Shown here piece by piece: positions 1-43,471 of a stretch of 43,471 nucleotides of DNA (the stretch's first letter is position 1; the number at the start of each line of letters is the position of its first letter). Position numbers and translations under genes: made by a program. The stretch spans positions 1-43,471 of the forward strand of contig DYMH01000017.1 in the NCBI GenBank assembly GCA_020721645.1, given 5' to 3'. The stretch comes from Draconibacterium orientale. Lineage in GTDB: Bacteria; Bacteroidota; Bacteroidia; Bacteroidales; JAADGE01. Under the pieces are notes generated by a model. It was not told the DNA's origin. It did no database searches and saw nothing but the letters and a program-made list of their open reading frames with translations.

Positions 1-162
1 TTTTTACTATATATTTTTTTTCGTAATAAAATTTTTTCGAGAAATAAACATCTATCATACAAAAACATGCACTCCGGCGGATTGGATTAAAGAAATTTCA
101 GCGATTACAGTTTCCGGGATTCAAACTGAGGACAATGTATAAAAAAATCTCAGATTATCACA

Positions 163-1221
163 TCATTTTTCATAAAAAATGGTTTGAAAGGCTGTTTTTA
201 TTAATTCCGATACAGGATATTGTACAAATTGTGGAATCGAAATGCTGAGAAAACCGTATTTTTCGGCATGCTTTGTAATATCTGTTATTATTATAATTCC
301 ATAAAAATCGGCATGTATGGTTTGATGCGATAATTTATGTTTTTTGTAATAAAGACGTTCGGAGAGTATGAACGGGATTTTTTTCAGTATTTTGCTCTGT
401 AAAAGTGTTTGCAAAGCAGAAATATCAATTAATTCATCGGTCTCAAACAAGGGAAATTCGTACAAATTTTTCCAAATATTATTTTCTTCACGTTTTTTTA
501 ATAATATGCCTCCGGTGTGCTCTATCACAAAATAATTAAAATAACGGTTTTTTACTGATATTTTTTTCTTTTTCAGAGGCAAATCAGCAACAGCCCGATT
601 TTGAAAAGCATAACATTCTAAATTGAAAATACAGTTTTCGCACAACGGATTTTGAGGCGTACATTGCAAAGCCCCAAATTCCATAAGGGCTTGATTAAAA
701 TCACCGGGCTTCGTATTTTTCATTAAATCCATGACTTTATTTTTAAAAGCTTTTTTCCCCGATGCCGTTACGGCAGACTCGAACATTCCGAAGATGCGTG
801 ATAACACTCGGATTACATTGCCATCGACGGCAGGCTGTTTTTCGTCGAAAGCAATAGATGCAACTGCCCCGGCAGTATATTCTCCCACACCTTTTAATTG
901 TAGTATTTCTTGATACTGCGTTGGAAATTCGCCTTGAAATTGATTTACAATAATTTGTGCAGATTGATGTAGATTTCTCGCTCTCGAATAATAACCTAAT
1001 CCTTGCCAAAGAACAAGCACATCGCGTTCGGAAGCCTCAGCCAAAGAAAATACATCGGGAAATTTTTCTACAAACCTGTTGTAATAAGGAATTGCATTAG
1101 CAACGCTGGTTTGTTGACAAATTATTTCCGAAATCCAAATAAAATACGGATTTTTGGTTCTTCGCCAGGGTAAATCACGTTTATTTTCGTGATACCAATT
1201 TAATAATTTTTCAATTTTCAT
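163..1221 (-). CDS. mutY: A/G-specific adenine glycosylase MutY
   Basis: 352-aa ORF; N-terminal WYHENKRDLPWRRTKNPYFIWISEIICQQT, HhH LKGVGEYTAGAVASIAF, and a Cys cluster C-x6-C-x2-C-x5-C typical of the MutY Fe-S motif. Confidence 0.96.
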   Translation of the reverse strand: MKIEKLLNWYHENKRDLPWRRTKNPYFIWISEIICQQTSVANAIPYYNRFVEKFPDVFSLAEASERDVLVLWQGLGYYSRARNLHQSAQIIVNQFQGEFPTQYQEILQLKGVGEYTAGAVASIAFDEKQPAVDGNVIRVLSRIFGMFESAVTASGKKAFKNKVMDLMKNTKPGDFNQALMEFGALQCTPQNPLCENCIFNLECYAFQNRAVADLPLKKKKISVKNRYFNYFVIEHTGGILLKKREENNIWKNLYEFPLFETDELIDISALQTLLQSKILKKIPFILSERLYYKKHKLSHQTIHADFYGIIIITDITKHAEKYGFLSISIPQFVQYPVSELIKTAFQTIFYEK

Positions 1222-1302
1222 TAAAATTTAAACTTTAAACAAAATATAAAAAAAAATTAAGAAAAATTCAGCTAAGTGTTTTATTAATAAAAAGAAAACA
1301 TA

Positions 1303-1310
1303 TATATTTG
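1303..1310 (+). promoter_or_regulatory. Possible Bacteroidetes-type -7 element (TATATTTG, TAnnTTTG consensus) upstream of the HU gene
   Basis: Matches TAnnTTTG ~50 bp upstream of the HU start; no clear -33 element was seen. Confidence 0.35.
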
Positions 1311-1358
1311 CAAGCTGAAAACAATTGCAATAAATTGATAATTAAAATATTTAAAAAA

Positions 1359-1646
1359 ATGACAAAAGCAGACATCGTAAACGAAATTTCAAAATCGACA
1401 GGAATTGAAAAAGTTACTGTTCAAAAAACTGTTGAAGCCTTCATGGAAACAGTAAAATCATCGTTGGTTAACAAAAAAAACGTCTATTTAAGAGGTTTTG
1501 GAAGTTTTATTGTTAAGAAAAGAGCTGAAAAAACAGCCCGTAACATTTCAAAAAACACAACAATTATTATTCCTGCTCACAGTATTCCGTCTTTCAAACC
1601 ATCAAAATCTTTTGCCATTAAAGTAAAAGACAAAGGTAAAAAGTAA
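1359..1646 (+). CDS. HU/IHF-family DNA-binding protein (start re-assigned from 1308 to the internal ATG at 1359)
   Basis: MTKADIVNEISKSTGIEKVTVQKTVEAFMETVKSSLVNKKNVYLRGFGSFIVKKR is the classic HU signature; the ORF-track N-terminal extension is not HU-like. Confidence 0.95.
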   Translation: MTKADIVNEISKSTGIEKVTVQKTVEAFMETVKSSLVNKKNVYLRGFGSFIVKKRAEKTARNISKNTTIIIPAHSIPSFKPSKSFAIKVKDKGKK

Positions 1647-1705
1647 AACCAAAGAAATTATTGTTTTATAAACAATTCAGTATATCATAATTAAAATTAT
1701 TTATC

Positions 1706-1795
1706 ATGCCCAGCGGAAAAAAGAAAAAAAGACATAAAATGTCCACTCATAAACGTAAAAAACGATTGAGAAAAAACAGACATAAAAAGAAATAG
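1706..1795 (+). CDS. 29-aa Arg/Lys-rich ribosomal-type micro-protein (AURKAIP1/COX24-like, as commonly annotated in Bacteroidetes)
   Basis: ATG at 1706 to TAG at 1793-1795: MPSGKKKKRHKMSTHKRKKRLRKNRHKKK*. Sits immediately upstream of rng and is followed by a terminator. Not in the ORF track because it is shorter than 60 aa. Confidence 0.85.
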   Translation: MPSGKKKKRHKMSTHKRKKRLRKNRHKKK

Positions 1796-1835
1796 TATCA
1801 TTCGTTCTAAAAAACGATATGATAACAAGTTACTC

Positions 1836-1863
1836 AAAAAGAGTCCGGCAAGGACTCTTTTTA
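1836..1863 (+). terminator. Rho-independent terminator
   Basis: AAAAAGAGTCC-ggca-AGGACTCTTTTT. Confidence 0.8.
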
Positions 1864-1913
1864 GTTTGCTTGATAAAGATTAAAATAAACCGATTGAAAT
1901 AAAAGAAAAATAA

Positions 1914-3461
1914 GTGAATAACGAATTAGTCATCAATGCAGCAACTTCCGAATTGTCGATTGCGATGTTGGAAGATAAACAGCTTGTTGAGCTTTATAAA
2001 GAAAAAAATAATCAAAAATTTACCGTCGGCGATATTTATTTGGCAAAAGTCAAGAAAATAATGGGCGGTCTGAATGCTGCCTTTGTCGATGTTGGCTACG
2101 AACGTGATGCCTTTCTTCATTACTTGGATTTGGGTCCGCAATTTGCAACTCAAAACAATTTTTTAAAAACTGTATCCGACCCAACACTTCCGCTCCCGAA
2201 ACTTCAAAATTTTAAATTATCTCCGGATATTGATAAAAACGGCAAAATTTCGGATATTTTAATCGGAGGCCAATTGATTCTTGTGCAAATTGCCAAAGAA
2301 CCGATTTCAACCAAAGGCCCGCGATTAAATTCCGAAATATCAATAGCCGGTCGCAATTTGGTCCTTATTCCGTTCTCGAACAAAGTATCGGTTTCACAAA
2401 AAATAAAATCGAAAGAAGAACGCCAACGCCTAAAAAATTTGATTGTGAGTATCAAACCCGATAATTTTGGGGTAATTATTCGCACCGTTGCCAAAACACG
2501 CCGCGTTTCGGTTTTAGATGAAGAATTGCGTGCTTTGGTTGCCAAATGGAATACTGCAATCGAAAATTTGAGAAATATGAAGCCTCCTCGGCTGATTATG
2601 AGTGAACTCGACCGTCCGATGGCAATTTTACGCGATGTTTTAAATGCCGGATTTCACAGTATCCACATTAACAGCAAACTTGTTTTCGAACAAATTTCTG
2701 ATTACATCGAAAAAGTAGCTCCCGAAAAACAAAACATCGTAAAATTATACAACGGAAATGAACCTATTTTTGAGCATTTCGGTATCGAAAAGCAAATAAA
2801 AGGTCTTTTCGGAAAAACCGTAACTTTTAAAAGCGGTGCATATTTAATTGTAGAACATACGGAAGCTTTGCACGTGATAGACGTAAACAGCGGAAATCGC
2901 TCGAAAAAATCTAACGACCAAGAAACCAACGCCTTAGAAGTTAATCTTGCCGCCGCCGACGAAATTGCCCGCCAACTTCGATTGCGCGATATGGGAGGAA
3001 TTATTGTGGTGGACTTCATTGATTTACATTCGGGCGAAAATAAAAAGAAAGTGTTCGACCGCATCAGCGAAGCCATGTCGAGAGACCGCACAAAACACAG
3101 CATTTTACCTCTGAGCAAATTTGGCTTAATGCAAATTACCCGCCAACGTGTTCGCCCCGAAACAAGTATCGAAACCGGCGAGACATGCCCCGTTTGCGAC
3201 GGCACGGGCGAAATTTCATCGAGCATTCTTTTTGTCGATGAAATCGAAAATCATCTTCGCTACATAATCGAAAACAACCCGGGTCCCATTACGATTGCCG
3301 TTCACGAATACATTTCCGGCTATATCAAAAAAGGTCTTTTCTCCAAGCAAATCAAATGGATTCTGAAATATAAACGTTGGATAAACGTAAAATCCGAAAT
3401 AAGCTATCATTTTTTAGAATATCGCTTTTTCGATAAACAAGGAAATGGAATTAAAGATTAA
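1914..3461 (+). CDS. rng: Ribonuclease E/G family protein (RNase G)
   Basis: GTG start; S1-like KVKKIMGGLNAAFVDVGYERDAFLHY; catalytic TEALHVIDVNSGNRS and GGIIVVDFIDL; Zn-link CPVCDGTG. Confidence 0.95.
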   Translation: MNNELVINAATSELSIAMLEDKQLVELYKEKNNQKFTVGDIYLAKVKKIMGGLNAAFVDVGYERDAFLHYLDLGPQFATQNNFLKTVSDPTLPLPKLQNFKLSPDIDKNGKISDILIGGQLILVQIAKEPISTKGPRLNSEISIAGRNLVLIPFSNKVSVSQKIKSKEERQRLKNLIVSIKPDNFGVIIRTVAKTRRVSVLDEELRALVAKWNTAIENLRNMKPPRLIMSELDRPMAILRDVLNAGFHSIHINSKLVFEQISDYIEKVAPEKQNIVKLYNGNEPIFEHFGIEKQIKGLFGKTVTFKSGAYLIVEHTEALHVIDVNSGNRSKKSNDQETNALEVNLAAADEIARQLRLRDMGGIIVVDFIDLHSGENKKKVFDRISEAMSRDRTKHSILPLSKFGLMQITRQRVRPETSIETGETCPVCDGTGEISSSILFVDEIENHLRYIIENNPGPITIAVHEYISGYIKKGLFSKQIKWILKYKRWINVKSEISYHFLEYRFFDKQGNGIKD

Positions 3462-3469
3462 AAAATAAA

Positions 3470-3499
3470 ACTGTAATTAAAATATTACAGTTTTTTTTT
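3470..3499 (+). terminator. Terminator between convergent rng and lpxB
   Basis: ACTGTAAT-taaaat-ATTACAGT followed by T8. Confidence 0.8.
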
Positions 3500-3511
3500 A
3501 TTTGGCAGCAA

Positions 3512-4636
3512 TTATTTTCTGTTAAGTGTTTGATAAATTATTTCAGCCGTTCGCCGAGATGCTCCAATACCGCCCAAAACCTGTCGCGTTTTATCAAAAT
3601 CGGCAAATAATGTTTGGCGATGTTGCGAATCGGTAAGTAATTTTTTCAATTCAGCAGCCATGTTTTCGGGTGTCATCTCAAATTGTATCAATTCTTTTAT
3701 TGCCGGCTTGTCGAGTATTAAATTAGTGAGTGCCAAATAGTTCACTTTTACCAAACGTTTTGCAATATGATACGATAAATTATCGCCCCGATAACAACAA
3801 ACCAAGGGCGTGTTCAACAAAGTCGCTTCCAAAGTGGCTGTACCCGAAGTGATTAATGCAGCTTTTGCTATTTTCAGAACATTATAGGTTTGGTTGTAAA
3901 CAATTTTTAAATCATAACCTTTTGTATATTGGTCGTACAAACTCAAATCCAATGAAGGTGCGGCTGCCATAACAAACTGATATTCGGGAAATAATTTGCT
4001 GACTTCCAACATCGAAGGTAAATTATTTTTAATTTCCGATTTACGACTGCCGGCTAAAATTGCAATAATCGGCTTGTTCGATAAATTGTGTTTTTGTCGA
4101 AATTCAGTTTCCGAAAAATCATTTTTCAGTTCATCTTCAATTGCGTCCAATAAAGGATTTCCGACATATTCTACCGGATAATCGTAGGTTTTGTAAAAAT
4201 CGATTTCAAAAGGAAAAATCGCAAACAATTTATCGACATATTGTTTTATTTTATAGACCCTTTTGGTGTTCCAAGCCCATACTTTGGGCGAGATATAATA
4301 ATGAACCGGAATACCGAGTTCGTGAACAAATTTCGACATTCGCAGGTTGAAACCCGGATAATCGACCGGAATAAAAACATCGGGCTGATATTTTAAAATA
4401 TCTTCTTGAAACAGTTTGAAATTTTTCTTCACATTTCCCAAATTCCGAAAAACCTCTACAAATCCCATGTACGACGTTTCTTTGTAGTGTTTTACAATGC
4501 TTCCGCCCTGCTCTTTCATCAAATCGCCGCCCCAAAATCGAAATTCGGCTTGCAAATCCAATGTTTTAATAGCTTTCATTAAATTCGATGCGTGCAAATC
4601 GCCCGATGCCTCGCCGGCTGTGATATAATATTTCAT
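3512..4636 (-). CDS. lpxB: Lipid-A-disaccharide synthase
   Basis: MKYYITAGEASGDLHASNLMKAI, PVHYYISPKVWAWNTKRV, ILAGSRKSEIKNNLP, TSGTATLEATLLNTPLVCCYR. Confidence 0.96.
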   Translation of the reverse strand: MKYYITAGEASGDLHASNLMKAIKTLDLQAEFRFWGGDLMKEQGGSIVKHYKETSYMGFVEVFRNLGNVKKNFKLFQEDILKYQPDVFIPVDYPGFNLRMSKFVHELGIPVHYYISPKVWAWNTKRVYKIKQYVDKLFAIFPFEIDFYKTYDYPVEYVGNPLLDAIEDELKNDFSETEFRQKHNLSNKPIIAILAGSRKSEIKNNLPSMLEVSKLFPEYQFVMAAAPSLDLSLYDQYTKGYDLKIVYNQTYNVLKIAKAALITSGTATLEATLLNTPLVCCYRGDNLSYHIAKRLVKVNYLALTNLILDKPAIKELIQFEMTPENMAAELKKLLTDSQHRQTLFADFDKTRQVLGGIGASRRTAEIIYQTLNRK

Positions 4637-4649
4637 TGTAAAAAAATAT

Positions 4650-4720
4650 AAACTAAAAGTGAAAAACTAAAAATTAAAAACTAAAAGTGAAAAACTAAAA
4701 GTGAAAAGTGAAAGTTAGGT
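4650..4720. repeat. Intergenic GTGAAAAACTAAAA-type simple repeat (upstream of lpxB)
   Basis: actaaaagtgaaaaactaaaaattaaaaactaaaagtgaaaaactaaaagtgaaaagtgaaagtt. Confidence 0.9.
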
Positions 4721-4760
4721 TACTTTCATTCCGTTCATTTCTTTCATTTTCTTTCTTTTC

Positions 4761-5057
4761 TTAAAAAAAGCTTGTAAACAAAACCCAAAAAATCATTAAA
4801 AAAACCGATGCAATCACGCCTTTGCCGGATTTATACCATTCTTTGTTGATAAAAAAATAAAACAATCCTAAATTCGGTATTGCACATATACTGACTAATT
4901 TCGTAAGTATGTGCCGCTGATTGTATTCTTTAATATACTCGAAAAAAGAACTATTGCCTCCTAAGAAAACAAAAACAATGAAAACAGTTAAAAGTGGCAC
5001 TAACAGTCCAATTATCAGACCAATATACAGCTCATCGAATTTAGATTTTTTAATCAT
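4761..5057 (-). CDS. Small conserved membrane protein (three or so predicted TM segments)
   Basis: 98 aa with hydrophobic stretches IIGLLVPLLTVFIVFVFLG, LGLFYFFI, VIASVFLMIFWVLFTSFF; sits between lpxB and surE on the same strand. Confidence 0.7.
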   Translation of the reverse strand: MIKKSKFDELYIGLIIGLLVPLLTVFIVFVFLGGNSSFFEYIKEYNQRHILTKLVSICAIPNLGLFYFFINKEWYKSGKGVIASVFLMIFWVLFTSFF

Positions 5058-5091
5058 TTTAAGAAAATTAGGAAATTAGGAAATTAGGAAA

Positions 5092-5236
5092 TGTTTTTGC
5101 TGTTCGGCTTAGGCTCTGCCTAAGTCGAAGCTATCTTGACAGGCTCTGCCTGTCTGTCGATGCAAGGCAGAGCCTTGCAAAATAAGCCCGACTGAGACAG
5201 AGCCTCAGCCGAACACATGCTTAACTAAACGACATT
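5092..5236. repeat. Dispersed multi-hairpin repeat, copy 1 (GGCTCTGCC core)
   Basis: gctgttcggcttaggctctgcctaag...gacaggctctgcctgtc...gcaaggcagagccttgc...cctcagccgaacacatgctt; near-identical to 40130-40275. Confidence 0.9.
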
Positions 5237-5253
5237 GATTAACCATTACTTAT

Positions 5254-6063
5254 TTATTCCTTTTCAAACCCTTGTAATTTAAGCGTTTCGATATACGGAT
5301 ATGCAGTAAAATCAACTTTAATGGGCACAAGCGATGCGTAACCTTGTTTCAAAGCAAATTCATCGGAATCTTCGGCTTCGGAATCGGCTTCGCGATTTGT
5401 GAAAGTACCTGTAAGCCAGAATGTTTTGCGACCGTGCGGCTCGTTTCCGTCCACAAATTGTTCGTGCCAAAAACCATTGGCACTTCGGCAAACTTTAATC
5501 CCTTTGATTGATGTCTCCGCAACATTCGGAAAATTCACATTCAAACTGATATTCACAGGCAGAGGATTTTGCAGTACCTTAGTAATAATTTCACGCAGAA
5601 AAGGCACAACGGGCGAAAAATCGACCGTCAAATGATAATTATCGACCGAAAAACCTATCGACGGAATATTGTTCATACTCCCTTCAATAGCCGCCGCCAT
5701 GGTTCCGGAATAAATGACGCTGGTCGAAGAATTGGTTCCGTGGTTGATGCCCGAAAGTATCAAATCCGGTTTTCGGTCGAGCAATTTATGAATGGCAATT
5801 TTAACACAATCCACAGGCGTTCCCGAGCACGAATATTCGGTAATTTCGGGGTGAACAACATATCGCCGTATCGAAATTGGGTTCAAAGTAGTAATGGAAT
5901 GCGATTTTGCCGACTGCGGCGAATCCGGAGCAACAACAACAACTTCGCCAAACTCTTCGGCAGTTTTTATCAGCAAACGAATGCCGGGTGCTTGTATTCC
6001 GTCATCATTTGTTACAAGAATCAGTGGTCTTTTTTCGTTCATTCGATATTTTTTTAGATTCAC
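5254..6063 (-). CDS. surE: 5'/3'-nucleotidase SurE (likely start MNEKRP at 6042)
   Basis: RPLILVTNDDGIQAPGI, VVVVAPDSPQSAKSHSIT, SGTPVDCVKIA, PDLILSGINHGTNSSTSVIYSGTMAAAIEG. Confidence 0.97.
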   Translation of the reverse strand: MNLKKYRMNEKRPLILVTNDDGIQAPGIRLLIKTAEEFGEVVVVAPDSPQSAKSHSITTLNPISIRRYVVHPEITEYSCSGTPVDCVKIAIHKLLDRKPDLILSGINHGTNSSTSVIYSGTMAAAIEGSMNNIPSIGFSVDNYHLTVDFSPVVPFLREIITKVLQNPLPVNISLNVNFPNVAETSIKGIKVCRSANGFWHEQFVDGNEPHGRKTFWLTGTFTNREADSEAEDSDEFALKQGYASLVPIKVDFTAYPYIETLKLQGFEKE

Positions 6064-6157
6064 AAAGATATTTATTTTCTCAACTTTTTTTTATCTATTT
6101 GAAAAAACATAACTTTACACTTTTTAAAACAAACATTCGTCAAATTGATATAAACAC

Positions 6158-8602
6158 ATGAAAATCTCCTACAACAGTCTGAAAAAATACCTCAATTTTA
6201 ACCTCTCCCCCGATGCAATCGGAAAAATTCTCACCGACATTGGGTTGGAAGTTGAAAGCATCGAAGAATACGAAAGCATCAAAGGCGGCATGGAAGGCTT
6301 GATTATAGGGCTTGTAAAAACCTGCGAAAAACACCCCGATGCCGACAAATTAAGTATAACAACTGTCGATACAGGAACCGGCGAGTTGCTTCCCATTGTT
6401 TGCGGAGCTCCCAATGTACGTGCCGGACAGAAAGTGGTTGTTGCAACAATCGGTACCAAATTATATATCGATAACAAAGAACTCGTTATTAAAAAAGGTA
6501 AAATTCGCGGTGCCGAATCGCACGGAATGATTTGTGCCGAAGACGAAATCGGACTTGGCATCTCGCACGAAGGAATCATGGTTTTACCCGAAAACACAGG
6601 CATCGGAATGCCTGCAAAAGATTATTTTAAAATCGAAAAAGATTTTGTTTTCGAAATCGGTCTCACACCAAATCACGCCGATGCAGCTTCGCATTTCGGC
6701 ACAGCCCGCGATTTATTCGCCTATTTTCAATATCACGATATTCCTTCAAAACTTATAAAACCAAGTGTTGAGCTTTTCAAAGCCGATACACAAAATTTAC
6801 AAATTGATATTGATATTCAAAATCACGAAGCTTGTGCACGATACGCCGGTGTTACCCTTACAAACATCGAAATCAAGGATTCGCCCGATTGGTTGAAAAA
6901 TCATTTGCGAGCACTCGGATTATCGCCGATAAATAATGTTGTTGATATTACAAATTTTGTTCTGCACGAAACAGGGCAGCCGCTCCACGCTTTCGATGCC
7001 GACAAAATATCGGGGCGAAAAGTAATCATCAAAAACCTGCCGGCTCAAACACCGTTTGTTACTTTGGATAAAACGGAACGTAAATTATCCGAAAACGACC
7101 TGATGATTTGCAACTCCCAAGGCGGAATGTGCATTGCAGGCGTATTTGGCGGTGCCGATTCGGGGATTTCAGCGGATACAAAAAACATCTTTCTCGAAAG
7201 TGCCTATTTTAATCCGGTGAGCGTTCGCAAAACCTCGAAATTACACACTTTACAAACCGATGCTTCGTACCGTTTTGAACGCGGCGTGGACCCCGAAAAC
7301 ATCGTTTTCGCTCTCAAGCGTGCCGCAATGTTGATTAAAGAAATTGCCGGCGGGCAAATTTCTTCGGATATTACAGATATTTACATTAAACCTATCAATA
7401 GGGCAGAAATCGAAATTACTTTTGAATACATCAATCGACTCATTGGAAACGAAATATCAAAAGACAAGGTGATAAAAATTTTAAAAGCTTTAGAAATTGA
7501 TATTCTGAAACAAGATTCGGAAAAATTGTTGTTGAAAATTCCAACCTACAAAGTCGATGTAAAAAGACCGGCTGATGTAGTGGAAGAAATTTTGCGGATT
7601 TTCGGCTATAATAATGTTGAAATGACAAGCAACGTTCGCTCGACACTTTCCTACGCTCCGAAGCCGGACGGAAACAAATTGAGAAATCAAATTTCTGAAA
7701 TGCTGTCGTCCGTAGGATTTTCGGAAGCAATGTCAAATTCCTTGACAAAAATTTCGTATTACGAAACCGGTGATGAATTTTCGCTCGAAAAAACGGTAAA
7801 AATAATGAATCCGCTCAGTTCCGATTTGGGTGGCATGAGGCAAACTCTCATTTTCGGAGCTCTCGAAGCTGTTATACGAAATTTGAATTACAAAACTGCG
7901 GATATTAAAACCTACGAATTTGGAAATATATATCAACTTGCGGCGAACAAAATCAATCTGCTCGAAAAATATCACGAAGAACAACGTTTGGCAATAACAA
8001 TTTCGGGTAAAAAACAAGAACCGAATTGGATAACAAAAAACGAAACCACCGGATTTTATTATCTGAAAACAACCGTTGAAAATATTTTAAAACGTCTTCA
8101 TTTTACAATTGACAAATTATCGTGTGTTGATACTGATTCCAATGTGTATCAATATGGTTTAAAATATCAAATTAACGGAAAAACTATCGCAGAGTTTGGA
8201 CTGTTAAACCACAGACTGACAAGTCGGTTCGATATTAAACAAGAAGTCTTTTTTGCCGATTTGCATTGGGATACCATCGTTTTAAATCTGCCCCCAAAAG
8301 AGGCTTACCAAGAATTGCCGAAATTTCCGAAAGTTCGCCGCGATTTGGCTTTACTGGTGGATAAAAATATCAAATTTGAACAAATTAAATCCATCGCTTT
8401 CAAAACCGAACGTAAATTACTGAAAGAAGTCTCGGTGTTCGATGTTTTCGAGGATAAAAAATTGGGTGAAAACAAGAAATCCTATGCCGTCAGTTTCATT
8501 CTTTGGGACGATACCAAGACGTTGAACGACCAACAAATCGACAAAATTATGGAACGATTAACAAACACTTTTAAAAGTGAATTGGGAGCAGAATTGAGAT
8601 AA
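6158..8602 (+). CDS. pheT: Phenylalanine--tRNA ligase beta subunit
   Basis: 814 aa; MKISYNSLKKYLNFNLSPDAIGKILTDIGLEVE, tRNA-binding domain, PLHAFDADKI, B5 and C-terminal FDX-ACB domain (PKFPKVRRDLALLVDK). Confidence 0.98.
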   Translation: MKISYNSLKKYLNFNLSPDAIGKILTDIGLEVESIEEYESIKGGMEGLIIGLVKTCEKHPDADKLSITTVDTGTGELLPIVCGAPNVRAGQKVVVATIGTKLYIDNKELVIKKGKIRGAESHGMICAEDEIGLGISHEGIMVLPENTGIGMPAKDYFKIEKDFVFEIGLTPNHADAASHFGTARDLFAYFQYHDIPSKLIKPSVELFKADTQNLQIDIDIQNHEACARYAGVTLTNIEIKDSPDWLKNHLRALGLSPINNVVDITNFVLHETGQPLHAFDADKISGRKVIIKNLPAQTPFVTLDKTERKLSENDLMICNSQGGMCIAGVFGGADSGISADTKNIFLESAYFNPVSVRKTSKLHTLQTDASYRFERGVDPENIVFALKRAAMLIKEIAGGQISSDITDIYIKPINRAEIEITFEYINRLIGNEISKDKVIKILKALEIDILKQDSEKLLLKIPTYKVDVKRPADVVEEILRIFGYNNVEMTSNVRSTLSYAPKPDGNKLRNQISEMLSSVGFSEAMSNSLTKISYYETGDEFSLEKTVKIMNPLSSDLGGMRQTLIFGALEAVIRNLNYKTADIKTYEFGNIYQLAANKINLLEKYHEEQRLAITISGKKQEPNWITKNETTGFYYLKTTVENILKRLHFTIDKLSCVDTDSNVYQYGLKYQINGKTIAEFGLLNHRLTSRFDIKQEVFFADLHWDTIVLNLPPKEAYQELPKFPKVRRDLALLVDKNIKFEQIKSIAFKTERKLLKEVSVFDVFEDKKLGENKKSYAVSFILWDDTKTLNDQQIDKIMERLTNTFKSELGAELR

Positions 8603-8631
8603 AAAAAAGAGGCAAAAGCCTCTTTTTTTTT
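8602..8631. terminator. Terminator between convergent pheT and pfkA
   Basis: AAAAAAAAGAGGC-aaaa-GCCTCTTTTTTTTT. Confidence 0.85.
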
Positions 8632-9724
8632 AATCACCAAAAGTAATACCGATACTTCGAGCCGTACGCACCAATTCGCCGTTGGGATCTACTAATTTAT
8701 TACGTCCGATTATATTTTCAAGATGTTCATACGACATAACATCACCTTTCAAAGTTACCATATTTCCGTATCTCTTGTCCATCAGGAGTTCAACAGCCTT
8801 TACACCGTAACGCGTTCCCAGAATACGATCGAATGTACTTGGAGAACCACCTCGTTGCAAATGACCTAAGATTGTTGCACGAACTTCGTGTTCGGGAATT
8901 AATTTTTCGAGGTCGTAAGCCAACTTGTTGGCAACGCCGCCCAATCGAATGGGATCCGGGCTGTCTTCCACAATTTTACTGATTGTTACCGAACCGTCAA
9001 TTGGAATTGCACCTTCTGCAACAGCAATGATACTGAACAGTTTACCTCGTTCGTGGCGTTCATTAATTTTTTCAACAATTTTATGAATATCAAAAGGTAT
9101 TTCGGGAATTAATATAACATCGGCTGAGCCGGCAATACCCGAATGAAGAGCAATCCAACCCGCATTTCGCCCCATAACTTCCAAAATCATGATGCGGTGA
9201 TGCGATTCGGCTGTAGTATGGAGGCGGTCTAAAGCATCTCGGGCAACATCAATGGCAGAATTGAATCCGAAAGTAACATCGGTAACTGCTAAATCGTTAT
9301 CAATGGTTTTCGGAACTCCAATAACTTTCACACCTTTTCGGGCAAAATCCCGAGCACTTGTCAAAGAGCCATCGCCTCCGATAATAATCAAGGCATCGAC
9401 TCCTTCTTTTTTCATGTTCTCAACAGCAACTTCGGAAACATCGCGTTTTACTTTTACTCCGTCTTCAATGACTTCATATTCAAATAAATTATCTTTATTT
9501 GAGCTGTATAGAATTGTGCCTCCCAAATGCTGAATCCCCGAAACTCGTTGTTTTGTCAGTGGTTCAAAATCGTTTTTGTACAGACCTCGGTATCCAAATT
9601 TGTAACCTATGGTTTCAATTCCAAGGTTTAGAGCCGTGCGCGACGCTGCTCTTATCACAGCATTCAATCCGGGACAATCGCCCCCGCAGGTTAAAATCCC
9701 AATTTTTTTAATTTCAGTGTTCAT
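8630..9724 (-). CDS. pfkA: ATP-dependent 6-phosphofructokinase
   Basis: IGILTCGGDCPGLNAVIRA, IIIGGDGSLTSA, GVPKTIDNDLAVTDVTFGFNSA, ILEVMGRNAGWIAL, GHLQRGGSPSTFDR. Confidence 0.97.
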   Translation of the reverse strand: MNTEIKKIGILTCGGDCPGLNAVIRAASRTALNLGIETIGYKFGYRGLYKNDFEPLTKQRVSGIQHLGGTILYSSNKDNLFEYEVIEDGVKVKRDVSEVAVENMKKEGVDALIIIGGDGSLTSARDFARKGVKVIGVPKTIDNDLAVTDVTFGFNSAIDVARDALDRLHTTAESHHRIMILEVMGRNAGWIALHSGIAGSADVILIPEIPFDIHKIVEKINERHERGKLFSIIAVAEGAIPIDGSVTISKIVEDSPDPIRLGGVANKLAYDLEKLIPEHEVRATILGHLQRGGSPSTFDRILGTRYGVKAVELLMDKRYGNMVTLKGDVMSYEHLENIIGRNKLVDPNGELVRTARSIGITFGD

Positions 9725-9932
9725 TTTTATAATATTATTTTACAAAGATAATGGTTAAAATCGTTACTCGAAAAATATTTTTTTCCGCAAACGTTTTCGT
9801 AATTTTTTTTTATTATTTTTAACATTTCAATACGATAGTAAATTCTTGTAAATTGTTTCTGAATATTTTTAGTATGATTCTTTTAAAATGATATTTTTTA
9901 TACATTTGATAAATTTATAATTCATAACCGCC

Positions 9933-11390
9933 ATGAGACTATCCGAACTCGAACCTCTTGAAATGTGGGGATATTTTGAAGAAATTACAAAAATTCCGCG
10001 TCCCTCGAAACACGAAGAATTAATGATTCGTTATTTGTTGGATTTTGCTGCAAAACACAAATTGGAAGCCGAACGCGATAAGGCAGGAAATGTTGTGATA
10101 CGAAAACCGGCGAGCAAAGGGCTGGAAAAAATGAAATCGGTTATTTTGCAAGGGCATTCGGATATGGTTTGCGAAAAAAATTCGGATAAAATTCACGATT
10201 TTGAAAAGGACCCGATTGATGCCTACATCGACGGCGAATGGATAAAAGCCCGCGGAACCACACTCGGTGCCGATGACGGCATCGGTGTGGCAGCAGCATT
10301 GGCTGTTTTGGCATCAAAAACAATAGCTCACGGACCGATTGAAGCCCTTTTTACGTCGGACGAAGAAACGGGAATGACAGGTGCTTTTGGTTTGAAAGAA
10401 GGTTTTGTTAAAAGTAAAATTCTCATCAATCTGGATTCGGAAGACGATGGCGAATTATTTATCGGTTGTGCCGGCGGCATTGATACTCAGGCGACTTTTA
10501 AATTCAGTAAACGCAAAATATCCCGGCATTCAAAAGCCTTCATTGTTGCCGTAACAGGTCTCAAAGGCGGGCATTCCGGCGATGAAATTGATAAGGGTTT
10601 AGGCAATTCCAACAAAATATTGACACGTTTATTGCTGAATATCAATGATTTGAAATTCAGACTCAACGATTTCAACGGCGGAAATCTTCGGAATGCCATA
10701 CCAAGAGAGGCTTTTGCGAAATTTACGATACCGAGCGAAAATGTCGAAAAAATGAACACCAAAATCGCAGAACTTTCGCAACTCATCAAAGCCGAGCTGT
10801 CGGTTAAAGAACCGGAATTGAAAATCGAAATTCACGCAGCCGATTTACCCGAATTTATTATCGACCGACGCACTCAAAACCGATTGCTCCAAGCACTGAA
10901 TGCCTGTCCGCACGGGGTGTTGCAAATGAGTCCGGACATGCCCGGTTTGGTCGAAACATCAACAAATTTGGCTTCGGTAAAATTCACCGAAAAAAACAAA
11001 ATCGTTGTTGCAACATCTCAGAGAAGTGCCATAGAATCAGCAAAATGGAGCATGGCATATACTGTTCAATCGGTTTTTGAACTTGCCGGAGCCAAAGTAA
11101 AACGAGGCGAAGGATATCCGGGTTGGAAACCGAATGTTAATTCCGAAATTTTAAACATTACAAATCAAGCTCACATTCGAGTTTTAGAATTTGAACCGAA
11201 AATCAGAGCCATACATGCAGGTTTGGAATGCGGTTTATTTTTAGAAAAATATCCGTATCTCGATATGATTTCTTTCGGTCCCACAATCAAAGGAGCTCAT
11301 TCGCCCGACGAAAGGCTGAATATTCCGGCAACACAACGTTTTTGGACACTTTTGGTTGAAGTCTTGAAAAATATACCCGAAGAAAAATAA
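9933..11390 (+). CDS. pepD: Aminoacyl-histidine dipeptidase (PepD-type M20 peptidase)
   Basis: PRPSKHEELM, VILQGHSDMVCEKN, TLGADDGIGVAAALA, FTSDEETGMTGAFGL, IHAGLECGLF. Confidence 0.95.
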   Translation: MRLSELEPLEMWGYFEEITKIPRPSKHEELMIRYLLDFAAKHKLEAERDKAGNVVIRKPASKGLEKMKSVILQGHSDMVCEKNSDKIHDFEKDPIDAYIDGEWIKARGTTLGADDGIGVAAALAVLASKTIAHGPIEALFTSDEETGMTGAFGLKEGFVKSKILINLDSEDDGELFIGCAGGIDTQATFKFSKRKISRHSKAFIVAVTGLKGGHSGDEIDKGLGNSNKILTRLLLNINDLKFRLNDFNGGNLRNAIPREAFAKFTIPSENVEKMNTKIAELSQLIKAELSVKEPELKIEIHAADLPEFIIDRRTQNRLLQALNACPHGVLQMSPDMPGLVETSTNLASVKFTEKNKIVVATSQRSAIESAKWSMAYTVQSVFELAGAKVKRGEGYPGWKPNVNSEILNITNQAHIRVLEFEPKIRAIHAGLECGLFLEKYPYLDMISFGPTIKGAHSPDERLNIPATQRFWTLLVEVLKNIPEEK

Positions 11391-11397
11391 GTACTTT

Positions 11398-12672
11398 TTA
11401 TTGATATTGATAAACAGTTCCTTTTCGCCAACTTTCGACAGCTGTGAACCAATAATTTCGATACGAAATATCGCGTTGCATCACAAAGTGGTTATCGGAA
11501 ACCGAATTTTGTTTTTTTACGAAAATAAAATTCAGTACTTTTCCGTTTCGGCTCGAATAAGTCCACCGTTCAGCCCCGTCTGTTTTATTGACAGTCTGCG
11601 GAGGACCGAAAACCATGTAAATCATACCTCTGTCAGTTTTCCAGCCTTCGGTGTACGATGAAAAATAATAATTGGCATACGTGGCACGGCTGTACCAGAT
11701 ACGAATCAATTCGCCGGCTTTATCATCGCTTCCGGCTGCTTTCAGCCAAAAATTATCTAATTCTAATTTTTTGTTGGGCGAATCTTCCATTTGTTCCAAT
11801 TCTTCGGTAGAAAGCAGATAATTCAACCCTTCGAGCATTTCCCTTGAATTTTGAAAAAGTGGAAAATCTTTTCCAAAATTAATCACTGCATAACCTTGAT
11901 TAACAGTAGTATCGGATTGAAAACGATAAATTCCTTTACGCTTGGCGGTAAAAACTGCCTGCCCCGAAAACGCAAGTTGCCACACGGAATCGGGTTTCAA
12001 GTTACCTCTCGCCTCGCCCACCGACGTTTGCGGAGGTAATGCTGCCGGAAAATCAGCTTTGTAAAATTTTACGGTTAAATGAGATTGATTTCTTGGATTT
12101 TCGAGCAGTATTTTTTGATTTGTACTTGTCCAACCCAAAAATAGTGGAACATTCCCGGATTTGTAATAGCTCATATAATTTTGAAATCCATCGATTTGCG
12201 ATAAATCAACATCAACAAATGACGAACTTTTACTTCCCGAATATTGATCTGTAATTCGTATTTGAAGGACAAACTTCTCCTGTTTAAGGTTTTTAATGTC
12301 AATTATACTAACTTTTGAATTTTCTTTTTCTTCTTTTATTAGATTGAAAACATGGGTTGTGCTGTCGATAATTGTATTATCACGATACGAATTTAATATA
12401 TCATAATGTATTATAACAACTGCTTTATTTACATTTTCATTATTGGCACGACTGAAATTCAATTCTTCGGTGAACAATTTAATATATAAGCGTGCCGAAT
12501 TTTCGTTGAGCCGAAACACTCTGAAAACAGGGTGTAATGCTTTGCTCACTGGGTTGTACTCTGATGATAAATTTCGATTTACGGGTTGCAATGTTTGTTG
12601 TTTAACAGAAACACAAGAAGCAAAATTGATTGCTGCCCATAAAATTATAAGATGTTTGCTTTTTGTTTTCAC
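11398..12672 (-). CDS. GWxTD domain-containing lipoprotein
   Basis: Lipobox-like signal WAAINFASC; SSYTEGWKTDRGMIYMVFGPPQTVNKTDGAERWTYSSR matches the GWxTD motif. Confidence 0.88.
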   Translation of the reverse strand: MKTKSKHLIILWAAINFASCVSVKQQTLQPVNRNLSSEYNPVSKALHPVFRVFRLNENSARLYIKLFTEELNFSRANNENVNKAVVIIHYDILNSYRDNTIIDSTTHVFNLIKEEKENSKVSIIDIKNLKQEKFVLQIRITDQYSGSKSSSFVDVDLSQIDGFQNYMSYYKSGNVPLFLGWTSTNQKILLENPRNQSHLTVKFYKADFPAALPPQTSVGEARGNLKPDSVWQLAFSGQAVFTAKRKGIYRFQSDTTVNQGYAVINFGKDFPLFQNSREMLEGLNYLLSTEELEQMEDSPNKKLELDNFWLKAAGSDDKAGELIRIWYSRATYANYYFSSYTEGWKTDRGMIYMVFGPPQTVNKTDGAERWTYSSRNGKVLNFIFVKKQNSVSDNHFVMQRDISYRNYWFTAVESWRKGTVYQYQ

Positions 12673-12748
12673 CTTGCTGACTGCTTTATCTGTGATTTGA
12701 AAAGCCTAATTTATGAATATTTTTTGAATTTGATATTTTACTTCATAA

Positions 12749-12781
12749 AAAAGCGCCGCTGCTACCAACAACGACGCTCTC
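12749..12781 (-). terminator. Hairpin/terminator-like element in the leader of the GWxTD gene
   Basis: On the minus strand: AGCGTCG-ttgttggtagcag-CGGCGCTTTTTT (7-bp stem with one GU), followed by T6. Confidence 0.5.
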
Positions 12782-13061
12782 AACCTAACCTAACTTATGA
12801 AAACAAATTTATAATTTTTTAAAAACCGGTTAAATATCACCTAAAAGGCTTTAATATTTAATTTAAACGTAATTTTTTGGTAATAAATTATCTCATTATA
12901 ATTTATTTTTGAGGCAGCAAAAATCGAAATGGTTTTTTATAGATACAAAAAAGAAAATTATAAAACAAAATTTCCTCTTATTTACTGCCAATTTAAATTA
13001 ATTTATTTCTCAATTAACAAATAATTGTCCTACTGTTCAAATATAAACATTTTTTAAGAAT

Positions 13062-13940
13062 TTACAAAATATTCAATATTTGCTCTTTAATTTTTTCTAA
13101 TTCGTCTTTCATTTTCACAACCATTTTTTGGATTTCGGAATGCGAAGCCTTAGAGCCCAGCGTGTTTATTTCGCGACCAATTTCTTGGGTTATAAAACCT
13201 AATTTTCTGCCGGGTGCTTCGCTGTCGTTCAATGTTTCGCGAAAATAATTACAATGTGTTTTTAATCGAATTTTTTCTTCGTTAATATCCATTTTTTCGA
13301 GATAAAAAATTATTTCTTGTTCAAAACGGTCGTTATCCGATTTTTTATCGATTAAAACTTCATCAATTTTCTTTCGTAATTTTTCGGTCAATTGCACAAT
13401 ACGTTCTTTTTCAAAAGGTTCAATTTCTGGCAAAAGCCGTTCTATTGATGAAAGTTTTGCAAGTAAATCATTTTGCAAAGCTGCACCTTCTGTTATTCTG
13501 AAATTTATTGTTTCGTTAATTGCATTATCGAGTGTTTCTTCAATCATTTTCCATTCCTGCGGATTAAAATCTTCTTCTGCCGTCTTAAAAACTTCGGGCA
13601 AACGCATGATGATTTGAAAAATTTGCTCATCGTGGGCACTGTGGTCTTTGGAATTGATAATTCCGGACAAAATTTGATAATAATTCTCAATAATTTGTCG
13701 ATTAAGTGCAATTTTCGGCTGTAAATTCAGACTTTCGGTTTTGATATAAACATCAATTTTACCTCGCTCCAATCGAGCCGAAATTTTATTACGCAATTCA
13801 TGTTCTTTATCGCGATAAGCTTCGGGTAAGTGGATTGTGATGTTTTGATTTTTGCTGTTCAGGGTTTTAATTTCGATGGATATTTTCCCATCTAATAGTT
13901 CGTTTACGGCTTTACCGAAGCCGGTCATGGATTGCAACAT
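13062..13940 (-). CDS. yicC: YicC/YloC family endoribonuclease (start re-assigned to MLQSMTGFGKA)
   Basis: MLQSMTGFGKAV N-terminus and C-terminal GRKLGFITQEIGREINTLGSKASHSEIQKMVVKMKDELEKIKEQILNI are hallmark YicC motifs. Confidence 0.95.
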   Translation of the reverse strand: MLQSMTGFGKAVNELLDGKISIEIKTLNSKNQNITIHLPEAYRDKEHELRNKISARLERGKIDVYIKTESLNLQPKIALNRQIIENYYQILSGIINSKDHSAHDEQIFQIIMRLPEVFKTAEEDFNPQEWKMIEETLDNAINETINFRITEGAALQNDLLAKLSSIERLLPEIEPFEKERIVQLTEKLRKKIDEVLIDKKSDNDRFEQEIIFYLEKMDINEEKIRLKTHCNYFRETLNDSEAPGRKLGFITQEIGREINTLGSKASHSEIQKMVVKMKDELEKIKEQILNIL

Positions 13941-14382
13941 TATTTTTCTGATTGATTTTAAAATATAAATGTACGCTATTTTTTTGAAATACAAAGCAAA
14001 TGGTTTGTTTCCGAAAAACAACAGCCGAAAAAAAGACAAAAAAAAAGACAGATTTATTACGACAATGCGACTGAGCACGAAGCTCGAAAAATATTATTTT
14101 TCAAGTACCGCCCAAAGCACTGTGAAATTAAATACGAATATTTTTTTGATAGTATAAATCCTCGGAGCAATCTTAAAAATCCAAATGATTTTGATTTTTG
14201 GGACAAGGTGGAAAGTTAGGTTGAAGCAGCGTTTAAATATTGTGCAGTCATATATTTTCCGGTTCCGACCGATGAAACTAAGAACCGAAATTTAAAAAAT
14301 ACTTTTTGCAGTCAAAAACATGCAGCTTGTTCAAAACTTTATGCACGTTTTGACGGCATTTTTATTTTAATTTCAAAATACG

Positions 14383-14390
14383 TAACTTTG
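14383..14390 (+). promoter_or_regulatory. Possible -7 element TAACTTTG upstream of the toxin-antitoxin pair
   Basis: TAnnTTTG match 17 bp upstream of the ATG at 14407. Confidence 0.35.
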
Positions 14391-14406
14391 TAAAAATTAC
14401 ATCACC

Positions 14407-14664
14407 ATGCAATATTTAATCACAATTCCCGACACGCCGCAAAGCATCGCTTTAATCGATTTTATAAAGTCGAGCGGTTTAGTTTCAAAAGTAAAAGCCA
14501 TAAAAAATCAAGACGAATTGAACGGAACTTTTGCAGAGCAAGACACATGGATAATTCCCGAAAGAACAGACGAAGTGATAAGCGAACAAATAAAAAGACT
14601 ATCTGCAAATGCTTTTGCCGATAGTTACGAAAAAAATTTTAAAAACTCAAAAAAGATGTTCTGA
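14407..14664 (+). CDS. Putative antitoxin-like small protein of a TA operon
   Basis: 85 aa; its TGA overlaps the ATG of the PemK/MazF-like gene (TGATG). Family not recognised; role inferred from gene order. Confidence 0.65.
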   Translation: MQYLITIPDTPQSIALIDFIKSSGLVSKVKAIKNQDELNGTFAEQDTWIIPERTDEVISEQIKRLSANAFADSYEKNFKNSKKMF

Positions 14665-15002
14665 TGAAAGTAAAACAAGGCGAAATTATAGAACGTCCTT
14701 TTGTATTTGAACACGGAGTTGAACCACACCCGGCAATCGTTATTTCAAATAATGACATTAATGAGAATGAAAATACATTCGTTGCTGTAATGATGACAAC
14801 AACAAAGATTGATGATGAATACAGTTTTTGGACAAATGACGATATGTTTTCCATTAAACCAAAACGTAAAGGGCAGGTGAGACTTCATTTGGTTTCAACG
14901 TTTACTAAAAAAGATGTAATGGGAAAATACGGAACAATTAGACAGAAGTTTTTAGAAATCATCATTGATAAAATATATCGTGGTGTTTTAAATATAAGTT
15001 AA
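14664..15002 (+). CDS. PemK/MazF-like toxin
   Basis: KQGEIIERPFVFEHGVEPHPAIVISNN...FVAVMMTTTKID...KGQVRLHLVSTFTKKDVMGKYGTIRQKFLEIIIDKIYRGVL follows the PemK/MazF fold pattern (promoter-proximal G, xHPAIVIS, T-T, S..R.H). Confidence 0.72.
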   Translation: MKVKQGEIIERPFVFEHGVEPHPAIVISNNDINENENTFVAVMMTTTKIDDEYSFWTNDDMFSIKPKRKGQVRLHLVSTFTKKDVMGKYGTIRQKFLEIIIDKIYRGVLNIS

Positions 15003-15021
15003 ACTGCGTATTTCATAAATA

Positions 15022-15054
15022 AAAAAAGCCGGCTGAATCAGTCGGCTTTTCTTT
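15022..15054. terminator. Terminator downstream of the TA pair
   Basis: AAAAGCCGGCTG-aat-CAGTCGGCTTTT then T-rich. Confidence 0.85.
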
Positions 15055-15099
15055 TGTCTTTCCTTTTTACAAAGCTTACAAGTAATTTTTTGTTGCATA

Positions 15100-15135
15100 T
15101 TTGTTGCGGCGAAATCCTACTAACGCCGCAACAAA
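15100..15135 (-). repeat. Perfect 12-bp inverted repeat just downstream of tRNA-Pro
   Basis: TTTGTTGCGGCG-aaatcctactaa-CGCCGCAACAAA. Confidence 0.8.
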
Positions 15136-15161
15136 TTGTAAATCAGCAACATATTTAATAA

Positions 15162-15240
15162 TGGTCGGGGTGAAAGGATTCGAACCTTCGGCCTCGTCGT
15201 CCCGAACGACGCGCGCTAACCGGGCTGCGCTACACCCCGA
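15162..15240 (-). tRNA. tRNA-Pro (anticodon CGG), CCA encoded
   Basis: Reverse complement TCGGGGTGTAGCGCAGCCCGGTTAGCGCGCGTCGTTCGGGACGACGAGGCCGAAGGTTCGAATCCTTTCACCCCGACCA folds as a cloverleaf; anticodon stem CGTCG/CGACG, loop TTCGGGA. Confidence 0.97.
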
Positions 15241-15276
15241 AAAATACCGATATTCGGGCATTGATTTCTTCAATCG

Positions 15277-16125
15277 GTGTGCAAAAGTATAATTTTTTCA
15301 GAAAATATACATTTTTTTTCACATTTTTTTTTTCCTTTGACAAAAAATTCAATCGTGAAAAAATTCATCAGTTTTCTGCTTCGCTCTGTTCCGCGACCAA
15401 TTCTTATAAATATCAGCATTATTTTACGACCTTTGGTAAAAATTTTTTACAAAGGCACAACCTACCAATGCCCTGTATGTGGCGAAAATTATCGTAAATT
15501 TTTGCCCTACGGAACGCCTGGCGGCGAAAATCGGCTGTGTCCCGGATGTTTAACTTTGGAACGTCATCGCTTGTTGTGGCTGTTTTTAAAATCGAAAACC
15601 AACTTTTTTTCCGAAAATCTAAAATTCCTTCATTTAGCTCCCGAACAGCCTTTTTTAAAGAGATTTCGTGCAATGAAAAACCTCGATTACACAACAGCCG
15701 ATTTATTGTCGCCGATTGCAGATGTTAAAACCGATATTCGTGATATGAACGTTTTCAAAGACAACACATTCGATGTTGTAATGTGCAACCACGTTTTGGA
15801 ACATATTGACAGAGAACAAGATGCAATGAAAGAAATTCTACGTGTGCTGAAACCCAATGGTTTTGCCATTCTGCAAGTGCCGATAGACTATTCGCTCGAA
15901 ACAACTTTCGAAGATTTATCGATTACCGAGCCCAAAGAACGTGAAAAATATTTTGGTCAGTACGACCATGTTCGTCAATACGGCAGGGATTATGCACAAC
16001 GTTTGGAATCGGCAGGATTTAATGTGCGTTCCGATGACTTTATATTGAGTTTTTCCGCTCAGGAAATTGAAAAATTCCGCCTCGATAAACAAGAAATTAT
16101 CTACTATTGCAGCAAATCTCAATAA
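15277..16125 (+). CDS. Class I SAM-dependent methyltransferase with N-terminal zinc-ribbon-like CxxC pair (true start probably near 15355)
   Basis: YQCPVCGENYRKFLPYG...CPGCLTLERHR; DNTFDVVMCNHVLEHIDREQDAMKEILRVLKPNGFAILQVP. Confidence 0.88.
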   Translation: MCKSIIFSENIHFFSHFFFPLTKNSIVKKFISFLLRSVPRPILINISIILRPLVKIFYKGTTYQCPVCGENYRKFLPYGTPGGENRLCPGCLTLERHRLLWLFLKSKTNFFSENLKFLHLAPEQPFLKRFRAMKNLDYTTADLLSPIADVKTDIRDMNVFKDNTFDVVMCNHVLEHIDREQDAMKEILRVLKPNGFAILQVPIDYSLETTFEDLSITEPKEREKYFGQYDHVRQYGRDYAQRLESAGFNVRSDDFILSFSAQEIEKFRLDKQEIIYYCSKSQ

Positions 16126-16137
16126 TTTTCAAAATTT

Positions 16138-16809
16138 TTATTCATCGCCGCTTTCAGAATCAATGCTGATAATCACTTGGTCCCGCCTCAAATTGCGAAT
16201 ACTGTCGGCTCGATGAAATTTTTCGAGATAAAACAAACCATTTTCAACATAATCGGGGTCGAAAGTCAGCGGATTGCCGTCGGCAGGATACATTCGCCCC
16301 GAATTATGTAAATGAAAGGCATCTTTATATTTGTGAGTCCGCAACAAATTTCCATACGACTTATTTATCCAATAAATCCCCCATTTCACACTATTTTTTT
16401 TCAATTCCCGAATATCTATCCCAATCCACACGCACTTGTAACCCATTAATTGAAAAGGTCCCCAAGATTTGGACATATCACGTAAAGTACTGTCGGATAC
16501 ATTTTTTAATATTTCGGGTGTGATATTTTCATAATTTTTCATTTTATTTTTCTTCACTTTCAACAATTTTCGATAAACCTTTTCTTCGAAACGAGGCTTT
16601 ATGTTTTTGTCGCCCGAACATTCAATAACAGCCAATGCTTTGAGATATTCGGAAGGCAAGTCGAAAAGTTCGGCATATTCTTCAATGATTTCGCCGTAGT
16701 TTTTTTCAATTTTTTTTTCTACACCTTTGCGAGAATCACCGTATTCGAGACACGAGCTTAAAAACAATATGTTTAAAATGATGAAAAAAACGCTCGACAC
16801 TTTCTGCAT
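16138..16809 (-). CDS. Lipoprotein with lysozyme/transglycosylase-like (muramidase-type) domain
   Basis: Lipobox LNILFLSSC; YLKALAVIECSGDKNIKPRFEEKVYRKL...SWGPFQLMGYKCVWIGID resembles N-acetylmuramidase/SLT-like folds (E then SWGPFQ). Confidence 0.6.
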   Translation of the reverse strand: MQKVSSVFFIILNILFLSSCLEYGDSRKGVEKKIEKNYGEIIEEYAELFDLPSEYLKALAVIECSGDKNIKPRFEEKVYRKLLKVKKNKMKNYENITPEILKNVSDSTLRDMSKSWGPFQLMGYKCVWIGIDIRELKKNSVKWGIYWINKSYGNLLRTHKYKDAFHLHNSGRMYPADGNPLTFDPDYVENGLFYLEKFHRADSIRNLRRDQVIISIDSESGDE

Positions 16810-16869
16810 AATAAAAAATTAAATTGAGAAATATTGCCACAATACTGTGGTTAATAATGAATTGAGTAT

Positions 16870-17445
16870 CTATTCTTTTAAAAAACAGTCGAGAATATTT
16901 TGAATTTCCCGAACGGCGGTTTGCAAATCATCGTTTATAATAATTTTATCGAATTTATCGGCAAAAGTAATTTCAAACTCTGCTTTTGCCAATCGTTTTT
17001 TAATACTGTCTTCGTTGTCCGACTTTCGATTTCGCAAACGATTTTCCAATTCTTCAATCGAAGGCGGCATTATAAAAAGACTCAAAGCATTGTCGCCAAA
17101 TTGGTTTTTAATATTCAAACCACCGGCAACATCAACATCAAAAACCACATTTTTTCCGGAGTTTCTGATATGTTCCACTTCGCTTTTCAATGTGCCGTAA
17201 TAGCTGTCGGCATAAACTTCTTCCCACTCCACAAAAGCATTTTCGGCTATTTTTACTTTAAATTCAGCGACAGAAAGAAAATAATAATCGCGACCGTGAA
17301 TTTCGTTGGCTCTTTTTTCCCTGCTGCAAGCCGAAACCGAAAATTCGAGCCTGAATTTTTCATTTTTTAATATCTCCTTCACAAGAGTTGTTTTTCCGGC
17401 TCCCGAAGGAGCCGAAAAAATAACTAATTTTCCAATTGCCCTCAT
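16870..17445 (-). CDS. gmk: Guanylate kinase
   Basis: GKLVIFSAPSGAGKTTLVKEIL, RLEFSVSACSREKRANEIHGRDYYFLS, VVFDVDVAGGLNIK, LFIMPPSIEELENRLRNR. Confidence 0.97.
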   Translation of the reverse strand: MRAIGKLVIFSAPSGAGKTTLVKEILKNEKFRLEFSVSACSREKRANEIHGRDYYFLSVAEFKVKIAENAFVEWEEVYADSYYGTLKSEVEHIRNSGKNVVFDVDVAGGLNIKNQFGDNALSLFIMPPSIEELENRLRNRKSDNEDSIKKRLAKAEFEITFADKFDKIIINDDLQTAVREIQNILDCFLKE

Positions 17446-17637
17446 TAATTTTTTTTATGCAAATTTAGATTTATAGCTCAAATTTTTAAATTTTTAATGA
17501 AATATATTTTATTTCATCGAAAAAAATCATAATTTAGTTCAATGTTTGGAGAATGGTTTAACAGTACTTAGGATTTATAACGAAATAACATGGTTATTTT
17601 TTAAAAACCGGTTCGTTTTGTTTTTAATTGTATTTTT

Positions 17638-17696
17638 CGAGGCAAAGCCTCTTTTAATATATTCGACTAAGGCAGAGCCTTAGCCGAACAATTCAG
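17638..17696. repeat. Partial copy of the GGCTCTGCC multi-hairpin repeat
   Basis: CGAGGCAAAGCCTC and CTAAGGCAGAGCCTTAGCCGAACA match the 3' half of 5092-5236. Confidence 0.75.
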
Positions 17697-17792
17697 CGAA
17701 ATCATTACCAAATGAATAGCTTATTTCGTTGCAATCACTTAATGTTAAAAAACAATTACTTTTTGTAAATTAATATTTTCAATCCTTTCTTT

Positions 17793-18416
17793 ATGTTAAA
17801 TACAAACGACACAGTTAAAGAAAATCTCGTTCAGGCGGTTAAGGAAATCGAAACCAAATCATCGGCGGAAATTGTAGCTCTGATAAAAACACGTTCGGGC
17901 ACTTATAACGATATTGCTTTGTGGACAGGATTTGCAACACTTTTTATTGTTTTCACTTTTCTGATGTTTTCGCCGTTCGATTTCAATGTTTATCTGATTT
18001 ATATTCTCAGTATTTTGGCTTTTTTTGTCGGATATGCCAAAGTAAGGATTTTCGATTTCCTGTGTTTTTTCTTTACACCAAAGAAGCGGCTGGCACACAA
18101 TGCCGAAGTTTATGCCCGCGCCGTATTTCAGAAAGGCGGAATTCGGCACACGACTGCAAAAACAGGAGTCTTGTTTTATATGTCGAAGTTTGAAAAACAA
18201 GTTATGATTTTGGCAGACAGAGGCGTGCAAAACACAATTCCCGCCGAAGAATGGGAAAAAATCAACACAAGTTTTAAAAATATTTTTGTTACAAAAAATC
18301 CGGAAGAAAAATTTATCGAAGAACTCAAAAATTGTGCCTCTGTTTTTGCCCAATATCTTCCTATTCAGCCCGATGACGTGAACGAATTGCCCGATAATCT
18401 TGATATTAATATTTAG
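17793..18416 (+). CDS. TPM-domain (TLP18.3/Psb32-like) membrane protein
   Basis: Two TM segments then HTTAKTGVLFYMSKFEKQVMILADRGVQNTIPAEEWEKI...FVTKNPEEKFIEELKNC. Confidence 0.8.
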   Translation: MLNTNDTVKENLVQAVKEIETKSSAEIVALIKTRSGTYNDIALWTGFATLFIVFTFLMFSPFDFNVYLIYILSILAFFVGYAKVRIFDFLCFFFTPKKRLAHNAEVYARAVFQKGGIRHTTAKTGVLFYMSKFEKQVMILADRGVQNTIPAEEWEKINTSFKNIFVTKNPEEKFIEELKNCASVFAQYLPIQPDDVNELPDNLDINI

Positions 18417-18619
18417 TAAAAAGTGAAAAGTAGAAAGTAGAAAGTTTATCATCATATTTTTTTTTACTTTTTAACTTTCTCTATTAAAAACGGTTTAAAT
18501 TTTTATATTTCCTTAATTATATTAAATATTTGATATACAAGTTATTAACCAATTTTAGTTTTTCCAAATTAACACATTATCAGTTTACTTTCTACATTTT
18601 ACTTTCTACTTTCAACTTT

Positions 18620-20122
18620 ATGAAACCTTCAAGTTCAAAAAAATACATATACTTTTCGGCTCTTTTGGGGCTGATATTGCTTTTGTTGTTTGTCGTTGCA
18701 CCCGAATATTCGTGGGCACGCCCGGGAGGCGGACATTCATATTCGGGCGGAGGAAGTTCCGGCGGCGGCGGCGACGATGGCATCGGGATTCTGATTTGGC
18801 TTTTACTCGATTTACTGCCGCCCGAAATCTCTATTCCTTTGGTCATCATAATTGTTGTTGTGCGAATGTATATGCAACGAAAAAAAGCAAAAGATGCAAA
18901 AAGTATTTCGTCAGTTCCTTCTGTTCGCCAAAAAGCATCGACTATTTCCTCTGTCGATTCTCAAATTGAAGATTTCAAGAGAATTGACCCGAATTTTTCA
19001 AAAGTTTTATATCTCGATTTTGCAGCCGCAATGTTCAACAAATATTACGGAACTTGGGGCAAAAAAGAATTTGCGAATCTTAAACCTTTTTTGAGTGATG
19101 AAGAAATACAAGCCTCTGCGGTGCAGCGCGGCGAGCAAAATATCCACGAAATAGTTATCGGAAGTATTCATATTGCTGATATTCGGCGATTTCCGGATTC
19201 GGTAGGAATTACGGTCGATATTGATGCTAATTTTACGGTTACAACAAAAGGTAAAAGTACACGATTTGCTGTTATCGAACGCTGGAATTTTGCCCGAAAC
19301 GCAGGAATATTATCAGCATCGCCCGAAAAAATGCGCGATGTTTCGTGCCCGCATTGCGGTGCAACTTCCGATTTTTCGGATTCGGGGCAATGTGCATCGT
19401 GCGGAACTTTGATAAAAACCGGCGAAATGCAATGGTATTTGAAAAGCCATACGGTGATGAGCCAAGAAGCCTTCAACACCAACGGTGTGCTGCATTACAG
19501 CCCCGAAATGGGAACGGATTTGCCAACAATATATCAGCAGGATTTCCATGTTTCGGCAAACACTTTTGCCGTAAATCACGGTTTGAATTTCGAAGAATGG
19601 CGAGAGCGATTCGTTCGCGAAACCGTAGAATTGTATTTCCGAACCATATATCAATATTGGTCGGAAAACAAACTCGAAAAAGCACGGCATTTGTTTACTG
19701 ACAGAGCTTACGAATCCATGAAATTTTGGATCGATAATTACAGACGACTCAACGTGAGAAATAAATTGGATAATTTGAATATTCAAGGCGTTGAATTAGT
19801 GAAAATTGAAATCGACAAATATTACGAAGCTGCGACATTCCGAATTTATGCTTCGGTACTGGATTACGTAACCGACAGCAACGGAAAAACAATTGCCGGG
19901 TCCTCGTCCAGGGCACGCAATTACAGCGAATATTGGACTTTGGTACGCCGAACGGGTCTCGAAAAAGACAGTTTTAATATAGCTGCATGCCCCAAATGCG
20001 GAGCTCCGGCAGATAAAATGGGGCAAGGCGGCGTATGCGAATATTGCGGCTCGAAAATAAGCACCGGCGAATTTTCGTGGGTTTTGGCAAATATCACACA
20101 AGATGAAGTTTATGCGGGGTGA
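18620..20122 (+). CDS. TIM44-like domain membrane protein with two zinc ribbons (start re-assigned to MKPSSSKK)
   Basis: Signal/TM, ARPGGGHSYSGGGSSGGGGDD, TM, TIM44-like region; CPHCGATSDFSDSGQCASCG and CPKCGAPADKMGQGGVCEYCG. Confidence 0.82.
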   Translation: MKPSSSKKYIYFSALLGLILLLLFVVAPEYSWARPGGGHSYSGGGSSGGGGDDGIGILIWLLLDLLPPEISIPLVIIIVVVRMYMQRKKAKDAKSISSVPSVRQKASTISSVDSQIEDFKRIDPNFSKVLYLDFAAAMFNKYYGTWGKKEFANLKPFLSDEEIQASAVQRGEQNIHEIVIGSIHIADIRRFPDSVGITVDIDANFTVTTKGKSTRFAVIERWNFARNAGILSASPEKMRDVSCPHCGATSDFSDSGQCASCGTLIKTGEMQWYLKSHTVMSQEAFNTNGVLHYSPEMGTDLPTIYQQDFHVSANTFAVNHGLNFEEWRERFVRETVELYFRTIYQYWSENKLEKARHLFTDRAYESMKFWIDNYRRLNVRNKLDNLNIQGVELVKIEIDKYYEAATFRIYASVLDYVTDSNGKTIAGSSSRARNYSEYWTLVRRTGLEKDSFNIAACPKCGAPADKMGQGGVCEYCGSKISTGEFSWVLANITQDEVYAG

Positions 20123-20126
20123 GGGA

Positions 20127-20266
20127 GTGAAAAACTAAAAGTGAAAAACTAAAAGTGAAAAACTAAAAGTGAAAAACTAAAAGTGAAAAACTAAAAACTA
20201 AAATCTAAGAACTAAAAACTAAGAACTAACAACTAACAACTAAAAACTGAAAACTAAAAGTTAAAA
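20127..20266. repeat. GTGAAAAACTAAAA repeat array (left of four-helix-bundle gene)
   Basis: gtgaaaaactaaaa x5 followed by degenerate ctaaaaactaagaactaacaacta units up to the ATG at 20267. Confidence 0.95.
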
Positions 20267-20629
20267 ATGAAAGATTCAATATTGAAGACTAAGAGTTATA
20301 ATTTTGCTTTGAGAATCGTAAAATTAGCTCAATATTTACAAAGTGATAAAAAAGAATTTATTTTAAGTAAACAAGTGTTAAAAAGCGGCACATCTGTCGG
20401 TGCACTTATCCGAGAGGCTGAGTTCGGGCAAAGTAAAGCCGATTTTATTTCCAAAATGAGTATCAGTTTAAAAGAAGCTAACGAAACAATGTATTGGTTA
20501 TCAATATTAAAAGATAGTAATTACATTGAGCAAAAAATATTTGACAGTATGAATGCTGATTGCAGCGAACTTATTGCTATCTTGGTATCAACAGTAAAAA
20601 CATCAAAAAAGAATAATGAAAAAATTTAA
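20267..20629 (+). CDS. Four-helix bundle protein (23S rRNA intervening-sequence/S23-like family)
   Basis: KTKSYNFALRIVKLAQYLQSDKKEFILSKQVLKSGTSVGALIREAEFGQSKADFISKMSISLKEANETMYWLSILKDSNYI is the canonical family pattern. Confidence 0.93.
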   Translation: MKDSILKTKSYNFALRIVKLAQYLQSDKKEFILSKQVLKSGTSVGALIREAEFGQSKADFISKMSISLKEANETMYWLSILKDSNYIEQKIFDSMNADCSELIAILVSTVKTSKKNNEKI

Positions 20630-20655
20630 AATTTAAAAATTGGGTAAACATAATT

Positions 20656-20796
20656 TTTCACTTTTCACTTTTCACTTTTCACTTTTCTCTTTTCTCTTTT
20701 CACTTTTCACTTTTCACTTTTCACTTTTCACTTTTCTCTTTTCTCTTTTCTCTTTTCTCTTTTCTCTTTTCTCTTTTCACTTTTAGTTTTTCACTA
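20656..20796. repeat. Complementary-strand array of TTTTCAC/TTTTCTC units (right of four-helix-bundle gene)
   Basis: cttttcacttttcac...cttttctctttt...cacttttagtttttcact; reverse complement of the left-array motif. Confidence 0.95.
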
Positions 20797-20812
20797 TTAA
20801 CTTTATACTATT

Positions 20813-21265
20813 ATGACTTTATTTGAACAAATTAACGAAGACATTAAATCGGCAATGAAAGCCAAAGAAAAAGAACGTTTGGAAGCATTGCGAGCAGTAA
20901 AATCTCAGTTACTTTTGCTAAAAACAGCCGAAGGTGCATCGGAAACGATTTCCGAAGAAGATGAAATTAAAGTAATTCAGAAAATGATAAAGCAACGCAA
21001 AGAATCCGGAGCAATATATCAACAACAAAATCGCCCGGATTTAGGTGATAAAGAATTGCTTGAAGCCACGTTTTTGGAAGTTTATCTTCCCAAACAATTC
21101 TCGGATACGGAATTAACTGTCGCCATAGAAGCCATTATTACAAAAGTAGGTGCTTTATCGCTCAAAGACCTTGGAAAAGTTATGGGAATTGCATCAAAAG
21201 AACTCGCCGGAAAATCAGAAGGCAAGGCTATTGCCGAAAAAGTGAAATTGCTTTTGAACAAATAG
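20813..21265 (+). CDS. GatB/YqeY domain-containing protein
   Basis: LFEQINEDIKSAMKAKEKERLEALRAVKSQLL...KMIKQRKESGAIYQQQNRPDLGDKELLEATFLEVYLPKQFSDTEL...DLGKVMG. Confidence 0.95.
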   Translation: MTLFEQINEDIKSAMKAKEKERLEALRAVKSQLLLLKTAEGASETISEEDEIKVIQKMIKQRKESGAIYQQQNRPDLGDKELLEATFLEVYLPKQFSDTELTVAIEAIITKVGALSLKDLGKVMGIASKELAGKSEGKAIAEKVKLLLNK

Positions 21266-21453
21266 ACATAAGATATTTTTGCTTTAATTATCAGTAAAAA
21301 TCAAAAAAAATCAACTTATTTTCACTCAAAAAATTGATTTTATAAATATATTTCGTATTTTGGAGTCAAATTAAAATCAGAACAAATCTTGTGTCTTACA
21401 TCTTGTTTCTTATATCTAATGAAAATAATTAATTAATTTAAAACAAAAAAATT

Positions 21454-21867
21454 ATGGATTTAACGCACGTTCATGTGATGGTAGAAAACGTTATTCGCCG
21501 TTTCGGTATCGACCCGACAAGTTGCAGAGGCGAAAAACCCGGACAATGGAATTTGACAAAAGGCTCAGCCCAAATTTGGATTGATGTGATGGAAATTAAC
21601 GAAAGCGGCTATTTTCAATGTATGGCTCCAATTTCGGCAGTTCCCGCAAGTCGAACACAAGAATTTTATCAAGAAATTCTCGAAACCAACCACAAACTTT
21701 ACGGTGTGGGCATGACAAAATTTAAAGAATGGATTTACATTAAAACCATTCGCGAAACCGATGGTTTGGACGAAAACGAAGTAGCTGCACAAATGAACCG
21801 TATCGGAGTTTACGCCGATGATTATGACGATTATTTTAAAAATAAATATTTCGGAGGGGTTGCATAA
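21454..21867 (+). CDS. YbjN/T3SS-chaperone-like domain protein
   Basis: 137 aa; KGSAQIWIDVMEINESGYFQCMAPISAVP...FYQEILETNHKLYGVGMTKFKEWIYIKTIRETDGLDENEV. Confidence 0.7.
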   Translation: MDLTHVHVMVENVIRRFGIDPTSCRGEKPGQWNLTKGSAQIWIDVMEINESGYFQCMAPISAVPASRTQEFYQEILETNHKLYGVGMTKFKEWIYIKTIRETDGLDENEVAAQMNRIGVYADDYDDYFKNKYFGGVA

Positions 21868-21891
21868 ACTGTGCATCTTCAAATAAACATT

Positions 21892-21919
21892 AAAAAGCCT
21901 TTTTTAAAGGCTTTTTTTG
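21892..21919. terminator. Terminator
   Basis: AAAAAGCCT-tttta-AAGGCTTTTTTT region. Confidence 0.8.
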
Positions 21920-21934
21920 TTTTACAAAAAAAAA

Positions 21935-22444
21935 TTACTTTTTTAACTTTTCAAGTAAACTTTGGCATTCATTTAACACAATTTTCTCCGAAATTTCGTA
22001 TAAAGCAGTATTTTTATTTTGCTTTGTCTTCGTATTATCGAGCCAACGAATCATTTTATTATTGTTAAAATAATAACGATTTTCGTTTTTCGATAAAACT
22101 TTAAAATCTTCCTCAAAAATTGGTTTATCATATTGTTCCTCAACCCAATAAGCAAAATACAGAATTTCTTTGCATAAATAATATTGCTCCGATTTATGCC
22201 CCATTTCACCGTAATAATCTGCTTGAATGAGCACAGTTTGTCCACTGTCCTGAAAAGCTTTTAGTTTTCCGCCTTCGGTAGATTCGTCATATAAATCGAC
22301 TTCAACAACCTTGTATTGTGAGCTGTTTTCGTTGGTTTGTGCAAATTGCTTGCGAATTTGGTTTACGAGCTCTTCTTCGGTTTGTGAATACAAAAAAGAC
22401 GATGCAAAGCAAAACAGTGTCGAGAAAATGAGTATTTTTTTCAT
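21935..22444 (-). CDS. Secreted hypothetical protein
   Basis: Signal peptide MKKILIFSTLFCFASSFLYSQ; no family recognised. Confidence 0.65.
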   Translation of the reverse strand: MKKILIFSTLFCFASSFLYSQTEEELVNQIRKQFAQTNENSSQYKVVEVDLYDESTEGGKLKAFQDSGQTVLIQADYYGEMGHKSEQYYLCKEILYFAYWVEEQYDKPIFEEDFKVLSKNENRYYFNNNKMIRWLDNTKTKQNKNTALYEISEKIVLNECQSLLEKLKK

Positions 22445-22580
22445 AAAATGTCTGAATTTAGATTGAAATAATATCAAAAGGTAAGAAATATTTCGGAATT
22501 TTCAATGAATTTTGATTAAAATGTTCAAAGATAACAAAAGAAATATCTACTTTTGAAATTTACTAATAACAACAAATTCA

Positions 22581-22985
22581 ATGCTGATTTCAGAAACACA
22601 AATTCGCGTTCGTTACGGTGAAACCGATAAAATGGGCTATGTTTATTATGGAAATTATCCGCTGTTTTACGAAGTAGGTCGCACGGAAATGATTCGTAAA
22701 ATGGGCTGGTCGTACCGAAAAATGGAAGAAGAAGGCATTATGTTACCGGTGTTGTCGCTCAATTCAAAATACATAAAACCGGCATTCTACGATGATGTTT
22801 TGACGGTAAAAACCACCATGCGAAAAATTCCGGGTGTTCGCATACATTTTGAGTACGAAGTGTTCAACGAAAAAAATGAAACGATAAATGTTGGCGACAC
22901 TACTTTGGTTTTCGTGAATGCCCGAACCATGAAACCCATGGAAGCTCCGCCCGATTTTTTGGAGGATTTGAAAAAATATTTTTAG
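22581..22985 (+). CDS. Acyl-CoA thioesterase, YbgC/4HBT family (C-terminus altered by mobile element)
   Basis: TQIRVRYGETDKMGYVYYGNYPLFYEVGRTEMIRKMGWSYRKMEEEGIMLPVLS; the stop codon is the TAG of the MITE TIR. Confidence 0.93.
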   Translation: MLISETQIRVRYGETDKMGYVYYGNYPLFYEVGRTEMIRKMGWSYRKMEEEGIMLPVLSLNSKYIKPAFYDDVLTVKTTMRKIPGVRIHFEYEVFNEKNETINVGDTTLVFVNARTMKPMEAPPDFLEDLKKYF

Positions 22986-23322
22986 ACTTACATACATAAA
23001 CAATATCATACAAACCATGAGGCTGTTCAAAAGTTGAATTTTAGTAGTACGTGTAAAATATTTTGACATTTCATAACTGTTTTCTGCGTGCATCAAACTT
23101 CGAGAGTCCCTCGATTTTCGCCGTAGAGACGTGTTGCACACGTCTCAAACACAAAAAAAATCACAGCAGAGACGTGTGCAACACGTCTCTACGGACATTA
23201 GCAAAATTGTCGAATGTTTGATACCCAAAAATGGTAAACTATATGACAAGTCTGTCGGCGGCTTTAGACTCCGGCAAAAGAAAATTAATAAATGTAGGGT
23301 ATTGGTTAAGTAAATAAGTCTA
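22983..23322. mobile_element. MITE-like element copy 1 (340 bp), TIR TAGACTTA, 8-bp TSD AATATTTT
   Basis: TIRs TAGACTTACATACATAAAC / reverse complement of GGTTAAGTAAATAAGTCTA (15/19 match); TSD at 22975-22982 and 23323-23330; outer parts ~95% identical to 42346-42508. Confidence 0.88.
23121..23194. repeat. 26-bp perfect inverted repeat (REP-like), each arm itself palindromic
   Basis: CCGTAGAGACGTGTTGCACACGTCTC ... GAGACGTGTGCAACACGTCTCTACGG; each arm contains GAGACGTGT-tgc-ACACGTCTC. Confidence 0.95.
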
Positions 23323-23343
23323 AATATTTTAATGAGGAGTGAT

Positions 23344-23380
23344 AAAAAAAAATCCGACTTTTTACAGTCGGATTTTTTTT
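23344..23380. terminator. Bidirectional terminator between thioesterase locus and dsbD
   Basis: AAAAAAAATCCGACT-ttttac-AGTCGGATTTTTTTT. Confidence 0.9.
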
Positions 23381-25487
23381 ACTTGTTTAATTCCTTATAC
23401 TTCCGGCTCCCTTCTTCCAAAAATTTTACAAACGCGTCGGCATCTAAATCGTAAGCACGCGGCTGTGCGAGAACATCACCTTGTGCATCGAGTAAAACAT
23501 AATACGGCTGCGAATTTTTGTTGAAATTCACAATTTGAATATCGGCATTTTGCTTGCCGAGCGATTTTTTCACTTGCTTGTCGTAAGTCGATGTAAACCA
23601 TTCATTTTTGGGAACTTGTATTTTTTTATCATCAACATAAAGTGCCAAGACAATATAATTTTCCTTCAATATTTTCAATACGCGTGGGTCTGCCCAAACA
23701 TTTGCTTCCATTTCTCGGCAATTCACACAACCGTGCCCTGTGAAATCGGTAAAAATCGGTTTTTTCTGCTCTTTTGAACATTCCAATGCCTGATAATAAT
23801 CGAAATATCCTGTCAATCCGTGGGGCAAATGAAGCTCGTCGTTATATTTGGGAACATCGCAAATGTCGGAAGAGCTTTCGCCGTGAATCATTTTCATTAA
23901 ATCGAAATCGTGCGAAGCCTGCGGAGGCAAATATCCGGAAAGGGCTTTCAGCGGTGCTCCAAACATTCCGGGTATCAGATAAATAACAAAAGTGAAAGTT
24001 ATTATTACAAAAATCAATCGTGGTACTTTAAGGAAGGGCAATTCGCTGTCGTGGGCAAATTTGAGTTTTCCGACAAGATATAAACCCATCAACATAAAAA
24101 TTGCAATCCAAACGGCAATGTAAATATCACGGTCTAAAATTCCCCAATGATAGGTTTGGTCGGCAATGCTGAGAAATTTCAAGCCGAGTGCCAATTCCAA
24201 AAATCCTAAAACAACTTTTACTGCATTGAGCCAACCTCCCGATTTCGGTAATTTTTTCAACATTTCGGGGAAAAATGCAAAAAGAGTAAAAGGCAACGCA
24301 ACGCCGATTGAAAATCCGAGCATTCCGATAATCGGTTTTACAAAGTCTCCGCCTTGTGTCGATTGTACCAAAATACCGCCGACAATGGGTCCGGTACACG
24401 AAAACGATACTAAAACCAAGGTGAAAGCCATAAAAAATACGCCGATTAATCCGCCCTTATCAGCCTGTTTATCGGATTTTGAGACCAACCAATTTGGCAA
24501 AACGATTTCGAACATTCCGAAAAATGATGCAGCGAAAATGACGAAAATCACAAAAAAGAAAACATTAGGCAACCAATGCGTACTGAGGAAATTGGCAAAA
24601 TCGCCGGAAACGGAATCATTTCCGATAACATTTGATATTCCGATAATTAGAGCGATTGGCAAAGTATAAATTACAACAATCGAAATTCCGTACAAAAGTG
24701 CATTCATGCGGCTTTTTTTGCGACTTTCGGCACTGTGCATAAAAAATGAAACAGTCATGGGAATCATCGGAAAAACGCAAGGGGTAATAAGAGCTGTTAA
24801 ACCGAAACCAAGTGCCACAAGAAAAAACCAAAATAAGGAGCTTCCTTCGGAGTTTTCTTCGCCTGTCCACGCATTATTTTTGGCAATTATCGGTGTTGTT
24901 TTGGAACGTTGAGTTGTTATTATTTTGCCGGAATCAGATTGTGCAGAATCAGTTTTGGAAATTACCACAGAATCCTTTACAGTCTTGGATTCGATTAGTT
25001 GTTCTGTATCATTTTTTTTTTTGCCTTTAAGTTTGAAACTCAATTCGGAGGAAAGTGGAACGCAACGCCCGCTGTTTTCGCATGCCTGCCCGTTAAGTTC
25101 GCCTGTTACCGTGAAATCTTTTTCTGATAATATTTTTATTTTTTGGGTGAAAACAACATTTTTCTCAAAATACTGTACTTCGATTCCGAAAATATCGTCC
25201 ATTTCCTTGTGAGGAACGGGCGATTCTTTTACTTTTCCGATGATTTTATAATCTGCCGAAAGAGTGAATTTGAAATCCATGCGAATTGGTCCGCCGTCGG
25301 GGAAAAACTGTCCATAGACATGCCACCCTTCATCGATTTTTGCCGTTGCTTTGAGTTCAGCTTCATCGGCTGTGTTTTGTATAACGGAGAAAGTCCATTT
25401 AACGGGCTCAACGATTTGAGAGAATGAATATTTTGCACTGATTATCAGTAAAAAAGAAATAATCAATACAGAAATTTTTGACTTCAT
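23379..25487 (-). CDS. dsbD: Thiol:disulfide interchange protein DsbD (DipZ-like)
   Basis: N-terminal DsbD-alpha-like domain; GLTALITPCVFPMIPMTVSFF; C-terminal thioredoxin-like FTDFTGHGCVNCREMEANVW. Confidence 0.93.
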   Translation of the reverse strand: MKSKISVLIISFLLIISAKYSFSQIVEPVKWTFSVIQNTADEAELKATAKIDEGWHVYGQFFPDGGPIRMDFKFTLSADYKIIGKVKESPVPHKEMDDIFGIEVQYFEKNVVFTQKIKILSEKDFTVTGELNGQACENSGRCVPLSSELSFKLKGKKKNDTEQLIESKTVKDSVVISKTDSAQSDSGKIITTQRSKTTPIIAKNNAWTGEENSEGSSLFWFFLVALGFGLTALITPCVFPMIPMTVSFFMHSAESRKKSRMNALLYGISIVVIYTLPIALIIGISNVIGNDSVSGDFANFLSTHWLPNVFFFVIFVIFAASFFGMFEIVLPNWLVSKSDKQADKGGLIGVFFMAFTLVLVSFSCTGPIVGGILVQSTQGGDFVKPIIGMLGFSIGVALPFTLFAFFPEMLKKLPKSGGWLNAVKVVLGFLELALGLKFLSIADQTYHWGILDRDIYIAVWIAIFMLMGLYLVGKLKFAHDSELPFLKVPRLIFVIITFTFVIYLIPGMFGAPLKALSGYLPPQASHDFDLMKMIHGESSSDICDVPKYNDELHLPHGLTGYFDYYQALECSKEQKKPIFTDFTGHGCVNCREMEANVWADPRVLKILKENYIVLALYVDDKKIQVPKNEWFTSTYDKQVKKSLGKQNADIQIVNFNKNSQPYYVLLDAQGDVLAQPRAYDLDADAFVKFLEEGSRKYKELNK

Positions 25488-25599
25488 AAATATTGTAATT
25501 GTTTAATATTTCAAAATTATTTTATGCAAATATAAAGTTTTGCTGATATGTTTTTTCTTAAAAAGTGTTAAAAATTGTTTCAAATGCCATATCATTGAA

Positions 25600-25672
25600 A
25601 AAAAGTGAAAAATGTAAATTTTTCACTTTTAGTTTTTCACTTTTAATTTTTAGTTTTTAGTTTTTAGTTTTT
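25600..25672. repeat. GTGAAAAACTAAAA-family repeat forming the C-terminus/3' end of the PKD gene
   Basis: On the minus strand GGGAAAAACTAAAAACTAAAAACTAAAAATTAAAAGTGAAAAACTAAAAGTGAAAAATTTACATTTTTCACTTTTTTTC; the last part is also a terminator-like hairpin. Confidence 0.9.
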
Positions 25673-26408
25673 CCCGTTGCGAATTTTTCCATTTTATTCG
25701 GTCGGAGCTTGGTTTTTGGGTGATATTCATTTTTCGAATCACAAAGCGAGGTTCTTTGGTTCCGTCTTTTTTTGTATTGTATAAAAATTCGACATAAACG
25801 TCTAAATACTTCACTTGATTTTCTATTAAAACGCCCGATGAAGGTTCTTCATATTCGTTACTGTAATAAGAGGTATCCGAAGCCGACCGATAGGCATCTA
25901 CAAAATATTCGCGAGCTTCTAATCCTGCAAAAATAACATTTCCGGAAGTTCCGGTGGTAATGGAAATCAAAGGACTTGTGAAATTGATCCAATCGTTCAG
26001 TGTTTGATAAAGTGTAACATCGCAATTTGAAACAGGGTCTGATGTTCCGAGATACATCACCAAAATATCCAAATCGGTGGAGCCGTTTACATAAATTATT
26101 TTTGAGGCAGTGCTTCTTCCGGCAGGATTGTATGCTGAAAGTTTCACTTGATATGTCCCCGGATTTTGATATTCGTGTGTGGGATTGCTTTCGGTTGAAG
26201 ACGTTCCGTCGCCGAACTCCCAAGTATATGAATCGGCTCCGGAAGAGCAATTGTTGAAATAGACACTTTGCAATACTTCGTATTCGTTCATCGAAGTGCT
26301 GAAACACGCATCGAGGTATTCGTTGTTTGGATGATTGTAGTTGATGCAACCGTTGAAAAACAAAAGGCTGAAAAGAGAAACACTGAGAAGTTTATAAATT
26401 GTTTTCAT
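25650..26408 (-). CDS. PKD-domain lipoprotein (start re-assigned to MKTIYKLL)
   Basis: Lipobox SLLFFNGC; PKD motif SGADSYTWEFGDGTSSTESNPTHEYQNPGTYQVKLSAYNPAGRS. Confidence 0.9.
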   Translation of the reverse strand: MKTIYKLLSVSLFSLLFFNGCINYNHPNNEYLDACFSTSMNEYEVLQSVYFNNCSSGADSYTWEFGDGTSSTESNPTHEYQNPGTYQVKLSAYNPAGRSTASKIIYVNGSTDLDILVMYLGTSDPVSNCDVTLYQTLNDWINFTSPLISITTGTSGNVIFAGLEAREYFVDAYRSASDTSYYSNEYEEPSSGVLIENQVKYLDVYVEFLYNTKKDGTKEPRFVIRKMNITQKPSSDRIKWKNSQREKLKTKN

Positions 26409-26528
26409 GTTTATCAATTTTTTTTGTAAAGTTGAGATATTATGCCCTATTTTCAAAACGAAATTTTAGATGAAAAATTTTGATGATAATAAAAAATTTC
26501 ATCGATTTTCATTTTACCTTAAATACGC

Positions 26529-26610
26529 AAGTTCCGGCAGATTTTCCAAGAATTATAAGAAAAAAATCGAAATTTTTAAACACTTGAATAAGTGAAATCT
26601 GCCGGAACTT
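26529..26610. repeat. 16-bp perfect inverted repeat with 50-nt loop
   Basis: AAGTTCCGGCAGATTT ... AAATCTGCCGGAACTT. Confidence 0.95.
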
Positions 26611-26637
26611 ATTTGTTGAAATACAATAATAAGCCAA

Positions 26638-26785
26638 GTATAAAAAGTATAAAGTTTGAAAGTGAAAAGTGTAAACAGTTCATAATCAGTAATTTATGTA
26701 AAGATGTGAATTTAACTTAAAGTCCTTATTTTCAGTATTATAACTTTATAAACTTTCTACTTTATGACTTTTTAAACTTAACTCA
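26638..26785 (+). repeat. ~148-bp repeat, arm A (inverted relative to 40408-40556)
   Basis: Hand alignment with the reverse complement of 40408-40556 shows about 7 differences. Confidence 0.9.
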
Positions 26786-26960
26786 ATAATGAGTCCGGTA
26801 TAAAAAGCTCAAATTTTGGAATCAGAGTCGCAAAGCGGTTATCTAATTAACTGTTTTACAGTATTTTGATGACAAATAATTTTGCATATATAACCGCTAT
26901 GCGACTTTTTAAACTTAACTCAATAATATATAAAAACACACGCGGATTTAAGATTTTAAA

Positions 26961-27000
26961 TAAAAAAAAGCCTCCATAAATTGAGGCTTTAATTTTTTTA
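26961..27000 (-). terminator. Terminator of the cohesin-repeat gene
   Basis: AAAAAGCCTC-cataaatt-GAGGCTTT. Confidence 0.75.
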
Positions 27001-30000
27001 TTGGATAATAATTTTTTTATTGATTGTCGTACCGTTTTTTCTTTTCAGTTGAACGAAATAGACACCCTGAGCTTGATTTTCAATGCCAATCGATTGATTT
27101 TCATTGTTCAACACGGTTTGATAACAGATTTTTCCTGCAATATCCGTCAGTGTTATTATTCCGCCAAGATTATTTTTCCCGCAGAGAATGGTGAAATTAT
27201 CGTAAGCCGGATTCGGAAAGACTGAAAAATCGAAATTTTCTTGGCTATCAATATTTGTTGATAATTTTTGAAATACCAATTCAAAACGATTTAAAAAGTC
27301 TCCTGTTGCGGTTTCAAACGAATATGCGGTTCCTGTTGGCATTTCAATGTATTTGTTTTCGGTAATATCGTGTAAATAAACTGTATAATTATCGAAATTA
27401 TTTTCAACACTCGTTATTTGATATTTTCCGTCTGTACCGAAATAAACGCCTAAAGGTATTATTTCAGCTTCGGTAAATTCGGGAAGTGAGTTTATTGCAT
27501 AAACTATTGTCTGTTCGTTGTTTACGGAATAAATTTGGGGTTTGGATTTATCCCAAGCAAACATTTTATAAGCATCGTATCGCGCATCGTGTTCGGTTGT
27601 AACATCTGTGGGTAAAGTACGAATTACAGTTTCATCGATAAAATCGCCTGTTGAGACATTAATTTTTATTAAATTCGGAATCCTTTCTGTCGATTTCCAA
27701 TACATTTGGTCATTGTGAGATTTTGCAGTAATTGGTATTGTAAATGTTGAAGCATGTGTCAATCCGGTATTTATCGTTTTTACCATGAATCCTTGCCCGG
27801 AGGGTGCGTAACGGGAACCGCCGTTTACTGATATACCCACGTTGTACGGGGGCAATTGAGTTCCGTCTCCGGATTGCATATAATATTTGTAATTTGAGCT
27901 CGCCCCATCGTAATAATAAATTCCGCTTTCAATCCCGTTCAAAATTACTTGATCCCAATCAAAAGACGACGAATACGGATTTCCGACCAAATTCCAACCG
28001 TCGAAATAATCTCTTGTTTGAGTTACCCCGTTTCCAATAACGACGGAACTTACCGAGTAATTCACATCAAACACTTTTTGATCAAATTCCAAATTCCCTC
28101 CGGTTTGAATATAATTTTTATCGGGCGAATTGTAACGATTAAATAAAAACCCTTTGTCGGTTCTTGTGTTGCCTGCTCCCACTTCCGAAGTCCAGCCCGA
28201 AGTTCCGTAAATGACTGTTGTATTCCAATAATCTTCATTGGCTTCGTTGTATGAATAAAAATTGTAATTTGTGTTCGCTCCTTCTGTTGTGAAAACAGTT
28301 TTTGGAATAGCATTTAATGAAGGAAACATCAAATGCCAACGATTTCCTGTAACAAATCTTTCAACAGTAGCCTCAACACCCGAATTGTTCAAAATCAAAG
28401 AACCATCACCGCTTGCATCTGATTTTACAATCAATCCCGCAGCTCCGACATTATTTGTCAGTGTTCCGCTTACGGTCATTTGTCCGTTTGTAGCGATTTG
28501 CACATTTGCACCGGCATCGATTGTCATGTTATGGCACACGGCAGTTGTTGCTCCATCATGGACGATTGGATAATTTGGGCATGAAGCCGGTATTACAATA
28601 TCATCGAGAGCGGTTGGAATGTTTTCGGGAGTCCAATTTGTAACATCTTGCCATTCGGAACTTGCGGAGCCGTCCCAAGAAATACAGATAATTACGCGAC
28701 CGTTATTCCAAGTTGCCGGAATTTCTTCGGGTATTGCATTGGATAACTCCCTTAAAGTAGGCGTATCCGACCAAATAACGGGTGCTATGCCGGTTGCTCC
28801 GGACAAGACATTAAAATTGGTATTAAAAAACAATCCGGAAACAATTTCAATTTCACTCGGATAATCGTTGTACGAAAAGGAAAGAGTCCCATTTGCGGCA
28901 TCATTGACAATAATCAGCTCAGCTGAGTTAACATCCGCATCCCAATCGGAACAATTAATGTAAGATAACCTTGTTTCGTCATAATCAATCGTCCACTGAA
29001 ACCCCACTAAACCGGTAACGCTTACCGCATTAACCGGAACCGAAACGGGCAAACCGGCAGTTCCGGATACTTCTTCGATTGTTAAAATAGGATTCGTGGG
29101 AACGGTTATCGTAACGCTGCCGTCAATCCATGTTGCAGAGATAGCGGCAGGAACGGAGTTCGACAATTCACGCAAGGTTGGTGTATCCGACCAGATTACA
29201 GGTGCTATGCCGGTTGCTCCTGCCAAAACATTAAAATTGATATTAAAAAACAATCCGGAAACAATTTCAATTTTATTCGGATAATCGTTGTAAACAATTG
29301 ATAATCTGCCATTTGTCGCATCATCAACAATATACAATTCAGTTAAATTAACACTTGCATCCCAATCGGAACAATTATTGTAAGATAACCTTGTTTCGTC
29401 ATAATCTACCGTAAACTGAAATCCGACCATATCCGTAACATTCGAGGCATTTACGGGAACTGTAACCGGTAAACCTGCAACGCCGTTCACATCGTCAATA
29501 TCTAAAACAGTTGCCGATGCAGGAGTAATTGTTACGCTGCCGTTGTTCCATAAAGCACCGATGACTTCGGGAACGGAATTCGATAATTCGCGCAAAGTGG
29601 GAGAATCAGACCAATCAACTGCTGCGGAGCCCGATGCACCTGCCGCGATGGTAAAATTGATGTCGAAATATTTTCCATCGGCAATATTTATCGTTGCGGG
29701 ATATTCATTATAGGCGAAAGTCAATTTTCCGTTCAGTGCATCGTTTACAACAATTACCGCACTCGAAACAACATCGCCATGCCAATTCGAGCAATTGACG
29801 TATGTTAATTTTGTTTCATCATAATCCACGGTAAACTGAAAACCGACCAAATCGGAAATATTTAACGCCGTAACAGGAACAGCGACACTTGCCCCGGCTA
29901 TTCCCGTTACATCGGAAATGCTCAACTCCGGCGAATTTATCGTAATTGTTCCGTTGTTCCAAGTTGTAGGAATTTCCGCAGGTACGGAATTATTCAAATA

Positions 30001-30540
30001 CCTTGAAGTCGGGTCATCTGTCCAAATTAATTCTGTTGTTCCTACAGCAGTCGATTTAATTTTAAAAGTGATATTAAAAAACAAACCTGCCGTTACATTT
30101 GTTCCTGATGCGGAGCTATACACGAAAGTAATTTTCCCCAACGTAGCCGGATTCAAAATATCGGGAGCAAGACCGCTGTACCAATCGCTGCAAGCGACAT
30201 ATTCCAGTTTTGTTTTGTCGTATTCTATTGTCCATTGATAGCCTGCCAAATCGGTAATATTCGACACGGAAACAGCAACTGTAACATTTTGTCCTTGATT
30301 TCCCGTTACATTTGCAAAAGTGAAAGTTGCGGGATTTTTGGGAGCTGAATATTGATAATTATTGAATGCCGGAGAATTAAAAATGATATTTTCTTGCCCG
30401 ATATTTTTGTTTTCCGTTTGGTAAACTAAAAATTTCTCGGGTATTTTTTCTTGTGAAAATTTTAACTGTGCGTTTGCCTGATAGAAAAAAAGCAAAGCAT
30501 ACAGTAAAAATTGATATTTTGTAATTATTTTTTTCATCAT
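26998..30540 (-). CDS. T9SS type A sorting-domain protein with four tandem cohesin-like modules
   Basis: Four ~140-aa repeats of the type (V/I)xDVxGxAGxxVxVPVxAxNVxDLVGFQFTVDYDETKLxYxNCSDW...LSFxYNDYP...SGxFFxINFxVxAGAxG...W(S/T)DxPTLRELSNSVPxxIxATWNNGxVTI; C-terminal FDFSVFPNPAYDNFTI...GVYFVQLKRKNGTTINKKIIIQ T9SS signal. Confidence 0.88.
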   Translation of the reverse strand: MMKKIITKYQFLLYALLFFYQANAQLKFSQEKIPEKFLVYQTENKNIGQENIIFNSPAFNNYQYSAPKNPATFTFANVTGNQGQNVTVAVSVSNITDLAGYQWTIEYDKTKLEYVACSDWYSGLAPDILNPATLGKITFVYSSASGTNVTAGLFFNITFKIKSTAVGTTELIWTDDPTSRYLNNSVPAEIPTTWNNGTITINSPELSISDVTGIAGASVAVPVTALNISDLVGFQFTVDYDETKLTYVNCSNWHGDVVSSAVIVVNDALNGKLTFAYNEYPATINIADGKYFDINFTIAAGASGSAAVDWSDSPTLRELSNSVPEVIGALWNNGSVTITPASATVLDIDDVNGVAGLPVTVPVNASNVTDMVGFQFTVDYDETRLSYNNCSDWDASVNLTELYIVDDATNGRLSIVYNDYPNKIEIVSGLFFNINFNVLAGATGIAPVIWSDTPTLRELSNSVPAAISATWIDGSVTITVPTNPILTIEEVSGTAGLPVSVPVNAVSVTGLVGFQWTIDYDETRLSYINCSDWDADVNSAELIIVNDAANGTLSFSYNDYPSEIEIVSGLFFNTNFNVLSGATGIAPVIWSDTPTLRELSNAIPEEIPATWNNGRVIICISWDGSASSEWQDVTNWTPENIPTALDDIVIPASCPNYPIVHDGATTAVCHNMTIDAGANVQIATNGQMTVSGTLTNNVGAAGLIVKSDASGDGSLILNNSGVEATVERFVTGNRWHLMFPSLNAIPKTVFTTEGANTNYNFYSYNEANEDYWNTTVIYGTSGWTSEVGAGNTRTDKGFLFNRYNSPDKNYIQTGGNLEFDQKVFDVNYSVSSVVIGNGVTQTRDYFDGWNLVGNPYSSSFDWDQVILNGIESGIYYYDGASSNYKYYMQSGDGTQLPPYNVGISVNGGSRYAPSGQGFMVKTINTGLTHASTFTIPITAKSHNDQMYWKSTERIPNLIKINVSTGDFIDETVIRTLPTDVTTEHDARYDAYKMFAWDKSKPQIYSVNNEQTIVYAINSLPEFTEAEIIPLGVYFGTDGKYQITSVENNFDNYTVYLHDITENKYIEMPTGTAYSFETATGDFLNRFELVFQKLSTNIDSQENFDFSVFPNPAYDNFTILCGKNNLGGIITLTDIAGKICYQTVLNNENQSIGIENQAQGVYFVQLKRKNGTTINKKIIIQ
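28685..30340 (-). repeat. Tandem cohesin-module coding repeat, four units of ~414-423 bp
   Basis: Unit ends recur at ~29941, ~29526, ~29106 and ~28686 (GTAATTGTTACGCTGCCGTTGTTCCA-type); modules 3 and 4 share long nucleotide identities such as GCATCCCAATCGGAACAATTA(A/T)TGTAAGATAACCTTGTTTCGTCATAATC. Confidence 0.88.
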
Positions 30541-30601
30541 TGAAGATATCGAGTTATCGATTTATAAGTTGATTAAATCGGCTTAGAGTATAAAAAATAA
30601 A

Positions 30602-30638
30602 AAATAGTTCGGACTCATAAAAAATCCGAACTATTTAT
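30602..30638. terminator. Strong 12-bp hairpin between the subtilase and cohesin-repeat genes
   Basis: AAATAGTTCGGA-ctcataaaaaa-TCCGAACTATTT. Confidence 0.8.
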
Positions 30639-30645
30639 AGAATAT

Positions 30646-33600
30646 TTATTTAACTACGGTAAATTTTCGAATGGCAATGTCATTATTTTTCGAAATTTTA
30701 AAATAGTATGTTCCTGCGGCAAGTTTTTCAATGTTGATTTTTTCGGTAATGTTATTGGAAGCGACCGTAATAACTTTATTTCCTGTTATTGTATAAATTT
30801 CAATTACGGAATTCTTAACATTCGTAACATTAATAAAACTATTTGCCGGATTCGGATACAAAACAATTTGGTCTTCTAATTTTTCGATGCTTGATGTACT
30901 CGGACTGAATGAAGGCATTCCGAAAGTGATGTTCGAAATAACATTGTCGTTATAATCACCAAATTCGCCGTGAATATTAGCCGAAAGTGCTGTTTCACCT
31001 GATAATTGACCAACGTAACCTTTAATTACCAGCAAATTATCATCAATTTCGTAATCAGAGGCATTTAAAGTTGAAAACATTATGCGTAAAACCCCATCGG
31101 ATACATTGAATAACATTTCGTTATTGTTATGTGCCATGCTCACTCCGATTATTTCAAATTCCTCGGTATTAAATGGTATAACCAATGTTACGGAAGACAA
31201 ATCCGAAATTTGAGTTTTCAAATTCACGGGTATCTCAAAATAATCACCTTCATCGGCAAGAATGGTTCCGATATTTTCAACGGGAATTGTTTCAAAAGAT
31301 TTAGTTCCGCCGAAGTAAGACGTGTTGCCATCGCCGTAGCAAATTGCTTGTACGTCTTTTGATACATTTGCTCCGCTTACCGTTAACGCTCCATCGGAAT
31401 ATGCCCAATTGCCTGCTGCAAATGATGAAATCATGGTAGCAATTCTTTGCAAAATCAGAGTCATATCAGCGGTATTCAAAGCACCGTCGGCATTGACATT
31501 TCCGGCAGTGAGTTTCAAACCGGAAAGTAATGTGATTCCACCAATATGTTTTTTATAAACCGTAACGTCCATCGAGGTAACACCCGACCATGCCAAGGCT
31601 ACATTTGGCGAAACACTGTAAGTACCGTCTGCAATGTTTGTAAATTCGTAATAACCGCCTGCATTAGTTGTAGCTGTGGCAACGACAGCGGGAACTGTGT
31701 TTTTCAATTCAACTGTTTCGTTATTCAAAACGGTTTGTGCAGTGTTATCATATTTCAAATAACCGGAAACCGTGTAGCCCGAAGCTCCGGTAACAGTAAC
31801 AGTAACGCTTTGGCATGTCGAAGTTCCGCAACCGTTTGTCCATGCTCCGTAGTATGTGGTTGTTGAAGTTGGGGAAACCGGACTTGTTACGACTGTACCA
31901 CCGCAAGAACCAGAGTACCAAACAAAACTATCACCTGAACCTCCTGAATAAGATAGTACAGAACTTTCACCACTTGCAATAGTTGAAGGTGTAGCAGTAA
32001 CTGATGTTGGGGCTGTTGGTAAAGGATTAACAATCATGTCAATTTGATTACTTGTTGCTGTAGTTGGACTTGCACAAGTAGCATTTGAAGTCATTACACA
32101 TGTTATAACATCGCCATTTACAGGTGTGTATGTATAAGTTGAATTTGTTGCTCCTGAAATATCAACGCCGCCTTTTTTCCACTGATAAGTTGGTGTGCCT
32201 CCGTTTGTTGGTGTTGCTGTATAGGTTACAGAACTTCCAGCACATGTTGGATTTGCATCGGCAGCTATACTTACACTTACGGCATTTGTAGCATTTACGG
32301 TAATTGTTATAGTATAATTAACGCTATTGCAACTTTCCGAACTTCTTGTAACCGTTAAATTTGCATTGTAAGTTCCGGCTGCAGCACCGCCCGGTACTGT
32401 TATTACAATAGGACTTGCAGGTAAAGCTGCTAATGTAACATCTGCAAAACCTTGTCCTTCGGCAGTTACATCAAAATCAATACTGTATTGGTCGGGTGTC
32501 TGGGTCGTTGCTGAGTAAGTTAAATCAGCTGTTGTTGTACCTTGACAAACACTTGGGTTTGAACCGAGCGTGATGGTTGGCGGAGTACATGCAACAGCAG
32601 TTTTTGAGGCTTGCAGTGTGTTTCCGTAGCAACCTTGATTTACGAAACCACCGTTTGGAACAGGTTCATTTGCAACGGTTCCCGTTGCTTTGTCAATTGA
32701 TGGCGAATTTAAAGATAAATCGTTTGTCCAAGTTCCGCCGGAAGCTGAGGTCGGCGGCCATGCACCGCCGTTGTATGAACCGGCTGTTGATTTTAAGTGA
32801 AAATCTGTTGTGGCATTGACAAATAACGGGTCGCTCGAAATATCGGAAGCTCCGCCGAAAGCAGCAACTGTTACAGCGGCAGCACCGTTATAAATTGGTG
32901 CAGCACCTGCATCGGTTGTGTAATAATTGTTGAATGAAGATGTTAGTGTATTACCGCCCGTATTTAATGCGTAATAATTTGCATTACCGGTTTTTGCGTA
33001 AGCAATGTTATTTTTAATTACAGTAGGCGTGCCTGATTCAACGTAAATGCCGGAACCTGTAATAACATCCGGTAAAAGATAATATATTTTTATTTGCCAT
33101 GATGATAATGTTCCTGTTGTTCCTGATGCATCATCATAAACTCTTAATCTCCAAGTACCATTACTTTGTTTTCCGATAAAACTAGATAATGTACCTTCCG
33201 GTTTATATGTACCTGTAAATGGAACTGTACCGGCAGTAATTAAAGTTGCGGCATCATCATCAAAATTTGTATTTGTGTAATTATTTCCGTTAGCACCATT
33301 ATCAGTACTTAATTCAACTTCAGTTGCATCAGGATGTTGTATATAAATATCTAGTTGGCTATCTGTACTATGAGTAATATTTAAACCCAACACTTCAATT
33401 TCTGTAATTGTTTGATTTATTGGCACATTAATATCAGCATAAACACTTGTTAAATCGCTAACAGTAACACTACCGGAAAATGAATATGTTGAAGATGTTT
33501 CTGAACCGGGCACAGAATTACCATTTCCATAAACCGTATTATTTTCAATAACAGCACCATTTGAAATAAGAATATGAATTCCATGAGTAGCATTGTTATA

Positions 33601-36600
33601 GCACAAGTTATTTTTTATAACAGAATTAAAACTTGCATTAATACCGGCAGCACTTGCGTTGTATGATTTGTTGTAGGAAATAATATTATCGGTTTCCTGA
33701 ATGTAAATATTATCGCTTGTAGCACCATAAACTGTAAAGCCGGTTAAGGTAGTGTAAGGTACATCAATATTAAAACCGTAAGTATTTCCGGTTGCATTAA
33801 CAATTGCGACTTCTCCTGTATGGTTTTGAATAACTAAGCGATTTGCAGAAGTCGGATTTAACGATGCAGAAGGAACAATTTGTTCGGCATAAGTACCGGC
33901 GTAAACGTCAATGGTTTTTGTTCCAGCAAGCTGTCCTGCATCGAAAGATGTTGCACCATACCACGCAAATAAACCGTCTAATGCACTTTGTATTGTGGTA
34001 TGATAATCAGTACCACCTCCAACAGGAATTGTATTACGGATTTGTAATGACATTGTGTATGTATCAGAACCACTTGCTGTTGTTACAGTTAAGGTATTAT
34101 TGGAATAAACGCCTGCGGGAAAAGTAGCAGATATTGAAGTTGCTGTATTTGTGTTGATTGTGGCTTCAATGCCTGCAATATTTACAGAAGTCGCATTTAA
34201 TAAATCAGTACCATCTATGGTTATTGTAGCACCTTTGTCTTTAAAGAAACTTGTAATACTTACACCTGTAATACTTGGTGGACCTGCAAGTGTAGTAAAA
34301 CTCACATTATCGCCGTAAGCAGTACCTGAGCTGTTGATTGCATAAGCTCTGACATAATATGTAGTGCTTGAAGTTAAAGGCGACATTAAAACACCTGAAA
34401 ACACACCTAATCCGGAACCTGAAATAACTTTGTTATCAGCAGTTGTCGGGTTAATAGTTGTTCTGTAAACAATACCACGTTCGGTAACAACACTTGAACC
34501 AATATTTGTAACTTCACCGCTACCATCTGCACTTGTTCCTGTAATTGATGCAACAGTTCCGGTTGTAACTTGTGGCAGTACAACAACAGAAGTATTTGAT
34601 ATATTAATATCATCTAACGTAGGAGCATAAGCATCTGTCATATTATATGAATGCCAACCTAAGTAATAAACATTGTCAGAAGGAACTGTAAATGTTTGTG
34701 TTTTTTGAACCCAACTAGTTGTGGGAGTATAAGCAGCAGTTAATGTTGTTGTCATTGAAGCTGCCGTAGGCGATGTACCAATGCATAATTTTATAGTTTC
34801 CGGTTTGGATTGAATCATTCTTACCCAGTATGAAACTGAATAATTTTGACCTGCTTTAAGATATAAACAAGGAGAATAAATCCAATCATTCGCATGTGAA
34901 TCTCCTGCTCCGGCAAACTGAATAGCAAACCCTGTTCCTGTATGTGCAAACCCTGCATCTTGATAAATATACCAAATTCCTTGTCCGCCATCACCATTAA
35001 CATCTTCTTGGCTCCAGCCGATAGCTTCTAAACTTCCGGCTTCAAAACTTGTAGAATAAGCATCTCCGGGAGTACTTAAATCAACATTAACGGGAGAATA
35101 TTGTCCTAAATAAGAGTTATTTGCACTATTTTCATCGCCTGTTACACTTAAATTTGTAGAAATTGTATAAATTTCGCCGTTTATTGACATATCTGCATAA
35201 ACAGTAGTTGTATTAGAATTACAAGCAGCAATACTTCCTATGGTATAATTTCCATTACCTACCAAAGAATTATCAGCTTTTCTAACTTCCCAAACAACCA
35301 AAACATTTGATAATGTGGTGCTACCTAAGTTTGCAACTTTAATGTCAATAGAAGTATTATTTGAATAATCGCAAGAAGTACCTTGTGGCTTTGCACTTAC
35401 AAGCGAAGCATCTGTAGTTGCTGACTTAATTCCTGTAACAATTAAAGTATAGTTTTGGGAAGCAGTTAATGTACCTTTATGAGAAACTGTAATTGTATAA
35501 ACAGTTCCGCAAGTTGGACTTGCAATGTTAATTCTTTCATAAGGGTCAACAATATTATCTCCGGTTGTGTTTGTTGTGATAGAAGTTAATTTGAAAGGAT
35601 AATATGTGCTTGCCGATTGAGTGATTCTGATATCTAGGTCATTTTTTAAAACAGGAGTTTTATCATTTGTGCCGGTTCTTAGAGTACCGGCAGGGTCTGT
35701 CCAGCATATTGAAGCTTTTAAATCTTCTATACCACTTGCTGTAACGTTGATATTGTAAGAACTACCTTGTGTTAAAGTTAATTCTCTAATAATAGTTTCA
35801 ACTTCATTATTAGTTATAGTTTCGGCTGCTTTTTTGGCATTTAGTAATCCCCAGCCATAAACAGCATCGGGTCCTGCAGTACCAGCGTCATCGGCGGTAT
35901 GAAGAACTAAACCTTTTAATGTAGCCGCACGCATATAATTAGCATAAAGAGAGTTGTAATACTGTTGTAAAATTAACAATGTACCTGTTGTATTTGGCGA
36001 AGCCATTGAGGTTCCTGTAATAGAAGCATAAATATCATCAGCGGTTTCATAAGTTGAGTATAATTCAGTGCCGTTTGCTGTTATATCGGGTTTAATTCTG
36101 TAATCGTCAGTTGGTCCTTCACTACTTGAAGAGTTAATCGTAACAGAAATTAATTCGCCACCTTCAATTGTAGCATCTTGAGCATTTGCAATAACGAGAT
36201 TATTTTTTGCAGTTGCATGTCCTGAAAGTTTATCGTATAAAGTATTCCCATCCAAAGGTACTCCATTAGAAGTATTATCATCACCATCGTTTCCTGCGGC
36301 AACTACCATAAGATAATATGGTGCATTATACATAATACCATCAAAATCAACGGCATCTTGTCCATATTGACCAAACCAACCATCTGGTATACCGCTTGCT
36401 ACATATCCGTAGGAGTGATTAGAAACCAACATTCCGGCTGCCGCTTCACTTGTAACCTCAGCAACATCATCGTTCCACTCATATCCTTTACAATATGCTT
36501 GCGGTGCCATACCTTTGGCGTTTGCCACAAAACCTGAAGCAATCATTGTTCCTGTTACGTGAGCTGCGTGGAAATTTAAGCCGGCATCCGGGTCGCTCGG

Positions 36601-37062
36601 GTCTAATATTGTTAATCTGTTAGTTCCTCCCGCACCATCATATTCTTGGTGAGTTGTTCGTCCGTGGCCACCATCCCAAATATAAGTAGTCATTCCTTGA
36701 CCTTCAATATTTAGACCTAAACCGCCACCGTTATGTAAAAAATTGGTTCTCGTGGATCTGGCAGCATCAACATTATTAGTAGAGTAATAGATTGGAGTAC
36801 CATCTTCGGTAACACGCATCAATGAAAAAAACCTTCCATTTTCGGTATATTTTTCTTTCAACCCTTTTTCACCAGCCAATTTAAGTGCTTTTGCTTTGTC
36901 TTCTTTTGCTTCTTTTTCTTTTTTTACCGCAAATTCCTTCAAAAAAGAAACATTAGTGTTAGAGATAATCCTCTGCCGCTCCGCATCGGTTTGTGCAAAA
37001 AGTGCCTGTCCTGCTATCATCAACGTCAATGACACAACAAGAGTAAAAATTTTTATTTTCAT
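30646..37062 (-). CDS. Giant (2138 aa) T9SS-exported S8 subtilisin-like protease with accessory adhesion modules and dockerin-like domain
   Basis: S8 motifs HAAHVTGTMIASG and GTSMASPNTTG; choice-of-anchor-J-like, IPT/TIG (PPSITGVSITSFFKDKGATITIDG), beta-helix, P-domain, Ig/PKD-like; dockerin-like SGVTSMDVTVYKKHIGGI...NVNADGALNTADMTLILQRI; C-terminal IVLYPNPANSFINV T9SS signal. Confidence 0.9.
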   Translation of the reverse strand: MKIKIFTLVVSLTLMIAGQALFAQTDAERQRIISNTNVSFLKEFAVKKEKEAKEDKAKALKLAGEKGLKEKYTENGRFFSLMRVTEDGTPIYYSTNNVDAARSTRTNFLHNGGGLGLNIEGQGMTTYIWDGGHGRTTHQEYDGAGGTNRLTILDPSDPDAGLNFHAAHVTGTMIASGFVANAKGMAPQAYCKGYEWNDDVAEVTSEAAAGMLVSNHSYGYVASGIPDGWFGQYGQDAVDFDGIMYNAPYYLMVVAAGNDGDDNTSNGVPLDGNTLYDKLSGHATAKNNLVIANAQDATIEGGELISVTINSSSSEGPTDDYRIKPDITANGTELYSTYETADDIYASITGTSMASPNTTGTLLILQQYYNSLYANYMRAATLKGLVLHTADDAGTAGPDAVYGWGLLNAKKAAETITNNEVETIIRELTLTQGSSYNINVTASGIEDLKASICWTDPAGTLRTGTNDKTPVLKNDLDIRITQSASTYYPFKLTSITTNTTGDNIVDPYERINIASPTCGTVYTITVSHKGTLTASQNYTLIVTGIKSATTDASLVSAKPQGTSCDYSNNTSIDIKVANLGSTTLSNVLVVWEVRKADNSLVGNGNYTIGSIAACNSNTTTVYADMSINGEIYTISTNLSVTGDENSANNSYLGQYSPVNVDLSTPGDAYSTSFEAGSLEAIGWSQEDVNGDGGQGIWYIYQDAGFAHTGTGFAIQFAGAGDSHANDWIYSPCLYLKAGQNYSVSYWVRMIQSKPETIKLCIGTSPTAASMTTTLTAAYTPTTSWVQKTQTFTVPSDNVYYLGWHSYNMTDAYAPTLDDINISNTSVVVLPQVTTGTVASITGTSADGSGEVTNIGSSVVTERGIVYRTTINPTTADNKVISGSGLGVFSGVLMSPLTSSTTYYVRAYAINSSGTAYGDNVSFTTLAGPPSITGVSITSFFKDKGATITIDGTDLLNATSVNIAGIEATINTNTATSISATFPAGVYSNNTLTVTTASGSDTYTMSLQIRNTIPVGGGTDYHTTIQSALDGLFAWYGATSFDAGQLAGTKTIDVYAGTYAEQIVPSASLNPTSANRLVIQNHTGEVAIVNATGNTYGFNIDVPYTTLTGFTVYGATSDNIYIQETDNIISYNKSYNASAAGINASFNSVIKNNLCYNNATHGIHILISNGAVIENNTVYGNGNSVPGSETSSTYSFSGSVTVSDLTSVYADINVPINQTITEIEVLGLNITHSTDSQLDIYIQHPDATEVELSTDNGANGNNYTNTNFDDDAATLITAGTVPFTGTYKPEGTLSSFIGKQSNGTWRLRVYDDASGTTGTLSSWQIKIYYLLPDVITGSGIYVESGTPTVIKNNIAYAKTGNANYYALNTGGNTLTSSFNNYYTTDAGAAPIYNGAAAVTVAAFGGASDISSDPLFVNATTDFHLKSTAGSYNGGAWPPTSASGGTWTNDLSLNSPSIDKATGTVANEPVPNGGFVNQGCYGNTLQASKTAVACTPPTITLGSNPSVCQGTTTADLTYSATTQTPDQYSIDFDVTAEGQGFADVTLAALPASPIVITVPGGAAAGTYNANLTVTRSSESCNSVNYTITITVNATNAVSVSIAADANPTCAGSSVTYTATPTNGGTPTYQWKKGGVDISGATNSTYTYTPVNGDVITCVMTSNATCASPTTATSNQIDMIVNPLPTAPTSVTATPSTIASGESSVLSYSGGSGDSFVWYSGSCGGTVVTSPVSPTSTTTYYGAWTNGCGTSTCQSVTVTVTGASGYTVSGYLKYDNTAQTVLNNETVELKNTVPAVVATATTNAGGYYEFTNIADGTYSVSPNVALAWSGVTSMDVTVYKKHIGGITLLSGLKLTAGNVNADGALNTADMTLILQRIATMISSFAAGNWAYSDGALTVSGANVSKDVQAICYGDGNTSYFGGTKSFETIPVENIGTILADEGDYFEIPVNLKTQISDLSSVTLVIPFNTEEFEIIGVSMAHNNNEMLFNVSDGVLRIMFSTLNASDYEIDDNLLVIKGYVGQLSGETALSANIHGEFGDYNDNVISNITFGMPSFSPSTSSIEKLEDQIVLYPNPANSFINVTNVKNSVIEIYTITGNKVITVASNNITEKINIEKLAAGTYYFKISKNNDIAIRKFTVVK

Positions 37063-37220
37063 AATTATTGAGTTTAGAGATTAAACAAAAATTGAGTTAG
37101 GAATTTGATTCGGGTTCTCATAAATAATAATATAAAGTGTTTATTTTTTTCCAATTTAACAGGTTTACGTAATTTATTCTATTTTTGTTGCAAAATTATT
37201 ACACAATTCTATCTTTTTTC

Positions 37221-37434
37221 TATGTATCTCTTAAAAACAAAAGGTACCGGTAAAATTCCGGATTATATTCAAATTCGCGACGAAAATTTTGTGCTTATAA
37301 ATCATATTAAAGCAGAAAATCCAAAAGAAATGTTACTGAAAATTGGTTTCGACAAACAAATTGATTCTGTTTTGGAATTAATAAAAAAATTGGAATACGG
37401 CGAATTGAAAAAAATTGATGTGATGATTTTTTGA
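37221..37434 (+). CDS. Small hypothetical protein (likely start MYLLKTKG)
   Basis: MYLLKTKGTGKIPDYIQIRDENFVLINHIKAENPKEMLLKIGFDKQIDSVLELIKKLEYGELKKIDVMIF; the last residues are encoded by the adjacent tandem repeat. Confidence 0.6.
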
Positions 37435-37530
37435 TGTGATGATGTGATGATTTTTTGATGTGATGATGTGATGATGTGATGATTTGTTGATGTGATGATG
37501 CGGTGATTTGTTGATGTGATGATGATTTGC
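37418..37530. repeat. Degenerate GATGTGATGAT(TTTT)TG tandem repeat
   Basis: gatgtgatgattttttgatgtgatgatgtgatgattttttgatgtgatgatgtgatgatgtgatgatttgttgatgtgatgatgcggtgatttgttgatgtgatgatgattt. Confidence 0.95.
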
Positions 37531-37842
37531 GCATTGCAATGCTGCGTTTTGGGGGCGACGCATAATTTCACCCTTAATTTACCCTCAAAACACCATTTTC
37601 GCCCCTTAAACACACCCTTTTGACCCCTCGTTCGACCCTCGCGCGACCCTTAAACCATACTTTTTCACACCTCAAATCCAATAATTCAATTTAAAGCATA
37701 TTCGCAAAGCCCACCAAATAATTAAAAACTTATTTCTACTTTACGAAGTTAAAACATTCTGATAATCAAGCCTGAAATGTGGTTTGTCAAAAATGAAGAT
37801 CTAAAAATTAAATAATAAGGTTGAAAAAATGGACGATTATTA

Positions 37843-37896
37843 TTTTCTACTAAGGTTAAAACTTTGAAAATAAGGTGTTAAAACCTTAGTAGAAAA
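37843..37896. repeat. 15-bp perfect inverted repeat
   Basis: TTTTCTACTAAGGTT ... AACCTTAGTAGAAAA, 24-nt loop. Confidence 0.95.
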
Positions 37897-38130
37897 ACAA
37901 AACCCACAAAAAATACACCTTATTTTTATTTAAAAACCGGAAGCATATAATTTTACATAATCTCAAATTTCGAACACTCCAACTGAAAGGCTTAAATATA
38001 TTAGTGTAGGGCAACGCCCTGTGCTGATATATTTCGCTCTTTTCAGAGCTTTTTATAACTTCGCAAGTAGAATTAAATTCTATTTTTTAACCTTCGTATA
38101 AATTTGTGGTGTTTATTATATTTCTGAATC

Positions 38131-39234
38131 TTAATCAAAAAAAGGCAAAAATCCCTTTTCTTCATTTTCCCAACATAAATCCTTAGAGGCTTTTTGAAGA
38201 TTTATTTTCCATTTCTGTCTAAATTCTGAATTATTGAGACAAAAGTTCATTTTTTCGGCAATGTGTTTCGGAGTATGATTGTCGATAAAGTCGCCAATTT
38301 GATATTGATTCACAACACGTTCCATTTCCGGCAATCGGGAAACCAAGACGGGAATTTCGGCTCGAATATAATCGAACAGTTTGTTGGGCAAAGCAAAATA
38401 ATAATTCAACCCGATATTTTCTTCCAAGGACAAACCCAAATCGGCTTTCCGAGTATAATAAGCCAGCTCGGAAAATGCTAATTTGCCTGTAAACAGCACT
38501 TTCTGCGAAAGATTTTGCTTTTGTACCAATGTTTTTAACAGATTTTCAATATCACCGCCGCCGATAATCAACAAGACAGCATTTTCAACGAAATTCATCG
38601 CCTCAACGGCATATTCGATGCCACGCCCCACGTTCAGTGCTCCTTGATAAAGTATGATTTTTTTTTCGAACAGTAATTGTTGCTTAGAATTTGAAGCTAC
38701 AATATTTTGCGGCTCCCGCTCCGGAATGTTTCGCACGATGCCCATTCGGATGCCGTATTGTTTGAAATAATAATCTGCTATCGATTGACAAACGGTGTAC
38801 GAAAATTTAACTTTCGGTAAAATCCATTTTTCGATTGCTTTCCATATCCTTTGAACCCGGGGTCGCTCTTGTAATTCGGGAACTTCGGTGAACAATTCGT
38901 GACTGTCGTAAACCAATTTCTTATGTCTTATTTTAGAAGCTAAAAAGTTGGCTGCCAAAGTATCCAAATCGTTTGAGAGAAATATTTCGGCTCGCACAAA
39001 TATCAAAAAAAGAAACAACCGAAAATTATATTCGGCGTAAAAAAGCGGACCTTTTGAAAAGAGCAAATGAAATCTTCGAGTTGGAAAATCGAAAAAAACA
39101 GCTTGCGAATCTTTTCTAATTCTGCCCACAACAAACACGTCAAAGCCATTTTTAACCAAACTCGAAGCCACTTTGTACACACGTTTATCGCCGACTAAAT
39201 CGTTGGTTACGGAAATTATAATACGTTTTGCCAA
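38131..39234 (-). CDS. Glycosyltransferase family 4 (GT-B)
   Basis: MAKRIIISVTNDLVGDKRVYKVASSLVKNGFDVFVVGR; KIILYQGALNVGRGIEYAVEAM...LLIIGGGD...VLFTGKL; LPNKLFDYIRAEIPVLVS. Confidence 0.9.
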   Translation of the reverse strand: MAKRIIISVTNDLVGDKRVYKVASSLVKNGFDVFVVGRIRKDSQAVFFDFPTRRFHLLFSKGPLFYAEYNFRLFLFLIFVRAEIFLSNDLDTLAANFLASKIRHKKLVYDSHELFTEVPELQERPRVQRIWKAIEKWILPKVKFSYTVCQSIADYYFKQYGIRMGIVRNIPEREPQNIVASNSKQQLLFEKKIILYQGALNVGRGIEYAVEAMNFVENAVLLIIGGGDIENLLKTLVQKQNLSQKVLFTGKLAFSELAYYTRKADLGLSLEENIGLNYYFALPNKLFDYIRAEIPVLVSRLPEMERVVNQYQIGDFIDNHTPKHIAEKMNFCLNNSEFRQKWKINLQKASKDLCWENEEKGFLPFFD

Positions 39235-39326
39235 AATATTTTTTTACAAAAATAGAAAATAAGCAGCAAGAGTAATATCATTTGCTATAATTTTCATTAC
39301 ATTTGTCGATAAATCAACAGAATTTA

Positions 39327-40067
39327 ATGGAACAAAATAATTATATTTTCGGTATTCGAGCTATTTTAGAAGCACTGAAATCGGATAAAGAAATCGACAA
39401 AATCTTAGTAAAAAAAGGGCTTGACAACGAATTGGCACGCGAACTCCTCACTCCCGCCCGACAACTCGGAATCCCGATACAATATGTTCCGATACAGAAA
39501 TTGGACGGCATCACGCGAAAAAATCATCAAGGTGTTATTGCTTATCTTTCGGAAATTGCTTATTTCAATATCGAAGAAATTATTCCTAAATTATACGAAG
39601 ACCGACTGAATCCGCTGGTTTTGATTTTGGATAGAATTACCGATGTTCGAAATTTTGGAGCAATATGTCGCTCGGCAGAATGTGCAGGGGTTCACGCTGT
39701 TATCATTCCGGCAAAAGGTGCGGCACAAGTGAATGCCGATGCCGTTAAAACATCAGCCGGCGCACTGCACAAAATAAAAATCTGTCGCAGCCAAAACCTA
39801 AAAGACACAATTAAGTTTTTGAAAAACAGCGGGTTGCAAATATCCGTTGCCACCGAAAAAACAGATTCGCTGTATTATGACATCGATTTTAATTCGCCCT
39901 CTGCTATTGTTTTAGGCTCGGAAGAAACCGGAGTTTCCAACGAAATATTTGTAATGGCTGACAATGCGGCGAAAATTCCGATTTTGGGTGATATCGAATC
40001 GCTCAATGTTTCGGCTGCCGCTTCGGTTTTGCTCTATGAAGTTGTAAGACAAAGACATAAAAAATAA
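39327..40067 (+). CDS. rlmB: 23S rRNA (guanosine-2'-O-)-methyltransferase RlmB-type (TrmH/SpoU family; start re-assigned)
   Basis: YIFGIRAILEAL, GVIAYLSEI, LVLILDRITDVRNFGAICRSAECAGVHAVIIP, AIVLGSEETGVSNEIFVMAD, IPILGDIESLNVSAAASVLLYEVVRQR. Confidence 0.95.
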   Translation: MEQNNYIFGIRAILEALKSDKEIDKILVKKGLDNELARELLTPARQLGIPIQYVPIQKLDGITRKNHQGVIAYLSEIAYFNIEEIIPKLYEDRLNPLVLILDRITDVRNFGAICRSAECAGVHAVIIPAKGAAQVNADAVKTSAGALHKIKICRSQNLKDTIKFLKNSGLQISVATEKTDSLYYDIDFNSPSAIVLGSEETGVSNEIFVMADNAAKIPILGDIESLNVSAAASVLLYEVVRQRHKK

Positions 40068-40129
40068 TGAGGAATTAGGAATGAGGAATTAATAATTAGG
40101 AATTAGGAATGAATCGTTAAGTTAAGAAA

Positions 40130-40275
40130 TATATTTGCTGTTCGGCTTAGGCTCTGCCTAAGTTGAGGTTATCATGACAGGCTCTGCCTGTCTGTCAAAG
40201 CAAGGCTGAGCCTTGCAAAATAAACCTGCCTGAAACAAAGCCTCAGCCGAACATATGCTTATCTAAACGTCATTG
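40130..40275. repeat. Dispersed multi-hairpin repeat, copy 2 (GGCTCTGCC core)
   Basis: Same order of hairpins as 5092-5236 with scattered substitutions. Confidence 0.9.
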
Positions 40276-40407
40276 AATTTTGAATTATAATATTTATAAT
40301 TGATAAATAATCATCGAATGAGCAACTAAAATTATCCAATTAAATATTTTCAGTATAAATCAAGAGCTCGATATTTTTTTTTATCCAACAGAATAATAAA
40401 TTATAGA

Positions 40408-40556
40408 TGAGTTCAGTTTAAAAAGTCATAAAGTAGAAAGTTTATAAAACTATAATACTGAAAATAAGGACTTTAAGTCAAATTTACATCTTTACATAAA
40501 TTACTGATTATGAACGATTTTACACTTTTCACTTTCAAACTTTATACTTTTTATAC
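40408..40556 (-). repeat. ~148-bp repeat, arm B (inverted relative to 26638-26785)
   Basis: Reverse complement TGTATAAAAAGTATAAAGTTTGAAAGTGAAAAGTGTAAAATCGTTCATAATCAGTAATTTATG... matches arm A. Confidence 0.9.
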
Positions 40557-40707
40557 ATGACTCATAGATATTATGTCTCGTTTAGACGCAAATTATTCAA
40601 TATTAACATCTTTGGGTGCTTTGTGACATCGCGAATTAAAAAAATATCGTAATATTGATTGAAAAAAATTTTAAAAAGATATCAACTTAAAACACAAAAA
40701 CTTACCT

Positions 40708-41097
40708 ATGAAAAAATTCTTTTTATTCTCAGCATTAGCTGTTTTTGGCTTATTTGCCTGCAAACAACAATCAAAAGTATTGCAAACGGTTGAATCATCG
40801 AAGTTAACCGGACAAATGAAAGTAAAACTCGGTGAAACAGTGAAAATCAACCTGCGTTCTAACGCGTCAACAGGCTACGCTTGGGATTTGGGTCATAAAT
40901 TAGATAAAAATGTACTGGAATTTACCGAACGCGTGTTCGTTGAAGATGAGAATCCGGGCATGATGGTGGGTGTCGGCGGAATCGAAACATGGTCGTTCAA
41001 AGGCTTAAAAAAAGGCAAAGCATTTGTTCACATGGTATATGCCCGAGGCGACCAAGACCCAAAAGAAGAAAAAATTTATGAAGTAACGGTTGAGTGA
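40708..41097 (+). CDS. Chagasin-like (I42) protease-inhibitor-family lipoprotein
   Basis: Lipobox VFGLFAC; VKLGETVKINLRSNASTGYAWDL...GMMVGVGGIETWSFKGLKKGKAFVHMVYARG matches the NxxTGYxW and GxxGxxxW motifs. Confidence 0.88.
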   Translation: MKKFFLFSALAVFGLFACKQQSKVLQTVESSKLTGQMKVKLGETVKINLRSNASTGYAWDLGHKLDKNVLEFTERVFVEDENPGMMVGVGGIETWSFKGLKKGKAFVHMVYARGDQDPKEEKIYEVTVE

Positions 41098-41192
41098 AAA
41101 ACTAAAAACTAAAAGGGAAAAACTAAAAACTAAAAACTAAAAGTGAAAAACTAAAAGTGAAAAACTAAAAACTAAAAGTGAAAAACTAAAAA
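41091..41192. repeat. GTGAAAAACTAAAA-family array starting at the stop codon of the I42 gene
   Basis: gagTGAaaaactaaaaactaaaagggaaaaactaaaaactaaaaactaaaagtgaaaaactaaaagtgaaaaactaaaa. Confidence 0.92.
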
Positions 41193-41225
41193 TCTACAAT
41201 TTTTAATGAATATAATGCCTTCATT

Positions 41226-42161
41226 ATGGATGAAAAAGACACCAAAGTAACAGAAACAAAAAAAGAAACTCAAAAATCGGAAGAAACGATAACCGTACCC
41301 CCAAAAGACCTTGGTTTACAGAACAATGCAAAAACACAGATTGGAAAAACTTTAACGTTTTTAGCTGAAAAATTTCTGACACCGCCCGTAATTGCCGTTT
41401 TTATAACAGCACTTATCGGTCCATTGGCAATTCAATGGGTGAACGATGGTTTTGAAAACAAGAAATTGCAGGAAAAAGTGATTCAAACCGTACTGAATTA
41501 CACAAGTGCAGCAGATTTCTCGAAACCCGAATCTATCGAAAAAATTGGAATTATTGCTCAAATGGTCGATGAAAATCAAGATGTGTTCGGATTAAAATTT
41601 GAAGAAACCAATAAAGCCATCAGTCGCTTGGACCAAGCAACGGCTGATGTGGGAATAAAAAATCTGAATAAAAAATTAGCCGAAGCCAACGCCAATTTAA
41701 CAGATTTTAAAACCAAATTGAATGCCGATTCGGCAATTTATACTGATATTATTCTGCAAAAAGACCGATTGACCAAGGAATTGGAATCGGCAAAAAAACA
41801 AAATGACCGCACGAAAATCAATTCTATCGAAAGTCAGATAGCAAAATCGGACTTGGATATGAAGGAAATAGAAAACAGTCGCAATTTTTATCGCGAACAA
41901 ATTCGTTACTGGTCGGAGCAACAAGTTTTGCTGAACAAAGACATCGAAGCAGCTTCGGCGGATTTGGCAAATGTTTTGGCTAAAAATCGAGACGATGAAA
42001 AAATGCTTACTCAGGAGAAAGAAGTCCTGAAAACTGAGTTGGCAAAGCAGTTGAACGATGCCTCGCTTATGAAATTTAAAATTTCGGAATTGGAAGAAAA
42101 AATTCGCCTGATGCACGACAGTATCGAAGTATTGAAAATTAAGAAAAAGAAAGTTAAGTAA
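41226..42161 (+). CDS. Membrane-anchored long coiled-coil protein, unknown function
   Basis: One TM (FLTPPVIAVFITALIGPLAIQWV) followed by a long heptad-rich region. Confidence 0.75.
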   Translation: MDEKDTKVTETKKETQKSEETITVPPKDLGLQNNAKTQIGKTLTFLAEKFLTPPVIAVFITALIGPLAIQWVNDGFENKKLQEKVIQTVLNYTSAADFSKPESIEKIGIIAQMVDENQDVFGLKFEETNKAISRLDQATADVGIKNLNKKLAEANANLTDFKTKLNADSAIYTDIILQKDRLTKELESAKKQNDRTKINSIESQIAKSDLDMKEIENSRNFYREQIRYWSEQQVLLNKDIEAASADLANVLAKNRDDEKMLTQEKEVLKTELAKQLNDASLMKFKISELEEKIRLMHDSIEVLKIKKKKVK

Positions 42162-42248
42162 GTAATTGTTAGTGAAGTAATAATTTGATTTTGACAAGAA
42201 TACGGTCATTTTGATATACAAATAAATCTGTCCGATTACTAATAAAAC

Positions 42249-42284
42249 AAAAACGTCTCAACTAAAATTGAGACGTTTTTTTTC
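42249..42284. terminator. Terminator
   Basis: AAAACGTCTCAA-ctaaaa-TTGAGACGTTTTTTTT. Confidence 0.92.
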
Positions 42285-42345
42285 TGTTTTTTACTAATTG
42301 TTATCATCACATCAAATAATCAACCAAGCAGAATATAATTGTTTT

Positions 42346-42508
42346 TAGACTTACATACATAAACAATATCATACAAACCATGAGGCTGTTAAAAAGTTGA
42401 ATTTTAGTAGTATGTGTAAAATATTTTGGCATTTCATAACTGTTTTCTGCGTGCATCAAACTTCGAGAGTCCCTTGATTTGAGTGTATTGGTTAAGTAAA
42501 TAAGTCTA
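42346..42508. mobile_element. MITE-like element copy 2 (163 bp), TIR TAGACTTA, 8-bp TSD ATTGTTTT
   Basis: TSD ATTGTTTT at 42338-42345 and 42509-42516; sequence matches both ends of 22983-23322. Confidence 0.88.
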
Positions 42509-42651
42509 ATTGTTTTTATCAAGAATTTTGCTTTTGAAACTAAACAAAAACCGAGTTATACTAAGCACGCTCATAAATTGCGTTTTACAAATTGTTTAAC
42601 TTTTTGATATTAAAAGTAATCAGCATATCAGCACATCAAAAAATCAACCAA

Positions 42652-42915
42652 TCAAAGTATATTTTGTTTTGTTCTGTCACCGATGCCGAGCAATAAACCT
42701 TCAACACTGATGTCTTCGTCCAAATCTTCCCAATGCAAACCAATTCCGCCTCCGCTGATGATGTATTTACTTCGCTCTTCGGCTGATGCTGCGGCTAATT
42801 TCGGAAAATATTGATAAGGAACTCCAAGACAACGACCATCGGTTAATCCAACCCACATGGTGTCGTCATCGAATCTCAATTTTTGGGCGTACGGTTTAAA
42901 TGTTAAAGTATTCAT
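42652..42915 (-). CDS. DUF2442-like protein
   Basis: TFKPYAQKLRFDDDTMWVGLTDGRCLGVPYQYFPKLAAASAEERSKYIISGGGIGLHWEDLDEDISVEGLL. Confidence 0.9.
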   Translation of the reverse strand: MNTLTFKPYAQKLRFDDDTMWVGLTDGRCLGVPYQYFPKLAAASAEERSKYIISGGGIGLHWEDLDEDISVEGLLLGIGDRTKQNIL

Positions 42916-43141
42916 TCCAATTTTGTATAAATAATTGCTTATTTTCTTCGACTGTTCGTGATATTTTGTTTAATTCGGAAGCCGAAAATCCATAATTTTC
43001 GGCTAATCTGACATTGGGTTCGAGCCAAAATTTTGCGATCAAGTTGTCTTTCCTTACGTGGATGTGTACCGGTTCTAACGGATTTCCTTCATTTGAAAAA
43101 AATAAAAACCGGAAACTTCCGTCTCGCAAAATTACAGGCAT
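42896..43141 (-). CDS. DUF4160-like protein
   Basis: MPVILRDGSFRFLFFSNEGNPLEPVHIHVRKDNLIAKFWLEPNVRLAENYGFSASELNKISRTVEENKQLFIQNWNEYF; overlaps the DUF2442 gene by 20 bp. Confidence 0.92.
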   Translation of the reverse strand: MPVILRDGSFRFLFFSNEGNPLEPVHIHVRKDNLIAKFWLEPNVRLAENYGFSASELNKISRTVEENKQLFIQNWNEYFNI

Positions 43142-43287
43142 AAAATTTCATGTTTCTACAAATTTATTAAATATTAACTCCGAAAACAAATGTTGAATAT
43201 TTGAAATGAAAGTTAAATAATTTTTGAAAATGAAAAAGCGAAGTTTTGGGAGCTTCGCCAACCGAATAAATTTATTCGTTGTTTATT

Positions 43288-43471
43288 AATTTATCAAATT
43301 GATGTTTTCCGATTTACATGGCTCAATAAAATGACTGTCGAGCGAAACAAGGTTTTGTATTTTGAAAAAAATGCAAGTTGCAAGTATAAAAGCATCGTGC
43401 ATTTTTAAATTATATTTGGTGCTATTCCGAAATACTGTGATAATTTTTAACTATCGCCGGCTTTTAAGCCG
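43288..43471 (-). pseudogene. Possible C-terminal remnant of a PIN-domain protein (window edge, apparently frameshifted)
   Basis: Minus-strand LKIITVFRNSTKYNLKMHDAFILATCIFFKIQNLVSLDSHF is PIN-like; upstream GLKAGDS is in another frame with an intervening stop. Confidence 0.35.

Follow-up and report, generated by a model that had tools for sequence, protein, structure and literature searches.

The nearest described case to the gene pair reported here is the cohesin-dockerin complex of 'Candidatus Stygibacter' (Cloacimonadota), inferred from MAGs only (PMC8542988). As described in the parts of that account that deal with the complex, it differs from our locus in belonging to another phylum, in having a 3755-aa scaffoldin with CBM2/CBM3, and in including several dockerin enzymes (among them GH18 and GH57); these parts make no mention of gene adjacency, of a cargo-borne cohesin, or of a cassette like the one defined below. 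C. thermocellum has an S8 protease with a double dockerin, dDoc_0689 (PMC12484212), to which we assigned the PDB entries 8x39/8x3a by title and match. For Bacteroidetes, a 2018 paper found no cohesins or dockerins in a MAG of this phylum and regarded that as in line with other Bacteroidetes genomes (PMC5831590). Our literature searches on T9SS with cohesin/dockerin, and on circularly permuted dockerins, found no description of such a pair.

The window (the whole stretch of DNA analysed, 43,471 nucleotides) comes from an uncultured Bacteroidales bacterium and contains two adjoining genes, both on the minus strand (Table 1). The original prediction described two co-oriented giant ORFs, an S8 protease with a dockerin-like segment and a protein with four tandem cohesin-like modules, both ending in T9SS sorting signals, and all of these claims held up: coordinates and strand were confirmed, both C-termini match Por_Secre_tail/TIGR04183, and the four modules match Pfam Cohesin. 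We consider it probable, judging from the sequences, that the products of this gene pair form a dedicated complex of two components on the outer surface, in which the protease's dockerin binds the neighbour's cohesins.

Table 1. Features of the gene pair (coordinates are those of the window)
Feature	Coordinates	Strand	Evidence
Cargo gene: secreted S8 subtilase, 2138 aa, C-terminal X-Doc-CohL-T9SS cassette	30646..37062	(-)	
Peptidase_S8 catalytic domain (Pfam residues 155-405)	35848..36600	(-)	PF00082 1.5e-24
IPT/TIG domain	34060..34278	(-)	PF01833 6.7e-7
Right-handed beta-helix stretch	33508..33753	(-)	PF13229 9.1e-7
P-domain (proprotein convertase type)	33085..33387	(-)	PF01483 3.3e-11
X-like prealbumin/SdrD_B/CarboxypepD-like module before dockerin	31597..31788	(-)	PF17210 4.4e-6, PF13620 8.2e-4
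Dockerin (residues 1819-1922)	31297..31608	(-)	PF00404; PDB dockerins; invariance in 22 cassettes
CohL, diverged cohesin-like module after dockerin	30877..31308	(-)	profile match 2xdh 2e-7
Protease T9SS type-A C-terminal sorting domain	30655..30861	(-)	PF18962 1.4e-10, TIGR04183 4.2e-10
Terminator-like 15-bp stem-loop between cargo and scaffold genes	30602..30636	(-)	gap fold -22.8 kcal/mol
Scaffold gene: 1180 aa, four cohesins, region without confident Pfam match, T9SS tail	26998..30540	(-)	
Cohesin 1	29938..30327	(-)	PF00963 8.6e-19
Cohesin 2	29530..29928	(-)	PF00963 1.3e-14
Cohesin 3	29107..29505	(-)	PF00963 3.3e-16
Cohesin 4	28687..29085	(-)	PF00963 2.1e-12; A6 profile 2.6e-40
Scaffold region without confident Pfam match (residues 620-1106)	27223..28683	(-)	
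Scaffold T9SS type-A C-terminal sorting domain	27004..27222	(-)	PF18962 9.7e-12, TIGR04183 2.1e-10
Terminator-like hairpin 3' of scaffold gene	26967..26990	(-)	

According to Pfam, the scaffold protein contains four stretches of Cohesin (whole protein 2.3e-57, 193.5 bits, cut-off 24.1). Each is a full-length module scoring 48.9-69.5 bits, with pairwise identities of 42-74% among the four. The Pfam scan detected no CBM on this protein (residues 620-1106 could hold an undescribed one). The protease has the S8 profile match as well as the catalytic triad D130/H168/S352, identified by sequence in the motifs WDGG, HVTGT and GTSMASP; the Asp (D130) lies outside the Pfam-aligned stretch. Its C-terminus carries, in this order, an X-like module, the dockerin, a diverged fifth cohesin (CohL) and the T9SS tail, referred to here as the X-Doc-CohL-T9SS cassette.

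The dockerin is borderline by Pfam. In the whole-protein scan, Dockerin_1 matches residues 1828-1874 with 18.3 bits against a cut-off of 22.9, and PF00404 gives 22.7 bits for the isolated region and 23.1 as a genomic match; the dockerins of four relatives score 25.9-38.6 bits. A profile built from 22 homologous cassettes matches the cellulosomal dockerin 1ohz (2.6e-6) and, as the best solved match of the cassette, the S8-protease dockerin 8x3a (9.5e-10). Loop 2 is complete (NVNADGALNTAD), and loop 1 has no first half in place, with D1832 at loop position 12. About 80 residues downstream of loop 1 there is an invariant GDxNxS motif (GDGNTS at 1910-1915 in the window), and joining it to the dockerin repeat fills the beginning of the profile and adds 4-16 bits to the Pfam scores. 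The dockerin seems to be split, its first calcium loop putatively completed by the downstream motif (D1832 plus 1910-1915). AlphaFold modelled the dockerin with pLDDT below 50 within the cassette, where X and CohL were modelled better, and with a mean pLDDT of 34 when alone.

A dockerin near the Pfam threshold with one degenerate calcium loop would also suit a purely structural role, with the cohesin folds as Ig-like units and the dockerin as an EF-hand-like stalk of giant surface proteins that do not dock specifically; beta modules often occur as repeats in T9SS proteins. We regard this as quite unlikely: the residues of the calcium loops show little or no variation among the 22 diverse cassettes, and cassette and cohesin genes co-occur and adjoin (see below), which mere spacers would not need.

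The X-like module (AF2 pLDDT mostly 70-87) is recognized by the cassette profile as similar to SdrD B (5e-8). CohL is a cohesin homologue by hhalign (E 2.5e-11), and its best solved match, by sequence and by fold, is an Archaeoglobus fulgidus cohesin (2xdh; top Foldseek match of the AF2 model, TMt 0.70). Neither the X-like CarboxypepD/SdrD_B module nor CohL had been noticed originally, nor had the order-wide pairing. The presence of CohL on the protease itself may open other complex topologies.

We then consider the rest of the genome. Using Pfam and a lineage-specific profile, we found no further cohesin gene, all four cohesins being in the scaffold ORF. Pfam detected no second credible dockerin and a scaffold-type dockerin profile gave noise only, although gaps in the MAG may hide some. 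One candidate, L006 (12.7 bits), was rejected as an EF-hand-like loop in what is by sequence a SusC-like porin. As detected, the genome's set is closed: a single dockerin, the four scaffold cohesins and CohL. The T9SS machinery genes SprA and PorU are present and both proteins have TIGR04183 tails, as expected of T9SS type-A cargo; no cohesin or dockerin was detected in the genome's other T9SS-tail proteins, so a suggested genome-wide search for dockerin-bearing T9SS cargo yields the protease and no other. One dockerin against four cohesins might suggest a scaffold that mainly captures dockerin proteins of neighbouring community species, with the adjacent protease as only one ligand, and two close relatives with the same gene pair, met in a scan for related loci run with five closer sequences, share one sampling project according to their record titles. 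T9SS type-A proteins, however, normally remain on the cell that secretes them, and we find this explanation very improbable.

The pairing recurs across Bacteroidales. Taking the best cassette of each genome among unselected genes with large cargo, we found that 31 of the 45 that could be assessed, from about 24 families, are succeeded in the same orientation by a cohesin ORF at under 400 bp (gap mostly -16 to +100 bp); only 4 of the 45 have one equally close upstream. Cassette and cohesin genes co-occur across genomes (52/59 vs 55/334; Fisher p 4e-27, which overstates independence because the sampled genomes are related). The same arrangement is present in another genus of the family (G002/L120) and in L118. 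Among 21 genomes of the family, only G000 and G002 have the full cassette, and both have a four-cohesin gene. A second dockerin-subtilase was found in G193/L099; in most relatives the cargo heads are adhesin-like (Kelch/beta-helix, Laminin_G, PKD/SprB). Because the head is usually adhesin-like, the subtilase is, as far as sequence comparison can tell, a lineage-specific head of an exchangeable-head system, and because heads vary, the complex is not specifically proteolytic. The idea of a protease scaffold put forward in the original prediction is partly supported: its proposed pairing gains comparative support from the recurrence in about 24 families, the co-occurrence and the closed set, but its name is too narrow, since the dockerin-bearing partner is adhesin-like in most relatives.

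The dockerin could instead pair with the adjacent CohL, in cis or between protease copies (forming homotypic chains), leaving the four-cohesin neighbour to serve other ligands. CohL directly follows the dockerin and is only rarely encoded apart from it, and there are stand-alone X-Doc-CohL-T9SS proteins (about 415 aa) without an adjacent cohesin gene. However, when five genomes with stand-alone cassettes and no Pfam cohesin match were searched with the lineage-specific profile, separate diverged cohesins were found elsewhere in four (G096, G249, G302, G320), the exception being G199, which is 84% complete. Pairing with CohL would also leave the scaffold here without any other dockerin to bind and the recurrent cassette-cohesin adjacency unexplained, so we consider it unlikely.

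In the two-component complex that we favour, both proteins would use a signal peptide to pass the inner membrane and T9SS to pass the outer one, as their tails and the machinery genes suggest. On the outer surface, the subtilase dockerin would plug into one of the four scaffold cohesins, so that up to four proteases may be clustered per scaffold; docking would not be needed for anchoring, because each protein has its own T9SS tail. CohL may, more speculatively, hold another dockerin and thereby extend or branch the assembly, and in relatives whose scaffolds terminate in a dockerin and lack the T9SS tail, it could anchor these scaffolds. The conserved unit would be the cassette plus the following cohesin gene, with an exchangeable head, here a subtilase that presumably digests extracellular protein. 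Whether cargo and scaffold are co-transcribed is uncertain because of the terminator-like hairpin between them, and we do not claim a simple operon; this hairpin is also found in L118, and the gaps of L038 and L101 have different stem-loops. Terminator-like matches in the region are not more numerous than in shuffles.

The recurring pair with its varied, mostly non-enzyme partners points to a widespread, barely described route to surface complexes. As a tentative and rather doubtful extension, Bacteroidales might have their own order-wide surface assembly, in which T9SS gene pairs with reciprocal modules assemble themselves into an adhesive layer or coat on the cell surface whose heads, such as the subtilase, are exchangeable. 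On the cargo side there would be X, a split-loop dockerin, a cohesin and a T9SS tail; its partner would carry one to six cohesins and terminate in either a T9SS tail or a dockerin of another type; and the cargo dockerin would be a circular permutant in which a motif at the opposite end of the domain completes the first calcium loop. If the pairing is functional, a large Gram-negative order shares the plug-and-socket chemistry of cellulosomes, delivered via T9SS, and builds with it surface complexes that carry mainly adhesive or proteolytic cargo. The one-dockerin/four-cohesin system is directly testable, and may provide new orthogonal cohesin-dockerin pairs as well as a dockerin with a split loop.

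Compared with known systems, both proteins resemble T9SS type-A surface proteins (signal-peptide-like start, giant multi-domain chain, TIGR04183 tail). The non-cellulosomal cohesin of A. fulgidus, the top solved match of CohL, is archaeal, has no T9SS and has different partner proteins. The pair resembles the clostridial cellulosome in its cohesin-dockerin modules, in having an S8 protease as the cargo that bears the dockerin, and in the X-like module ahead of the dockerin. Of the features that define a cellulosome, it has the multi-cohesin scaffoldin (four in tandem), but one dockerin on a protease in place of several dockerin-bearing carbohydrate enzymes, and no scaffoldin CBM; neither carbohydrate enzymes nor CBMs were found on its two proteins. 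Also unlike the clostridial cellulosome, it has a single dockerin gene, its cargo bears its own cohesin, and anchoring is by T9SS vs SLH/sortase. By analogy, the pair would work like a small cellulosome-like system without carbohydrate enzymes, and the T9SS cassette-cohesin pair is a variant of the known cohesin-dockerin systems.

The window spans the entire contig C134 of a 3.83-Mb MAG (97% complete), and the two long co-oriented ORFs of the original prediction lie where it had placed them. Its reading of the downstream gene as four tandem cohesins (the scaffold) and of the upstream gene as an S8 protease (the cargo) agrees with the Pfam matches listed below, and the subtilase triad (D130/H168/S352) was assigned by motif. 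The C-terminal block of the protease had been recognised only in part; the full unit (hereafter the cassette) consists of an X-like module, a dockerin, a diverged cohesin-like module (CohL) and a T9SS tail. We note that a chagasin-family (I42) peptidase inhibitor gene (40708-41097, + strand) lies 3.6 kb from the protease gene, and that the scaffold region without a confident family has counterparts in two loci from relatives (L038 and L040).

Features of the cohesin-dockerin pair in the window, and EF-hand scaffold endings in relatives
Feature	Position	Strand	Description
Scaffold	26998-30540	-	Four Pfam cohesins (2.3e-57), ~490-residue stretch, T9SS type-A tail
Scaffold region without confident family	27223-28683	-	~490 residues
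Stem-loop	30602-30636		15-bp stem, T-rich tail; between cargo and scaffold genes
Cargo gene	30646-37062	-	Subtilase (PF00082, 1.5e-24); TIG, beta-helix and P-domain segments; C-terminal cassette
Cassette	Protease residues ~1759-2138	-	X-like prealbumin/SdrD_B module, dockerin, CohL, T9SS tail
Scaffold C-termini with EF-hand pair	L103, L104, L112, L114, L116, L117, L137, L149, L155		GDGN..D..W..GDFN..D..W..GxGxQVP

According to both PF00963 and a lineage-specific cohesin profile, the four scaffold cohesins (42-74% identical in pairwise comparison) are the only ones in the source genome, which also encodes SprA and PorU. The genome-wide search for further dockerin-bearing proteins (PF00404 and a profile of the second, scaffold-borne dockerin kind) left the protease as the only credible one: a second PF00404 match was rejected as a SusC-like porin, and the second-kind profile returned only noise. 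No second cassette copy was found in this genome, the remaining cassette-profile matches being T9SS tails.

The cassette recurs as a block in other proteins, and we built a profile (X to CohL) from 22 cassettes. Similarity to this profile was found for SdrD B domains, for clostridial dockerins (1ohz at 2.6e-6; 8x3a, from a serine protease, at 9.5e-10) and for cohesin 2xdh of Archaeoglobus fulgidus (2e-7). AlphaFold2 gave acceptable models for X and CohL; with the latter, Foldseek returned 2xdh and clostridial cohesins (TMt 0.70), and profile-profile comparison matched CohL to the scaffold cohesins (E 2.5e-11). Together these matches indicate that the protease bears a dockerin and a cohesin homologue. 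Stand-alone proteins of ~415 aa, with X-Doc-CohL-T9SS and almost nothing else, occur without an adjoining cohesin gene (L124, L128, L129, L147, L151, L154, L156, L162, L164).

Among 393 order genomes, 59 contain the cassette and 107 contain PF00963; a cohesin is present in 52/59 cassette genomes vs 55/334 others (Fisher p 4e-27, optimistic because the genomes are related). Taking the best cassette per genome in the 58 other genomes, unselected, 45 large-cargo cassettes had room on the contig, and 31 of these are followed within 400 bp by a co-oriented cohesin ORF (gaps mostly -16 to +100). In a 32nd case (G138) the next gene is another cassette gene with CohL as its only cohesin, and four cases have a close upstream cohesin ORF. 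Chance adjacency is roughly estimated at well under 1% (~10 cohesin genes among ~3500), and the adjacent cases spread over ~24 families of the order sample. At a threshold stricter than that for the order, the cassette was found in 12/396 genomes of the phylum-wide sample.

Across the 22 cassettes, the second calcium loop (loop 2) stays close to the canonical form (D97-x-N99-x-S/D101...D108, numbered along the cassette), and only the second half of the first dockerin repeat is left (GGVNATD, D74 invariant). An invariant or nearly invariant motif, G152-D153-x-N155-x-S157, lies ~80 residues downstream; when it is moved in front of that repeat, the result is DVNASGGVNATD, a pattern identical to loop 2, and the absent start of the Dockerin_1 profile is filled. 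Joining raised Dockerin_1 bits in all five dockerins tried (22.7 to 30.5, 38.6 to 54.8, 36.8 to 49.7, 30.3 to 45.9 and 25.9 to 30.2), a gain expected for any dockerin, the informative points being the exact spacing and invariance. We infer from these patterns that the first calcium loop may be split and circularly permuted. The L121 and L122 dockerins have a six-residue insertion within loop 2 (GDIISPATPPANPTLTAAD), which should disturb calcium binding.

The cargo heads (the parts N-terminal to the cassette) in 17 cargo proteins of relatives contain Kelch and beta-helix, Laminin_G or PKD/Ig/SprB domains, or have no assigned family; the Pfam scan of these 17 reported no peptidase family, and direct comparison identified one (G193/L099, cut by the contig edge) as a second subtilase (9.5e-66). 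Given these mostly non-peptidase heads, the protease is a lineage-specific head within a wider system. The sequence observation is confirmed, and the predicted surface complex is partly supported and extended by the order-wide pairing, with the protease as only one lineage's head. Several relatives' four-cohesin scaffolds end in a second dockerin-like EF-hand pair (above the Pfam cut-off in L104 and L155) with no T9SS tail, unlike the window scaffold with its own tail. In clostridia, CipA is held by an anchoring cohesin; by analogy, CohL of T9SS-anchored cargo could hold the dockerin-ended scaffold in those relatives. The same ending is seen on further neighbouring ORFs in L116, L117, L153 and L155.

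Among 21 family genomes, only the source genome and G002 have the full cassette, both with the scaffold; on the G002 contig (also L120; labelled Draconibacterium, SulCav_PC08) the end of a cassette protein is immediately followed downstream by a T9SS protein with four cohesins. L118 (labelled Acetofilamentum sp., SulCav_GS09) has a cassette 99% identical to that of the window and a nearly identical scaffold, and the cargo domains upstream of the cassette differ (L118:3-1772 vs window 30646-37062), so that heads or modules appear to be shuffled. Cohesin 3 of the L118 scaffold differs locally from the window's, a further sign of such shuffling. Of the other family genomes, G018 carries part of a scaffold at the edge of a contig. 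G019 encodes different cohesin-dockerin proteins, including chains that combine a cohesin, a two-loop dockerin and a following module (L039:3721-11037), adjoined by a small S8-like peptidase gene.

The intergenic hairpin is also found in L118, and other stem-loops occupy the L038 and L101 gaps; in other relatives the two ORFs almost touch or overlap. For Clostridium cellulolyticum, cellulosome stoichiometry is reported to be set by stem-loops between genes and by RNA processing (PMC4423207), and the window hairpin possibly has a similar role.

The literature searched, which covered neither journals behind subscription nor Peer et al. 2009, contains no description of the cassette-scaffold pair. 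Dockerins are listed for Bacteroidales single-cell genomes (PMC10266427), and work published in 2018 detected no components of a cellulosome in a Bacteroidetes MAG, in its words consistent with other Bacteroidetes genomes (PMC5831590). A C. thermocellum S8 protease with a double dockerin is thought to be anchored by it at the cell surface (PMC12484212), and 'Ca. Stygibacter' (Cloacimonadota) is predicted from MAGs to have dockerin-bearing peptidases of families S8 and C25 together with a tandem-cohesin protein attached to the surface (PMC8542988). Dockerin-bearing carbohydrate enzymes and a CBM were sought and not found; because of this, the window pair is not a cellulosome, and would work like a small non-cellulosomal cohesin-dockerin complex, with putative docking, on a T9SS surface.
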